The notes beneath the pieces are model-generated. The model was not told the origin of the DNA. It saw nothing but the letters and a program-made list of their open reading frames with translations, and did not search any database. From the NCBI GenBank assembly GCA_017475035.1, contig JAFVGK010000058.1, positions 1 through 49,627 of the forward strand: 49,627 nt of DNA, given 5' to 3'. Below are positions 1 to 49,627 of the stretch, one piece after another. A program made the position numbers and the translations under genes. Every line of letters starts with the position of its first letter. The first letter of the stretch is position 1. Origin of the DNA: Blautia sp. GTDB taxonomy: Bacteria; Bacillota; Clostridia; Lachnospirales; Lachnospiraceae.

Positions 1-121
1 AATGGAACAAGATTTCGCAGGATAAATCGTCGTATGCAAGGCGGAGGATGGAGTCGATGCGGGCATCGACGACTGACGACAACGCAGTAGACGACGATTT
101 AGACGCGAAAGATGTTCCATT
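1..121. repeat. Dispersed repeat A, copy 1, with imperfect terminal inverted repeats
   Basis: Bases 18-113 align almost without gaps to 15166-15262, at roughly two thirds to three quarters identity by eye. The shared landmarks are CAGGATAAATC, CAAGGCGG, CGCAGT and GATTT-GA-GCG. The ends are inverted: AATGGAAC at 1-8 is matched by GTTCCATT at 114-121, and the next bases (TTTCGC and GCGAAA) also pair. This gives a MITE-like outline. The element may extend left of the window. An open frame runs through it into the following gene, but this is probably accidental. Confidence 0.6.
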
Positions 122-212
122 TATTTACGGGGCGATCCTTAGAAGGGACAGTAAATATCATTCTCTCTTCTCGATACCATTGATCACTTTGGGTGTGTCG
201 GAAAGGATCCCT

Positions 213-1010
213 ATGAACAGAAAGAGAAAAAAATGGCGGATGTTATCCATTCCCCTGATCCTTTTATTATGTGGAGCCTTTGTGCTCTTCTTTTTTCTTT
301 TCTCACATAACGCGGGATCCCGACCGGAAGAAGCACTTTCAGTCGCTTCTCCGCAGGAGGCTGCGAATGCGGTAGCGGACAGTCAGCTTTTGCCCAGTGG
401 TTTTCGAGGCATCATAAACAGCGTGAATTCCTGTAGAAGCGGAGGGAGAAAACGTAAACGCGTGGGCACTTCCGCTGAGACGGTATTGATCGGACAGCGG
501 GAACAATTGATCCAGTGGGATCTGGCTTCCTTCGATTTTTCTTCTGATCTGGATCAGAGTATAAGACTGTTTCAGAACAAAGTAGAGATGGCTTCCCTTG
601 ACACAAAGCTGATGGATGACGATGATTATATGAATCTGTGCCTGATTATCGAAGCAGAAGCGGGGACGGAGGATCTCAAAGGCAGGATACTGGTTGGCAA
701 CGTGATCATGAACCGGGTGAAAAGCCCCCATTTTCCAGATACTGTGACGGATGTGGTCTATCAGTACGAAAATGGGGTCGCCCAGTTTTCGCCTGTTGAT
801 GATGGAAGGATTTATAACGTGACTGTCTCGCCGGAATCAGCGGAAGCTGCTTATCAGGTGCTGTGCGGCAGGGATTATTCAGAAGGAGCGCTCTTCTTTA
901 TCGAACGGGAGATCGCAGATGACCAGAATGTGGGCTGGTTTGATCAGAATCTTGTTCATTTATTTAAATATGGCGTCCATGAGTTCTACACCTTTCCCCG
1001 GGAATCATAA
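213..1010 (+). CDS. SleB-type cell wall hydrolase, membrane-anchored
   Basis: This is a probable peptidoglycan hydrolase of the Cell Wall Hydrolase (SleB/CwlJ) family, acting outside the membrane. The predicted 265-residue protein has a basic N-terminus, a single hydrophobic segment at about residues 10-32 (signal anchor or signal peptide), a linker of about 110 residues, and a C-terminal hydrolase domain. The family signature is visible: an EAEAG motif carrying the presumed catalytic Glu, then VGNVIMNRV, and AQFSPVDDG. The frame is open back to position 48, but ATG 213 is chosen because GGAAAGGA lies 5 bases before it, the hydrophobic segment follows directly, and the upstream frame lies in a dispersed repeat. 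Related enzymes germinate spores or remodel vegetative wall; nothing here decides between them. A strong terminator follows. Confidence 0.85.
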   Translation: MNRKRKKWRMLSIPLILLLCGAFVLFFFLFSHNAGSRPEEALSVASPQEAANAVADSQLLPSGFRGIINSVNSCRSGGRKRKRVGTSAETVLIGQREQLIQWDLASFDFSSDLDQSIRLFQNKVEMASLDTKLMDDDDYMNLCLIIEAEAGTEDLKGRILVGNVIMNRVKSPHFPDTVTDVVYQYENGVAQFSPVDDGRIYNVTVSPESAEAAYQVLCGRDYSEGALFFIEREIADDQNVGWFDQNLVHLFKYGVHEFYTFPRES

Positions 1011-1021
1011 TGACTGCATCG

Positions 1022-1072
1022 AAAAAAGGTCATGCCAAAATGAGTTTACTCATTCCGGCATGACCTTTTTTT
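1022..1072. terminator. Bidirectional intrinsic terminator
   Basis: GGTCATGCC and GGCATGACC form the stem base, with a second inner pairing AATGAGT/ACTCATT. A-run on the left and T-run on the right let it work for the hydrolase (plus) and for the convergent DUF1667 operon (minus). Confidence 0.9.
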
Positions 1073-1097
1073 CACAGATCCTCCCAGAAGAAGTCTG

Positions 1098-1463
1098 TTA
1101 ATCTACATTTTTGGTTGCTGCCATATCGACCCCGGTTCCGGCAATATCTTTGATCAGGATATCTCCGATGCGTACCGGACAGGGAACGGAAACTCCCCTG
1201 AGGGAACGGATCACGTCCATAATTTTCGCCTTTGGGATATCTGATACGGTTTTTACGGGAACCATTCTCTCTCCTTTGGTACTGCCATAGACCCGGACAG
1301 AGCTTGTGACGATTCGGGTAGGAGCTGTCACTTCTTTCCTCGCGTATTTTTCTCCTCTCGGACAGGTATTGCCCGCAACCAGAAGGATTTTTTCCCCCTC
1401 CATCATGACCTCGATCTGGCAGCCGAGGGGACAACCGATGCATGTAAGGTTTACGGTATTCAT
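1098..1463 (-). CDS. DUF1667 cysteine-cluster protein
   Basis: Small protein of about 121 residues of the DUF1667 family. Near the N-terminus it has C-x2-C-x3-C (in TCIGCPLGC) and a further NTCPRG cysteine, a pattern that suggests an iron-sulfur cluster. In Clostridia this family commonly follows a GlpA-like dehydrogenase and an FAD oxidoreductase, as here, and it is thought to be the electron-transfer partner of a three-part glycerol-3-phosphate oxidising complex; that role is inferred from context. Two starts compete. GTG at 1472 overlaps the upstream stop (GTGA) but lies only 4 bases from AGGAGG. ATG at 1463 lies 13 bases away and is preferred for its codon. The N-terminus is therefore uncertain by three residues. 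Confidence 0.85.
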   Translation of the reverse strand: MNTVNLTCIGCPLGCQIEVMMEGEKILLVAGNTCPRGEKYARKEVTAPTRIVTSSVRVYGSTKGERMVPVKTVSDIPKAKIMDVIRSLRGVSVPCPVRIGDILIKDIAGTGVDMAATKNVD

Positions 1464-1468
1464 ATCAA

Positions 1469-2767
1469 TCACCGATCCTCCTCAATTTTGATTTCAATGG
1501 TCTTCAGATCCTGGCAGTTATCCAGTATCTTCTTTGTCAGGAGCACTTCTTCCATTTCACCCGGAGCCATGACGCGTCTTTTTTTGCTGATGACCTCTGT
1601 TCCGTTTAATAATACGCTGACGCGCCGGTTCGTCATCACGTCGCCGACACGGTAGCGGATTTTGCACCAATTGCGTATCTTCTGCGGATCGATGGAAGAG
1701 GGCACGGTATAACGGATACCGCCGGAAAAGGAGACCGGAGTGCCGTTGGCTGTTTCCTTTACAGACATCGCGCTGCCGCAGGAAGCCACGTAGACCGCCG
1801 CGCTTTCGCCGGCCAGGGAAGCTTCTTCACTGACATAATCCACCAGATCATGTACATGGAGGACATTTCCGGCGGCAAAAACACCGGGGATCGAGGTCTC
1901 CAAAGACTCATTGACTACGGGGCCATTTGTAATGCGGCTGATCGATGCCCCTAAGCCGATCGTCAGTTCGTTTTCCGGAAGGAGTCCTACCGAGAGAAGG
2001 AGCGTATCGCAGTCGTAGTGCTCTTCGGTACCGGGAACCGGCTTCCGGTCAGGACCGACCTGCGCAATGACGACACCCTCGACACGTTCTTTTCCTTCGA
2101 TACGGACAACGGTGTGGGAAAGCTTTAAAGGAATCCCGAAATCATCCAGGCACTGCACAATGTTTCGCTTCAGGCCTCCGGAATAAGGCATCAGTTCCGC
2201 GCAGACCAGGACTTTCGCGCCTTCCAGGGTCATACGTCTTGCCATGATCAGTCCGATGTCTCCCGAACCCAGGATGACAACCCGTCTTCCCGGCAGATAT
2301 CCCTCAATGTTGACCAGCCGCTGGGCAGTACCGGCAGAAAAAATACCGGCCGGCCGAAAGCCGGGAATATTCAACGCGCCGCGGCTTCTTTCCCTGCAGC
2401 CCATGGCAAGAACCAGCGCCCTGGCTCTTAAAATCAGAAGTCCGTCCGTTTCATTGACGGCGGCAACTTCCTTTGCGCCGTCCTCTGTCTGCACAATCGA
2501 CAAAACCATGGTATCAAGCTTATAGGCGATTCCTTTTTCGGTTACTTTGTCAATAAAACGCTGGGCGTATTCCGGCCCGGTCAGCTCTTCCTGAAATGTG
2601 TGAAGTCCGAAACCGTTGTGAATGCACTGATTCAGAATCCCGCCCAGACGTGTATCCCGTTCCAGGATCAGAATGCTTCTCTCCCCCGCTTCATATGCCG
2701 CGACAGCGGCAGCAAGTCCGGCCGGACCCCCGCCGATGATGATCAGATTATATATGGTGTGTTCCAT
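1469..2767 (-). CDS. NAD(P)/FAD-dependent oxidoreductase of the glycerol-3-phosphate oxidation operon
   Basis: Predicted flavoprotein of about 432 residues. The N-terminal FAD-binding Rossmann motif is GGGPAGLAAA, and a second, NAD(P)H-binding motif GSGDIGLIMARR lies near the middle. An AAGN-x-LHVHDLVD stretch resembles the second FAD contact of the pyridine nucleotide-disulfide oxidoreductase fold. No redox CxxC pair is evident, so it is not a thioredoxin reductase. It sits between the GlpA-like gene (62-72 bases upstream) and the DUF1667 gene (overlapping or a few bases downstream), the standard clostridial order. The likely role is passing electrons from glycerol-3-phosphate to NAD or another acceptor. 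ATG 2767 is chosen over an in-frame GTG at 2776, which is too close to the GGTGAG site. Confidence 0.85.
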   Translation of the reverse strand: MEHTIYNLIIIGGGPAGLAAAVAAYEAGERSILILERDTRLGGILNQCIHNGFGLHTFQEELTGPEYAQRFIDKVTEKGIAYKLDTMVLSIVQTEDGAKEVAAVNETDGLLILRARALVLAMGCRERSRGALNIPGFRPAGIFSAGTAQRLVNIEGYLPGRRVVILGSGDIGLIMARRMTLEGAKVLVCAELMPYSGGLKRNIVQCLDDFGIPLKLSHTVVRIEGKERVEGVVIAQVGPDRKPVPGTEEHYDCDTLLLSVGLLPENELTIGLGASISRITNGPVVNESLETSIPGVFAAGNVLHVHDLVDYVSEEASLAGESAAVYVASCGSAMSVKETANGTPVSFSGGIRYTVPSSIDPQKIRNWCKIRYRVGDVMTNRRVSVLLNGTEVISKKRRVMAPGEMEEVLLTKKILDNCQDLKTIEIKIEEDR

Positions 2768-2838
2768 GGTAATCACTCACCTTTCCTAAAGTCTTCAGGA
2801 GCCATTTTTACAGGAGGAACTTTTCCTGCCTGTGTGTC

Positions 2839-4290
2839 TCACACACGGTCCTTGACCAGTCCTACGATCACCTCTGAATGACCGCCTGATTTTGTGATGT
2901 CCGCCACATCCACGCCCCATTCTTCGGCAAGAATATCCATGATCCTCGGTGAGCAGAATCCCGCCTGGCATCTGCCCATACCGGCGCGCACACGCCGTTT
3001 GACTCCGTCAAGGCTTTTAGCGCCGAGAGGCCTGCGGATTGCGTCGAGGATTGCCCCCTCGGAAATCTGTTCACAGCGGCACACGATACGTCCGTATTCC
3101 GGTTTCTCACGGATCAGTTCCGTAAGCTCCTGAATACTCAGCGATTTCGGGTCAAGAAAGCCTTTTCTCGTACCAACAAAATCCGGATTCTCTGAAAGCC
3201 CCAGTTTTTCGGCAACTTCCTTTGCGATTTCCTTTCCTAATGCAGGCGCGGCTGTCAGGCCGGGCGATTCGATACCGGCGCAGTTAAAGAAATTCGGGGC
3301 ATCGGAAACCTCTCCAAGAATAAAGTCGTGCCTGGCTTCATGGGCACGAAGTCCCGCAAAACTGGTAATGACATCCCTCAGCGGCAGGTCGTCAAAAGCA
3401 AGACCTGCTTTTTCCATCAGATCGTCAAATCCTTCCGAGGTAGTATCCACACCTTCTTTATCGTCTATATCTTCTGCAGTTGGGCCGATGATGGTATTAC
3501 CATGGACAGTCGGGCTGACGAGAACTCCCTTTCCGTATTTTCCGGGTACCTGGAAGACGGTCTGCTTTACATAACCTCCAGTACGGCGGTCGAGGAGAAG
3601 ATAATCTCCCCGCCGCGGAACAATTTTGATTTTCTGCGCGGAAACCATGTTGTGGAGAATATCGGAATAAACTCCGGCGGCGTTGACCACAGCCCTGGTA
3701 CGTATGGCTCCCATAGCGGTCTGCACGATCCAGCAGGGATTTCCTTCTTCGTCCTGATCCGGTGTAAGACCCTTGACCTCAGTGTTAAAATGGAATTCCA
3801 CGCCGTTATTATATGCATTTTCCGCAAAAGCGATCGTTGCCCCAAAGGGACATACAATTCCGGCGGTAGGCGCGTATAAAGCGGCTACGGGAACATGCCC
3901 GACGCTGGGCTCCAGCTCCTTCAGGCGCTCTTTTCCGACGATCTCCAGTCTTTCCACTCCGTTCTTTTTCCCGTTCTCCATCAGGGCTTCGAGCTTTGGA
4001 ATATCCTCGTCGTGGAGAGCCAGCACCAGGGAACCATTGTTCTTATAGGCAAAGTCCAGCTCCTTTGCCAGCTCCGGATACATCCGGTTGCCAAGCAGAT
4101 TGTATTTTGCCATCAAGGAACCGTGGGCGGCGTCAAAGCCCGCATGGATAATGGCGGAATTGGCTTTGGAAGTGCCTGTGCAGACATCCTCCGACCGTTC
4201 CATAACTGCGAATTTCCCGCGGTACGCCGAAAGGAACCGTGCGATGGCGCAGCCGGTTACACCCGCTCCGATAATTACTGCATCATACAT
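2839..4290 (-). CDS. GlpA-like glycerol-3-phosphate dehydrogenase with BFD [2Fe-2S] domain
   Basis: FAD-dependent dehydrogenase of 483 residues that probably oxidises glycerol-3-phosphate to dihydroxyacetone phosphate. The dinucleotide-binding motif GAGVTGCAIAR is at the extreme N-terminus, followed by the DAO fold. The C-terminal BFD-like [2Fe-2S] region has CRCEQ about 75 residues from the end and a second pair in GRCQAGFCSPR. This is the anaerobic GlpA layout, not the GlpD one. ATG 4290 is preferred: GGGAG is 8 bases upstream, whereas the in-frame ATG at 4296 is only 2 bases from it. It leads the three-gene minus-strand operon. Glycerol kinase is 32 kb away in this window, so the pathway is split between two loci. 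Confidence 0.85.
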   Translation of the reverse strand: MYDAVIIGAGVTGCAIARFLSAYRGKFAVMERSEDVCTGTSKANSAIIHAGFDAAHGSLMAKYNLLGNRMYPELAKELDFAYKNNGSLVLALHDEDIPKLEALMENGKKNGVERLEIVGKERLKELEPSVGHVPVAALYAPTAGIVCPFGATIAFAENAYNNGVEFHFNTEVKGLTPDQDEEGNPCWIVQTAMGAIRTRAVVNAAGVYSDILHNMVSAQKIKIVPRRGDYLLLDRRTGGYVKQTVFQVPGKYGKGVLVSPTVHGNTIIGPTAEDIDDKEGVDTTSEGFDDLMEKAGLAFDDLPLRDVITSFAGLRAHEARHDFILGEVSDAPNFFNCAGIESPGLTAAPALGKEIAKEVAEKLGLSENPDFVGTRKGFLDPKSLSIQELTELIREKPEYGRIVCRCEQISEGAILDAIRRPLGAKSLDGVKRRVRAGMGRCQAGFCSPRIMDILAEEWGVDVADITKSGGHSEVIVGLVKDRV

Positions 4291-4343
4291 TTTCATATCT
4301 CCCAAATCAGAATACATGGAAATTTACTTGATTCTATTCTGAT

Positions 4344-4372
4344 ATTGTAACATATGACCTAATGAATTTCAA
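4344..4372 (-). promoter_or_regulatory. Sigma-A promoter of the GlpA-like operon
   Basis: Read on the minus strand: TTGAAA, 17-base spacer, TACAAT. It lies 54 bases ahead of the chosen GlpA-like start. ATGACC (4354-4359) and GGTCAT (4389-4394) flank it as a loose dyad that could be an operator; that part is weak. Confidence 0.75.
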
Positions 4373-4452
4373 GTGACCCGGATTACATATGGTCATTTTG
4401 ACAGGCCATGTTTCAAGCCTGTCCGCCGGCCTTTCCGCTGCCGAATTTGTAG

Positions 4453-4481
4453 TGGCAATGTTGGATTCCCTGTGATATAAT
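4453..4481 (+). promoter_or_regulatory. Promoter of thrC-dgt
   Basis: A perfect TATAAT at 4476-4481 with TGGCAA 17 bases upstream (weak -35). It is 57 bases before the thrC start, with no other promoter-like sequence nearer. Confidence 0.6.
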
Positions 4482-4538
4482 CCCATATCGATGATTGTAT
4501 AACGTGCGATAAACTGAACAAGGAAAGGATGGATAAAA

Positions 4539-6032
4539 ATGGAAGAGATTCGTTATGTCAGCACGAGGGGCGGCGAAGGATCCGTAACGGCTTCCCAGGC
4601 GGTATTGCACGGACTGGCAGCGGACGGAGGCCTGTATGTACCGGAAAAGTTCCCCCATATGGATATCTCACTGCAGGAGCTTGCCGGGATGAGTTATCAG
4701 GAGACAGCTTATGAGATTATGAAGCTGTTTCTGACTGACTATACGGAGGAGGAGTTAAAAACCTGTATCAGACAGGCTTATGACGATAAATTTGATACTC
4801 CCTTGATTGCTCCGCTTCATGAAGCAGACGGAGCGTTTTTCCTGGAGCTTTACCATGGCTCGACTATCGCGTTTAAGGATATGGCTTTATCCATCCTGCC
4901 TCATCTGATGACCGTGGCTGCGCGTAAAAACGGGCAGAAAGAGGAGATCGTGATTCTCACCGCCACCTCCGGCGATACGGGTAAGGCTGCTCTGGCTGGT
5001 TTTTCGGATGTTCCCGGAACGAAGATTGTGGTTTTTTATCCGAAATACGGGGTCAGTCCGATTCAGGAGCTGCAGATGGTGACGCAGAAGGGAAAAAACA
5101 CCTGCGTGATCGGCATTACCGGTAATTTTGACGATGCCCAGACCGCGGTTAAGAAAATGTTCCGGGATCAGGAACTGGGTGAGAAGCTGAAGCAGCAGGG
5201 ATTTGTATTCTCCTCTGCTAATTCGATTAATATCGGCCGTCTGGTTCCGCAGATTGTTTATTATGTATATGCTTACAGCCGCCTTCTGGCGGAGGGGAAG
5301 ATCCAGGAAGGAGAAAAGATAAACTTTGCGGTTCCCACAGGGAATTTCGGGAATATCCTTGCCGCATGCTACGCAAAAATGATCGGCCTTCCTGTGGGCA
5401 GGCTGATCTGCGCTTCCAATGAAAATAAGGTTCTTTTTGATTTCTTCCGTACAGGGGAGTATGACCGCAGAAGAGAGTTCATCCTGACAAGCTCCCCGTC
5501 GATGGATATCCTGATTTCCAGCAATCTGGAACGTCTGATTTACAAAATTGCCGGCAATGACGCAGAAAAATGCGCGGCTTTGATGAAAGATTTATCAGAA
5601 AGCGGGCATTACAGAATCTCAGAAGAAATGGCTGAGGGACTTGACGATTTTTACGGAAATTATCTGAGTGAACCGGAGACTGCTGCCACGATCGGGGATA
5701 TCTTTGCGAAGGATGGCTATCTGATCGATACGCATACCGCGGTGGCAGCAGGTGTCAGAAGAAAATATGTCGATGAGACAGGTGATCAGACAAAAACGGT
5801 CATTGCTTCCACCGCAAGTCCATACAAGTTTACAAGAAGCGTCATGCAGGCCATCCGGCAGAAGGTGGAAGGCAGGGAAGATCTGGAACTGGCGGATGAA
5901 CTGCAGTCCCTGTGCCGTGTGAAGCTTCCCGCTGCCATTGAGAGTCTTAAAACGGCCAGGATCCTGCATGATCGGGTTGTGGATGCGAAGGACATGCCAA
6001 AGGCTGTCTGTGATTTTCTGGGGATAGCCTGA
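4539..6032 (+). CDS. thrC: Threonine synthase
   Basis: PLP enzyme converting O-phosphohomoserine to threonine in the cytoplasm, the last step of threonine synthesis. The 497-residue length fits the longer threonine synthase class. The N-terminus has the typical YVSTRG and ADGGLYVP signatures. The PLP lysine is Lys113 in STIAFKDMALS, and the phosphate-binding loop is TATSGDTGKAAL. The PTGNFGN motif is also present. AAGGAAAGGA precedes the ATG. The stop overlaps the start of the dGTPase gene (TGATG), so the two are translationally coupled. Homoserine kinase and dehydrogenase genes are not adjacent. Confidence 0.95.
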   Translation: MEEIRYVSTRGGEGSVTASQAVLHGLAADGGLYVPEKFPHMDISLQELAGMSYQETAYEIMKLFLTDYTEEELKTCIRQAYDDKFDTPLIAPLHEADGAFFLELYHGSTIAFKDMALSILPHLMTVAARKNGQKEEIVILTATSGDTGKAALAGFSDVPGTKIVVFYPKYGVSPIQELQMVTQKGKNTCVIGITGNFDDAQTAVKKMFRDQELGEKLKQQGFVFSSANSINIGRLVPQIVYYVYAYSRLLAEGKIQEGEKINFAVPTGNFGNILAACYAKMIGLPVGRLICASNENKVLFDFFRTGEYDRRREFILTSSPSMDILISSNLERLIYKIAGNDAEKCAALMKDLSESGHYRISEEMAEGLDDFYGNYLSEPETAATIGDIFAKDGYLIDTHTAVAAGVRRKYVDETGDQTKTVIASTASPYKFTRSVMQAIRQKVEGREDLELADELQSLCRVKLPAAIESLKTARILHDRVVDAKDMPKAVCDFLGIA

Positions 6033-7549
6033 TGAGAATGTCATGGGAGAAGCTCCTTAGTCCTGACCGTCTGGCTCAATATGGAGATCGTGAAAGTACC
6101 GCGCGTAATTCCGCCTTCCCTGATTCCTCTGCTGACACGGCTTCCGGAAGCTTTGCCGGAAAAAAGAAGCTGAAAAAAGGCGGAGATCTGCGAACAGAGT
6201 TTGAGAAGGATTATCACAGGATTATCGGAAGCGCTGCTTTTCGAAGACTTCAGGACAAAACACAGGTTTTCGCCCTGGACAAGAGCGATTTCATCCGTAC
6301 CCGCCTGACCCATTCCCTGGAGGTTTCCTCTTTTGCCAAAACACTGGGACAGACGATTGCCCAGTATATTCTGGAAAACGGGCTTGACCCGGAATTTACT
6401 TTGCAGACCAAAGCGGATATCTGTGATATCCTGATGTGCGCCGGTCTGATCCACGATATCGGAAATCCTCCCTTTGGACATTTTGGAGAGGAGGCGATCC
6501 GTGACTGGTTTCGAAGAAGAATGAAAAAACTGTTCTTTAAAGGAAAACCTGTCGCGGAATGGCTGACCAGGCAGATGCTTCTTGATTTTATGTATTTTGA
6601 AGGAAATGCCCAGGCTTTACGACAGGTAACAAGACTGCACTTTCTTGTCAATGAAAACGGAATGAACCTGACAAGCGGTCTTTTAAATACGATCATTAAA
6701 TACCCCGTTTCTTCGGAGCAGATGAATCCCAAAAGCAGCCGGATTTCTGAAAAAAAGATGGGATTCTTTTACGCGGAAAAGGAGCTGTATGCGGAAATCG
6801 CCGCAAAAACAGGCACTTACGGAGTGAGGCATCCTCTGACTTTCATTCTGGAAGCGGCGGATGATATCGCTTACCTGACAGCAGATATAGAAGACGCTTA
6901 TAAAAAAGGTTTCATCAATCTCGACTTATTAAAAAGGGAGCTGTCCGGTGCGGTTCAAAAGGCGCAGAAAGCCAGGATGCCTGTTGATCTGGACCGGCTG
7001 GACCCCGTTCGTATTCTGGAAGACCAGTATGCCCAGGGAGCAGCTCACGGCGTCACGGATCCTTCCCTGTACGCCGTACAGAATTTTGTCGTACGGCTCC
7101 AGAGCATTCTGCTGTATTGCGCCACATACGGTTTCACTTCCCATTATGAACAGATTATGAGCGGAACCTGGCAGCATGACGTTTTTTATGGCACCTATGC
7201 CCAATGGGTGACGGAAGCTCTTGCTGATATCGCGTACAGGAATGCCTTTACGTCCAAACAGATTTTTACAATGGAGGTTTCCGCTTTTACGATCCTGAAT
7301 TTCCTGATGGACCGCTTCGTTCCGGCAGTATTGAATTATGATACCGACGAACCGCTGGGAATGATGGAAGGCAAGATGGTTGCCCTGATCTCGGAAAATT
7401 ATCGCCAGATCTACCGGTATTACAGCCGGAAAGGGTGTTCGGAAGCGGAAAAACTGTATCTGCGCATCCTCCTGGTAACGGATTTCATCAGCGGCATGAC
7501 AGATACCTACGCGAAAGATCTGTACCAAAAGCTGAACGGGATTACTTAG
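6032..7549 (+). CDS. dgt: Deoxyguanosinetriphosphate triphosphohydrolase (dGTPase)
   Basis: HD-superfamily enzyme of 505 residues predicted to hydrolyse dGTP (or other dNTPs) to the deoxynucleoside and triphosphate, controlling dNTP pools. Metal ligands are visible: His94 in RLTHSLEV, His141-Asp142 in IHDIGNPPFGH, and a downstream Asp in AADDIAYLTADIED. The start of the conserved core is FRRLQDKTQVF, typical of the Dgt group. The first 50 residues are low in conservation-like features. Its ATG overlaps the thrC stop, and a second in-frame ATG at 6038 is possible. No clear terminator separates it from pckA, but pckA has its own promoter. Confidence 0.92.
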   Translation: MRMSWEKLLSPDRLAQYGDRESTARNSAFPDSSADTASGSFAGKKKLKKGGDLRTEFEKDYHRIIGSAAFRRLQDKTQVFALDKSDFIRTRLTHSLEVSSFAKTLGQTIAQYILENGLDPEFTLQTKADICDILMCAGLIHDIGNPPFGHFGEEAIRDWFRRRMKKLFFKGKPVAEWLTRQMLLDFMYFEGNAQALRQVTRLHFLVNENGMNLTSGLLNTIIKYPVSSEQMNPKSSRISEKKMGFFYAEKELYAEIAAKTGTYGVRHPLTFILEAADDIAYLTADIEDAYKKGFINLDLLKRELSGAVQKAQKARMPVDLDRLDPVRILEDQYAQGAAHGVTDPSLYAVQNFVVRLQSILLYCATYGFTSHYEQIMSGTWQHDVFYGTYAQWVTEALADIAYRNAFTSKQIFTMEVSAFTILNFLMDRFVPAVLNYDTDEPLGMMEGKMVALISENYRQIYRYYSRKGCSEAEKLYLRILLVTDFISGMTDTYAKDLYQKLNGIT

Positions 7550-7656
7550 CATCCATTTATTTTCGTCCGGCTCCTTATAATATTTTACCTGTCAACTTTG
7601 ACAGCAGAACCATCCTTCCGCGTGCTTATTTAAGCATAATTTCCCTCGTTAAACCC

Positions 7657-7685
7657 TTGACAGAGCTTAAAGAAAATGTAATAAT
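7657..7685 (+). promoter_or_regulatory. Promoter of pckA
   Basis: A consensus TTGACA at 7657-7662 followed 16-17 bases later by TAATAAT. It leaves an untranslated leader of about 150 bases in which CAAAA-AGATC (7739-7750) can pair with GATCT-TTTTG (7764-7777). No T-run follows that stem, so it is not a terminator. Confidence 0.7.
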
Positions 7686-7841
7686 ATTGTACGGTCTTAA
7701 ATACAAAGATGGTCGAACGTTGCTTCATTGACTGTTATGCAAAATCAGATCAGGCATGATCTGCGGTTTTGAACAGAGGATCCTGAAAATCATTTACATT
7801 GTTCCCCCATCAAGAATAGTTAAAAAAGAGAGGTATAGCAG

Positions 7842-9455
7842 ATGGCAGCACTTGATTTAACAAAATACGGCATCACAGGCACTACCGAAATCGTTCACAA
7901 TCCTTCCTATGAGTTCCTGTATGAAGAGGAGATCAAACCGGAGCTTGAAGGCTTTGAAAAAGGTCAGGTCAGTGAGCTCGGCGCAGTCAACGTCATGACT
8001 GGTATCTATACCGGACGTTCTCCTAAAGATAAATTCATCGTCATGGATGAAAATTCCAAGGACACCGTATGGTGGACCTCCGACGAATATAAGAATGACA
8101 ACCACATCGCATCACCGGAGACATGGGCGGCAGTAAAGGCGATCGCTCAGAAAGAGCTCTCCAATAAGAGACTTTTTGTGGTAGATGCATTCTGCGGCGC
8201 CAACAAGGACAGCCGTATGGCAGTACGCTTCATCATGGAGGTTGCATGGCAGGCACATTTCATTAAGAATATGTTCATCCAGCCTACAGCAGAAGAGCTT
8301 GAAACCTTTGAGCCGGATTTCGTAGTCTACAACGCTTCCAAGGCAAAGGTAGAGAACTACAAGGAGCTGGGGCTCAACTCCGAGACAGCAGTTGTCTTCA
8401 ACATCACCAGCCGTGAGCAGGTTATCATCAACACCTGGTATGGCGGCGAGATGAAGAAGGGTATGTTCTCCATGATGAACTACTATCTGCCGCTGGAAGG
8501 CATTGCTTCCATGCACTGCTCCGCAAACACAGATATGAACGGTGAGAACACCGCGATCTTCTTCGGTCTTTCCGGCACAGGCAAGACTACGCTTTCCACC
8601 GATCCCAAGAGACTTCTGATCGGCGACGACGAGCATGGCTGGGACGACAACGGTGTCTTCAACTTCGAGGGCGGATGCTACGCAAAGGTTATCAATCTCG
8701 ACAAGGAATCTGAGCCGGATATCTACAACGCGATCGTCCGCAACGCTCTTCTTGAGAATGTTACTCTCGACGCAGAAGGCAAGATCGATTTCGCAGACAA
8801 GAGCGTGACCGAAAATACCCGTGTTTCCTATCCGATCACCCATATTGAAAACATCGTGCAGAAGGTTCGCCCGATCAGCGCCGGCCCGGATGCGAAGAAC
8901 GTTATCTTCCTTTCCGCCGATGCTTTCGGCGTACTTCCGCCGGTTTCCATCCTGACACCGGATCAGACACAGTATTACTTCCTGTCCGGCTTTACCGCAA
9001 AGCTTGCAGGTACAGAGCGCGGCATCACTGAGCCGACTCCGACCTTCTCCGCATGCTTCGGCCAGGCTTTCCTTGAGCTGCATCCGACCAAATATGGCCA
9101 GGAGCTCGTAAAGAAGATGGAAAAGAGCGGCGCGAAGGCTTATCTGGTCAATACCGGATGGAACGGCACAGGCAAGCGTATCTCCATCAAGGATACCCGC
9201 GGCATCATCGACGCCATCCTTTCCGGCGCTGTCCTTCAGGCTCCGACCAAGAAGATCCCGATCTTCGACTTCGAAGTTCCGACCGAGCTTCCGGGCGTAG
9301 ATCCCGCGATTCTTGATCCTCGCGATACCTATGCTGACGCTTCCGAATGGGAGACCAAGGCAAAGGATCTTGCGCAGAGATTCATCAAGAATTTCGTCAA
9401 GTATGAAGGCAATGAGGCAGGCAAGGCACTCGTAGCTGCAGGCCCGAAGCTTTGA
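7842..9455 (+). CDS. pckA: Phosphoenolpyruvate carboxykinase (ATP)
   Basis: ATP-type PEP carboxykinase of 537 residues, interconverting oxaloacetate and PEP with ATP/ADP in the cytoplasm. In anaerobes it often runs toward oxaloacetate. Diagnostic motifs: [11 protein letters not shown] (substrate loop, about residues 57-67), the kinase-1a P-loop GLSGTGKTT at 242-250, and GDDEHGWDD at 261-269. The length is normal for the ATP family and the GTP-type signature is absent. Codon choice is strongly biased to C-ending codons, as expected for a highly expressed gene; this bias leaves long open frames on the opposite strand that are not genes. GAGAGG precedes the ATG. A strong terminator follows at 9491-9531. 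Confidence 0.97.
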
Positions 9456-9490
9456 TTGATGATTTATGATATCTCCGGACAGCCGGAGGC

Positions 9491-9531
9491 ACACAAAAGA
9501 GGCAGGATACGATTCCTGCCTCTTTTTGTGT
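9491..9531 (+). terminator. Intrinsic terminator of pckA
   Basis: ACACAAAAGAGGCAGGA pairs with TCCTGCCTCTTTTTGTGT around a 6-base loop. The T-rich 3' arm supplies the U-tract. Confidence 0.92.
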
Positions 9532-9566
9532 TATCCCGTAGCTGCCCTTTCCCCTGTTCCGTTTAC

Positions 9567-9596
9567 CGGATCAGCTTCGCGCGGAGCTGCTCTCGC
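9567..9596. repeat. Short repeat D, copy 1
   Basis: CGGATC, GCGGAG and TGCTCTCGC recur in the same order and spacing at 11041-11070 (22 of 30 bases without gaps). The copy carries its own inverted repeat CAGCT/AGCTG. The two copies bracket the binding-protein gene. Confidence 0.45.
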
Positions 9597-9723
9597 GTCT
9601 CGTCTCCCGACCCGGTCGTTGCAAAACGCATCCTAAAGGACGCCTGCGGTGTGCCGCTGGCATGCAGCAGCCTACAGCCACTCAGAATCCGCTGGCTATT
9701 ATTCAGTTAAAGCAAATAGGTTA

Positions 9724-9753
9724 TTGACAGTCATCCGTCATTAGTGGTAAAAT
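9724..9753 (+). promoter_or_regulatory. Promoter of the maltodextrin-type importer
   Basis: TTGACA, 18-base spacer, TAAAAT, 55 bases before the binding-protein start. Confidence 0.75.
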
Positions 9754-9807
9754 CCAGTTACAGAAACTTGTCAATCTTATGCAAAACATCTAAAGGAGGA
9801 AAAAGAG

Positions 9808-11022
9808 ATGAGAAAAAGGGTAATGACAGCTTTGGCTGCAGCAGCAGCTGTTTCTCTGATTGTTTGCGCACAAGCCTCTGCCGATGAGATTAAGGTGTGG
9901 GTTGCGGACAACACAGTCGAGTTTACGAAAGCACAGACCGAAGCTTTTAAAGAAGCATACCCGGATTTTGCAGATTATGACATTACGGTAGAGCCCGTAG
10001 GCGAGGGTGATGCTGCAGGAAACATGATCACCGACGTTTCTGCAGGCGCGGATATTTTTGTTTTTGCACAGGATCAGATCGCCCGTCTGGTTACGGCAGG
10101 AGCCCTGGAGGAGGTCGCTCCGGACAATGTAGAAGCCGTTGTTGCCGACAATGATGCCGGCGCTGTCGGAGCAGCTACTGTAGGCGAGACGCTTTATGCT
10201 TATCCGATGACCTCTGACAACGGTTATTTCCTGTATTATGACAAGAGCGTCGTTTCCGATCCTTCCACACTGGAAGGCATTATCGCGGATTGTGAAGCAG
10301 CAGGAAAGAATTTCTACATGGAGATTAACTCCGGCTGGTATCAGACCGCTTTCTTCTTCGGCACAGGCGCCGAGCTGACATATGATACCGATGATTCCGG
10401 TAATTTCACCGCCTGCAATGCTTCTTACGCGTCTGACGCAGGCCTTGTCGCCTTAAAAAAGATGATCGAGCTGAAAGCTTCCACGGCCTTCCAGAATGGT
10501 TCCGCAGTCGGCGAGGCAACAAAGGTTGGCGCCATTGTTGACGGTACCTGGGACAGCTCCGCTGCTCAGGATCTTTTCGGTGAAAACTATGCCTGCGCTA
10601 AGCTTCCGACATTCACAGGCGCTGACGGAGAAATCTATCAGATGAGCGGTTTCGGCGGATTCAAGCTCCTTGGAGTAAAGCCGCAGGAGGACATGGATAA
10701 GCTGGACGCCTGCGACGCCCTTGCATCCTTCCTTTCCAGCGGTGATGTACAGCTTGCCCGCTATGAGGCGGTAGGCTGGGGTCCCTCCAATCTCGAAGCT
10801 CAGAAGAGCGATATTGTACAGGCAGACGTAGCGCTTTCCGCTCTGGCTGAGCAGCTTGCCTATACAGTACCGCAGGGCCAGTATCCCGGTGAATACTGGA
10901 CGCTTGCTACTTCCCTTGGCGACAGCATCATCAGTGGTGAGTTGACTCCTGATACTTCTGATGATGATCTGATGGCAGTATTACAGAAATTTGAAGACAC
11001 CTGCCGTTCCTACGCCGAATAA
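9808..11022 (+). CDS. Extracellular sugar-binding protein of a maltose/maltodextrin-type ABC importer
   Basis: Solute-binding protein of 404 residues, family 1 (MalE-like). The mature N-terminus begins EIKVWVADN and is followed by a TEAFKEAYP helix and GADIFVFAQDQIARL, typical of maltodextrin-binding proteins. The signal peptide has a hydrophobic core at about residues 7-21 and a signal peptidase I-like AQASA|DE site. The only upstream Cys sits in SLIVC, a poor lipobox, which is unusual because Gram-positive binding proteins are normally lipid-anchored. It is the first gene of the cluster. A long hairpin separates it from the permease genes, which would favour excess binding protein. The exact sugar cannot be read from sequence. 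Confidence 0.88.
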   Translation: MRKRVMTALAAAAAVSLIVCAQASADEIKVWVADNTVEFTKAQTEAFKEAYPDFADYDITVEPVGEGDAAGNMITDVSAGADIFVFAQDQIARLVTAGALEEVAPDNVEAVVADNDAGAVGAATVGETLYAYPMTSDNGYFLYYDKSVVSDPSTLEGIIADCEAAGKNFYMEINSGWYQTAFFFGTGAELTYDTDDSGNFTACNASYASDAGLVALKKMIELKASTAFQNGSAVGEATKVGAIVDGTWDSSAAQDLFGENYACAKLPTFTGADGEIYQMSGFGGFKLLGVKPQEDMDKLDACDALASFLSSGDVQLARYEAVGWGPSNLEAQKSDIVQADVALSALAEQLAYTVPQGQYPGEYWTLATSLGDSIISGELTPDTSDDDLMAVLQKFEDTCRSYAE

Positions 11023-11040
11023 AGAAGCTGCTGTTTTTTT

Positions 11041-11080
11041 CGGATCGATTCGCGGCGGAGTTGCTCTCGCCTGAATCATA
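11041..11080. repeat. Short repeat D, copy 2, joined to a repeat C end
   Basis: Bases 11041-11070 match 9567-9596. Bases 11068-11080 (CGCCTGAATCATA) are the reverse complement of the first 13 bases of the repeat C family found at 16694-16722, 23221-23249 and 46540-46554. Confidence 0.4.
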
Positions 11081-11146
11081 TAATAAATATGATAAAGAAT
11101 AAAAGGAAAGCAAACGCTTAGTTTACACCTTTCCGTGACTTCTTTT

Positions 11147-11203
11147 GAAGCTGTCATGAAATGATTTTTGCGTCTTGCCGCAACAGTTTTTCATGGCAGC
11201 TTC
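11147..11203 (+). terminator. Hairpin between malE-like and malF-like genes (attenuator or mRNA-stabilising stem)
   Basis: GAAGCTGTCATGAA pairs with TTCATGGCAGCTTC (one G-U) around a 29-base loop. Only a weak T-rich tail follows, so read-through into the permease genes is expected. A stem here would raise binding protein over permease. Confidence 0.6.
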
Positions 11204-11362
11204 ATTGTTTACACAAGCAGAAACAGAAACAGATCGATAAGGAAAACTGTCTCATTTATATCAAACATAGGAAGCAGATAAAAACGGCGCGTACGGGATC
11301 CTGCCGTAAACGGATTCCGTACCGTCTGCTGTTTGAACGGATGCTTGGGAGGGACTTCAACC

Positions 11363-12724
11363 ATGTTAACCTTTTTTTCTTCCCTCGGTAAAGATCTGAA
11401 GGATATCTTTGTCACCTTCATCGATGGTGACGGTAAGACCAGATTATCCTATCTGATCTTTGGCTATGGACCGCTGCGCAGGGGGCAGACAGCCAAGGGA
11501 CTTGCTTTTCTGGCCTGTGAGGCGGCTTTTATCTGGTACATGATCGTCTTTGGGTGGACGTACCTGAGCAAATTCAATACCCTTGGCACCGTAGAGACGA
11601 CGAAGCAGAATCGTGTGACAGTCTATGGTGACAACAGCTTTCTGATTCTTTTATTCGGACTTCTGACGATTATTCTGATCGTACTTTTTATCTTTGTCTG
11701 GAGAATGAATCTTCGCGAAAACAGAAATGAAGAGCTGCTCTTAAGACAGGGGAAAAAGCTTCCTTCCAACAGGAAGGTTCTGGGTTCCCTTCTTGACAGC
11801 AATTTTGACAAGACTCTGCTGGCGCTGCCGGTGCTGGGAATCTTTGTTTTTACGGTGCTGCCGATTCTGTTTATGATCTGTGTCGCTTTTACCAATTACG
11901 ATAAAGCGCATCAGTCGCCTACGAACCTGTTTACCTGGGTTGGCCTGGCTAACTTCAAAGAGGTTCTGGCTTTCGGAAGCTCGGATTTTGCGTCTACTTT
12001 CCTGGCTGTTCTTGGATGGACCCTGGCCTGGGCTTTCTTCGCCACCTTCCTGGATTATTTTCTTGGAATGGCAGTGGCAATTCTGATCAATAAGAAGGGA
12101 ATCAGATTTAAAAAACTCTGGCGGACGATCCTTGTTCTTACGATCGCCGTGCCGCAGTTTGTTTCTTTGCTGTATGTTTATAAAATGTTTACCAATGATG
12201 GTCTGATCAATGGCTATCTGATGAAGTGGGGGTGGATTCAGAATCCTATCCCGTTCTGGTCTGATCCGATGCTGGCAAGGATTACGATTATCGTTGTCAA
12301 TATCTGGATCGGTATTCCGTACATGATGCTGATCGCTACAGGTCTTTTGATGAATATCCCGGAGGATCTGTATGAGAGCGCCAGGATTGACGGAGCTACG
12401 CCATGGCAGATGTTCTGGCACATTACTCTGCCTTATATGCTCTTTGTCACAGGACCCTTCCTGCTTACGCAGTTTACCGGCAACCTGAATAACTTTAACG
12501 TCATTTATCTTCTGACCAGAGGACAGCCTCAGTCCATGAAGATGGCGGCAAACGCCGGGCGGACAGACCTTTTGGTTACCTGGCTGTATAAGATGACTGT
12601 CACGGACACCAACTATAAGATGGCGGCTGTCATCGGTATCATGGTATTCCTTGTCACCGCCATCATCTCGCTGGTTGTTTACAATATGCTTCCGTCTGTC
12701 AAGGATGAAGGGGGGTTCCAGTGA
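11363..12724 (+). CDS. Sugar ABC transporter permease, MalF type
   Basis: Membrane permease of 453 residues. Two extra N-terminal hydrophobic segments (in KGLAFLACEAAFIWYM and the NSFLILLFGLL region) precede the six-helix core, giving the eight-segment plan of MalF. The EAA loop that contacts the ATPase reads EDLYESARIDGATPWQMF. GGGAGGGA at 11347-11354, 8 bases upstream, selects ATG 11363; the frame is open 30 bases further to a TTG, which lacks a site. Its stop overlaps the start of the second permease (TGATG). No ATP-binding subunit is encoded here, so a shared MsmX/MalK-type ATPase elsewhere is probably used (inference). Confidence 0.9.
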   Translation: MLTFFSSLGKDLKDIFVTFIDGDGKTRLSYLIFGYGPLRRGQTAKGLAFLACEAAFIWYMIVFGWTYLSKFNTLGTVETTKQNRVTVYGDNSFLILLFGLLTIILIVLFIFVWRMNLRENRNEELLLRQGKKLPSNRKVLGSLLDSNFDKTLLALPVLGIFVFTVLPILFMICVAFTNYDKAHQSPTNLFTWVGLANFKEVLAFGSSDFASTFLAVLGWTLAWAFFATFLDYFLGMAVAILINKKGIRFKKLWRTILVLTIAVPQFVSLLYVYKMFTNDGLINGYLMKWGWIQNPIPFWSDPMLARITIIVVNIWIGIPYMMLIATGLLMNIPEDLYESARIDGATPWQMFWHITLPYMLFVTGPFLLTQFTGNLNNFNVIYLLTRGQPQSMKMAANAGRTDLLVTWLYKMTVTDTNYKMAAVIGIMVFLVTAIISLVVYNMLPSVKDEGGFQ

Positions 12725-13602
12725 TGGAGAAAAAGACAGCTTCCATGAAAGGAAAACAAAAAAGGGGGAATATTGCCGCCTATATCGTCCTGATCCTGAT
12801 CAGCATTATCTGGCTTTTCCCGTTCTTCGGGCTGATCATGCAGAGCTTCCGGTCCTATGATCCGGCAGTAGAGTACGGTGGTATGGTGGACTATATTATT
12901 CCCAAACATTTTTCGCTGGATAATTATCGTTTCCTGCTCTCGGGTGAGACAAATTTTCTGACCTGGTATAAAAACACCTTGATTATCGCGGTCTGTGTAG
13001 CCCTCCTTCAGACGATTATCGTGTTGTGTGTGAGCTATGCGCTCTCCAGAATGCGTTTTAAAGGAAGAACGTTTCTCATGCGGTTCTGGCTGATCCTTGG
13101 CATGTTCCCGGGATTTTTAACCATGATCTGCCTGTATTTCCTTCTGAAGCAGTTCGGTCTGACTCAGGCAGGGGCCGTGCCTGGCCTGATTCTGATTTCG
13201 GTGGCCAGCTCCGGGATGGGATATTATGTCTGCAAAGGGTATTTTGATACACTTCCGATCGCCCTTGATGAGGCAGCCAGAATCGACGGTGCTTCCAGAG
13301 CAAGAATATTCTTTATTCTGACGATTCCGCTTTCAAAACCGATCATCATCTATACGGCGTTGGTAGCGTTCATGGCTCCATGGTGTGACTATGTATTCGC
13401 TTCCTATGTTGCCTTTGGCCATGACAAGAGCTATAACGTTGCTGTCGCTTTGACACGCTGGGTCTGGACCAATGACTATCAGGGATATTTCACCCGATTC
13501 TGCGCAGGCGGGATCCTGATTGCGGTTCCCGTGACACTGCTGTTTATGTTCCTTCAGAAATATTATGTGGAAGGCGTAACCGGCGGAGCAGTAAAAGGAT
13601 AA
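12724..13602 (+). CDS. Sugar ABC transporter permease, MalG type
   Basis: Inner-membrane permease of 292 residues with about six hydrophobic segments, the first at residues 16-38. The EAA loop reads ALDEAARIDGASRARIFF, placing it in the binding-protein-dependent permease family. A large extracytoplasmic region follows segment one, as in MalG. ATG 12724 overlaps the malF-type stop, with a GGGGGG site 8 bases before it; a GTG at 12721 is the alternative. It is the last gene of the importer: a strong terminator follows and the next gene is on the other strand. Confidence 0.9.
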   Translation: MEKKTASMKGKQKRGNIAAYIVLILISIIWLFPFFGLIMQSFRSYDPAVEYGGMVDYIIPKHFSLDNYRFLLSGETNFLTWYKNTLIIAVCVALLQTIIVLCVSYALSRMRFKGRTFLMRFWLILGMFPGFLTMICLYFLLKQFGLTQAGAVPGLILISVASSGMGYYVCKGYFDTLPIALDEAARIDGASRARIFFILTIPLSKPIIIYTALVAFMAPWCDYVFASYVAFGHDKSYNVAVALTRWVWTNDYQGYFTRFCAGGILIAVPVTLLFMFLQKYYVEGVTGGAVKG

Positions 13603-13625
13603 GATGATCTTGCCCCTGCCATACA

Positions 13626-13666
13626 AAAGCGCCATCCGGAAACGAGTTTTTTCCGGATGGCGCTTT
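13626..13666. terminator. Bidirectional terminator between malG-like gene and aroA
   Basis: AAAGCGCCATCCGGAAA pairs perfectly with TTTCCGGATGGCGCTTT around a 7-base loop (13643-13649). A and T runs on both sides serve the two convergent transcripts. Confidence 0.92.
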
Positions 13667-13694
13667 CTGTTTCTTTATGACTTTGGACCGTTTT

Positions 13695-14978
13695 TTAAGA
13701 TTCGCTTAATTTATTGAGATGGTCATAAAAATCCGGATAGGAGATTTTCACGCAGTCGGCTCCTTTGATCTTTTGATCTCCTTCACAGACAGTGCCGGCA
13801 ACCGCAAAGGACATGGCAATGCGATGGTCGAGGCAGGAGTCGATGATGCCTCCGTGTAAAGGCTTTCCTCCCTGAATAATCATACCGTCTTCGGTGGGAA
13901 CGACATCTGCTCCCATGGCTGCCAGTCCGTTCGTGACGGAAATGATGCGGTCGGATTCTTTTACTCTCAGTTCCTTCGCATCACGGATGATGGTTTTTCC
14001 TTCAGCAAAAGCTGCCAGGACCGCAAGCATGGGAAGCTCATCAATGAGAGACGGAATAATATCTCCTTCTATGACTGTTCCCTTAAGGGAACTGGTTCGT
14101 ACCAGAAGATCCGCGTAAGGCTCTGCTTCATCATTTCTGTTCAGAACAGTAATATCGGCGCCCATCTCCCTCAGTACACGCAGCATACCGTCTCTGGTCG
14201 GATTCATTCCGACTGCTTTTAACAGGATTTCGCTTTCGGGCGTAATGAGTCCTGCGGCCAGAAAATAAGCGGCAGAGGAGATATCTCCCGGAACCATAAT
14301 ATCCCTTGCGGTCAATACCGGTTCAGGCGCTATTGCGGCTGTACGGTTTTGGGTCGTCACCTTTGCGCCAAAGCTGTTCAGCATGACCTCGGTATGATTG
14401 CGGGAAACGACAGGCTCTGCTACGGAGGTTTCCCCATCGGCATACATGCCCGCGAAAAGAATACAGGATTTTACCTGAGCGGAGGCGATGGGAGAGTGGT
14501 AAGTGATTGCATGAAGAGGGAACGTCCTTCCCGAGAGGAGGAGAGGCAGCTTTGCTTCCCCGCTTACACTTTTTATTTCCGCCCCCATCTGTGTCAGCGG
14601 CTCCATAATCCGTTTCATCGGTCTGGCACGCAGCGAAGCATCCCCGTCAATCTGACTGTCAAATCTCTGTCCTGCAAGGATACCGCTCATCAGCCGTGTC
14701 GTCGTCCCGCTGTTTCCGGCGTCAAGAATTGCTTTCGGAGGCATTAATCCATGCAGTCCTTTTCCATGGACCAGTATCTCATCAGATCTTTGTTCTATCT
14801 GAATCCCCATTTTCCGAAAACAGGATATGGTGGACAGGCAATCCGCGCCTGTCAGGAAATGCCGGATCCTTGTCGTTCCTGCTGCAAGAGATCCGATCAT
14901 AATCGCGCGGTGGGAGATCGATTTATCTCCCGGAATATCTATTTCGCCCCGAAGCCGGGTTTGCTTTTTAATTATCAT
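13695..14978 (-). CDS. aroA: 3-phosphoshikimate 1-carboxyvinyltransferase (EPSP synthase)
   Basis: Sixth step of the shikimate pathway: joins shikimate-3-phosphate and PEP. The 427-residue length is the family norm. Diagnostic motifs are GDKSISHRA near the N-terminus, GNSGTTTRLMSG (PEP-binding loop), DELPMLAVLA and LRVKESDRI. ATG 14978 is used because GAGG lies about 6 bases upstream. The frame is open to 15092 but the extra residues are not part of the family. It follows tyrA on the same strand after a 410-base spacer filled with dispersed repeats; no promoter was recognised in the spacer, so co-transcription with tyrA is possible. Confidence 0.95.
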   Translation of the reverse strand: MIIKKQTRLRGEIDIPGDKSISHRAIMIGSLAAGTTRIRHFLTGADCLSTISCFRKMGIQIEQRSDEILVHGKGLHGLMPPKAILDAGNSGTTTRLMSGILAGQRFDSQIDGDASLRARPMKRIMEPLTQMGAEIKSVSGEAKLPLLLSGRTFPLHAITYHSPIASAQVKSCILFAGMYADGETSVAEPVVSRNHTEVMLNSFGAKVTTQNRTAAIAPEPVLTARDIMVPGDISSAAYFLAAGLITPESEILLKAVGMNPTRDGMLRVLREMGADITVLNRNDEAEPYADLLVRTSSLKGTVIEGDIIPSLIDELPMLAVLAAFAEGKTIIRDAKELRVKESDRIISVTNGLAAMGADVVPTEDGMIIQGGKPLHGGIIDSCLDHRIAMSFAVAGTVCEGDQKIKGADCVKISYPDFYDHLNKLSES

Positions 14979-15165
14979 ATGAAACCTCATTGGCCCGAAT
15001 TTCTTGCCTGTTCTTTCAATTTCTGACTCTGTCCTTAGCTGTGTGAGTGTTTCAACGGTCAGGATACAATCACAGATCTTCCGGCCGGACACCGGATATT
15101 CAGCCGAATATCCGAACCATTTTTTTTATTCAGGAGCTGTACAAAAATAAACCCATAAGATGGCA

Positions 15166-15262
15166 CAGGATAAATCCGTCAAGGCAAGGCGGCGGAAGGA
15201 GCCGCAAGCGGGCTAAAGCGACCGGCAGCAGCGCAGTCCGGGCGGATTTTGATGCGCCAGAT
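15166..15262. repeat. Dispersed repeat A, copy 2
   Basis: Same order of landmarks as 18-113 (CAGGATAAATC, CAAGGCGG, CGCAGT, GATTTTGATGCG) over nearly identical length. Ends are less clearly inverted than in copy 1. It abuts repeat B, forming a composite of about 215 bases. Confidence 0.6.
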
Positions 15263-15273
15263 ATAAAGGTATG

Positions 15274-15380
15274 GTATGCGCACGAATTTACAGCGGAATT
15301 ATGCCGCTTGCAGCGGCGTAAATCCGGCGCAGTAAGCGAATCAAAATGCAGGCATTTCATTCGTTTACTAAAATTATTAC
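15274..15380 (+). repeat. Dispersed repeat B, copy 1, two-hairpin element
   Basis: Matches the reverse complement of 29907-30011 over about 105 bases at roughly 80 percent by eye. It begins GTATGCGCACG and ends TTCGTTTACT. It contains two nested stems: ATTTAC/GTAAAT enclosing GCCGC/GCGGC, then AGTAAGCGAA/TTCGTTTACT enclosing AAATGC/GCATTT. Confidence 0.75.
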
Positions 15381-15388
15381 TCAGATCC

Positions 15389-16480
15389 TTAACGTACATA
15401 TGTGATATAATTCCGCTTCTGTAAAAGAGCCAGTCCTCTCTCCATGGAATCTTTTTCGTAAAACTCGATTTTCAGCACGCCTTGCTCGAACTCTCTGTTA
15501 TGGATGATCCCGATATTCTTGATGCTGATTCCGTCCATGGCCAGAATGGTTGCGATGGCTGCAATACCGCCCGCCTCATCCGCTATGTCTACAAAAACGA
15601 CATGGGCTTTTCCGATCATGCCTTGATGATCCACATCGATTGAATCCCTGTAATTTCTGGAGCTTTCAAACATCTGATAAATGAACCCCCCGTTCTTTTC
15701 GTCAACCTGACAGCGAATCTGTACCAGCATCCGTATATAGGCGTCCAATACCGCAGAGATATTCTTCTGATTTTCTTCACAGATCTGCTGCCACATCTCC
15801 GGAGAAGAAGAAGCGATGCGGGTAATATCCCGGAAACCTCCCGCTGCAATCATTTTCATAATCTGAGAATCATTATCCAGCTCCTTTACCAGGTTTACAA
15901 GAGAAGAAGCGATCAGATGAGGCAGATGGCTGATGCCGGCAACGGCAAAATCATGCTCTTCACAGGTCAGAACCATCGGGATTGCTCCAATCGAGGCGAT
16001 CAGGTCATTGAAGGCGGATAAAACGTCCAGGCTGACTTCTCCTCCGGGAGTCAGTATATAGTAAGCGTTTTCCAAAAGCCGGTCCGTTGCATACTCATAT
16101 CCGGAGTGCTCGGAACCTGCCATCGGATGTCCTCCGATAAACCGGTCTTCCAGTCCCAGTTCATTTACCTTCTGATGGATCACGCCTTTCACGCTTCCCA
16201 CATCTGTTATAATGGCTCCGGGTTTCAGCAGCTTTCCAAGTGTCTCCAGATGAGCAAGGTTATATTCAACCGGAGCACATAAAAAAATCACGTCACACTC
16301 AGAAAATCTCGGATCATTCTCCTCACAGGCTACATCAATGACCCCTTCAGCATGAGCATTTGCCAGAGCTTCCGATGAACGGTTGTAAGCATAGATATCA
16401 AACTCAGGGTGGACTCTTCGAAACGTTTTGGCGATCGATCCTCCGATCAGACCAAGCCCGATAATCCCTATCGTTTTCAT
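15389..16480 (-). CDS. tyrA: Prephenate dehydrogenase with C-terminal ACT domain
   Basis: NAD(P)-dependent oxidative decarboxylation of prephenate to 4-hydroxyphenylpyruvate, toward tyrosine. The 363-residue protein begins with the Rossmann motif GLGLIGGS. It then has the family hallmark GGHPMAGSEHSGY, which includes the catalytic and substrate-binding histidines. The last 70 residues (AGGIAAIATILAMDGISI and onward) look like an ACT regulatory domain, so feedback by tyrosine is plausible. GGGGAA precedes the ATG. It has its own promoter 135 bases upstream and is followed by repeats and aroA. Confidence 0.95.
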   Translation of the reverse strand: MKTIGIIGLGLIGGSIAKTFRRVHPEFDIYAYNRSSEALANAHAEGVIDVACEENDPRFSECDVIFLCAPVEYNLAHLETLGKLLKPGAIITDVGSVKGVIHQKVNELGLEDRFIGGHPMAGSEHSGYEYATDRLLENAYYILTPGGEVSLDVLSAFNDLIASIGAIPMVLTCEEHDFAVAGISHLPHLIASSLVNLVKELDNDSQIMKMIAAGGFRDITRIASSSPEMWQQICEENQKNISAVLDAYIRMLVQIRCQVDEKNGGFIYQMFESSRNYRDSIDVDHQGMIGKAHVVFVDIADEAGGIAAIATILAMDGISIKNIGIIHNREFEQGVLKIEFYEKDSMERGLALLQKRNYITYVR

Positions 16481-16614
16481 GGATTCCCCTTTCTTTTACT
16501 AAGGATTGCCACGTAAATAAACGGGTCAATTCTCGCGGCTATCCTAAAGACCTGTAAACAATCTTTCTTAGTCATACGATGACTGACAGCGTGAAACAGT
16601 CCTTTTTGAAATGT

Positions 16615-16643
16615 ATTGTAAATTAGCCCGGTCAAAAAGTCAA
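16615..16643 (-). promoter_or_regulatory. Promoter of tyrA
   Basis: On the minus strand TTGACT, 17-base spacer, TACAAT, leaving a leader of about 130 bases before the tyrA ATG. Confidence 0.75.
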
Positions 16644-16693
16644 ATCCGAAAGTGACGCATTCCACAAAAAATATCAGCTGCCTCGAGCTCCTT

Positions 16694-16722
16694 TTTCATG
16701 ACATTTTGCCGCCTGAATCATA
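16694..16722 (-). repeat. Dispersed repeat C, copy on minus strand
   Basis: Reverse complement reads TATGATTCAGGCGGCAAAA followed by TGTCATGAAA, matching 23221-23249 at all but about four positions and 46540-46554 at 15 of 15. Confidence 0.6.
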
Positions 16723-16779
16723 GAACTGCGAGGACTGAAGGATGACTGAACCTATTTTCTTATAAACGCAAAATTACAC

Positions 16780-16808
16780 TTGAAAGTGAGGAGGAATTTT
16801 AGTACAAT
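16780..16808 (+). promoter_or_regulatory. Promoter of the FusA2-like gene
   Basis: TTGAAA, exactly 17 bases, TACAAT. The leader is only about 25 bases and carries GGGAGG before ATG 16842. An AGGAGG inside the spacer is not used for translation. Confidence 0.8.
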
Positions 16809-16841
16809 GTGACCATATAAGACTTACAGGGAGGTTTTCAA

Positions 16842-18932
16842 ATGCAGGTTTATAAAACAGAACAAATCAGAAACGTTGTCCTCCTCGGACACGGCAGCTG
16901 CGGTAAGACTACGCTGGCAGAAGCGATGGCATATCTCGGCGGCCTGACCAACAGGCAGGGCAGAGTGGAAGATGGAAATACCATCAGCGACTATGACAAA
17001 GAGGAGATCAAGCGTCATTTCTCCATTACGACGAGCATCGTTCCTATCCCCTGGAAGAACTGCAAGATCAATATCCTGGATGCACCGGGATACTTTGATT
17101 TCGTCGGTGAAGTGGAGGAGGCAGTCAGCGCAGCGGATGCCGCCGTTATCGTTATTTCCGGCAAGGCAGGCGTTCAGGTTGGCGTTCAGAAGGCTTGGAA
17201 TCTCTGCGAGAAGTACAATCTCCCGCGTATGATCTTCGTCACAGATATGGATCTTGATGATGTCTCCTATGATGCGATTGTCAATGAGCTGACCGACCAA
17301 TACGGAAAGAAGATCGCTCCGATCCACTTCCCGATCCATGAGGGCGGCAAATTTGTCGGTTATGTTAATGTTGTGAAGCAGGCAGGACGTCTTTACACAG
17401 ATAAAGGCCAGAGGAAGGAATGTGACGTTCCCGCAGCTCTTCAGGATGACCTTGACAGATATCATGAAACCTTGATGGAAGCCGTTGCCGAGACCAGCGA
17501 GGAATTTATGGACCGTTATTTCGATGGCGATACCTTTACCGCAGAAGAAGTCAACACGGCACTTTCCTCAGAAGTACACACAGCAGGGATCGTTCCGGTC
17601 AGCATGGGTTCTCCGGTTGACCTCCGCGGTGTTGTCAGCCTTCTTGATGATATTGTCTCCTTCTTCCCGGCACCGTGCGAGCGCAAGCTTACCGGCACCA
17701 ACCAGAAGACAAACTCCGAGTTTGAAGCAAACTATGATCCCGCAAAGGAAAAGAGCGCCTATGTATGGAAGAGCATCGTAGATCCGTTCCTTGGCAAATA
17801 CTCTCTGATCAAGGTTTGCTCCGGCGTTATCAAGTCAGACGATACGCTCTTTAACGTAGAGCCCGGCGAAGAAGAGCGGCTGAATAAAATTTATATCCTT
17901 CAGGGAAATAAGCCGATCGAAGTTCCCGAGCTTTATGCCGGTGATATCGGTGCGGTAGCAAAATTAAATACCGTTCAGACCTGTGACAGCCTTGCGACAA
18001 AGGCAGCCCCGATCCTCTATCCGAAGACCACGCTCTCTACGCCGTATACCTGCAAGAGATATAAAGCCGTAAAGAAGGGTGATGAGGATAAGATCTCCCA
18101 GGCTCTGACCAGACTGATGAGCGAGGACAAGACCCTCCGTGTCGTCAATGACGGCGCAAACCGTCAGAGTCTGATCTACGGCATCGGCGATCAGCAGCTT
18201 GACGTTGTCGTCAGCATGCTCAAAGAACGCTATAAAGTAGACGTAGAGCTTGTGAAACCGAAGGTTCCGTTCCGCGAGACCCTTCGCAAGAACTCGGATG
18301 TTGAAGGCAAACATAAGAAACAGTCCGGCGGCCACGGCCAGTACGGTCATGTAAAGATGCGCTTCGAGCCGAGCGGCGACCTTGAGACCCCATATGTATT
18401 CGAGCAGGTAGTCGTAGGCGGCGCTGTTCCGAAGAACTACTTCCCTGCAGTAGAAAAAGGCCTGCAGGAATGCGTCCAGAAAGGACCTCTTGCCGCATAT
18501 CCGGTCGTCGGTGTCAAAGCACAGCTGTATGACGGATCCTATCATCCGGTAGACTCCTCTGAAATGGCCTTCAAGATGGCGACAATCCTTGCCTTCAAGA
18601 AGGGCTTCATGGATGCCTCCCCGGTACTTCTTGAGCCGATCGTATCCATGAAGGTTACGGTTCCGGATAAATTCACCGGTGACGTCATGGGTGATCTGAA
18701 CAAACGCCGCGGCCGCGTGCTCGGCATGAACCCGGATCATCATGGAAACACCATCATCGAAGCAGATGTTCCGCAGCTCGAGATCGACGGATATTCCACC
18801 GACCTTCGCTCCATGACCGGCGGCAGCGGAGACTTCTCCTACGAATTTGCCCGCTACGAGCAGGCTCCTGCTGAGATCCAGCAGAAAGAGATCGAAGCAC
18901 GTCAGGCCCAGCTTGAAGGCGAAGACGAATAA
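16842..18932 (+). CDS. FusA2-type elongation factor G-like GTPase
   Basis: EF-G paralogue of 696 residues with the full EF-G plan: G domain, domain II, and domains III-V (the C-terminal part has GGHGQYGHV and GVKAQLYDGSYH). The P-loop is GHGSCGKTT at 16-24. G3 is DAPGY at 80-84, with Tyr where classical EF-G has the catalytic His; that change is known in the FusA2 subfamily. G4 reads TDMD at 134-137 in place of NKMD, a change at the two residues that recognise guanine. It is therefore probably not the housekeeping EF-G; roles proposed for the family include ribosome rescue or recycling under stress. Codon bias is strong, suggesting high expression. It is flanked by its own promoter and terminator. 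Confidence 0.88.
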   Translation: MQVYKTEQIRNVVLLGHGSCGKTTLAEAMAYLGGLTNRQGRVEDGNTISDYDKEEIKRHFSITTSIVPIPWKNCKINILDAPGYFDFVGEVEEAVSAADAAVIVISGKAGVQVGVQKAWNLCEKYNLPRMIFVTDMDLDDVSYDAIVNELTDQYGKKIAPIHFPIHEGGKFVGYVNVVKQAGRLYTDKGQRKECDVPAALQDDLDRYHETLMEAVAETSEEFMDRYFDGDTFTAEEVNTALSSEVHTAGIVPVSMGSPVDLRGVVSLLDDIVSFFPAPCERKLTGTNQKTNSEFEANYDPAKEKSAYVWKSIVDPFLGKYSLIKVCSGVIKSDDTLFNVEPGEEERLNKIYILQGNKPIEVPELYAGDIGAVAKLNTVQTCDSLATKAAPILYPKTTLSTPYTCKRYKAVKKGDEDKISQALTRLMSEDKTLRVVNDGANRQSLIYGIGDQQLDVVVSMLKERYKVDVELVKPKVPFRETLRKNSDVEGKHKKQSGGHGQYGHVKMRFEPSGDLETPYVFEQVVVGGAVPKNYFPAVEKGLQECVQKGPLAAYPVVGVKAQLYDGSYHPVDSSEMAFKMATILAFKKGFMDASPVLLEPIVSMKVTVPDKFTGDVMGDLNKRRGRVLGMNPDHHGNTIIEADVPQLEIDGYSTDLRSMTGGSGDFSYEFARYEQAPAEIQQKEIEARQAQLEGEDE

Positions 18933-18992
18933 TGGTTCTATATCGAATCTGATCAGAGATGAGCCCGAGACATATTTCATGCTCACCCTGTA

Positions 18993-19024
18993 AAAGAAAG
19001 CCAGGCATATGCCTGGCTTTCTTT
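18993..19024 (+). terminator. Terminator of the FusA2-like gene
   Basis: AAAGAAAGCCAGGCA pairs with TGCCTGGCTTTCTTT around a two-base loop. It has A and T runs on either side. Confidence 0.9.
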
Positions 19025-19033
19025 CATTGCAGA

Positions 19034-19129
19034 ACTGAAACCGATGGGAGATGGCTCGGCTGTTATTTTGCGGCAGAACGAATGTGACACCGATCCGGGA
19101 GCCCGCGCAAACTTCGAAGCCGAGCGTCA
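19034..19129 (+). repeat. Local direct repeat E, copy 1
   Basis: Starts ACTGAAACCGATGGGAGA and ends AAGCCGAGCGTCA. Copy 2 at 19227-19387 is nearly identical apart from an internal insertion. TGTGACACCGATCCG inside it is also present inverted at 19180-19194 (14 of 15 bases), so the region could fold into a large cruciform. Confidence 0.85.
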
Positions 19130-19226
19130 TATTATATCTTTTCACTAAACAGCTCGGCTCATAACATAAAAGAAGCGAACGGATCGATGTCACAATGAGT
19201 GACGCATTAGAAAAATAATTGACGAG

Positions 19227-19387
19227 ACTGAAACCGATGGGAGACTTAAGGCCTGAGGTGGCTCCGGCTCTTCCGGAGACACCTCAGACCTTTAGTCTCC
19301 CACGGGAGATGGCTCGGCTGTTATTTTTCGGCAGAACGAATGTGACACCGATCCGGTAGCCCGCGCAAACCCCGAAGCCGAGCGTCA
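19227..19387 (+). repeat. Local direct repeat E, copy 2, interrupted by a 63-base palindrome
   Basis: Matches copy 1 up to GGGAGA at 19244 and again from GGGAGA at 19304 onward. Between them lies a near-perfect hairpin spanning 19239-19301. Twenty-five of 28 position pairs are complementary around a 5-base loop (19268-19272), starting GGGAGACT and ending AGTCTCCC. GGGAGA is present on both sides of the inserted part, like a short target duplication. Confidence 0.85.
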
Positions 19388-19435
19388 GCTATTTACATCT
19401 GACGAGCTGCCTCCCCTCATCCAACCTTATTTTTC

Positions 19436-19464
19436 TTGACAACCGGATACGAAAAACGTAGAAT
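19436..19464 (+). promoter_or_regulatory. Promoter of leuS
   Basis: TTGACA, 17-base spacer, TAGAAT, giving a leader of about 50 bases. That is too short for a T-box leader. Confidence 0.8.
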
Positions 19465-19519
19465 ACTAAATTGATCTTTATTCAGATAGAAAATTTTCAC
19501 GAGGAGGTTGATGAATCAT

Positions 19520-21940
19520 ATGGCTGCACCGTATAATCATCGAGCAATAGAAGCAAAGTGGCGCACCAAATGGGCAGAAAAACCTGTAAATGTAAACGAC
19601 GGTAAAAAGCCCAAATATTATTGTCTGGACATGTTCCCCTATCCGTCAGGAAACGGACTTCATGTCGGTCACTGGAGAGGCTACGTCATCTCCGATGTAT
19701 GGAGCCGATATAAGCTGCTGCAGGGATATTACCTGATCCACCCGATGGGATGGGACGCATTCGGCCTTCCGGCAGAGAATTACGCAATCAGCCATGGCAT
19801 TCACCCGGCGATCTCCACAGCTTCAAATGTAGCAAACATCAAAAAACAGATCAACGATATTGCCGCAATTTACGACTGGGACATGGAAGTTAACACCACG
19901 GATCCCGCCTTCTACAAATGGACCCAGTGGATCTTTGTCCAGATGTTCAAAAACGGACTCGCTTACGAGAAGGAATTTCCGATCAACTGGTGCCCGTCCT
20001 GCAAGACCGGCCTTGCAAACGAAGAGGTTGTCAACGGCGTCTGTGAGCGCTGCGGCAGCCCCGTCACAAAGAAAAACCTTCGCCAGTGGATGCTCCGCAT
20101 CACAAAATACGCGGATCGTCTGCTTTCAGATCTTGACAAACTGGACTGGCCGGAGAAGGTCAAAAAAATGCAGACCGACTGGATCGGCAAATCCTACGGC
20201 GCGGAAGTAGAGTTCCCGATCGACGGAAGAGAAGAGAAGCTGACCGTTTATACCACCCGTCCGGATACCCTCCACGGCGCCACCTTTATGGTATTGGCTC
20301 CGGAGCATGCTTTAGCCGCCAGCCTGGCTACGGATGAGACCAGGGAAGCAGTGGAAAAATATATCTTTGACTCCTCGATGCGCTCCAACGTCGACCGTAT
20401 GCAGGATAAGGAAAAAACCGGCGTGTTCACCGGCAGCTACGCCATTAATCCGCTGAACAAAGAGAAAATCCCGATCTGGCTGTCCGATTATGTACTGGCA
20501 GACTACGGCACCGGCGCCATCATGTGCGTGCCTGCCCATGATGACCGTGACTTTGCCTTTGCCAAAAAGTTCGGACTTCCCATCGTCCAGGTCATTGCCA
20601 AAGACGGCAAAGAGATCGAGGATATGACCGAAGCCTATACCGAAGCTGTCGGCACCATGATTAATTCCGGAGAATGGAACGGGATGGAGTCCTCTGTCCT
20701 GAAGCAGGAAGCACCTGCCTGGATCGAAGAGCGGGGAATGGGCCGCAAGACAGTCAATTACAAGCTGCGTGACTGGGTCTTCTCCCGCCAGAGATATTGG
20801 GGAGAGCCGATTCCGATTATTCACTGCCCGAAATGCGGCAATGTCCCGGTTCCTGAGGATCAGCTTCCGCTGCTCCTTCCGGAGGTGGAAAGCTATCAGC
20901 CTACCGGTACCGGTGAATCCCCGCTGGCAGCCATCGATGAGTGGGTGAACACCACCTGCCCATGCTGCGGCAGCCCGGCAAAACGTGAAACCAACACCAT
21001 GCCCCAGTGGGCAGGTTCCTCCTGGTATTTCCTTCGTTATGTAGACAATCACAATGACAAAGAGCTGGTTTCCAGAGAAAAAGCAGACAAATACCTTCCC
21101 GTTGATATGTACATCGGCGGCGTAGAGCATGCGGTTCTGCACCTTCTGTATTCCCGCTTCTATACAAAGTTCCTGTGCGACATCGGTGTCGTAGACTTTG
21201 ACGAGCCCTTCACCAAGCTCTTCAACCAGGGCATGATCACCGGAAAGAACGGCATCAAGATGAGCAAATCCAAAGGCAACGTCGTCTCCCCGGATGATCT
21301 GGTACGCGATTACGGTTGCGATTCTCTTCGGATGTATGAGCTCTTTGTCGGTCCGCCGGAACTGGATGCCGAATGGGATGACAGAGGCATCGACGGCGTA
21401 TCCAGATTCTTAAAGAGATTCTGGACACTGGCTCAGAACAGCATCGAGAAAAAGGTCAGCGCTTCTTCCGAAATGATCAAAATCCGTCACCGTATGGTAG
21501 CGGAGATCACAAAGCGTCTGGAAGCTTTCAGTCTGAATACGGTTATCTCCGGCTTTATGGAATTTACCAATAAGCTGATCGACCTTGCGAAGCAGACGGA
21601 CGGGGCTGTTGATCTTGAAACGATCGAAACGGCGACGATCCTTCTGGCTCCGTTCGCACCTCATATTGCGGAGGAAATCTGGGCAGATCTCGGTCATGAG
21701 ACCTCTGTTTTTGCCTCCAGATGGCCGGAGCATGATGAAAAAGCCATGGCTGATGATGAGATCGAGATTCCTGTTCAGGTGAACGGAAAGACCCGCGCCG
21801 TCATCATGATCGACCCGAACGCCGCAAAAGAGGATGTCCTTGCAAAAGCGAAGCAGGCCGTGGAAGGAAAGATTACAGGCAATATCATCAAAGAGATCTA
21901 CGTGCCGAAGAAAATCGTGAATCTGGTAGCGAAGGGCTGA
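19520..21940 (+). CDS. leuS: Leucyl-tRNA synthetase
   Basis: Class Ia aminoacyl-tRNA synthetase of 806 residues charging tRNA-Leu. The HIGH-type motif is HVGH at about 48-51 (after FPYPSGNGL), and KMSKS lies at 580-584. Between them are the CP1 editing domain (TTRPDTLHGATFMVLAPEH and PAHDDRDFAFA) and cysteine pairs that suggest zinc sites (CPSCK with CERCG, CPKCG with CPCCG). The C-terminal extension ends with the short VNGKTRAVI domain typical of bacterial LeuRS. The start is uncertain: AGGAGG at 19502-19507 is 12 bases from ATG 19520 and 3 bases from ATG 19511. The next genes import branched-chain amino acids including leucine, a suggestive neighbour, but they have their own promoter. Confidence 0.96.
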   Translation: MAAPYNHRAIEAKWRTKWAEKPVNVNDGKKPKYYCLDMFPYPSGNGLHVGHWRGYVISDVWSRYKLLQGYYLIHPMGWDAFGLPAENYAISHGIHPAISTASNVANIKKQINDIAAIYDWDMEVNTTDPAFYKWTQWIFVQMFKNGLAYEKEFPINWCPSCKTGLANEEVVNGVCERCGSPVTKKNLRQWMLRITKYADRLLSDLDKLDWPEKVKKMQTDWIGKSYGAEVEFPIDGREEKLTVYTTRPDTLHGATFMVLAPEHALAASLATDETREAVEKYIFDSSMRSNVDRMQDKEKTGVFTGSYAINPLNKEKIPIWLSDYVLADYGTGAIMCVPAHDDRDFAFAKKFGLPIVQVIAKDGKEIEDMTEAYTEAVGTMINSGEWNGMESSVLKQEAPAWIEERGMGRKTVNYKLRDWVFSRQRYWGEPIPIIHCPKCGNVPVPEDQLPLLLPEVESYQPTGTGESPLAAIDEWVNTTCPCCGSPAKRETNTMPQWAGSSWYFLRYVDNHNDKELVSREKADKYLPVDMYIGGVEHAVLHLLYSRFYTKFLCDIGVVDFDEPFTKLFNQGMITGKNGIKMSKSKGNVVSPDDLVRDYGCDSLRMYELFVGPPELDAEWDDRGIDGVSRFLKRFWTLAQNSIEKKVSASSEMIKIRHRMVAEITKRLEAFSLNTVISGFMEFTNKLIDLAKQTDGAVDLETIETATILLAPFAPHIAEEIWADLGHETSVFASRWPEHDEKAMADDEIEIPVQVNGKTRAVIMIDPNAAKEDVLAKAKQAVEGKITGNIIKEIYVPKKIVNLVAKG

Positions 21941-21973
21941 TAGAAGCTATCCTAAAATCTTACGTCATTTTAC

Positions 21974-22002
21974 TTGATTAAAGCGGTAAAGAGTGCTATA
22001 CT
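21974..22002 (+). promoter_or_regulatory. Promoter of livKHMGF
   Basis: TTGATT, 17-base spacer, TATACT, about 40 bases before the binding-protein start. No terminator separates it from leuS, so some read-through is possible. Confidence 0.75.
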
Positions 22003-22041
22003 TCCTATAACAAAGTATTTCCATTCAAAGGAGGATGTATT

Positions 22042-23211
22042 ATGAAGAAGATGCTTTCCGCATTATGCGTGGCTGCAGTTGGCGCATGCCTTTTGTCCGC
22101 GTCGGTTTTTGCTGACACCATCAAGGTTGGTGTGTTTGAGCCATTGACAGGCGAAAACGGCGGCGGCGGTGTTCAGGAGTCTCAGGGCGCGACCTATGCC
22201 AATGAGATCCGTCCCACTGTCACGATCGACGGCGTAGAGTATGATGTCGAGCTTGATGTTGTTGATAATAAGTCAGACAAAACCGAAGGCGTAACCGCTG
22301 CACAGAAGCTGGTCGCTGACGGCGTAGTAGGCGTTCTCGGCTCCTATGGTTCCGGCGTTTCCATCGCCGCAGGCCCGATCTTTGCAGATGCCAGGATCCC
22401 CGCTATCGGCTGCTCCTGCACCAATCCGCAGGTAACCGCAGGCTGTGATTATTACTTCCGTGTCTGCTTCCTCGATCCGTTCCAGGGCAGCGTAATGGCA
22501 CAGTACGCATTCGACGAAGGCTATACCAAGGTTGCTACCATCGAGCAGCTTGGCGACGACTACTCCACAGGCCTTGCGAACTTCTTCAAAAAGCAGTTCA
22601 TCGCTCTCGGCGGCGAGATCGTAGACCAGGAAACCTTCCAGACCAACCAGTCTGATTTCAAGGCAGCCCTGACTCAGATCAAGGCTTCCGGCGCAGAAGC
22701 AATCTTTGCTCCGTCTTCCATTGCCACGGCTCCGCTTATTATCAAACAGGCACGTGAAAATGGCGTAGACGCTGCGATCATGGCAGGAGATACCTGGTAC
22801 AACACCACGATCATTGACAATGCAGGCGCAGAAAACTGCGAAAATATCGCTGTATCCACCTTCTTTGATGAAGCTGATACCGCTCCGGCCGTTGCTGAAT
22901 TCGTAGCCGGCTACAAAGCATGGCTGAACGAGGACGCTGACCGCATCTCCAAGAACGGCGGAAACGATGACGTTGTCGGTAACGTTGCCCTTTGCTTTGA
23001 CGCCTACAATGTTCTCCTTGACGCAATCGAAGCTGCAGGCAGCACAGACGGTGAAGCGATCAAGGCAGCTCTTGAGGGTATTGAGTCCGCAGGCGTGACC
23101 GGCGCGATCACCTTCAACGAGATCGGCGATGCCAACAAGGATACCGCTTATATCGATGTCATTACAGATGGCTCTTTCAGCTTCCTGAAGACCGTCACAG
23201 TGTCTGAGTAA
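22042..23211 (+). CDS. livK: Branched-chain amino acid-binding protein
   Basis: Periplasmic-binding-protein fold type I (Leu/Ile/Val-binding family), 389 residues. The mature protein begins DTIKVGVFEPLTGENGGGG. The family features NKSDKTEGVTAAQKLV and GVLGSYGSGVSIAAGP (amino acid binding) follow. The signal peptide has a signal peptidase I-like ASVFA|DT site. A Cys in VGAC at residue 16 could instead be a weak lipobox, so anchoring is unclear. AAAGGAGG precedes the ATG. It is the first gene of a five-gene importer and is separated from the permeases by a 206-base spacer with two hairpins. Confidence 0.92.
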   Translation: MKKMLSALCVAAVGACLLSASVFADTIKVGVFEPLTGENGGGGVQESQGATYANEIRPTVTIDGVEYDVELDVVDNKSDKTEGVTAAQKLVADGVVGVLGSYGSGVSIAAGPIFADARIPAIGCSCTNPQVTAGCDYYFRVCFLDPFQGSVMAQYAFDEGYTKVATIEQLGDDYSTGLANFFKKQFIALGGEIVDQETFQTNQSDFKAALTQIKASGAEAIFAPSSIATAPLIIKQARENGVDAAIMAGDTWYNTTIIDNAGAENCENIAVSTFFDEADTAPAVAEFVAGYKAWLNEDADRISKNGGNDDVVGNVALCFDAYNVLLDAIEAAGSTDGEAIKAALEGIESAGVTGAITFNEIGDANKDTAYIDVITDGSFSFLKTVTVSE

Positions 23212-23220
23212 TCTTTGATT

Positions 23221-23249
23221 TATGATTCAGACGGCAAAAGTTCATGAAA
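23221..23249 (+). repeat. Dispersed repeat C, copy on plus strand
   Basis: TATGATTCAGACGGCAAAAG followed by TTCATGAAA. The same sequence with few changes occurs inverted at 16694-16722, and its first 15 bases (one change) at 46540-46554. Confidence 0.6.
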
Positions 23250-23365
23250 TAACAACGATTCGCAGAATCAGGCTTTTCGCCGATGCAATCATGATTTATA
23301 AGCAATCATAATTTATAAGAAGAAAGCATATCTTTCTTCTCGATCATAACCTGATGAACCACACC

Positions 23366-23391
23366 GGGGCGGGGACAGTCGTCTCCGCTCC
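23366..23391 (+). terminator. Possible partial terminator between livK and livH
   Basis: GGGGCGGGGAC pairs with GTCTCCGCTCC (two G-U) around a 4-base loop. It is followed by TTCTTCTGTTT, an imperfect U-tract, so partial termination is more likely than a full stop. Confidence 0.5.
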
Positions 23392-23417
23392 TTCTTCTGT
23401 TTAGGAGGCAAGTATTT

Positions 23418-24299
23418 ATGGCTGCTTCTGTGTTAGCACAGCATCTCCTCACGGGGATATCCCTGGGCGGGGCCTATGCCCTGATCGCCGTGGGTTATAC
23501 CATGGTATACGGCATTCTGCGCCTGATCAATTTCGCTCACGGCGATATCTTCATGATGTCCGGCTATTTTATGATCTTTGCGATGGCATCCTTCCCATGG
23601 TTTGTGTCCATCCCTCTGGTACTGATTGTGACGATTCTTCTGGGTGTCGGCATTGAGAAAGCAGCCTATGCACCCTTACGCTCTGCTCCGAGAATGTCCG
23701 TCATGATCTCTGCGATCGGCGTCAGTTACCTGCTTCAGAATCTGGCTACCTATCTGTTTACCGCGATCCCGAAAGCATACCCGGAGATCCCGATCCTCAA
23801 GCGCATCTTCCACTTCGGTGATATCACGACATCTCTTGTCACGATTATGACCCCTGTCCTGACTGTTGAGCTTGTCATTCTCCTGATGCAGCTCATCAAT
23901 CATACCAAAATCGGTATGGCCATGCGTGCTGTATCAAAAGACACGGAAGCTTCCCGCCTGATGGGCATAAAGGTAAATTCAACGATATCCATGACCTTCG
24001 TTTTGGGAAGCCTGCTGGCAGGTATCGGCTCGATTCTTTTCTTTACCGACCGTATGACCGTCTATCCCTATTCCGGATCCCTGCCCGGGCTGAAGTGCTT
24101 TGTCGCGGCTGTCCTGGGAGGCATCGGCTCGATTCCCGGCGCGGTAGTGGGAGGTTTTATCATCGGTATCTGTGAAACCTTCCTGATCGCCTTCGGATAT
24201 TCCACCTTCTCTGACGCGTTTACCTTTTTGCTGCTGATCATCATTCTCCTCGTCCGTCCTACAGGACTGTTCGGCGAGGCAGCTACGGATAAAGTATAA
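23418..24299 (+). CDS. livH: Branched-chain amino acid ABC permease LivH
   Basis: Inner-membrane permease of 293 residues, almost wholly hydrophobic, with about eight segments. Family signatures are the N-terminal GISLGGAYALIAVGYTMVYG and LINFAHGDIFM, and C-terminal AAVLGGIGSIPGAVVGGFII. GGAGG lies before the ATG. It is followed 15 bases later by livM. Together with LivM it forms the channel for leucine, isoleucine and valine or a related amino acid. Confidence 0.95.
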   Translation: MAASVLAQHLLTGISLGGAYALIAVGYTMVYGILRLINFAHGDIFMMSGYFMIFAMASFPWFVSIPLVLIVTILLGVGIEKAAYAPLRSAPRMSVMISAIGVSYLLQNLATYLFTAIPKAYPEIPILKRIFHFGDITTSLVTIMTPVLTVELVILLMQLINHTKIGMAMRAVSKDTEASRLMGIKVNSTISMTFVLGSLLAGIGSILFFTDRMTVYPYSGSLPGLKCFVAAVLGGIGSIPGAVVGGFIIGICETFLIAFGYSTFSDAFTFLLLIIILLVRPTGLFGEAATDKV

Positions 24300-24314
24300 A
24301 AGGAGGTGAGGAAA

Positions 24315-25394
24315 ATGAAAAAACATCCGGTAAGAGATCTGGTTTTGTCCATTCTTCTGGCAGGAGCTTTTTGCGCACTCCTCGCCTATTTCCAATATGA
24401 TAAATCCACAAATCACGCTTATGCCATTTCGATTCTTGAAAGATCGGCGATTTACGCGGTTGTTGCCGTGTCAATGAATCTGCTGAACGGCTTTACGGGA
24501 TTGTTTTCCCTGGGACAGGCTGGCTTTATGGCACTGGGAGCCTATACCACGGCGATCCTCACGATCCCGGTCAAGGTCCGTCCAAGTGTATACTATATGA
24601 ACGGCATCGAGCCCTGGCTGGAAAAACTGCATCTGCCGATGGTTCCGGCCATGATCTGCGGCGGTCTGGTAGCGGCGGCTTTTGCAGCCCTGATCGGTAT
24701 CCCTGTTCTGCGGTTAAAGAGCGATTACCTTGCCATCGCAACCTTAGGTTTTGCCGAGATTGTCCGTGCACTGCTTGCTGCGCCGATGATGGACCGCATC
24801 ACCAACGGTTCCTATGGCCTGAACAATATTCCGGGATACAAAAACATCTTCCAGGTCATCGCCATCGCTGCAGTCTGTATTGCACTGATGGTTCTGCTGA
24901 TCAATTCCTCATACGGAAGAGCCTTCAAAGCGATCCGTGAAGATGATGTCGCAGCGGAAGCCATGGGGATCAACCTCTTCCGGCACAAAGAGCTTTCTTT
25001 TGTGATTTCTTCCTTCTTCACCGGAGTCGGCGGGGGAATGCTGGCCTGCTTCATGCGTTCGATTGATACCAGAACCTTCCAGGTCGCTTTGACCTATAAT
25101 ATTCTTCTGATCGTTGTGCTTGGCGGCATCGGCAGCGTGACGGGCTCCATCATCGGATCCCTTCTGATTAACGGCGGACAGGAATGGCTTCGTTTCCTGG
25201 ATGAACCCACGACGGTTCCCGTGCTTTCCGCTTTGTTCAAGCCGGGCTTCCGTATGGTTATCTATTCCCTGCTTCTTATGATCGTCGTACTGTTCTGGAG
25301 AAGCGGCATTATGGGAACGAGAGAATTTACCTGGAACGGTTTATTCGGGATTTTTCACAGAAAAAAGAAAAATGCGGGAGGTGAGGCATCATGA
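24315..25394 (+). CDS. livM: Branched-chain amino acid ABC permease LivM
   Basis: Second permease, 359 residues. Signatures: NLLNGFTGLFSLGQAGFMAL near the N-terminus, a SDYLAIATLGFAEIVR stretch, and IVVLGGIGSVTGSIIG near the end. ATG 24315 is chosen because AGGAGG (24301-24306) is 8 bases upstream; an in-frame GTG at 24306 overlaps that site. The last codons overlap livG (ATGA). Confidence 0.95.
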   Translation: MKKHPVRDLVLSILLAGAFCALLAYFQYDKSTNHAYAISILERSAIYAVVAVSMNLLNGFTGLFSLGQAGFMALGAYTTAILTIPVKVRPSVYYMNGIEPWLEKLHLPMVPAMICGGLVAAAFAALIGIPVLRLKSDYLAIATLGFAEIVRALLAAPMMDRITNGSYGLNNIPGYKNIFQVIAIAAVCIALMVLLINSSYGRAFKAIREDDVAAEAMGINLFRHKELSFVISSFFTGVGGGMLACFMRSIDTRTFQVALTYNILLIVVLGGIGSVTGSIIGSLLINGGQEWLRFLDEPTTVPVLSALFKPGFRMVIYSLLLMIVVLFWRSGIMGTREFTWNGLFGIFHRKKKNAGGEAS

Positions 25395-26233
25395 GCAGGA
25401 ATATCCTCCGCGTGGATGACGTAACGATGCAGTTTGGCGGTGTCGTCGCCGTCAACAACCTCTCCCTGGAGGTAAATGAGGGAGAGATCGTAGCCCTCAT
25501 CGGGCCAAACGGCGCCGGTAAAACGACGGCTTTTAATGTGATCTCAGGCGTATATGCCCCGACAAACGGAAGGGTTTCTTTTCTGGATAAGCCTATGATC
25601 GAAAACCATCCGCAGGGCAAAATGAAAAAAGGCTACCTGGGCGAAAACGGCGGGAAATATACCCATGTGATCACAAAAACTCCTGATCAGATCACACATC
25701 TGGGCATAGCCAGAACCTTCCAGAATATCCGTCTTTTTAAGAGCCTTACCGTGTTTGACAATGTCCTGATCGCAAGACATATGCGCTCCCATGCAAATGT
25801 GTTTTCCGCTGCTTTCCGCCTGAATGCGGCAGAAGAAAAAGCCAACAGGGAAAAAACCCTGCAGCTTCTGGAAATGGTTGGCCTGGCGGATGTAAAAGAT
25901 GAAATCTCTACCTCTCTTCCTTACGGAAAGCAGAGAAGGCTGGAGATCGCCAGAGCATTGGCTACCGAGCCGACACTTCTTTTGCTGGACGAGCCTGCGG
26001 CCGGTATGAATCCGCAGGAAACCCTGGAGCTAAGCGAATTTATCCAAAAGATCAAAAATGATTTTCATCTGACAGTGCTGGTCATCGAGCATCATATGGA
26101 TCTGATCATGGAGATTTCCGACCGCATCTATGTCTTAGACTTTGGCAGACTGATCGCAACCGGCACGCCGGACGAGATCCAGAGCAATCCGCATGTAATC
26201 AGCGCATATCTGGGGGTGCAGGACGATGAGTAA
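25391..26233 (+). CDS. livG: Branched-chain amino acid ABC ATPase LivG
   Basis: ATP-binding subunit, 280 residues. Walker A is GPNGAGKTT; the signature region reads LPYGKQRRLEIARAL; Walker B is LLLLDEPAAGMNP, with the switch His in VIEHHMD. It is about 25 residues longer than the usual LivG. The extra length falls between Walker A and the RTFQNIRLF segment (around ENGGKYTHVITKTPDQ). Overlaps livM by 4 bases and livF by 8, so the three genes are translationally coupled. Confidence 0.95.
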   Translation: MSRNILRVDDVTMQFGGVVAVNNLSLEVNEGEIVALIGPNGAGKTTAFNVISGVYAPTNGRVSFLDKPMIENHPQGKMKKGYLGENGGKYTHVITKTPDQITHLGIARTFQNIRLFKSLTVFDNVLIARHMRSHANVFSAAFRLNAAEEKANREKTLQLLEMVGLADVKDEISTSLPYGKQRRLEIARALATEPTLLLLDEPAAGMNPQETLELSEFIQKIKNDFHLTVLVIEHHMDLIMEISDRIYVLDFGRLIATGTPDEIQSNPHVISAYLGVQDDE

Positions 26234-26939
26234 TATTCTGGAAGTAAAAGATCTGAAAGTCAGCTACGGCGGCATCGAGGCGGTCCGCGGGATCAGCTTT
26301 GACGTGCCGGAGGGCGAAGTGGTAACACTGATCGGCGCGAACGGAGCCGGAAAAAGCTCTACCCTTCGCGCCATCGCAGGACTGGAAAAAGCCAGCGGCG
26401 GCAGCATTCTCTTTAAAGGCAGCGAGATCCGTGGAGTGAATACGGAAGCCATCGTGGGAAAAGGAATTACCCTTGTTCCCGAAGGGCGGAGAGTATTTGT
26501 GAATCTTTCGGTTCTGGAAAACCTCAAGATGGGAGCCTACCTTCGGAAGGATCCCATTGAGGAAGACTTACATTGGGTTTATGACCTTTTTCCAAGGCTG
26601 AAGGAAAGAAGCTGGCAGGCAGCAGGCACCCTCTCCGGAGGCGAGCAGCAGATGCTGGCGATCGGGCGCGCCCTGATGAGCCAGCCTTCCCTGATTATGA
26701 TGGACGAGCCTTCCCTGGGATTGGCACCGATTATCGTCCAGGAGGTTTTTGATATTATCCGGGAAATCAATAAACAAGGAAAAACGATTCTTTTGATCGA
26801 GCAGAATGCGAATATGGCATTGCATGCCGCGCATCACGGTTATGTCATGGAAACCGGACGCATCACGATGGCCGGTACGGGACAGCATCTTGCAAATGAT
26901 GAATCCGTCAGAGCTGCTTATCTTGGAAAACAAAAATAG
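26226..26939 (+). CDS. livF: Branched-chain amino acid ABC ATPase LivF
   Basis: Second ATPase of the importer, 237 residues, the usual length. Walker A GANGAGKSS, signature LSGGEQQMLAIGRAL, Walker B LIMMDEPSLGLAP, and switch LLIEQNANMAL. It is the last gene of the operon. A strong terminator follows within 10 bases of the stop. Confidence 0.96.
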   Translation: MSNILEVKDLKVSYGGIEAVRGISFDVPEGEVVTLIGANGAGKSSTLRAIAGLEKASGGSILFKGSEIRGVNTEAIVGKGITLVPEGRRVFVNLSVLENLKMGAYLRKDPIEEDLHWVYDLFPRLKERSWQAAGTLSGGEQQMLAIGRALMSQPSLIMMDEPSLGLAPIIVQEVFDIIREINKQGKTILLIEQNANMALHAAHHGYVMETGRITMAGTGQHLANDESVRAAYLGKQK

Positions 26940-26948
26940 TTTTTGGCG

Positions 26949-26994
26949 AAGAAGCATAGCCTGACCGGAAGGTTCAGACAATGCTTCTTTTTTT
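26949..26994 (+). terminator. Terminator of the liv operon
   Basis: AAGAAGCAT...CTGACC pairs with GGTTCAG...ATGCTTCTT across a 4-base loop, with a T-run of seven or more. Confidence 0.92.
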
Positions 26995-27119
26995 ATCACA
27001 GCAAAGACGCCGATTGAAAATATGATACCTGGCTGTAACCGATGCTGCTCCGGGGCAGAGGGAGCGCCTGTGCCTTCCTCTGCCTGCTTCAGGGTCATCG
27101 TCACGATCCCCCCCTGCCC

Positions 27120-27140
27120 TTATGAGAACGAGTATCATAA
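27120..27140. promoter_or_regulatory. Dyad resembling a Fur-type operator
   Basis: TGAGAACGAGTATCA (27123-27137) matches the 7-1-7 Fur-box pattern TGATAATnATTATCA at 11 of 14 defined positions by eye, inside a 21-base dyad. It is the most operator-like sequence ahead of the exported-protein genes. Chance similarity is possible. Confidence 0.3.
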
Positions 27141-27271
27141 GATAGACACTATCAAAACTACGGGAGGCATATTTTGCCCACGGCTGCGTTTTTTGCGGGC
27201 GCAGCTGCAGAATAGTCATCCTGGGCTATCAAGTCAACGTACAAAACTTCGTTTAGGGAGGAGGTAACCAT

Positions 27272-29911
27272 ATGAAAAAGAAAGTTCTGTGTCTGTTCCT
27301 CGCACTGTTCATCATTTTCTGTATTTCTGCATTCACAGATGCCGAAGAATTCACGGTGGGAGACTGGGTATTATTATTGGAAAACGGCACCGCCAGTATT
27401 TCCCGCTATATCGGTCATGAATCGGAAATCACGGTTCCTACCAACGCGGAAATTCTTGGGCAGACCTATCGGATCCGTACTGTGGGAGACGGTGCCTTTG
27501 AAGACTGCACCTATCTTACGAAGGTCACAATTCCCGAAGGCATCGCCACCCTGGGGCATTATGCTTTCCGCAACTGTACGATGCTTGCACGGCTGGAAAT
27601 CCTGGGGGATCTTTCAGACGGAGATGCCCGCTCCGTTAAAGGCAACGGCGAATACTATGCCAGTGAACGAAGCATCAACAATTCCATATTTTACAATACC
27701 GGGAAAAACGCCGATTCTTTTACCGTGATCTTTGGCGAAGAGGTTACCCGCATTCCTGCGTATCTGTTTGCGACGTCTCCGGATAAAAGTGAAGATGTCT
27801 ATGCTCATGTTACGGATCTTGTTATCGGAAACAGAACGGCAGAAATCGGAGAATATGCTTTCTACCGCTGCTTTGATCTGAAGCAGATTACCTTTGGAGA
27901 CGAGCTGTCCGGAATCGGGAAATCTGCCTTTGGCGATAATACCAGCCTGACCGAAATATCCTTTAATCAGCAGCTCTTACAGATCGGGGAAAATGCTTTT
28001 TCCGGCAATACGCGCCTTTCCATGGTTAACTTCAATCCAAGACTTGTGACGATTCATGCCGGAGCGTTTGAAAACTGCTCCTCCCTGATCTCACTGGAAT
28101 TTCCGGAAAGTGTCGCGACGATCGACAGCTATGCGTTTCAAAACTGTACCAGGCTTTCTTCCGTGACAATTCACGGAAAGACAGGCACACAGGTCAGGCT
28201 TGGGGATGGAGCCTTTCGTCATTGCACCGGCCTTTCCGAATTAATGATCGATGCTGATATCGCTCCCTGCAAAGCGGAATCCATGGGCAGCAACGGAGAA
28301 TATTACGCTGTGAACCGCAGCGAAAATAATTCCGTTTTTTATGATACAGGCAAAAATTCAGACAGCTTTCATGTCGTTTTTTCAGACCGTGTCAGCAGCA
28401 TTCCGGCCTATCTCTTTGCCAGTTCGCCGGATAAGGCTGATGATGTATACGCTCATCTTACCGGCGTCGCGATCGGAGAAAATGTCCGGGAAATCGGGGC
28501 TTTCGCATTTGCCCGCTGTTACAGCCTGGGTGAGCTTACACTTGGCAAACAGGTCAGCATAATCGGAGAGAAAGCATTTCTGGATGACTCCTCCTTAGAG
28601 GAGCTTGTGTTCAATGAAAATCTGTTCCGGATCGGGGATTATGCCTTCTCCGGGAATATCGGCTTAAGGCAGGCCGCTCTGAATCCAAAGCTTTCGGAGA
28701 TCGGCAAAGGAGCTTTCTCCGGCTGTACGGCCTTACTTTCCATGATGATTCCGGATTCTGTCATGACAATCGGAGATTACGCTTTCGAAAACTGTACGCG
28801 GCTTTCCGGCGTACGGATCAACGGACTGGCCGGTATAGAAATTTACCTTGGCTGCGGCGCATTCCGAAACTGCACGGCGATGACCTCTGTAATTATCAAC
28901 GCGGATATCAGCGACTGCAGGCCGGAATCCGTAAAAGGAAACGGCGAATATTACGCTTCGAACCGTACGGAAAACAACTCTGTGTTTTACAATACAGGAA
29001 ATAACGCGGAACCTTTTACCGTCATTTTCACGGAACCGGTCAGCCGGATTCCGGCTTATCTTTTTGCCAGCGGCCAGCCAAACAGTGACGATGTATATTC
29101 CCATATTACGAGCGTCGTGATCGGCAATTCCGTTCACGAAATCGGGGATTATGCTTTCTACCGCTGCTTTAACCTTGACACAGTCATCATGGGGAACCTG
29201 ATTTCCTTTATCGGGGAGAATGCTTTCGGAGAGGATAATCTTTTAACGCAGGTTCGTTATGCCGGTGAAACCAAGGAATGGGGAGATATCGATATCGGCG
29301 CAAATAATGATTTCCTGGTGGATTCTTCCAGAGATTACGAATTTGATCCTGAATCTGAGATTTCTTCTGAGATCGCGGCTTTTGAAGAACAGACGGTTGT
29401 ATGGGCAGAAATTCCCGGGGGAGAAAATGCTTCTTCAGACACAGACAGTTCTGCTGCCGCTTCTTCCGCTGCGGCTCCTGAAAACACGGCACTGGAGCCC
29501 TTTGCTGACGAAGAACCAGTCTATGACGATGGCATTCTCTCAGTCCTTGATCAGGCCAATATCCTTGACAGGTCACGATCCGGAGAATATCTGGGACTGG
29601 TACGCGAGTTTACCAGAAAGACAGGAGCCTGGTTCCTGTTCATTACCACGGCGGATACCGGCAGAAAGGAATCCAACGATAAATGGACGTATTTTGACAG
29701 GATGATCGAAGCCTTCGGCGATGCTTCCAGCGCAGAAGGCGGCATTGCCTTTGTTTTTGACCGCGCGTCAACGGATGTACTGGCAGACGCTTATGGAAGC
29801 TTTGGCAGACAGCTGACAGATGCCCGGTGGGACGCGATATTTGCGGAGATGACAAAACCCGGCAGCATGACACAGAATCTGATCGATACGCTGCATCTGT
29901 TGAATGAATAA
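27272..29911 (+). CDS. Exported leucine-rich repeat protein (LRR_5/BspA type) with C-terminal TPM-like domain
   Basis: Protein of 879 residues. A signal peptide (hydrophobic core about 5-20, cleavage near AFTDA|EE) is followed by BspA-type repeats of the form IGxxAFxxCxxLxxVxI over about residues 55-680. These are arranged in a super-repeat of exactly 216 codons: the GEYYA block recurs at residues about 127, 343 and 559. A Ser/Ala/acidic linker (about 705-745) leads to a last segment of about 125 residues (SVLDQANILD... TGAWFLFITTAD... GGIAFVFDR... FGRQLTD) that resembles the TPM domain. No sortase motif or C-terminal membrane segment is seen, so attachment to the cell is unknown. BspA-type LRRs often mediate adhesion or binding. 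GGGAGGAGG precedes the ATG. It leads three consecutive exported-protein genes without terminators between them. Confidence 0.8.
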   Translation: MKKKVLCLFLALFIIFCISAFTDAEEFTVGDWVLLLENGTASISRYIGHESEITVPTNAEILGQTYRIRTVGDGAFEDCTYLTKVTIPEGIATLGHYAFRNCTMLARLEILGDLSDGDARSVKGNGEYYASERSINNSIFYNTGKNADSFTVIFGEEVTRIPAYLFATSPDKSEDVYAHVTDLVIGNRTAEIGEYAFYRCFDLKQITFGDELSGIGKSAFGDNTSLTEISFNQQLLQIGENAFSGNTRLSMVNFNPRLVTIHAGAFENCSSLISLEFPESVATIDSYAFQNCTRLSSVTIHGKTGTQVRLGDGAFRHCTGLSELMIDADIAPCKAESMGSNGEYYAVNRSENNSVFYDTGKNSDSFHVVFSDRVSSIPAYLFASSPDKADDVYAHLTGVAIGENVREIGAFAFARCYSLGELTLGKQVSIIGEKAFLDDSSLEELVFNENLFRIGDYAFSGNIGLRQAALNPKLSEIGKGAFSGCTALLSMMIPDSVMTIGDYAFENCTRLSGVRINGLAGIEIYLGCGAFRNCTAMTSVIINADISDCRPESVKGNGEYYASNRTENNSVFYNTGNNAEPFTVIFTEPVSRIPAYLFASGQPNSDDVYSHITSVVIGNSVHEIGDYAFYRCFNLDTVIMGNLISFIGENAFGEDNLLTQVRYAGETKEWGDIDIGANNDFLVDSSRDYEFDPESEISSEIAAFEEQTVVWAEIPGGENASSDTDSSAAASSAAAPENTALEPFADEEPVYDDGILSVLDQANILDRSRSGEYLGLVREFTRKTGAWFLFITTADTGRKESNDKWTYFDRMIEAFGDASSAEGGIAFVFDRASTDVLADAYGSFGRQLTDARWDAIFAEMTKPGSMTQNLIDTLHLLNE
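27600..29200 (+). repeat. 648-base super-repeat inside the LRR gene (about 2.5 copies)
   Basis: The GGC/GGA-GAA-TAC/TAT codons of the GEYY block fall at 27647, 28295 and 28943, exactly 648 bases apart each time. Flanking residues (NNSVFYNTGKN, RIPAYLFAS, VYAH) also recur in register. This indicates whole-unit duplication rather than drift of single LRRs. Confidence 0.85.
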
Positions 29912-30011
29912 GTTATGGTAAACGAAAAAAATACCTGTATTTTGATTTGTTTACTGAGCCGGATTTACGCGGCGTATTCCGTATACTTCCGCAGTAAATC
30001 CGTGCGCATAC
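29907..30011 (-). repeat. Dispersed repeat B, copy 2 (inverted)
   Basis: Reverse complement aligns to 15274-15380 along its whole length: GTATGCGCACG, ATTTAC-GCGGAA, GCCGC, GTAAATCCGGC, CAGTAA, AATCAAAAT, CAGG and TTCGTTTAC. It begins at the LRR stop codon and fills most of the spacer before the lectin-like gene, so its hairpins would be in the shared transcript. Confidence 0.75.
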
Positions 30012-30048
30012 TATATGTGCACATACAATATATGCAAGAGGAGCTGCC

Positions 30049-33000
30049 ATGAAAAATAAAGCTTTCATGAAAAAAATATTGCTTTTGTTCTGGATGCTTG
30101 CCGGAATCCTGTTCTTTTCCGGTTTCAGCGGCGAGAACAGAAAGGTCATGGACTATCTGAGCGTTACATTCTCCGGGATCGACACACAGGGGGAGTTGAC
30201 CCTGCATTTTGACCGGGACCGGCTTAAGGCAGAAATCTACGACCGGATGGAAATGACAGAACGGCAGAAGCTGACGCTCGACCAGCTGCTGTCGGACGTA
30301 GAGCTGGACTTCATTTTGTCCGGAAAAACAGGTCTCACCAACGGAGACGAAATCAAAATCAAAAGCGGGTTTGACGAGAACCTGCTTTCTGATTACGGTA
30401 TTGTTTTTGAAAACGGGACCCTTACAGTAACTGTGGAAGGCCTGATGGAACCGAAAAAGATCAACCTGGGAGACGCCGTCAAAATCACGCTGACAGGAAT
30501 CTGCCCTTCGGTCACGGTTCATCGGGAAGTCGATGAGACGGTGCCTTATTATCAGTGGACCTCTCTGCCGAACCTTCCGAGAGAGGAATCCATTGTCGCT
30601 GAACCAGGTGAAACCCGCCGGGAATCCATCACTTATGACGAAGAAAAGATGTTTGCGCAGGGCTATGTTGTGGTCAATGATTCCTACGAATACACAGTTT
30701 CCGGTCTTGATACATATCAGCTGTCAATCGAAGAAGCAGAGGATCCGCGTCTGGATGAATTATATGAAAAAACAGATGAACTTTCATGGCAGAATCTAAG
30801 CTATCAGTCAAACCGTATATTAGAGATTCTTCAGAAGAAAAACAGCTACCTTGTCTGGGATGATGTCCGGCAAACCATCGATGAAATCAGGATTGGCTAT
30901 CCTGAGGGAGATTTTTCAAAAAATGAACTTGTCGTGATCGGACATTATGACCTGCCCGTCCGAAGCTATAAAAGAGAGATTTCCTGGGAAAAACTGATAT
31001 TTAATGTGATTTACAAGATGGTTCGCCTGACACAGGACAATACTTTCGCAGTTGATACGGAACCTGAAGTCTGGTATCCGCAGATTGACATGGAACAGCT
31101 GAATCCGAAGCTGGATCAGAACTTTTCTTCTTTTCTTGAAGAAGGATACCGGCTTCAGACATTTGAGCTTTCTCATCAGGCTGAAGAAGAAATGCCGGCA
31201 TCCATTACGATCCCGGATGAACCATGCCTTCCCTGGTCAAAGGATGTCTCCATTACGGAGCCTGTCCATGCTCCCTCGGAAATCGAAAAGCTTGCCGCCG
31301 CCGGTCCCGTTTTCCTGGATGGACATACCTATTATCTGTTCGAAGAAATTAACGGAAAAATATACAGCAGAAAAAATGCCGTGACCTTTTGTAAAAAAGC
31401 AGGCGGCCATCTTGCAACGATCACCTCTGCCAGAGAACAGTATGCCGTCAACGAGCTTTTTCACAATCTATCCCTCCGGTACTTTTGGGCCGGCGCTACG
31501 GATATCATGTATAAGGGAGCCTGGAAATGGGAAACCGGAGAAGACTTTCAATGGAACAACTGGACGAGCGGCTCACCGGATAACAGATATAATAACGAAA
31601 ACTGCCTGGCACTCAACGCGAGGGATGGTGGAAGATGGGTTGACCTGTCCTCAGAAGAGCAGGACGTTGGTTTTCTGCTGGAAATGGAACCGGAGCCAGC
31701 TGCGGAAGGCATTTCACCTTACAAGGAAAATGTTTATCTGACCGATCTTCAGGCTTCCTGTCTGCAAAATGCCCGGATTTCCGAATACATGATGGATCCT
31801 TACGGAAACAGATATTTTCAATCCCTGAATTTGATTGCCAGAAATAACGGAAAAGTCGAATACGATCTGGACAGAAAATACGCATCTCTTTCCTTTATTC
31901 TTGGGACTTCGGATGAAGCCAATCGGGAAACCTGTATCGATATGATGATCTGGGGAGACGAAAAGCTTCTCTTTACGGTATACGGATACGGAAGAGCTGA
32001 CGCCCCGATTCCTGTCTTGCTGGATGTAAAAGATGTCAGCAGAATTTCCATCCAGACAGCGTCTCATGCCGGAAACGGAAATTTCTTCCTGAACCAGGCA
32101 ATTCTTACGCCCGCCAGACAGCAGGAAATTTCTTCTTCAACGGCTGTTCAGGAAAAACACTATTTGATCGATATCCCTGCCGTTTCCACCCGACATGCTG
32201 ATATCATAACGGGTTATGGAATGATGACGGATTCTGCAGGGAGACTGTACCGTGATGCTGTGAAGATTTCGACAAAAAACACCGGGGAGGTTGTTTTCCG
32301 TCTTCCTGCCGGTTCGGAAAAATTCAGAGGAAAGCTCGCAATGGCCACAAATCCAGGCAGTGATAATTCTTCTGCTGTTGTAGAAATCCTGGGGGACGAA
32401 AAGATTTTGATGGAAGAAGAGATTACGCCTTATTCCGACGTTCTGCCCGTAGATCTGAATGTCGAAGGAATCAGAATTCTCAGTATCAGAGCCAAAAATA
32501 ACCCTGCAGAAGGAGAGATTAAGACGGTTCTTTTGGGGAATATCTGCCTGGAAGTCATGTCCGAAAAAACCCGCGTGACTGCTGCCGGTCTGACAATGCC
32601 TGAATTTCCTCAGCTGGATCCGGTGATGGAAAGAAATGCTGCTGCGGTGTTAATTTGCGGAAATTATAAGTACTATCGTTATGATCAGGCCGTTACCTAT
32701 CAGAAGGCCAAAAAAGACTGCGAAAAAGCCGGCGCTGCCCTTGCCATGCCTAAAACGGAAAAGCAGAACCGCGCCATCCAAAGTCTGATCCAGAACGGAC
32801 TTTGGGATAATTACAGAGCATACTGGATCGGGGGCTATCAGTCAGGAAATACTTTTCTCTGGCAGGATCAGACGCCGATAAGCAAGACGGGATATACCAA
32901 TTGGTCCGGCAAAAAACCGCGTCACCAGGGGGAAGACGGAATCGTATTGTCCATGGAAAGAAACGGAATATGGAGAGACTCTGATACCAGTAACCCCGCA

Positions 33001-33846
33001 GGTTTTGTCCTGGAGGTAAAGGCAGCTGCCTCTTTGCAGCCGGAAATCGGCGAACAGCTCTCCCGACTGCCAGCGGATGTCCGGGAAAATTTCGAAGTAT
33101 TCGACTATATTACACAGGACAGACGCTTTCTGGCAGACACGATCCAGCTGCGGGCAGATAAATTCGGTTACGCACAGTGGTCTCTGGAAGGAAAATATCT
33201 CGCATTGACTGCAGCCTTACTGCCCGGCAAAGACTTTGACTCCAATGCACTGGCAAATTTCGCGATTTTCGGGGATGGCATTCTGCTGTATCAGCAGGAG
33301 GGGATCCGGAAAGGAACCGAACCGCGTTCCATTCTTCTTGATCTTTCCGGAATCAATACCCTTACCATCAAATCCTCGGCGAACCTGAATTCTTTTCTCT
33401 ACATAACGGAACCGACGCTGTATCCGGCCGGAAGCGCTGCGTCGAATGGCGTAGACCGGCTCAGTTTCCTCAAGGTGATCGACCAGGTCAACACGGAAAC
33501 ACGGAATACTCTTACGGAAGATATCTACGGCCGATTCCACGACAGCGCTGTGGGCATCAATGCTTCCGGAAACGGTTATTTCCTTTACAACCTGGACGGG
33601 AAATACACCTCCATGGACTGCAAAGTGGTCTCTACAAGCCAGACACGGCAAGACCAGACCAGGACTGTCAGAATTCTCCTCGATGGAGAAACGGCTTATG
33701 AGAAAGTACTGGAAGGATATTTTCCTGATACGGAACCGATTCATCTGGATCTGAAGGGTGTTTCGACTATAAAAATAGAAGCAGAAGGAAACGCAGACGG
33801 AGTCAATGATTTTATTTATATTGTAGACGATCAGCTGATTATGTGA
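30049..33846 (+). CDS. Exported multidomain protein with two C-type lectin-like and four NPCBM-like domains
   Basis: Protein of 1265 residues with a signal peptide (core about 8-24). The N-terminal part (about 33-170) looks like Ig-like domains (YLSVTFSGIDTQG, LTNGDEIKI). A C-type lectin-like domain lies at about 420-546: FCKKAGGHLATITS, WAGATD, WTSGSPDN, ENCLAL, GRWVDL. NPCBM-like beta domains follow at about 563-690 and 704-843. A second lectin-like domain lies at about 872-995 (DCEKAGAALAMPKTEKQN, YWIGG, WSGKKPRHQGEDG, IWRD). Two more NPCBM-like domains lie at about 1014-1128 and 1138-1265. The NPCBM assignment rests on the repeated pattern of YDLDGKY/LEGKY, a DG or GDE loop, and a final IxLDLxGVxxIxI strand. 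Both module types usually bind sugars, so a glycan-binding surface or secreted protein is the simplest reading. No enzyme domain or cell-wall anchor is visible. Confidence 0.75.
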   Translation: MKNKAFMKKILLLFWMLAGILFFSGFSGENRKVMDYLSVTFSGIDTQGELTLHFDRDRLKAEIYDRMEMTERQKLTLDQLLSDVELDFILSGKTGLTNGDEIKIKSGFDENLLSDYGIVFENGTLTVTVEGLMEPKKINLGDAVKITLTGICPSVTVHREVDETVPYYQWTSLPNLPREESIVAEPGETRRESITYDEEKMFAQGYVVVNDSYEYTVSGLDTYQLSIEEAEDPRLDELYEKTDELSWQNLSYQSNRILEILQKKNSYLVWDDVRQTIDEIRIGYPEGDFSKNELVVIGHYDLPVRSYKREISWEKLIFNVIYKMVRLTQDNTFAVDTEPEVWYPQIDMEQLNPKLDQNFSSFLEEGYRLQTFELSHQAEEEMPASITIPDEPCLPWSKDVSITEPVHAPSEIEKLAAAGPVFLDGHTYYLFEEINGKIYSRKNAVTFCKKAGGHLATITSAREQYAVNELFHNLSLRYFWAGATDIMYKGAWKWETGEDFQWNNWTSGSPDNRYNNENCLALNARDGGRWVDLSSEEQDVGFLLEMEPEPAAEGISPYKENVYLTDLQASCLQNARISEYMMDPYGNRYFQSLNLIARNNGKVEYDLDRKYASLSFILGTSDEANRETCIDMMIWGDEKLLFTVYGYGRADAPIPVLLDVKDVSRISIQTASHAGNGNFFLNQAILTPARQQEISSSTAVQEKHYLIDIPAVSTRHADIITGYGMMTDSAGRLYRDAVKISTKNTGEVVFRLPAGSEKFRGKLAMATNPGSDNSSAVVEILGDEKILMEEEITPYSDVLPVDLNVEGIRILSIRAKNNPAEGEIKTVLLGNICLEVMSEKTRVTAAGLTMPEFPQLDPVMERNAAAVLICGNYKYYRYDQAVTYQKAKKDCEKAGAALAMPKTEKQNRAIQSLIQNGLWDNYRAYWIGGYQSGNTFLWQDQTPISKTGYTNWSGKKPRHQGEDGIVLSMERNGIWRDSDTSNPAGFVLEVKAAASLQPEIGEQLSRLPADVRENFEVFDYITQDRRFLADTIQLRADKFGYAQWSLEGKYLALTAALLPGKDFDSNALANFAIFGDGILLYQQEGIRKGTEPRSILLDLSGINTLTIKSSANLNSFLYITEPTLYPAGSAASNGVDRLSFLKVIDQVNTETRNTLTEDIYGRFHDSAVGINASGNGYFLYNLDGKYTSMDCKVVSTSQTRQDQTRTVRILLDGETAYEKVLEGYFPDTEPIHLDLKGVSTIKIEAEGNADGVNDFIYIVDDQLIM

Positions 33847-33921
33847 ACGGTTTTCGGCCTTTTAAACGATTGCGCTTCGTCCGAAAAACGCTGACGTAGT
33901 TCATGCGGAAAAGAGGAAAAC

Positions 33922-36138
33922 ATGAATAAATGTATCAAATCCTTTATCTGCAGGGGAGTGCCGCTCTTTTGCCTGCTGCTGTGCTTATGCCGGATCTGTG
34001 CTCCTGCTGCCGCAGAGACTGATTCTTCGGATTTTGTCTGTGAAGGCAGTGACCAGAGAGTTCTGACCGCAGAGGATGTAACAGACATGTCAGAGGAACA
34101 GATCCTGTATGCGAAGGCGGAAATATATGCACGTAAGGGAATGATCTTCGCAGATGAAGTGATGAACGCTTACTTTTCCCGGAAACCCTGGTACTTTGGA
34201 TTCCTGTCGGAAGAAAACTTTGATGATTCTTATCTCAACACAGTCGAACAGCAGAATGTGGATTTCCTCAATGAAATGCTGAGTGGGGAAGCAGGCACGG
34301 AAACCACCGTCATAATCGCAGTGGAGAACACCACGGAAGAGACCACAGTTATATCTGATCCGGAGGCGGACACAACAGAAGCGTCCGCAGCTTCCGCGGC
34401 AGCTGAGGACGTTCTTATCGAAACAACGCAGACGCCGGCTGCGGTCCGGAGAGAAAGCCGGGTTTCTGATGATGAGACACAGGAATCGACGGCAGGGGAA
34501 GCTATAGAAGTCATCCCGGAAGTAACAGCCGAAGTTTCTGAAGAGACAACCGAGACGGCTCCCACACCGACCCGGAGAGAAAGCCGGGTTTCTGACAATG
34601 AGCCGAAGGAAGCGGCAGCAATGGACGCTATAGAAAGCATCCCGGAAGTTATAGCCGAAGTTTCTGAAGAGACAACCGAGACGGCTCCCACACCGACCCG
34701 GAGAGAAAGCCGGATTTCTGATATTGATCCACAGGAAGATGCGGCAGAGGAAGCCTTAGAAGTAATCTCAGAAGAAACAACCGATGCGGCTCCGATTTCG
34801 AACCGGAGGGAAGCTGCGCTTTCTTCAGAGGAAAAGCCAGATCAGGCTCAGGCATTTGCCCTGGGGGCAGCCGCAATGTCAGCAGCAATGCAGAGCCATG
34901 CCTCAGATGACAGACCTGATGTGATTACCTCAGATGACATAGTCCCATCTACAGAGAACCAGGCGAAAGGTAATACCGGAAAAAGCGATACCGGAAAAGA
35001 TGCCATTTACAGCACGCAGACAACGTCTGACACTGATGACAGTGAACCGACAGTCGAAGCAGTCATGACTGATTCTGCCGGAACATATCATCTGACATGG
35101 GAAATCGATGATTACGTGATTTTAAACATGGGTTCAGAATTGCGTATGGATCAATCGTCAGGCTCTTATACGGAAGACGAATATGAAGCAGCCCTCATTC
35201 GTTCCCTGACCGGACAGGCCAGGTTCCTGAAAAACGGAAAATACCCGGAGGGATTGGTCGCCTTCGAGCTCAGGCAAATCAACCGGCAAAATCTGATTTA
35301 CGCGCAAGAGCTCGGAATGTCCCTGGAATCCTTCATCAGCGAGGTCATGGGAATTACCTATGACAACTATATCCGGGATGCCATGAAGCAGGCAAAGAAA
35401 AATGCCGAAGAGGATCTTTGTCTGATCGCCTATGCGAAAAAAGTGAGCAATATCGATGTCACGAAAAAACAATACAAAAACGGTGTGAAACGCCATGCTG
35501 AGATCATGGGCTATTCGGATACCAAAGAGTATAAAAAGGACTATTCAAAAACGGAAACGGTCTACTGGATTCTCAAAGACAGAGGATTATCCAGGCTGAA
35601 ATCCAGAAGTTCTTCCGGTTCCCGCACAGAGCCGGTGCAGAATGCGGCGGCAGGAGCTGATCCGTCTTCCCATCCTGAAGAACGTCCGGTAGATGAGCCG
35701 GTCATTTTGCCGAATGGGAGCATACTCATCGGGTATGTCAACGCTTCCGCCGGAAACACACCGGATTCTCCCAACGTTTCAGCGATTCGGGACCCCAGAC
35801 TGGAATATCTGTTCCCGGAAGCAGACAGCAGATATATTGCTTGGAATGAAGTAAGTTCTCTGACACAACAGGCGGTATGCTACGCCAAGAATGAGATTTA
35901 CGCGAGACACGGAAGGAAATTTAAGTCTGTTGAGTTACAGCAATATTTCGCTTCCAAGAGCTGGTACAACCCGACCATCGAACCGGAGCTTTTCCCGGAA
36001 TCCGTTTTCAATTCCTATGAACGAGCCAACATAGACCTGCTGGTACAGGAAGAAAGACGGAAAGGAAACGGAGCTCTTTATGCACTTGACCGTCCCGGCT
36101 ATGATATCCATGCGGTGGGAACGGCAAGCTATAAGTGA
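33922..36138 (+). CDS. Exported YARHG-domain protein with tandem repeats and a trigger-factor-like central domain
   Basis: Protein of 738 residues with a signal peptide (core about 12-30, cleavage near APAAA|ET). The first YARHG-like domain (about 48-118) has YARKG at 69-73 and the aromatic YFSRKPWYFG block. The C-terminal one (about 635-715) has a perfect YARHG at 660-664 and YFASKSWYNP. Between them is an acidic Thr/Glu-rich region with a 42-residue repeat (RRESRVSD unit; three good copies and one degenerate), then a helical region at about 405-555. That region (ELGMSLESFISEVMGITYDN, EDLCLIAYAKKVSNIDVTKK, HAEIMGY) resembles the C-terminal chaperone domain of trigger factor. YARHG domains are extracellular with unknown function. 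AAGAGG precedes the ATG. Last of the three exported-protein genes. Confidence 0.75.
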   Translation: MNKCIKSFICRGVPLFCLLLCLCRICAPAAAETDSSDFVCEGSDQRVLTAEDVTDMSEEQILYAKAEIYARKGMIFADEVMNAYFSRKPWYFGFLSEENFDDSYLNTVEQQNVDFLNEMLSGEAGTETTVIIAVENTTEETTVISDPEADTTEASAASAAAEDVLIETTQTPAAVRRESRVSDDETQESTAGEAIEVIPEVTAEVSEETTETAPTPTRRESRVSDNEPKEAAAMDAIESIPEVIAEVSEETTETAPTPTRRESRISDIDPQEDAAEEALEVISEETTDAAPISNRREAALSSEEKPDQAQAFALGAAAMSAAMQSHASDDRPDVITSDDIVPSTENQAKGNTGKSDTGKDAIYSTQTTSDTDDSEPTVEAVMTDSAGTYHLTWEIDDYVILNMGSELRMDQSSGSYTEDEYEAALIRSLTGQARFLKNGKYPEGLVAFELRQINRQNLIYAQELGMSLESFISEVMGITYDNYIRDAMKQAKKNAEEDLCLIAYAKKVSNIDVTKKQYKNGVKRHAEIMGYSDTKEYKKDYSKTETVYWILKDRGLSRLKSRSSSGSRTEPVQNAAAGADPSSHPEERPVDEPVILPNGSILIGYVNASAGNTPDSPNVSAIRDPRLEYLFPEADSRYIAWNEVSSLTQQAVCYAKNEIYARHGRKFKSVELQQYFASKSWYNPTIEPELFPESVFNSYERANIDLLVQEERRKGNGALYALDRPGYDIHAVGTASYK
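34447..34830 (+). repeat. 126-base tandem repeat in the YARHG gene
   Basis: CGGAGAGAAAGCCGG starts at 34447, 34573 and 34699 (126-base period, 42 codons). A degenerate fourth unit begins near 34804. Units two and three are almost identical at the DNA level, so copy number could vary between strains. Confidence 0.85.
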
Positions 36139-36214
36139 TTTACCCGCAGCCTGTATCTGCTGCAGGAAAAAGTACAGGTTACAGTAAACAATTATAATTT
36201 GATTATGAGCATAC

Positions 36215-36243
36215 TTGACATGACTTTTCTTCCATAGTATGAT
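36215..36243 (+). promoter_or_regulatory. Promoter of glpK
   Basis: TTGACA, 17-base spacer, TATGAT, about 67 bases before the glpK start. Confidence 0.8.
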
Positions 36244-36309
36244 TTTAATAAAGAAGAAACAAAAGAACCCCAGAAAATAATCACAATAAACAAAAAACGG
36301 AGATAAATC

Positions 36310-37806
36310 ATGGCAAAGTTTATTATGGCATTAGATGCCGGCACGACCAGCAACAGGTGTATTCTTTTTAATAAAGACGGCGCTATCTGCAGCATGGCGC
36401 AAAGAGAGTTTCGTCAGATCTTTCCTCAGCCCGGCTGGGTGGAACATGACGCGGAAGAAATCTGGGCCAGTATGCTCGGTGTGGCAGTGGAGGCGATGGG
36501 AAAAATCGGAGCTTCTTCTTCTGACATAGCTGCGATCGGCATTACCAACCAGCGCGAAACGACGATCATCTGGGATAAAAAAACCGGCGAGCCGGTTTAC
36601 AATGCAATCGTATGGCAGTGCCGCCGTACCTCAGAGTACTGTGATTCTCTGAAGGAAAGGGGTCTGGAGCCTGTCATTCATGAAAAAACAGGACTGATCC
36701 TTGATGCATACTTCTCCGCTTCCAAAGTGAAATGGATCCTGGATTCGGTTGCAGGAGCGAAAGAGAGGGCGGAAAAGGGCGAGCTGCTCTTCGGAACCGT
36801 AGAAACGTGGCTGATCTGGAAACTGACGAAAGGAAAAGTACATGTAACCGACTATTCCAACGCGGCAAGAACCATGATGTTTAATATCCATACACTGGAT
36901 TGGGATCAGGATATCCTTGATGAAATGGGTATTCCGAGAGCAATTCTTCCGAAGCCCATGCCTTCCAGCTGCGTCTACGGGATGTCGGATCCCACCTTCC
37001 TTGGCGGGGAAATCCCGATTGCCGGAGCGGCAGGAGACCAGCAGTCAGCATTGTTCGGACAGGCCTGTTTTGAGCCCGGAGAGGCGAAAAACACCTACGG
37101 AACAGGCTGCTTCCTCCTGATGAATACGGGAGAAAAACCGGTCATTTCAAATCATGGTCTGCTGACCACGATTGCCTGGGGACTCGATGGAAAGGTCAAT
37201 TACGCACTGGAAGGCTCTGTCTTTGTCGCCGGCGCGTCGGTGCAGTGGCTGCGGGATGAAATGCGGCTGATTGATTCCGCGGAGGATTCTGCCTATATGG
37301 CTCAGAAGGTCGATGACACCAATGGCTGCTATGTGGTTCCCGCCTTTACCGGTCTGGGCGCACCGTATTGGGATCAGTACGCCAGAGGAACGATCGTCGG
37401 CATCACCCGAGGCGTAAATAAATATCATATTATCCGGGCAACCCTGGATTCCATCGCCTTCCAGGTGAATGACGTCCTGGAAGCCATGAGAGCGGACGCG
37501 GGGATTGAATATTCCCGGCTGAAGGTAGATGGCGGAGCAAGCCGGAATGATTTCCTCATGCAGGTGCAGGCAAATATCACCGACATCCCTGTAGAACGGC
37601 CTGAGTGTGTGGAAACTACAGCAATGGGAGCCTGTTATCTGGCCGGTCTCGCCGTAGGTTATTTTGACAGTGTAGAAGATGTGAAGAGAAACTGGAAGAG
37701 AGACAGGCTCTTCCAGCCTTTGATGCTTGCGGATGTAAGAAATAAATACATCGCAGGATGGAAAAAGGCTGTGAAATACGCCTTTGGATGGGCAAAAGAA
37801 GCTTAG
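36310..37806 (+). CDS. glpK: Glycerol kinase
   Basis: FGGY-family kinase of 498 residues phosphorylating glycerol to sn-glycerol-3-phosphate. Signatures: [12 protein letters not shown] (phosphate-1) at the N-terminus, [28 protein letters not shown], the ATP-binding [11 protein letters not shown] and [16 protein letters not shown] regions, and [13 protein letters not shown] near the C-terminus. The length is typical. GGAGA precedes the ATG. No glpF facilitator or glpP antiterminator is adjacent. The product feeds the GlpA-like dehydrogenase encoded at 2839-4290. A terminator follows at once. Confidence 0.97.
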
Positions 37807-37810
37807 AGAA

Positions 37811-37850
37811 AAAAAGGCTGCTGAAAGAATTTCTTTCAGCAGCTTTTTTT
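37811..37850 (+). terminator. Terminator of glpK
   Basis: GCTGCTGAAAG (37817-37827) pairs with CTTTCAGCAGC (37833-37843), followed by a T-run and preceded by an A-run. Confidence 0.93.
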
Positions 37851-37905
37851 TCCTTTGAAAGTCTCACGCCCTTGCACAATCAGCCCATGATTACACATCA
37901 GTTAT

Positions 37906-37922
37906 TTGTACATATTGTACAA
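37906..37922. promoter_or_regulatory. Perfect 17-base palindrome, possible operator
   Basis: TTGTACATATTGTACAA consists of two 7-base arms around TAT. It sits in the 280-base gene-free stretch between glpK and rqcH, which otherwise shows nothing. It is not next to an obvious promoter, so its function is unknown. Confidence 0.3.
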
Positions 37923-38086
37923 AATGCAACGACTTTTATTCATGGTGATGTCGAGCTGTGCACGACATGGGGGTTTACTTTGAAAACGCCCGCTGCGATA
38001 CCAGCGTGGAATAGCAGAATGCATCCATGCTCTCATTTCATTCATGGCGTCGTCAGATTCGAAAGACATGGTGGAGGATTGCTTCA

Positions 38087-39847
38087 TTAGTCGTCAACTT
38101 CTTTCAGCATTGAAATGTCCGGTGAAGCGATGAGAGAGTAGTTCGTATAATATACCACAAACCCCGGTTTCGCCCCGGCGGGCTTTTTCACATGCTTTTT
38201 CTGGATATAATCAATTTCCACCTTCGGGGCAGTTTTGCCGCTTGAGAAATATGCGGCTAGATTTCCTGCTTCTTCAAACACCCGGTCCGGCACTTCCCCA
38301 TCCCTGACCTTCACGATCACATGGGAACCGGGCATTTTCTTTGCATGGAACCACCAGTCATTTCCGGAGGCAAAATGAAAGGTCAGCTCGTCATTCTGAA
38401 AATTGTTTCTGCCGACATACATATCATAGCCGTCACTGGAAACAAAATGGAAGGGCTTTGACTTTTGCTGCATCTTGCCGGTCTTTCCCTTTTTTTCCTT
38501 TACAGGATGCTTCCTGATATATCCAAACTGGGTCAGTTCTTCCTTGATCTGTGCCAGGTCGCTTTCCGTGCGCGCAATATCCAGAGACGCGGCGATGGAA
38601 GACAGATGCTCCACCGTTTCCGCAGTCTCGGCTGTCTGCACGGAGAGGGCTTCCTCCGTCCGTTTCATTTTTCCATAGCGGTCAAAATATTTCTTCGCAT
38701 TTTCCGAAGGAGAAAGCTGAGGATCAAGAGGAACATCGATTTCCTCTCCGGTATAATAATTCAGTGCGCGAAAAGACTTTGCGCCTGTTTCGACGCCATA
38801 TCCATAGGTATTGATCAGTTCCCCGTAAATCTTATATTTATCCTTTTTCTCCGTATCCTTCAGCTGCCTGAGCTGCAGATTGTATTTCTTGGACTCCCGC
38901 TCAAGGCAGGTCTGAACCACACGCCGAAGATCCGCGCTTTTCTGACGGATTCTGGCGTGAAGGTCTCTGGAGTCATAATAAGTTTCCAGCATGGAAGACA
39001 CGGAAGGAAAACTTTGCATCCGGTATTCCCTGCCATACTGACGGTAACCAAGGACGCCGAACTCAACCGGTTCTTCCTCCCGATAGACGATGCAGGGAGA
39101 GAACTCTCCCTCAGCCAGCTGATCAATCATATTCCGGAAGGTATGATAAAGATGAACCCGCACATGATCCTCAAGTGTACGATAGTCTGTATCCGGATCA
39201 AGACTCGCCCGATAACACAGCTCATTGGCCATCACCGGGCTGAAGCCTGTTAAAGAGGTATAGATGGCTTTGCTTAAAGGTAATGGTTTTTGCGAAAGCA
39301 GAGAAGTAAAATCTTCCTCTGAAATCGCCAGAGGATCCAGCTTTTCCTGGGTCTGAGGAATGAAATACTCCCTTCCCGGCAAAACCTCCCGCACGGAACT
39401 GATATTTGCGGATATATGCTTGATACTGTCAAGGATCATCCCGTCTTCATCACAGAAAATAATATTGCTGTGTTTCCCCATAAGTTCTAAAATCAGCCTT
39501 TTGTGACAGACATCCCCCATGTCGTCAAGATGCTCCAGGGAAAACTCCACGACACGCTCCAGACCGGGCTGTGTGACAGAGAGAATTCTGGCTGTTCCGA
39601 TATGCTTTCGGAGCAGCATGCAGAAATTCGGCGCTGTCAGGGGACTGACCCGGTTCTTTCCGGTCACATACAAAAGCGGAAGAGAAGCATTTGCAGACAA
39701 AAGAATCCGAATCTGCCCATCCTTTCCCCTCGCCGTGATCACCAGAGCATCCGGCTCCGGCTGTGCGATTTTATTAATCCTGCCGCCGGAAAGCTGATCA
39801 TTCAGTTCTCTAACAATCGCGGCAGTAGTAAAGCCATCATATGCCAT
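38087..39847 (-). CDS. rqcH: RqcH/NFACT-family ribosome-associated quality-control protein
   Basis: Protein of 586 residues, the bacterial Rqc2/NEMF homologue (older annotation: fibronectin-binding protein FbpA). In this family it binds obstructed 50S subunits and recruits tRNA-Ala to add C-terminal Ala tails. The NFACT-N domain begins DGFTTAAIVRELNDQLSGG, with INKIAQP and FCMLLRKH. A long coiled-coil middle (about 270-430) follows, and then the NFACT-R domain with FHFVSSDGYDMYVGRNN, NDWWFHAK and PGSHVIVK. Length and order are normal. GGAGGAAG precedes the ATG. Monocistronic, convergent with glpK. Confidence 0.92.
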   Translation of the reverse strand: MAYDGFTTAAIVRELNDQLSGGRINKIAQPEPDALVITARGKDGQIRILLSANASLPLLYVTGKNRVSPLTAPNFCMLLRKHIGTARILSVTQPGLERVVEFSLEHLDDMGDVCHKRLILELMGKHSNIIFCDEDGMILDSIKHISANISSVREVLPGREYFIPQTQEKLDPLAISEEDFTSLLSQKPLPLSKAIYTSLTGFSPVMANELCYRASLDPDTDYRTLEDHVRVHLYHTFRNMIDQLAEGEFSPCIVYREEEPVEFGVLGYRQYGREYRMQSFPSVSSMLETYYDSRDLHARIRQKSADLRRVVQTCLERESKKYNLQLRQLKDTEKKDKYKIYGELINTYGYGVETGAKSFRALNYYTGEEIDVPLDPQLSPSENAKKYFDRYGKMKRTEEALSVQTAETAETVEHLSSIAASLDIARTESDLAQIKEELTQFGYIRKHPVKEKKGKTGKMQQKSKPFHFVSSDGYDMYVGRNNFQNDELTFHFASGNDWWFHAKKMPGSHVIVKVRDGEVPDRVFEEAGNLAAYFSSGKTAPKVEIDYIQKKHVKKPAGAKPGFVVYYTNYSLIASPDISMLKEVDD

Positions 39848-39932
39848 GTAAAACTTCCTCCATCCTCTCCGGGAATCATAAAAAAGCCTTTTTCCCGGTC
39901 ATCCCTCTGCTCTTATCACGATAACAGCTTAC

Positions 39933-39961
39933 ATTGTACGCTGATTTACAGGAAAAAACAA
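39933..39961 (-). promoter_or_regulatory. Promoter of rqcH
   Basis: On the minus strand TTGTTT, 17-base spacer, TACAAT. The -35 is weak. Confidence 0.5.
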
Positions 39962-40065
39962 GTGGAACCGTGATGTCATTCGCAGCAGCTCCGAATCTCA
40001 ATAACAACCTATACAGATGGTGCCGGATGAATTCGTCCAGGCTGCCGGGTCATTCTTGTTTATGC

Positions 40066-40094
40066 TTGACATCATTTATATCACATAGTATCAT
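40066..40094 (+). promoter_or_regulatory. Promoter of the alpha/beta hydrolase gene at 40222
   Basis: TTGACA, 17-base spacer, TATCAT. The leader is about 120 bases long. Confidence 0.7.
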
Positions 40095-40221
40095 AATTTC
40101 ATATACCACTACCACTGTTGGAACTGCCATTGCTTTGGCAGACGCATATAATAAAAAAGTTCTTGTTCATAGACCTTGACTCAGACAAACCGCATTGCTA
40201 TGACATAAAAAAGGAGCAGAG

Positions 40222-41019
40222 ATGAAAAAAGACGGCAGCGTTGCCATCGGAAATACGGAAATGTACTATGTTTCCTTTGGCAGCGGGAGTAAAAAGCTTG
40301 TTGTTTTACCGGGACTTTCCGACGGTCTGGCAACGGTTGAAGGGAAAGCATGGCTATTGGCGGCGTCATATAGAAAATTTTTCCAGGATTATACGGTATA
40401 TATGTTCAGCAGAAAAAATGAGATGCCGGAAGGATATACCATAAGGGAAATGGCAGCCGATCAGGCTCTGGCAATGAAAAAGCTCAATATAGATCAGGCC
40501 TGTCTGCTGGGCGTTTCCCAGGGAGGCATGATTGCGCAATATATAGCCATCGACCATTCGCAGATGGTGAAAAAACTGATCCTTGCAGTCACGGCTACGT
40601 ATGCAAACGATATTGTAAAAGAAACCGTTTCCCACTGGATAGAACTGGCGGAGCAGGGAGATCATACGGCCCTGATGGTCGATACAGCCGAAAAAATGTA
40701 CTCTGAAAATTATCTCCGGAAAAACCGGAAATATTTTCCCATGATAGCCAGACTTACAAAGCCGGCCAGTTATGACAGATTTATGAAAAACGCCCTTGCA
40801 ATCCTTCATTTTGATTCCCGCAGCGAATTATCAAAGATTACCTGTCCGGCTTTGATTATAGCCGGAAGCGACGATCATACGGTCGGAAATGACGCAGCCC
40901 GGGAATTGAACAAAGCCATTGCCGGCAGTGAACTGTATATTTATGACGGACTGGGACACGGCGCCTATGAAGAAGCAAAAGATTTTTATGACAGGATCCT
41001 GGAATTCTGCAGCAGATAG
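40222..41019 (+). CDS. Alpha/beta hydrolase
   Basis: Cytoplasmic serine hydrolase of 265 residues with no signal peptide. The nucleophile elbow is GVSQGG (Ser99). The acid is Asp217 or Asp218 in GSDDHTVG, and the catalytic His is His246 in DGLGHGAYEE. The oxyanion region is VVLPGLSDG in place of the more common HG motif. The substrate cannot be predicted. AAGGAGC precedes the ATG. Single gene with its own promoter, ending at the shared terminator with the phosphatase operon. Confidence 0.8.
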   Translation: MKKDGSVAIGNTEMYYVSFGSGSKKLVVLPGLSDGLATVEGKAWLLAASYRKFFQDYTVYMFSRKNEMPEGYTIREMAADQALAMKKLNIDQACLLGVSQGGMIAQYIAIDHSQMVKKLILAVTATYANDIVKETVSHWIELAEQGDHTALMVDTAEKMYSENYLRKNRKYFPMIARLTKPASYDRFMKNALAILHFDSRSELSKITCPALIIAGSDDHTVGNDAARELNKAIAGSELYIYDGLGHGAYEEAKDFYDRILEFCSR

Positions 41020-41068
41020 AAGCCAAACATGAGGGCAGGTGACATCTGACTTTAGACGGCTCCGGGAA

Positions 41069-41124
41069 AAATGAAAAGAGGAGGCGTTCGCCGTCGGGTG
41101 AACGTCTCCTCCTTTCATTTTTTT
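41069..41124. terminator. Bidirectional terminator between hydrolase and SpoIIE-type phosphatase genes
   Basis: AAAGAGGAGGCGTTCGCC pairs with GGTGAACGTCTCCTCCTTT (a few G-U) around a 4-base loop. A T-run lies to the right and an A-rich run to the left. Confidence 0.9.
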
Positions 41125-41129
41125 CGCTG

Positions 41130-42740
41130 TTAAATATTCATTCCTTTAAACTCAAAGCCCATCATGGTCATGTCGTCGAACTGAGGCTCATCCTGAGCAA
41201 AATCATTGATTGTTTTCCTGACGGTATGCAGAAGATCTACCAGCGAAGAGGTCGGGTCGATATTCAGGGCTTCAACCAGCCTGTCCGTGCCGAAAAGCTC
41301 TTTATCGGTATTATTTGCTTCTGTTACGCCGTCTGTATAGACGAAAACCCTATCGCCCGGATATAGCTGGAACTCATGTTCCCGGAATTTCAACCCTGAC
41401 ATGATGCCGACTGCAGCTGTATGCCTGTATTCCACCAACTCATATTTCCCGCCTTTCCTGCAAAGAACAGGATGCTCATGCCCTGCATTGGAGACCATCC
41501 CCTTTCCGGTCCGAAGATCCAGAATCGCTAACCACACCGTCACAAACAGATTTTCATCATTTCCTTCACAGATCTGCTCATTCACGTCATACAGGATTTC
41601 TGCAGGGCTTCCGCCCATCTGTGCCCGGTTTTTAATCAGCGTTTTGGCAATGACCATAAACAGGGCAGCCGGAATTCCTTTTCCGGATACGTCCGCCATG
41701 ACCATGGCAAGGGTGTTCTGGTCGATCAGGAAAAAGTCATAGAAATCCCCTCCGACTTCCTTGGCGGGATTCATCGTCGCGTAAACATCACAGTCCGTCC
41801 TCTGGGGAAACGCCGGAAAAGTATTAGGAAGCATATCTGCCTGTATTTTTCTTGCTACATCCAGCTCTGCGCCGATGCGCTCTTTTTCAGCCGTTACCTG
41901 CGCGATTTCTTCCGTATATCTTTCAATTCTTTCCACCATGTTGCCAAAGGAAATGGAAAGATGTCTTACTTCGTCGTCTTTTCGGAACAGAGATTTATCA
42001 AGCACCAGCTCTTTATGTCTATAAGAGTCGACGCTCATATTCAGCAGTCCGATAGGAGCGATGACACTTCGATCCATATAGATCAGAAGAAAAATCAGCA
42101 CGAGAGCAACACACAAGGTAAAAATAAAAATGATGCGTGTCACAAAATTGTTCAGATCACGCTGGAAATAAGGAAGCAGATAGTCCAGCTCAACCATTGC
42201 CCGGACGTTTCCCTCCTTATCCAGGATCGGAGCCCAGGTGCTTAAGCCGGCGCCATAATACTCGTTGTTCTGGAAAGTAATCTCTTCGTGAGCTTTTTTT
42301 GCCTCGATATCAGGAAGTATATATTTATATTCAAACTCCCTGTATTCAAACTCATCTCCCCATTCCGCAATATAATCCAGATCATCCTCCGGAGTCCGCG
42401 CTTCATAAAGATATGTGAAGCTTGTCTCATGCGGAATAAAAATATAAAGATAAAGGGGAGAACGGGCACTGATCTTCATATAATCATAAAAGCTCAGAAG
42501 ATCCTCGACATAATCGTCTGTTTTTCCTGTTTCAGCATATTGTGAGATTTTTTCCCAGTCGGTTCGTTCTACAACAACGCGGACCATCTGCTGTGCTTTC
42601 TCGTCGTAAAAGCGCAGATAAGTATTGCGGAAGGCATAGTAACTTACCGTGGAAATAATGGCGGCCATCAGCACCATCAAGGAAAGCAAAACAAATGTAA
42701 TACGTTTACTCAATCGCTGCTTCATTTTTGGTTGATCCAT
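41130..42740 (-). CDS. Membrane-bound SpoIIE/RsbU-type PP2C phosphatase with extracellular sensor
   Basis: Sensor phosphatase of 536 residues. A membrane segment at about 14-36 and another at 202-222 enclose an extracellular Cache-like domain (YLYIFIPHE, STWAPILDKEGNVRAMVELD). A HAMP-like linker and coiled coil (about 223-300) and a PP2C domain (about 312-530) with AKEVGGDFYDFF and MADVSGKGIPAALFM follow. This family dephosphorylates anti-sigma antagonists (STAS proteins) in partner-switching pathways; no STAS or anti-sigma gene is in the window. ATG 42740 is chosen since GAGGA lies 8 bases upstream and the start is 14 bases from the acetyltransferase stop. Last gene of a three-gene minus-strand unit. 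Confidence 0.88.
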   Translation of the reverse strand: MDQPKMKQRLSKRITFVLLSLMVLMAAIISTVSYYAFRNTYLRFYDEKAQQMVRVVVERTDWEKISQYAETGKTDDYVEDLLSFYDYMKISARSPLYLYIFIPHETSFTYLYEARTPEDDLDYIAEWGDEFEYREFEYKYILPDIEAKKAHEEITFQNNEYYGAGLSTWAPILDKEGNVRAMVELDYLLPYFQRDLNNFVTRIIFIFTLCVALVLIFLLIYMDRSVIAPIGLLNMSVDSYRHKELVLDKSLFRKDDEVRHLSISFGNMVERIERYTEEIAQVTAEKERIGAELDVARKIQADMLPNTFPAFPQRTDCDVYATMNPAKEVGGDFYDFFLIDQNTLAMVMADVSGKGIPAALFMVIAKTLIKNRAQMGGSPAEILYDVNEQICEGNDENLFVTVWLAILDLRTGKGMVSNAGHEHPVLCRKGGKYELVEYRHTAAVGIMSGLKFREHEFQLYPGDRVFVYTDGVTEANNTDKELFGTDRLVEALNIDPTSSLVDLLHTVRKTINDFAQDEPQFDDMTMMGFEFKGMNI

Positions 42741-42754
42741 TTTGTTATCCTCGC

Positions 42755-43309
42755 TTAAAGACGATGCAGTTCTATCTGGGCACCGCAGACACAGTTCTTT
42801 CCGCAGATCGGGCATTCCATTCCATACTTATACAGATCACTATAAAACCTCGGAATTGTTTTTTCGTAGATTACATCTCCGTTAAAAGGGACGATCTTTT
42901 TCGCAGGGATGATCCCATCCGGATGAATCCAGGCTTCCGTGAGAAAATATTTCCCTCCCCGCTCCCTGGACATGACAGTAATGTGCCGTGCCAGTTCACT
43001 GGCGATTCCTCTGCCCCTGTATGCAGGATTTACGTAAAGAGTATCACCGGTAATGATTTTTTCGTCTCCGATCATTTCCCGGATAATCCGGTACATTTCA
43101 GGATGGGGAAGTGTAAATTCGATCCTGCCTTCTATACAGGTATAAAAACCGACAATCTCTCCGTCCTCCACGGCTTTTACTCCAAAATAATCCTTCAGAT
43201 CCTTCCGACTGTTAATATCTTTGATGATTTTTTCACCGTGCGTAAGGTGGCGTTCGGAAAGAACAGCTATGGTTTCTATATCATCGGAACAAATCTCACA
43301 ATATTGCAT
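42755..43309 (-). CDS. GNAT acetyltransferase with C-terminal cysteine cluster
   Basis: GNAT-fold protein of 184 residues. The acetyl-CoA-binding motif A reads YVNPAYRGRGIASELA. The last 25 residues hold CPICGKNCVCGA, a likely zinc site not usual in GNATs. The substrate is unknown. AAGGAG precedes the ATG. It lies between the MFS-fusion gene (128 bases upstream) and the phosphatase gene (14 bases downstream) on the same strand, so it is probably co-expressed with both. It may belong to the same response or be a passenger. Confidence 0.8.
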   Translation of the reverse strand: MQYCEICSDDIETIAVLSERHLTHGEKIIKDINSRKDLKDYFGVKAVEDGEIVGFYTCIEGRIEFTLPHPEMYRIIREMIGDEKIITGDTLYVNPAYRGRGIASELARHITVMSRERGGKYFLTEAWIHPDGIIPAKKIVPFNGDVIYEKTIPRFYSDLYKYGMECPICGKNCVCGAQIELHRL

Positions 43310-43437
43310 ATACGCTCCTTTTGAGATCTCAGAGAATCGAATTCTGCCGCAAAATGATACTTCTGTAATTCTTCAATATCGTAAATTGCAGACATTCTTT
43401 TGGCTTCGATCCTTACCAAATAAACTGATGACAACAG

Positions 43438-46419
43438 TTACTCTGATGGAATATCTTCTTCCGTTCTATAAATAGCAGAATCTCTCCTCAGCAGAAAAGC
43501 GAAAGTCATTGCCAGCACAAGCAGCGTAATACAGAAGATGCCGGTGCCTTTACGATAGCCAAAAGCCAGTAACGATCCATAGACAACCGGCCCGAGAGTC
43601 TGCCCCAGGCTTTCGAAAACAGAGTAAATACCCATCGATTTTCCTGCGCCATAATGCTGGCTTTCGGGTGTCATCTCAAAATACGTATACTGACAGGTGT
43701 AGGCAAACGAAATAAGCACAGACAGAATCACTACACCAGCTACGACACTGACCATATTCGGATGTATGACATACACCAGCATATTCACGCCCATAGCAAT
43801 ACTGCTGAGAACGACACTCCACAAAGCGCCGAAAATTTTCAGGATCCATTCTGACAGATAAGGACCTGCATAAATCACAACGATACCACAGATCAGATAG
43901 AGCTGTCCGATACGGACTTCCGTTATACCATGTTCCGTGGCGACAAGCGGGAAGAAATACTCCCTGTAAGAAAGCGCCATCATAAACGGAAGAAGCAGCA
44001 GAACAAAGAAACCGATCACACGACGGCTGAACATAAACTCCCGGAAATCCGCAGGGTGTTTTCCGGAGTCTTCCTGCATGCCCTTAAGAGGTCTCACATC
44101 GCCGGAACTCATGGCCAGAAAAACACCGATTCCTGTAATAACGGCACCTGCAATATAAATCAACTGCCAGCCACGCAAAGACAAAAGCACGGAAGACAAG
44201 CCGGCGCCGATGGTCAGTCCGGAAAGTGTTCCGGCAGAAATCCCGGCAAATGCAGCAGCTGCCTTTTCACTGTTTGTATGCATGGCAGCAACCGTATTGC
44301 ACCCTACGTAAACAAGACCCATACCGGATCCGATGAGCATTTTTCCTACTAAAATGGATGAATAATTCGCCCAGGCTACACAACATAAAAAACCAGAGAG
44401 CTGGACAAACATGCCTAGGGAAATGACCTTTCTGGAACCAAAACGTTCTGTCAGACGGCCGGCAAAGAAGGAAAACACAGCCATCATAAGAAGCTGCGCT
44501 GACATAGGCAATGCGATCGCGACGCTGTCGGGAACAGGAAGCCCTCCATGATAAAGCTGACTGCACAGGATTGCAATAAAAGCATCCTGCATGGAATCGG
44601 CGAGATAGGAGATAAATACCAACGTCCGTACAGGCACCAGGTCTGCCTGATCCAGGTAAATCCAGCTGGATTTGTTCTGGAAAAAGCTGATCAGGAAAGT
44701 GAGTTCCAACAGCAGCATGGTCAGAACGACTGTACTTACCGCGGCATTGATCATCAATTCCCACCTGAGCTCATTCTGGCTGTGCGTCAACGCGTCAAGG
44801 CTTCGTCCCACTTCCAGCTCAGCGACAATGTTGCCTTCTTTATCATAGACAGGAGTAAGCTGGAATGTCCAGGCTCCGTAGGAACTGATTTCTGAAACCT
44901 GGATTTCTTCTCCTGTGTGAAGAACCCTGGCATACTCATTGTCTTCCGGGTTATCCTCATATACCGGATAAGACACCGGCATAGTATCTTCAAAGTCCAT
45001 GATGTAGGAGACATTTCCATTTAAAACCCGATAGATAATGTAATAATAATAATCCCCGCTTTCGTAATATTCCCAGGTCTTTTTATCCAAAGGCTCTTTG
45101 ATACGTTTGTATGCATCTGAAGAATAATCTTCAGGATTGTCTAATTCCTCCAAAGAATCCTGATCGATATTTAAAAGAAGCATTTCCGCAAACAAGTGCG
45201 TCTGTTTCTCGATAAATTGCGTACTGGTACTCATGAGACGGCTGAGAAACAGATAGGATACAATAAAAAAAACGGCAAGGCAAGCCACGACAATCAACAT
45301 TACGCGCATGGCGTTTTCATTCCGGGAAACGAGAATGCCGATCCAGAAAAGCAATCTGCCTATAAAGATAAAAAAGACAAGAATTCCTAATATCAGCATC
45401 GCCCAGGTAAAGAGCACCCGCGAATAAAAGGATACTTTTGCGGCATCCACGTAAAAAGGAGCAGAACTCAGGTGATCGGAGGTCACTTCAAAACGATAAA
45501 AACCGGCATAATCTGTGGCAAGTATTGTCTCTTCGTCTTTTGAAACATCCAGTTTATAATATGAGAGATCCTCTGATTCATAAAAGACAGTCGTTCTTTC
45601 CGGCTCCGCAATGGAAAAATGTTTGATGGAAAAATCTGTCAGATCCGTGTAATAGACCTGACCGTTTCGCGCGCAGATATCAAAGGGAACCCCTCCCTGT
45701 TCCCTGACCTGTTTCGGGGAAAGCTGACCTGAGATATTATACAGCTCTATCGTACCGATCCGGTAGATGACAGCAAGCGTGCCTGTTTCAATATCAAAGG
45801 AAGCATCTGTCTTTACACCGTCGGCCGGAATATCAGCCACTTCCGCAACAGAACCGTCAGCATTGATTTTCTGCACTTTCAGACTTTTCCGATCATCAAG
45901 AACGAAATAGATCTCATCTTCATACTCCTGCAGTTCCAGAATTCTGCCATACTGTAACGGAGTGTCCTCTTTTGCGGCCTGTGTATAATCAATCTGATAA
46001 AGAACTTCTCTCCGGGATCCATTCAGACGGATGATCCTTTCACTTTCCAGAAGGTTTCCGCGAATGCCGTAAGAGATATCTGCGATATAAATGCTTCCGT
46101 CTGAAGTCTGCGCGGCATGGCAGACATAGAAGAAAGGAGTATGCGAAGTTCCGCCTTCATAACGGCGTATCAGCCGATCTTCGGCATCAAGTACCAGCAG
46201 TGTTTTCTTACCATTGTCTATGACCAGTGTCCTTCCCTCACTGCCAAAGCTCAGTTCACTGGTCGATTCTAAAGAATAAAAGGGTTTCTGATCAAGCAGA
46301 GTCCTGTGAGACCACACATAAAGCAGTGGAATTGCCGCTAAAAAAAATAAAATCAGAAAAACCACGGCTTCAAATCTGCTGATTTTTTTGTTATTCTTTT
46401 TCTTTTCATTTGTTTCCAT
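43438..46419 (-). CDS. MFS transporter fused to extracellular propeller-like and Cache-like regions
   Basis: Unusual 993-residue membrane protein. Order: cytoplasmic tail; membrane segment at about 17-36; extracellular region (about 45-330) with repeated beta-strand/loop units (ADISYGIRG, YFVLDDRKS, AVIYRIG, VYYTDLTDF, ILATDYAGF) that suggest a beta-propeller; segments at about 335-364 and 371-393; a second extracellular region (about 395-553) with YYYYIIYRVLNGNVSY and TPVYDKEGNIVAELEVG, Cache-like; a segment at about 555-580; then a 12-helix MFS domain (about 598-975), with the MFS loop reading GRLTERFGSRK. AAAGGA precedes the ATG. The transported substrate is unknown. The Cache-like region resembles that of the SpoIIE-type phosphatase downstream, suggesting a shared signal. 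First gene of the unit, with its own promoter. Confidence 0.8.
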   Translation of the reverse strand: METNEKKKNNKKISRFEAVVFLILFFLAAIPLLYVWSHRTLLDQKPFYSLESTSELSFGSEGRTLVIDNGKKTLLVLDAEDRLIRRYEGGTSHTPFFYVCHAAQTSDGSIYIADISYGIRGNLLESERIIRLNGSRREVLYQIDYTQAAKEDTPLQYGRILELQEYEDEIYFVLDDRKSLKVQKINADGSVAEVADIPADGVKTDASFDIETGTLAVIYRIGTIELYNISGQLSPKQVREQGGVPFDICARNGQVYYTDLTDFSIKHFSIAEPERTTVFYESEDLSYYKLDVSKDEETILATDYAGFYRFEVTSDHLSSAPFYVDAAKVSFYSRVLFTWAMLILGILVFFIFIGRLLFWIGILVSRNENAMRVMLIVVACLAVFFIVSYLFLSRLMSTSTQFIEKQTHLFAEMLLLNIDQDSLEELDNPEDYSSDAYKRIKEPLDKKTWEYYESGDYYYYIIYRVLNGNVSYIMDFEDTMPVSYPVYEDNPEDNEYARVLHTGEEIQVSEISSYGAWTFQLTPVYDKEGNIVAELEVGRSLDALTHSQNELRWELMINAAVSTVVLTMLLLELTFLISFFQNKSSWIYLDQADLVPVRTLVFISYLADSMQDAFIAILCSQLYHGGLPVPDSVAIALPMSAQLLMMAVFSFFAGRLTERFGSRKVISLGMFVQLSGFLCCVAWANYSSILVGKMLIGSGMGLVYVGCNTVAAMHTNSEKAAAAFAGISAGTLSGLTIGAGLSSVLLSLRGWQLIYIAGAVITGIGVFLAMSSGDVRPLKGMQEDSGKHPADFREFMFSRRVIGFFVLLLLPFMMALSYREYFFPLVATEHGITEVRIGQLYLICGIVVIYAGPYLSEWILKIFGALWSVVLSSIAMGVNMLVYVIHPNMVSVVAGVVILSVLISFAYTCQYTYFEMTPESQHYGAGKSMGIYSVFESLGQTLGPVVYGSLLAFGYRKGTGIFCITLLVLAMTFAFLLRRDSAIYRTEEDIPSE

Positions 46420-46481
46420 TATCTATTTTCCTTTGAATTTTTCATAAATCCAGTATGTATACACATAATAACACATCCTAG

Positions 46482-46510
46482 ATTATACCAGATGCAATTT
46501 TGGGTTTCAA
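46482..46510 (-). promoter_or_regulatory. Promoter of the MFS-fusion / GNAT / phosphatase unit
   Basis: On the minus strand TTGAAA, 17-base spacer, TATAAT, about 60 bases before the start codon. No other promoter of this quality was seen before 42740. Confidence 0.8.
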
Positions 46511-46539
46511 GACTGAAAAAATTATGTTGTGATAATATT

Positions 46540-46554
46540 TATGATTCAGGCGGC
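46540..46554 (+). repeat. Dispersed repeat C, partial copy
   Basis: TATGATTCAGGCGGC is identical to the start of the minus-strand copy at 16694-16722 and differs once from 23221-23235. The match weakens after this point. Confidence 0.45.
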
Positions 46555-46633
46555 GGAAGGGCATAATCATATTTATCTTTTACACACTGGCAAGATTATA
46601 TCCTCTGTTTTTGTTAAGATTGTTTATTTTTCC

Positions 46634-46662
46634 GTGACATCGTCTGCAGTTTATGTTATAAT
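46634..46662 (+). promoter_or_regulatory. Promoter of the flavin reductase gene
   Basis: GTGACA, 17-base spacer, TATAAT, about 70 bases before ATG 46733. Confidence 0.75.
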
Positions 46663-46732
46663 TTTGTACATACAGAAGCCGTGTATTTTTATGAAACATG
46701 ACAAATATATGAATACAAAGGAGGAATGTTTT

Positions 46733-48601
46733 ATGAGTAATTTATCCCGTAAAGATTTTTTGAAAGGCACCGCGGCAGGAGCTCTTGGCCTTGCAGCGAC
46801 GCATCTCGTACCTGTCATGGCAGAGGAGGAGAGTGCCCAGGCCTTTGAACAGACCATCGATTGGGCTGCTGAGTTTGATGCGATTGTTATCGGTTTTGGC
46901 GGCGCCGGAGCTTCCGTGGCTATTACGGCGGCGGATAACGGCGCAAAGGTGCTTCTCCTTGAGAAAGCTCCGGAAGGAAAAGCCGGCGGCAACAGTGCCA
47001 TCTGCATGCAGTGGATCTGCAACACCACCGACAAAGAAGCTACGGTTAAGTATATCAAAGCCCTCCGCGGCAAATTTACCACTCCCAGTGACGAGATGAT
47101 CGAGCGTTATGTAGACGGCATGGCAGAGAACTTTGAATGGATCAAATCCTTAGGCGCCGAAGATCCTCAGGTTTTTAATTATGTAGAATTCCCTGAACTG
47201 GAAGGCTCTGATTCCTTTGCTCCCTTTACTGTCGCGGGAAATACCGGTATGAGCCCGGACGCGTTCGGAGGCGACGGTGCCGCCTATCGGCTTCTGAAGG
47301 ATAACGTTATGAAGCGCGAGAATATCACTGTCTGGTATGAGGCTGGCGCAAAACGTCTGATCCAGGACGGCGTAACAAAAATCGTCCATGGCGTGACGGT
47401 ATCCGTAGACGGTCAGGACATCAACGTACGTGCCCGCAATGCCGTTGTACTTGCCTGCGGCGGTTTTGAGAATAATCCGGAGATGCAGCAGGATTACGCG
47501 GACCGTTATTTCTGGCCTTCCACAGGAAATGCTCATTTCAACACAGGCGACGGCATCCGTATGGCGCTGGATGTAGGCGCTGACTTATGGCATATGAGCA
47601 ATCTTGTTACAAATATTGAATTCTATGATGAAGAAAACCAGTACGCTACTTTCGCCTTCCAGGGAACGGGACGCGGCATCATGGTCGGTCCGGATGGTAC
47701 CCGCGTGGCAGATGAGTATGCGAGACGCTGCCATGGCAAGTTCAACGTGAACGGAACCTGGGAAAACAGTCCTCTTCCGGATTATATGTACTCGATCTTT
47801 GACGAAAACGGCCGCGCACAGGGCAGGCTGCACTTTACCTGGAGCGATGACAGCCAGGAAGAGATCGACAAAGGCTGGGTCGTTAAAGGAGAAACGATGG
47901 AAGAGCTTTGCGAGAAGCTCGGACTGGACGCAGCCATCGTGCAGGCAAGTATTGATAAATGGAACCGGTTTGTGGATGAAGGAGAAGATCTGGCCTTTGG
48001 CCGTACCAAAAATATGGTCCGCATCGATACCGCACCTTACTATGCCGTAAAGATTACCCCATGCATGGGCAACACACAGGGCGGTCCGAGGAAGAATATT
48101 GACGGGCAGGTACTGACCCCTTACGGCGAAGTCATTCCGCATCTGTATACCAACGGAGAGCTTGGAGATATCTGGAGCAACTGCTATCAGGCTTCCTGTA
48201 ATCTCGGCGGCGGCATGATCTTTGGCCGCATCATCGGCAAACTGATCGCGGAGCCTGCCGAAGATATTTATCAGGGTTCTGTGATGGATGGCAAGGAAAA
48301 CTATGTCCCTGCCGGCGCCAATATGGAATATGAACTGGGTGAAAATGAGTACATCGGTGAAGGCCAGGGCAAGGGCGGTACGCCGATCAAAGTCAAAGTG
48401 ACGATGGACGGGGACAAGATCGCACGCATCGAGGTTCTGGAACAGGCTGAAACCGCAGGTATTTCTGATCCGGCCTTTGAAAAGCTCATTCCTGAGATGA
48501 TTGAGAAAAATACGGCAGATATCGACGGCATTTCCGGCGTAACGCTGACCTCCAACGGGCTCCGCGAGGCTGTACGCAACGCGCTGGCACAGGTAAAGTG
48601 A
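46733..48601 (+). CDS. Secreted FAD-dependent reductase with FMN-binding domain (fumarate/urocanate reductase-like)
   Basis: Protein of 622 residues. N-terminal export signal with SRKDFLKG, a twin-arginine-like motif whose second Arg is Lys, followed by a hydrophobic stretch and VPVMA|EE. The flavoprotein domain (about 45-510) has the FAD motif GFGGAG at 54-59 and a GGNSA loop, as in fumarate reductase/succinate dehydrogenase flavoproteins. The C-terminal FMN_bind domain (about 535-620) ends with SGVTLTS, close to the SGAT-type site where ApbE attaches FMN to Thr (Thr604). Such enzymes reduce small unsaturated acids outside the membrane as anaerobic electron sinks; the substrate cannot be assigned. 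ATG 46733 has AAAGGAGGAA at the right distance and follows the promoter. Confidence 0.88.
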   Translation: MSNLSRKDFLKGTAAGALGLAATHLVPVMAEEESAQAFEQTIDWAAEFDAIVIGFGGAGASVAITAADNGAKVLLLEKAPEGKAGGNSAICMQWICNTTDKEATVKYIKALRGKFTTPSDEMIERYVDGMAENFEWIKSLGAEDPQVFNYVEFPELEGSDSFAPFTVAGNTGMSPDAFGGDGAAYRLLKDNVMKRENITVWYEAGAKRLIQDGVTKIVHGVTVSVDGQDINVRARNAVVLACGGFENNPEMQQDYADRYFWPSTGNAHFNTGDGIRMALDVGADLWHMSNLVTNIEFYDEENQYATFAFQGTGRGIMVGPDGTRVADEYARRCHGKFNVNGTWENSPLPDYMYSIFDENGRAQGRLHFTWSDDSQEEIDKGWVVKGETMEELCEKLGLDAAIVQASIDKWNRFVDEGEDLAFGRTKNMVRIDTAPYYAVKITPCMGNTQGGPRKNIDGQVLTPYGEVIPHLYTNGELGDIWSNCYQASCNLGGGMIFGRIIGKLIAEPAEDIYQGSVMDGKENYVPAGANMEYELGENEYIGEGQGKGGTPIKVKVTMDGDKIARIEVLEQAETAGISDPAFEKLIPEMIEKNTADIDGISGVTLTSNGLREAVRNALAQVK

Positions 48602-48620
48602 TTCCCGGGGTGATTCGTGA

Positions 48621-49379
48621 ATGAAATATCGGGAATTTGGCGCAGACCAACAGCAGACGATCGTACTGCTGCATGGAGGAGGCTTATCCTGGTGGAACTA
48701 TCGGGAAGCTGCCAAAATGCTCCGGAAAGATTATCATGTGGTTCTGCCGATTCTTGACGGACATGCGGGAAGTGACCGGCCTTTTACTTCTATCGAGGAT
48801 AACGCTGCTGAGATCCTCTCGTTCCTGGATAAGCATTATGCCGGCTCCGTTTTATTGATCGGGGGATTATCTCTCGGCGGACAGATCCTGCTTGAAATGC
48901 TTTCTCAGCGAAAGGACATCTGCTCTTTCGCACTCGTTGAAAGTGCCATGGTTATTCCCTCAAAGCTTACAAATGCTATGATCGGACCCGCATTTTCAGG
49001 CAGTTACAATCTGATCAAAAACCGATCCTTTTCAGAACTGCAGTTTCGATCCCTGCATATGAAGCCGGAGCTTTTTGAAGACTATTACCGTGACACCTGT
49101 CTGATCACCAGACAGGATCTGATCGCTTTTATGAAAGCAAATACATCATATGAACTGAAGGACACATTCAGCCGTACTTCAGCTGAGGTACATGTTTTTG
49201 CCGGCGCAAAAGAGAACAGGGGAATCAGACGTTCGGCAGAATTGATTGCCGGAAGTCTTCCTTCCTGCGAACCGCAGTACTTACCCGGCTGTTATCACGG
49301 AGAGTTCTCCATCAATCATCCGGATCAATACGCGGCAGCAGTCAGGCAGATCTGCAGCCGCAAAACAGAAAGCGTCTGA
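48621..49379 (+). CDS. Alpha/beta hydrolase
   Basis: Serine hydrolase of 252 residues without signal peptide. The oxyanion motif is LLHGGG at about 16-21, the nucleophile elbow is GLSLGG (Ser84), and the likely catalytic His is His226 in CYHGEF. The usual acid after strand 7 is not obvious: FAGAKENRG has Glu where Asp is expected. Its start is 19 bases after the flavin reductase stop, with a weak GGGGTGA site, so it is probably co-transcribed with the reductase. A role in preparing or removing the substrate of that reductase is possible but only inferred. Confidence 0.78.
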   Translation: MKYREFGADQQQTIVLLHGGGLSWWNYREAAKMLRKDYHVVLPILDGHAGSDRPFTSIEDNAAEILSFLDKHYAGSVLLIGGLSLGGQILLEMLSQRKDICSFALVESAMVIPSKLTNAMIGPAFSGSYNLIKNRSFSELQFRSLHMKPELFEDYYRDTCLITRQDLIAFMKANTSYELKDTFSRTSAEVHVFAGAKENRGIRRSAELIAGSLPSCEPQYLPGCYHGEFSINHPDQYAAAVRQICSRKTESV

Positions 49380-49627
49380 CTCCTTTGCCCACCTGCTTGA
49401 CCTTGCGTCGCCGGAATCATTCTATAAAAATTTCGACCTGTGCGGTTAGAAAAGTGACCGATATTATGATGCCGATAGCCAACAAGGGCTCTTCTTAAGT
49501 CTTGAGATGCTTTGCTGACTTACTGGCTTTGTTAATGAGTCATATTCTACGCTTCCGCCCAGATTTATGTAGTGCTCGGTGAGATTATCTGCTTTGGGAT
49601 TTGCAATTCTCGCTTACTCCTGATATA
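49380..49627. other. Right end of window, no feature recognised
   Basis: These 248 bases show no convincing gene, strong terminator or repeat match. Short frames continuing past 49379 are out of frame with the hydrolase and lack ribosome binding sites. Confidence 0.5.

Follow-up and report, generated by a model that had tools for sequence, protein, structure and literature searches.

BspA-type leucine-rich repeat (LRR) proteins function as adhesins, and sugars are the ligands of NPCBM domains. The title of one study presents YARHG as 'in search of a function'; the available parts of this study propose peptidoglycan binding and report fusions to zinc-ribbon, kinase and peptidase domains (PMC3355149); those of another give the first structure and propose ligand sensing (PMC3848476). 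Neither study, in these parts, describes a fusion of YARHG to trigger factor.

We analysed a window of 49,627 nucleotides from a Blautia genome, in which an earlier note had singled out three successive genes, here called A, B and C. Like BspA-type surface proteins (PF13306), A consists mainly of LRR_5 repeats after an export-type N-terminus, but it has a TPM-like tail, which is missing in its nearest orthologue. This tail can be aligned to six TPM-domain proteins (PF04536) of the Lachnospiraceae family, but it sits behind the LRRs and has neither the membrane segment nor the Gly-rich end of those proteins. B resembles other multi-domain proteins with Lectin_C (two copies in B) and NPCBM (four copies), families that are also combined in two of its near-full-length relatives (loci L187 and L188, in genomes G211 and G176; the third is L186, in G105). 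However, identity to these relatives is 27-32% across the full alignment, and B has extra unnamed N-terminal domains. C shares with YARHG-domain proteins (PF13308) an export-type N-terminus and the YARHG domain, of which it has two, but it carries one near each end and a Trigger_C-like domain between them. This middle part matches the C-terminal domain of exported FKBP/trigger-factor-type lipoproteins, although C has no FKBP or Trigger_C match in Pfam and no lipobox visible by eye. A, B and C are new combinations (architectures) of known domain families. We consider it probable, at roughly 0.6, that they make up an accessory set of cell-envelope genes, specific to the lineage and drawn from common Lachnospiraceae exported modules, and not a conserved multi-protein system.

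Genetic organisation and transcription signals of the locus

The locus is flanked by a branched-chain amino acid ABC transporter (liv) operon on one side and by a glycerol-kinase-type gene (glpK) on the other. The ORF coordinates, together with Pfam, confirm three large genes in tandem on the plus strand (Table 1), with gaps of 137 nt between A and B and 75 bp between B and C. Judging from hydropathy and by eye, the export-type N-termini attributed to the three proteins are supported, and all three are probably exported. B has no clear signal-peptidase site, and its N-terminus may be an uncleaved anchor. The sortase motif and C-terminal anchor said to be absent are indeed absent: scanning for hydropathy and motifs revealed in A, B and C neither an LPxTG-like motif nor, beyond the N-terminus, any strong hydrophobic segment, C-terminal membrane segments included. 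The second hydropathy window above 1.2 in A (1.28, residue 482) is located within the LRR region. Elsewhere in the window, positions 43438-46419 encode a 993-aa protein whose top-scoring MFS stretch starts at residue 601.

Table 1. Features of the A-B-C locus and its flanks (positions in the window).
Feature	Position	Strand	Description or basis
Terminator-like stem + T-run 3' of livF	26948..26996	+	Intrinsic type; sequence; fold z -4.23
Gene A	27272..29911	+	879 aa; export-type N-terminus, BspA-type LRR_5 array
TPM-like tail of A	29543..29854	+	Residues 758-861; Pfam and alignment to TPM relatives
A-B gap	29912..30048	+	Three consecutive predicted hairpins, no T-run
Gene B	30049..33846	+	1265 aa; hydrophobic N-terminal segment, 2 Lectin_C + 4 NPCBM
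Unnamed repeated domain of B	30121..30720	+	Residues 25-224; beta-rich, pLDDT about 80-94 over most
Possible NTF2/cystatin-like domain of B	30775..31170	+	About residues 243-374; modest confidence
Lectin_C 1 of B	31366..31659	+	Residues 440-537; Pfam
NPCBM 1 of B	31840..32073	+	Domain scan
NPCBM 2 of B	32272..32505	+	Under single-domain cut-off
Lectin_C 2 of B	32656..33048	+	Limits approximate
NPCBM 3 of B	33175..33378	+	Domain scan
NPCBM 4 of B	33547..33813	+	Domain scan
B-C gap	33847..33921	+	Folding ordinary, z -0.02
Gene C	33922..36138	+	738 aa; export-type N-terminus, YARHG - acidic linker - Trigger_C-like - YARHG
YARHG 1 of C	34033..34275	+	Pfam
126-bp tandem repeat	34446..34761	+	2.5 copies; codes part of the acidic linker of C
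Trigger-factor C-terminal-like domain of C	35233..35604	+	Residues 438-561; profile match
YARHG 2 of C	35803..36054	+	Pfam
Promoter-like site 5' of glpK	36215..36243	+	Consensus match only, 11/12

The terminator-like structure after livF, whose stability is equalled by none of 200 shuffles, sets the liv operon apart from A. It was missed by our loop-limited scan for stems followed by T-runs, and the same scan found no such structure in either gap between the three genes. The claim that no terminator separates them holds to this extent, but the A-B gap is strongly folded (z -3.68, with 0 of 200 shuffles as stable; no Rfam match for its hairpins), so that a single A-B-C transcript is a candidate. 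At the other end, the promoter-like site ahead of glpK suggests that C may be the end of the gene set; it counts for little as evidence because the promoter-consensus scan gave 16 sites against 13.9 expected by chance.

Domain architectures of the three proteins

The LRR_5 match of A is strong (E 2.4e-99, 328.5 bits for a cut-off of 27.7, six stretches), and the protein contains three super-repeats of about 216 aa, with the motif NGEYY at residues 125, 341 and 557. The TPM-like end that had been proposed is weaker: the tail scores 17.6 bits in the scan of the whole protein, under the cut-off, and 22.1 bits, exactly the cut-off, when scanned by itself. It aligns with six proteins, from 6 of 396 other genomes of the family, all of which pass the Pfam TPM cut-off (77-155 bits). 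On the strength of these alignments, the tail of A is probably related to TPM-domain proteins.

The two lectin-like and four NPCBM-like domains ascribed to B are both recovered by Pfam, both above the curated cut-off, with 96.3 bits in two stretches for Lectin_C (PF00059) and 92.7 bits over the protein for NPCBM (PF08305), three of whose four stretches pass the cut-off singly. Apart from these four, the window's genome has no NPCBM match at E<=0.001. The first ~350 residues of B have no Pfam match above cut-off; they include the repeated beta-rich domain, which several members of the family also have in zinc-ribbon and lipoprotein-like proteins. According to a structural model with mean pLDDT 70 and pTM 0.38, an NTF2/cystatin-like domain is perhaps present as well. 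Of four relatives of B, those of L187, L188 and L189 have in their signal region what we take to be a lipobox-like cysteine, which is found neither in that of L186 nor in B. Relatives of the N-terminal domain, at ~25-33% identity, are encoded on Enterococcus plasmids (H1, H2, H4) and in a faecal 'Bacteriophage sp.' record (H6). In L189 (7818-11134), a sigma-70-type (ECF-like) protein that carries a long additional region is encoded directly upstream of a lipoprotein-like gene carrying this domain; in L093 (2821-6653), a protein of the same kind precedes a 126-aa ORF and then such a lipoprotein-like gene.

C carries YARHG domains at both ends, as had been described (76.7 and 55.6 bits, both above cut-off), and its motif reads YARKG at residue 69 and YARHG at residue 660. 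One further YARHG gene is present in the window's genome, on contig C16. By homology to exported FKBP/trigger-factor-like proteins, the middle of C is a Trigger_C-type domain: it matches a profile of seven such proteins with 61.6 bits, when the best of 200 shuffles reaches 8.8, and the one among the seven that was scanned with Pfam (L163) has FKBP_C and Trigger_C, the latter at 5.9e-20. C itself has no direct match to Trigger_C (PF05698) at E<=10. Neither this domain nor the unnamed N-terminal domains of B figure in the earlier note. The 877 distinct ORFs of the fetched loci, truncated copies included, comprise 51 that are YARHG-like and 18 that are trigger-factor-like; only four are both, each of them a copy of C that comes from the contig of the window.

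Relatives and their genetic neighbourhoods

Relatives of the three genes differ in frequency (all counts include the window's own genome). Within the genus, those of B occur in at least 8 of 64 genomes (E<=1e-15), those of A in at least 2 (E<=1e-40) and those of C in at least 45 (E<=1e-5), nearly all of the latter via the C-terminal YARHG only. In the family, at least 36 of 150 genomes have a B relative, mostly covering part of the protein, and at least 70 have a C relative; in the order, B relatives (E<=1e-20) were found in at least 3 of 392 genomes, with up to two candidates scored in each. The whole of A was searched for in the 64 genus genomes, and its tail beyond them.

Among the matches listed (B in genus, family and order, C in family and genus, A in the genus only, with draft assemblies among them), there is no second genome in which A, B and C are adjacent. 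None of the B relatives whose surroundings were examined has both other genes adjacent, and the stretches around the near-full-length ones in G105, G176 and G211 contain no A or C relative and have differing neighbours. In L128, positions 2251-4350 encode a protein 28% identical to the SpoIIE-domain protein of the window (41130-42815); it lies ~3.4 kb from the best B relative, and the window protein 7.3 kb from B.

The nearest relative by glpK DNA (76%), G180, is a draft that is 90% complete, and its relatives of the three genes are on separate contigs. The A orthologue, on C274, is 53% identical over 743 residues and lacks the TPM tail; the B relatives, on C47 and C117, cover part of its length; and the C relative, on C21, shares only the last ~105 residues of C. 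As C274 stops 164 bp beyond A, a B neighbour could be missing from the assembly. The 1,144 bp upstream of the A orthologue hold a small ORF (L154:3050-3343, L154 being this short contig) that presumably encodes an IS200-like transposase, and no livF gene, the sole match to a window gene being 15 residues to livF (E 0.008). As far as fragmented assemblies show, homologues are scattered among related genomes, which is the outcome that the earlier note had named as speaking against a system. Conservation of adjacency across species is not supported, and the evidence runs against a conserved three-part system.

B-type and C-type genes are, by comparison with chance, unusually close. They lie within 5 kb of each other, always on the same strand, in 6 of the 34 genomes that have both, when 0.27 pairs are expected under uniform placement, a null that ignores the general clustering of exported genes (P(>=6) = 5e-7). 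In four genus genomes of this test, B was searched at E<=1e-15 only, and G094 qualifies through a single C-type match, which covers the trigger-factor region and not YARHG. The pair of G014 is at least partly one ORF, with an in-frame stop upstream, and is probably a single gene, and the pairs of G156 and G169 have a neighbouring gene in common; after correction for these cases, about four pairs count as independent (P(>=4) = 2e-4). The excess suggests that B-type and C-type genes may have a common task, and there may be a looser link, seen in sequence at the level of domains, between B-type and YARHG-type envelope proteins.

A-like genes were rarely found in such neighbourhoods. Of 42 fetched stretches, 38 contain an ORF of B or C type (E<=1e-3), and an A-like ORF occurs in one of these 38. 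The 38 include three named copies of other stretches, L179 lies within L103, and some stretches were chosen for holding B and C types, so the set is valid for the A count only. The lone case, L095, comes from contig C16 of the window's own genome, where a TIR-LRR_5 gene follows the other YARHG gene on the same strand at a distance of 4.8 kb. Its product is 25% identical to A in part but has a TIR domain and not an exported architecture. The one-strand order in L095 (964-9000) is the YARHG gene, a 983-aa fn3 protein, a 517-aa ORF and the TIR-LRR_5 gene. The other A-like stretch, L154, has neither a B- nor a C-type gene. L089, L129, L177 and L180-L182 contain gene groups whose products have zinc-ribbon-like N-termini and include lectin, NPCBM or YARHG proteins; the groups of L129 and L181 are followed by the same pair of genes.

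Possible functions of the three genes

As an accessory set, A would be a BspA-type LRR adhesin or a binder of proteins or surfaces. B would be held in the membrane by its N-terminus, with beta-rich stalk domains extending outward and the two lectin and four NPCBM domains binding glycans at the far end. C would be held at the wall by its YARHG domains, and its trigger-factor-type domain could bind unfolded or partner proteins on emergence. At the surface, each would probably serve attachment or glycan capture, either by itself or in loose association with the other two. Of the complex for these tasks that the earlier note suggested, the binding-type domain content is retained and the conserved three-protein system is not. 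The accessory-set reading is supported by the domains, the scattered relatives, the A-like neighbour in one of 38 stretches, the counts of B matches in genus and order, the livF terminator and the weak promoter-like site before glpK; the B/C-type pairs, the TIR-LRR_5 gene near a YARHG gene in the same genome, the draft state of G180 and the restriction of the search for A to the genus count against it.

Exported genes are common and same-strand triples are expected by chance, so the locus might be a chance run of functionally unlinked genes. This fits the differing domain families and the lack of any conserved order found, but the linkage of B and C types suggests a neighbourhood that is not wholly random, and we regard it as somewhat unlikely. 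A clade-restricted surface complex, with B for glycan capture, A for contact with the surface of a host, protist or microbe, and C as scaffold or chaperone of both at the wall, is unlikely. It would account for the adjacency on a single strand with short gaps free of T-run terminators, the domain-level B/C linkage and the Trigger_C-type domain of C, but it sits poorly with the strongly folded A-B gap, the rarity of A-like genes near B- or C-type genes and the lack of a second genome with the trio among the matches listed (those of A within the genus).

B and C alone might instead belong to a family-wide envelope-sensing gene group, with A an unrelated neighbour. Such groups would consist of zinc-ribbon membrane proteins with a lectin, YARHG or B N-terminal domain, with NPCBM or YARHG proteins and sometimes sigma-factor proteins nearby. 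The B/C-type pairs within 5 kb, the zinc-ribbon proteins bearing lectin or B-type domains, the sigma-70-type proteins close to B-type lipoproteins in L093 and L189 and the association of YARHG with zinc ribbons in the available parts of PMC3355149 all point this way. However, the 20 larger window ORFs scanned have no zinc-ribbon or sigma-factor match, and the pairs themselves are tempered by the simple null, the probable single gene and the two cases with neighbours in common; we find this improbable. More speculative, and distinctly improbable, is a chaperone-plus-clients surface cassette in which C, as a wall-tethered chaperone with its Trigger_C-type domain between two wall-binding YARHG domains, helps very large exported binding proteins, A and B among them, to fold or keep their place outside the membrane.

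The accessory-set reading corrects the view of the locus as an undescribed system. The YARHG / Trigger_C-like / YARHG protein may tie YARHG to protein handling at the wall, and the N-terminal part of B adds a beta-rich repeat domain, exported and unnamed in Pfam, that recurs in lipoprotein-like and zinc-ribbon proteins across several members of the family.
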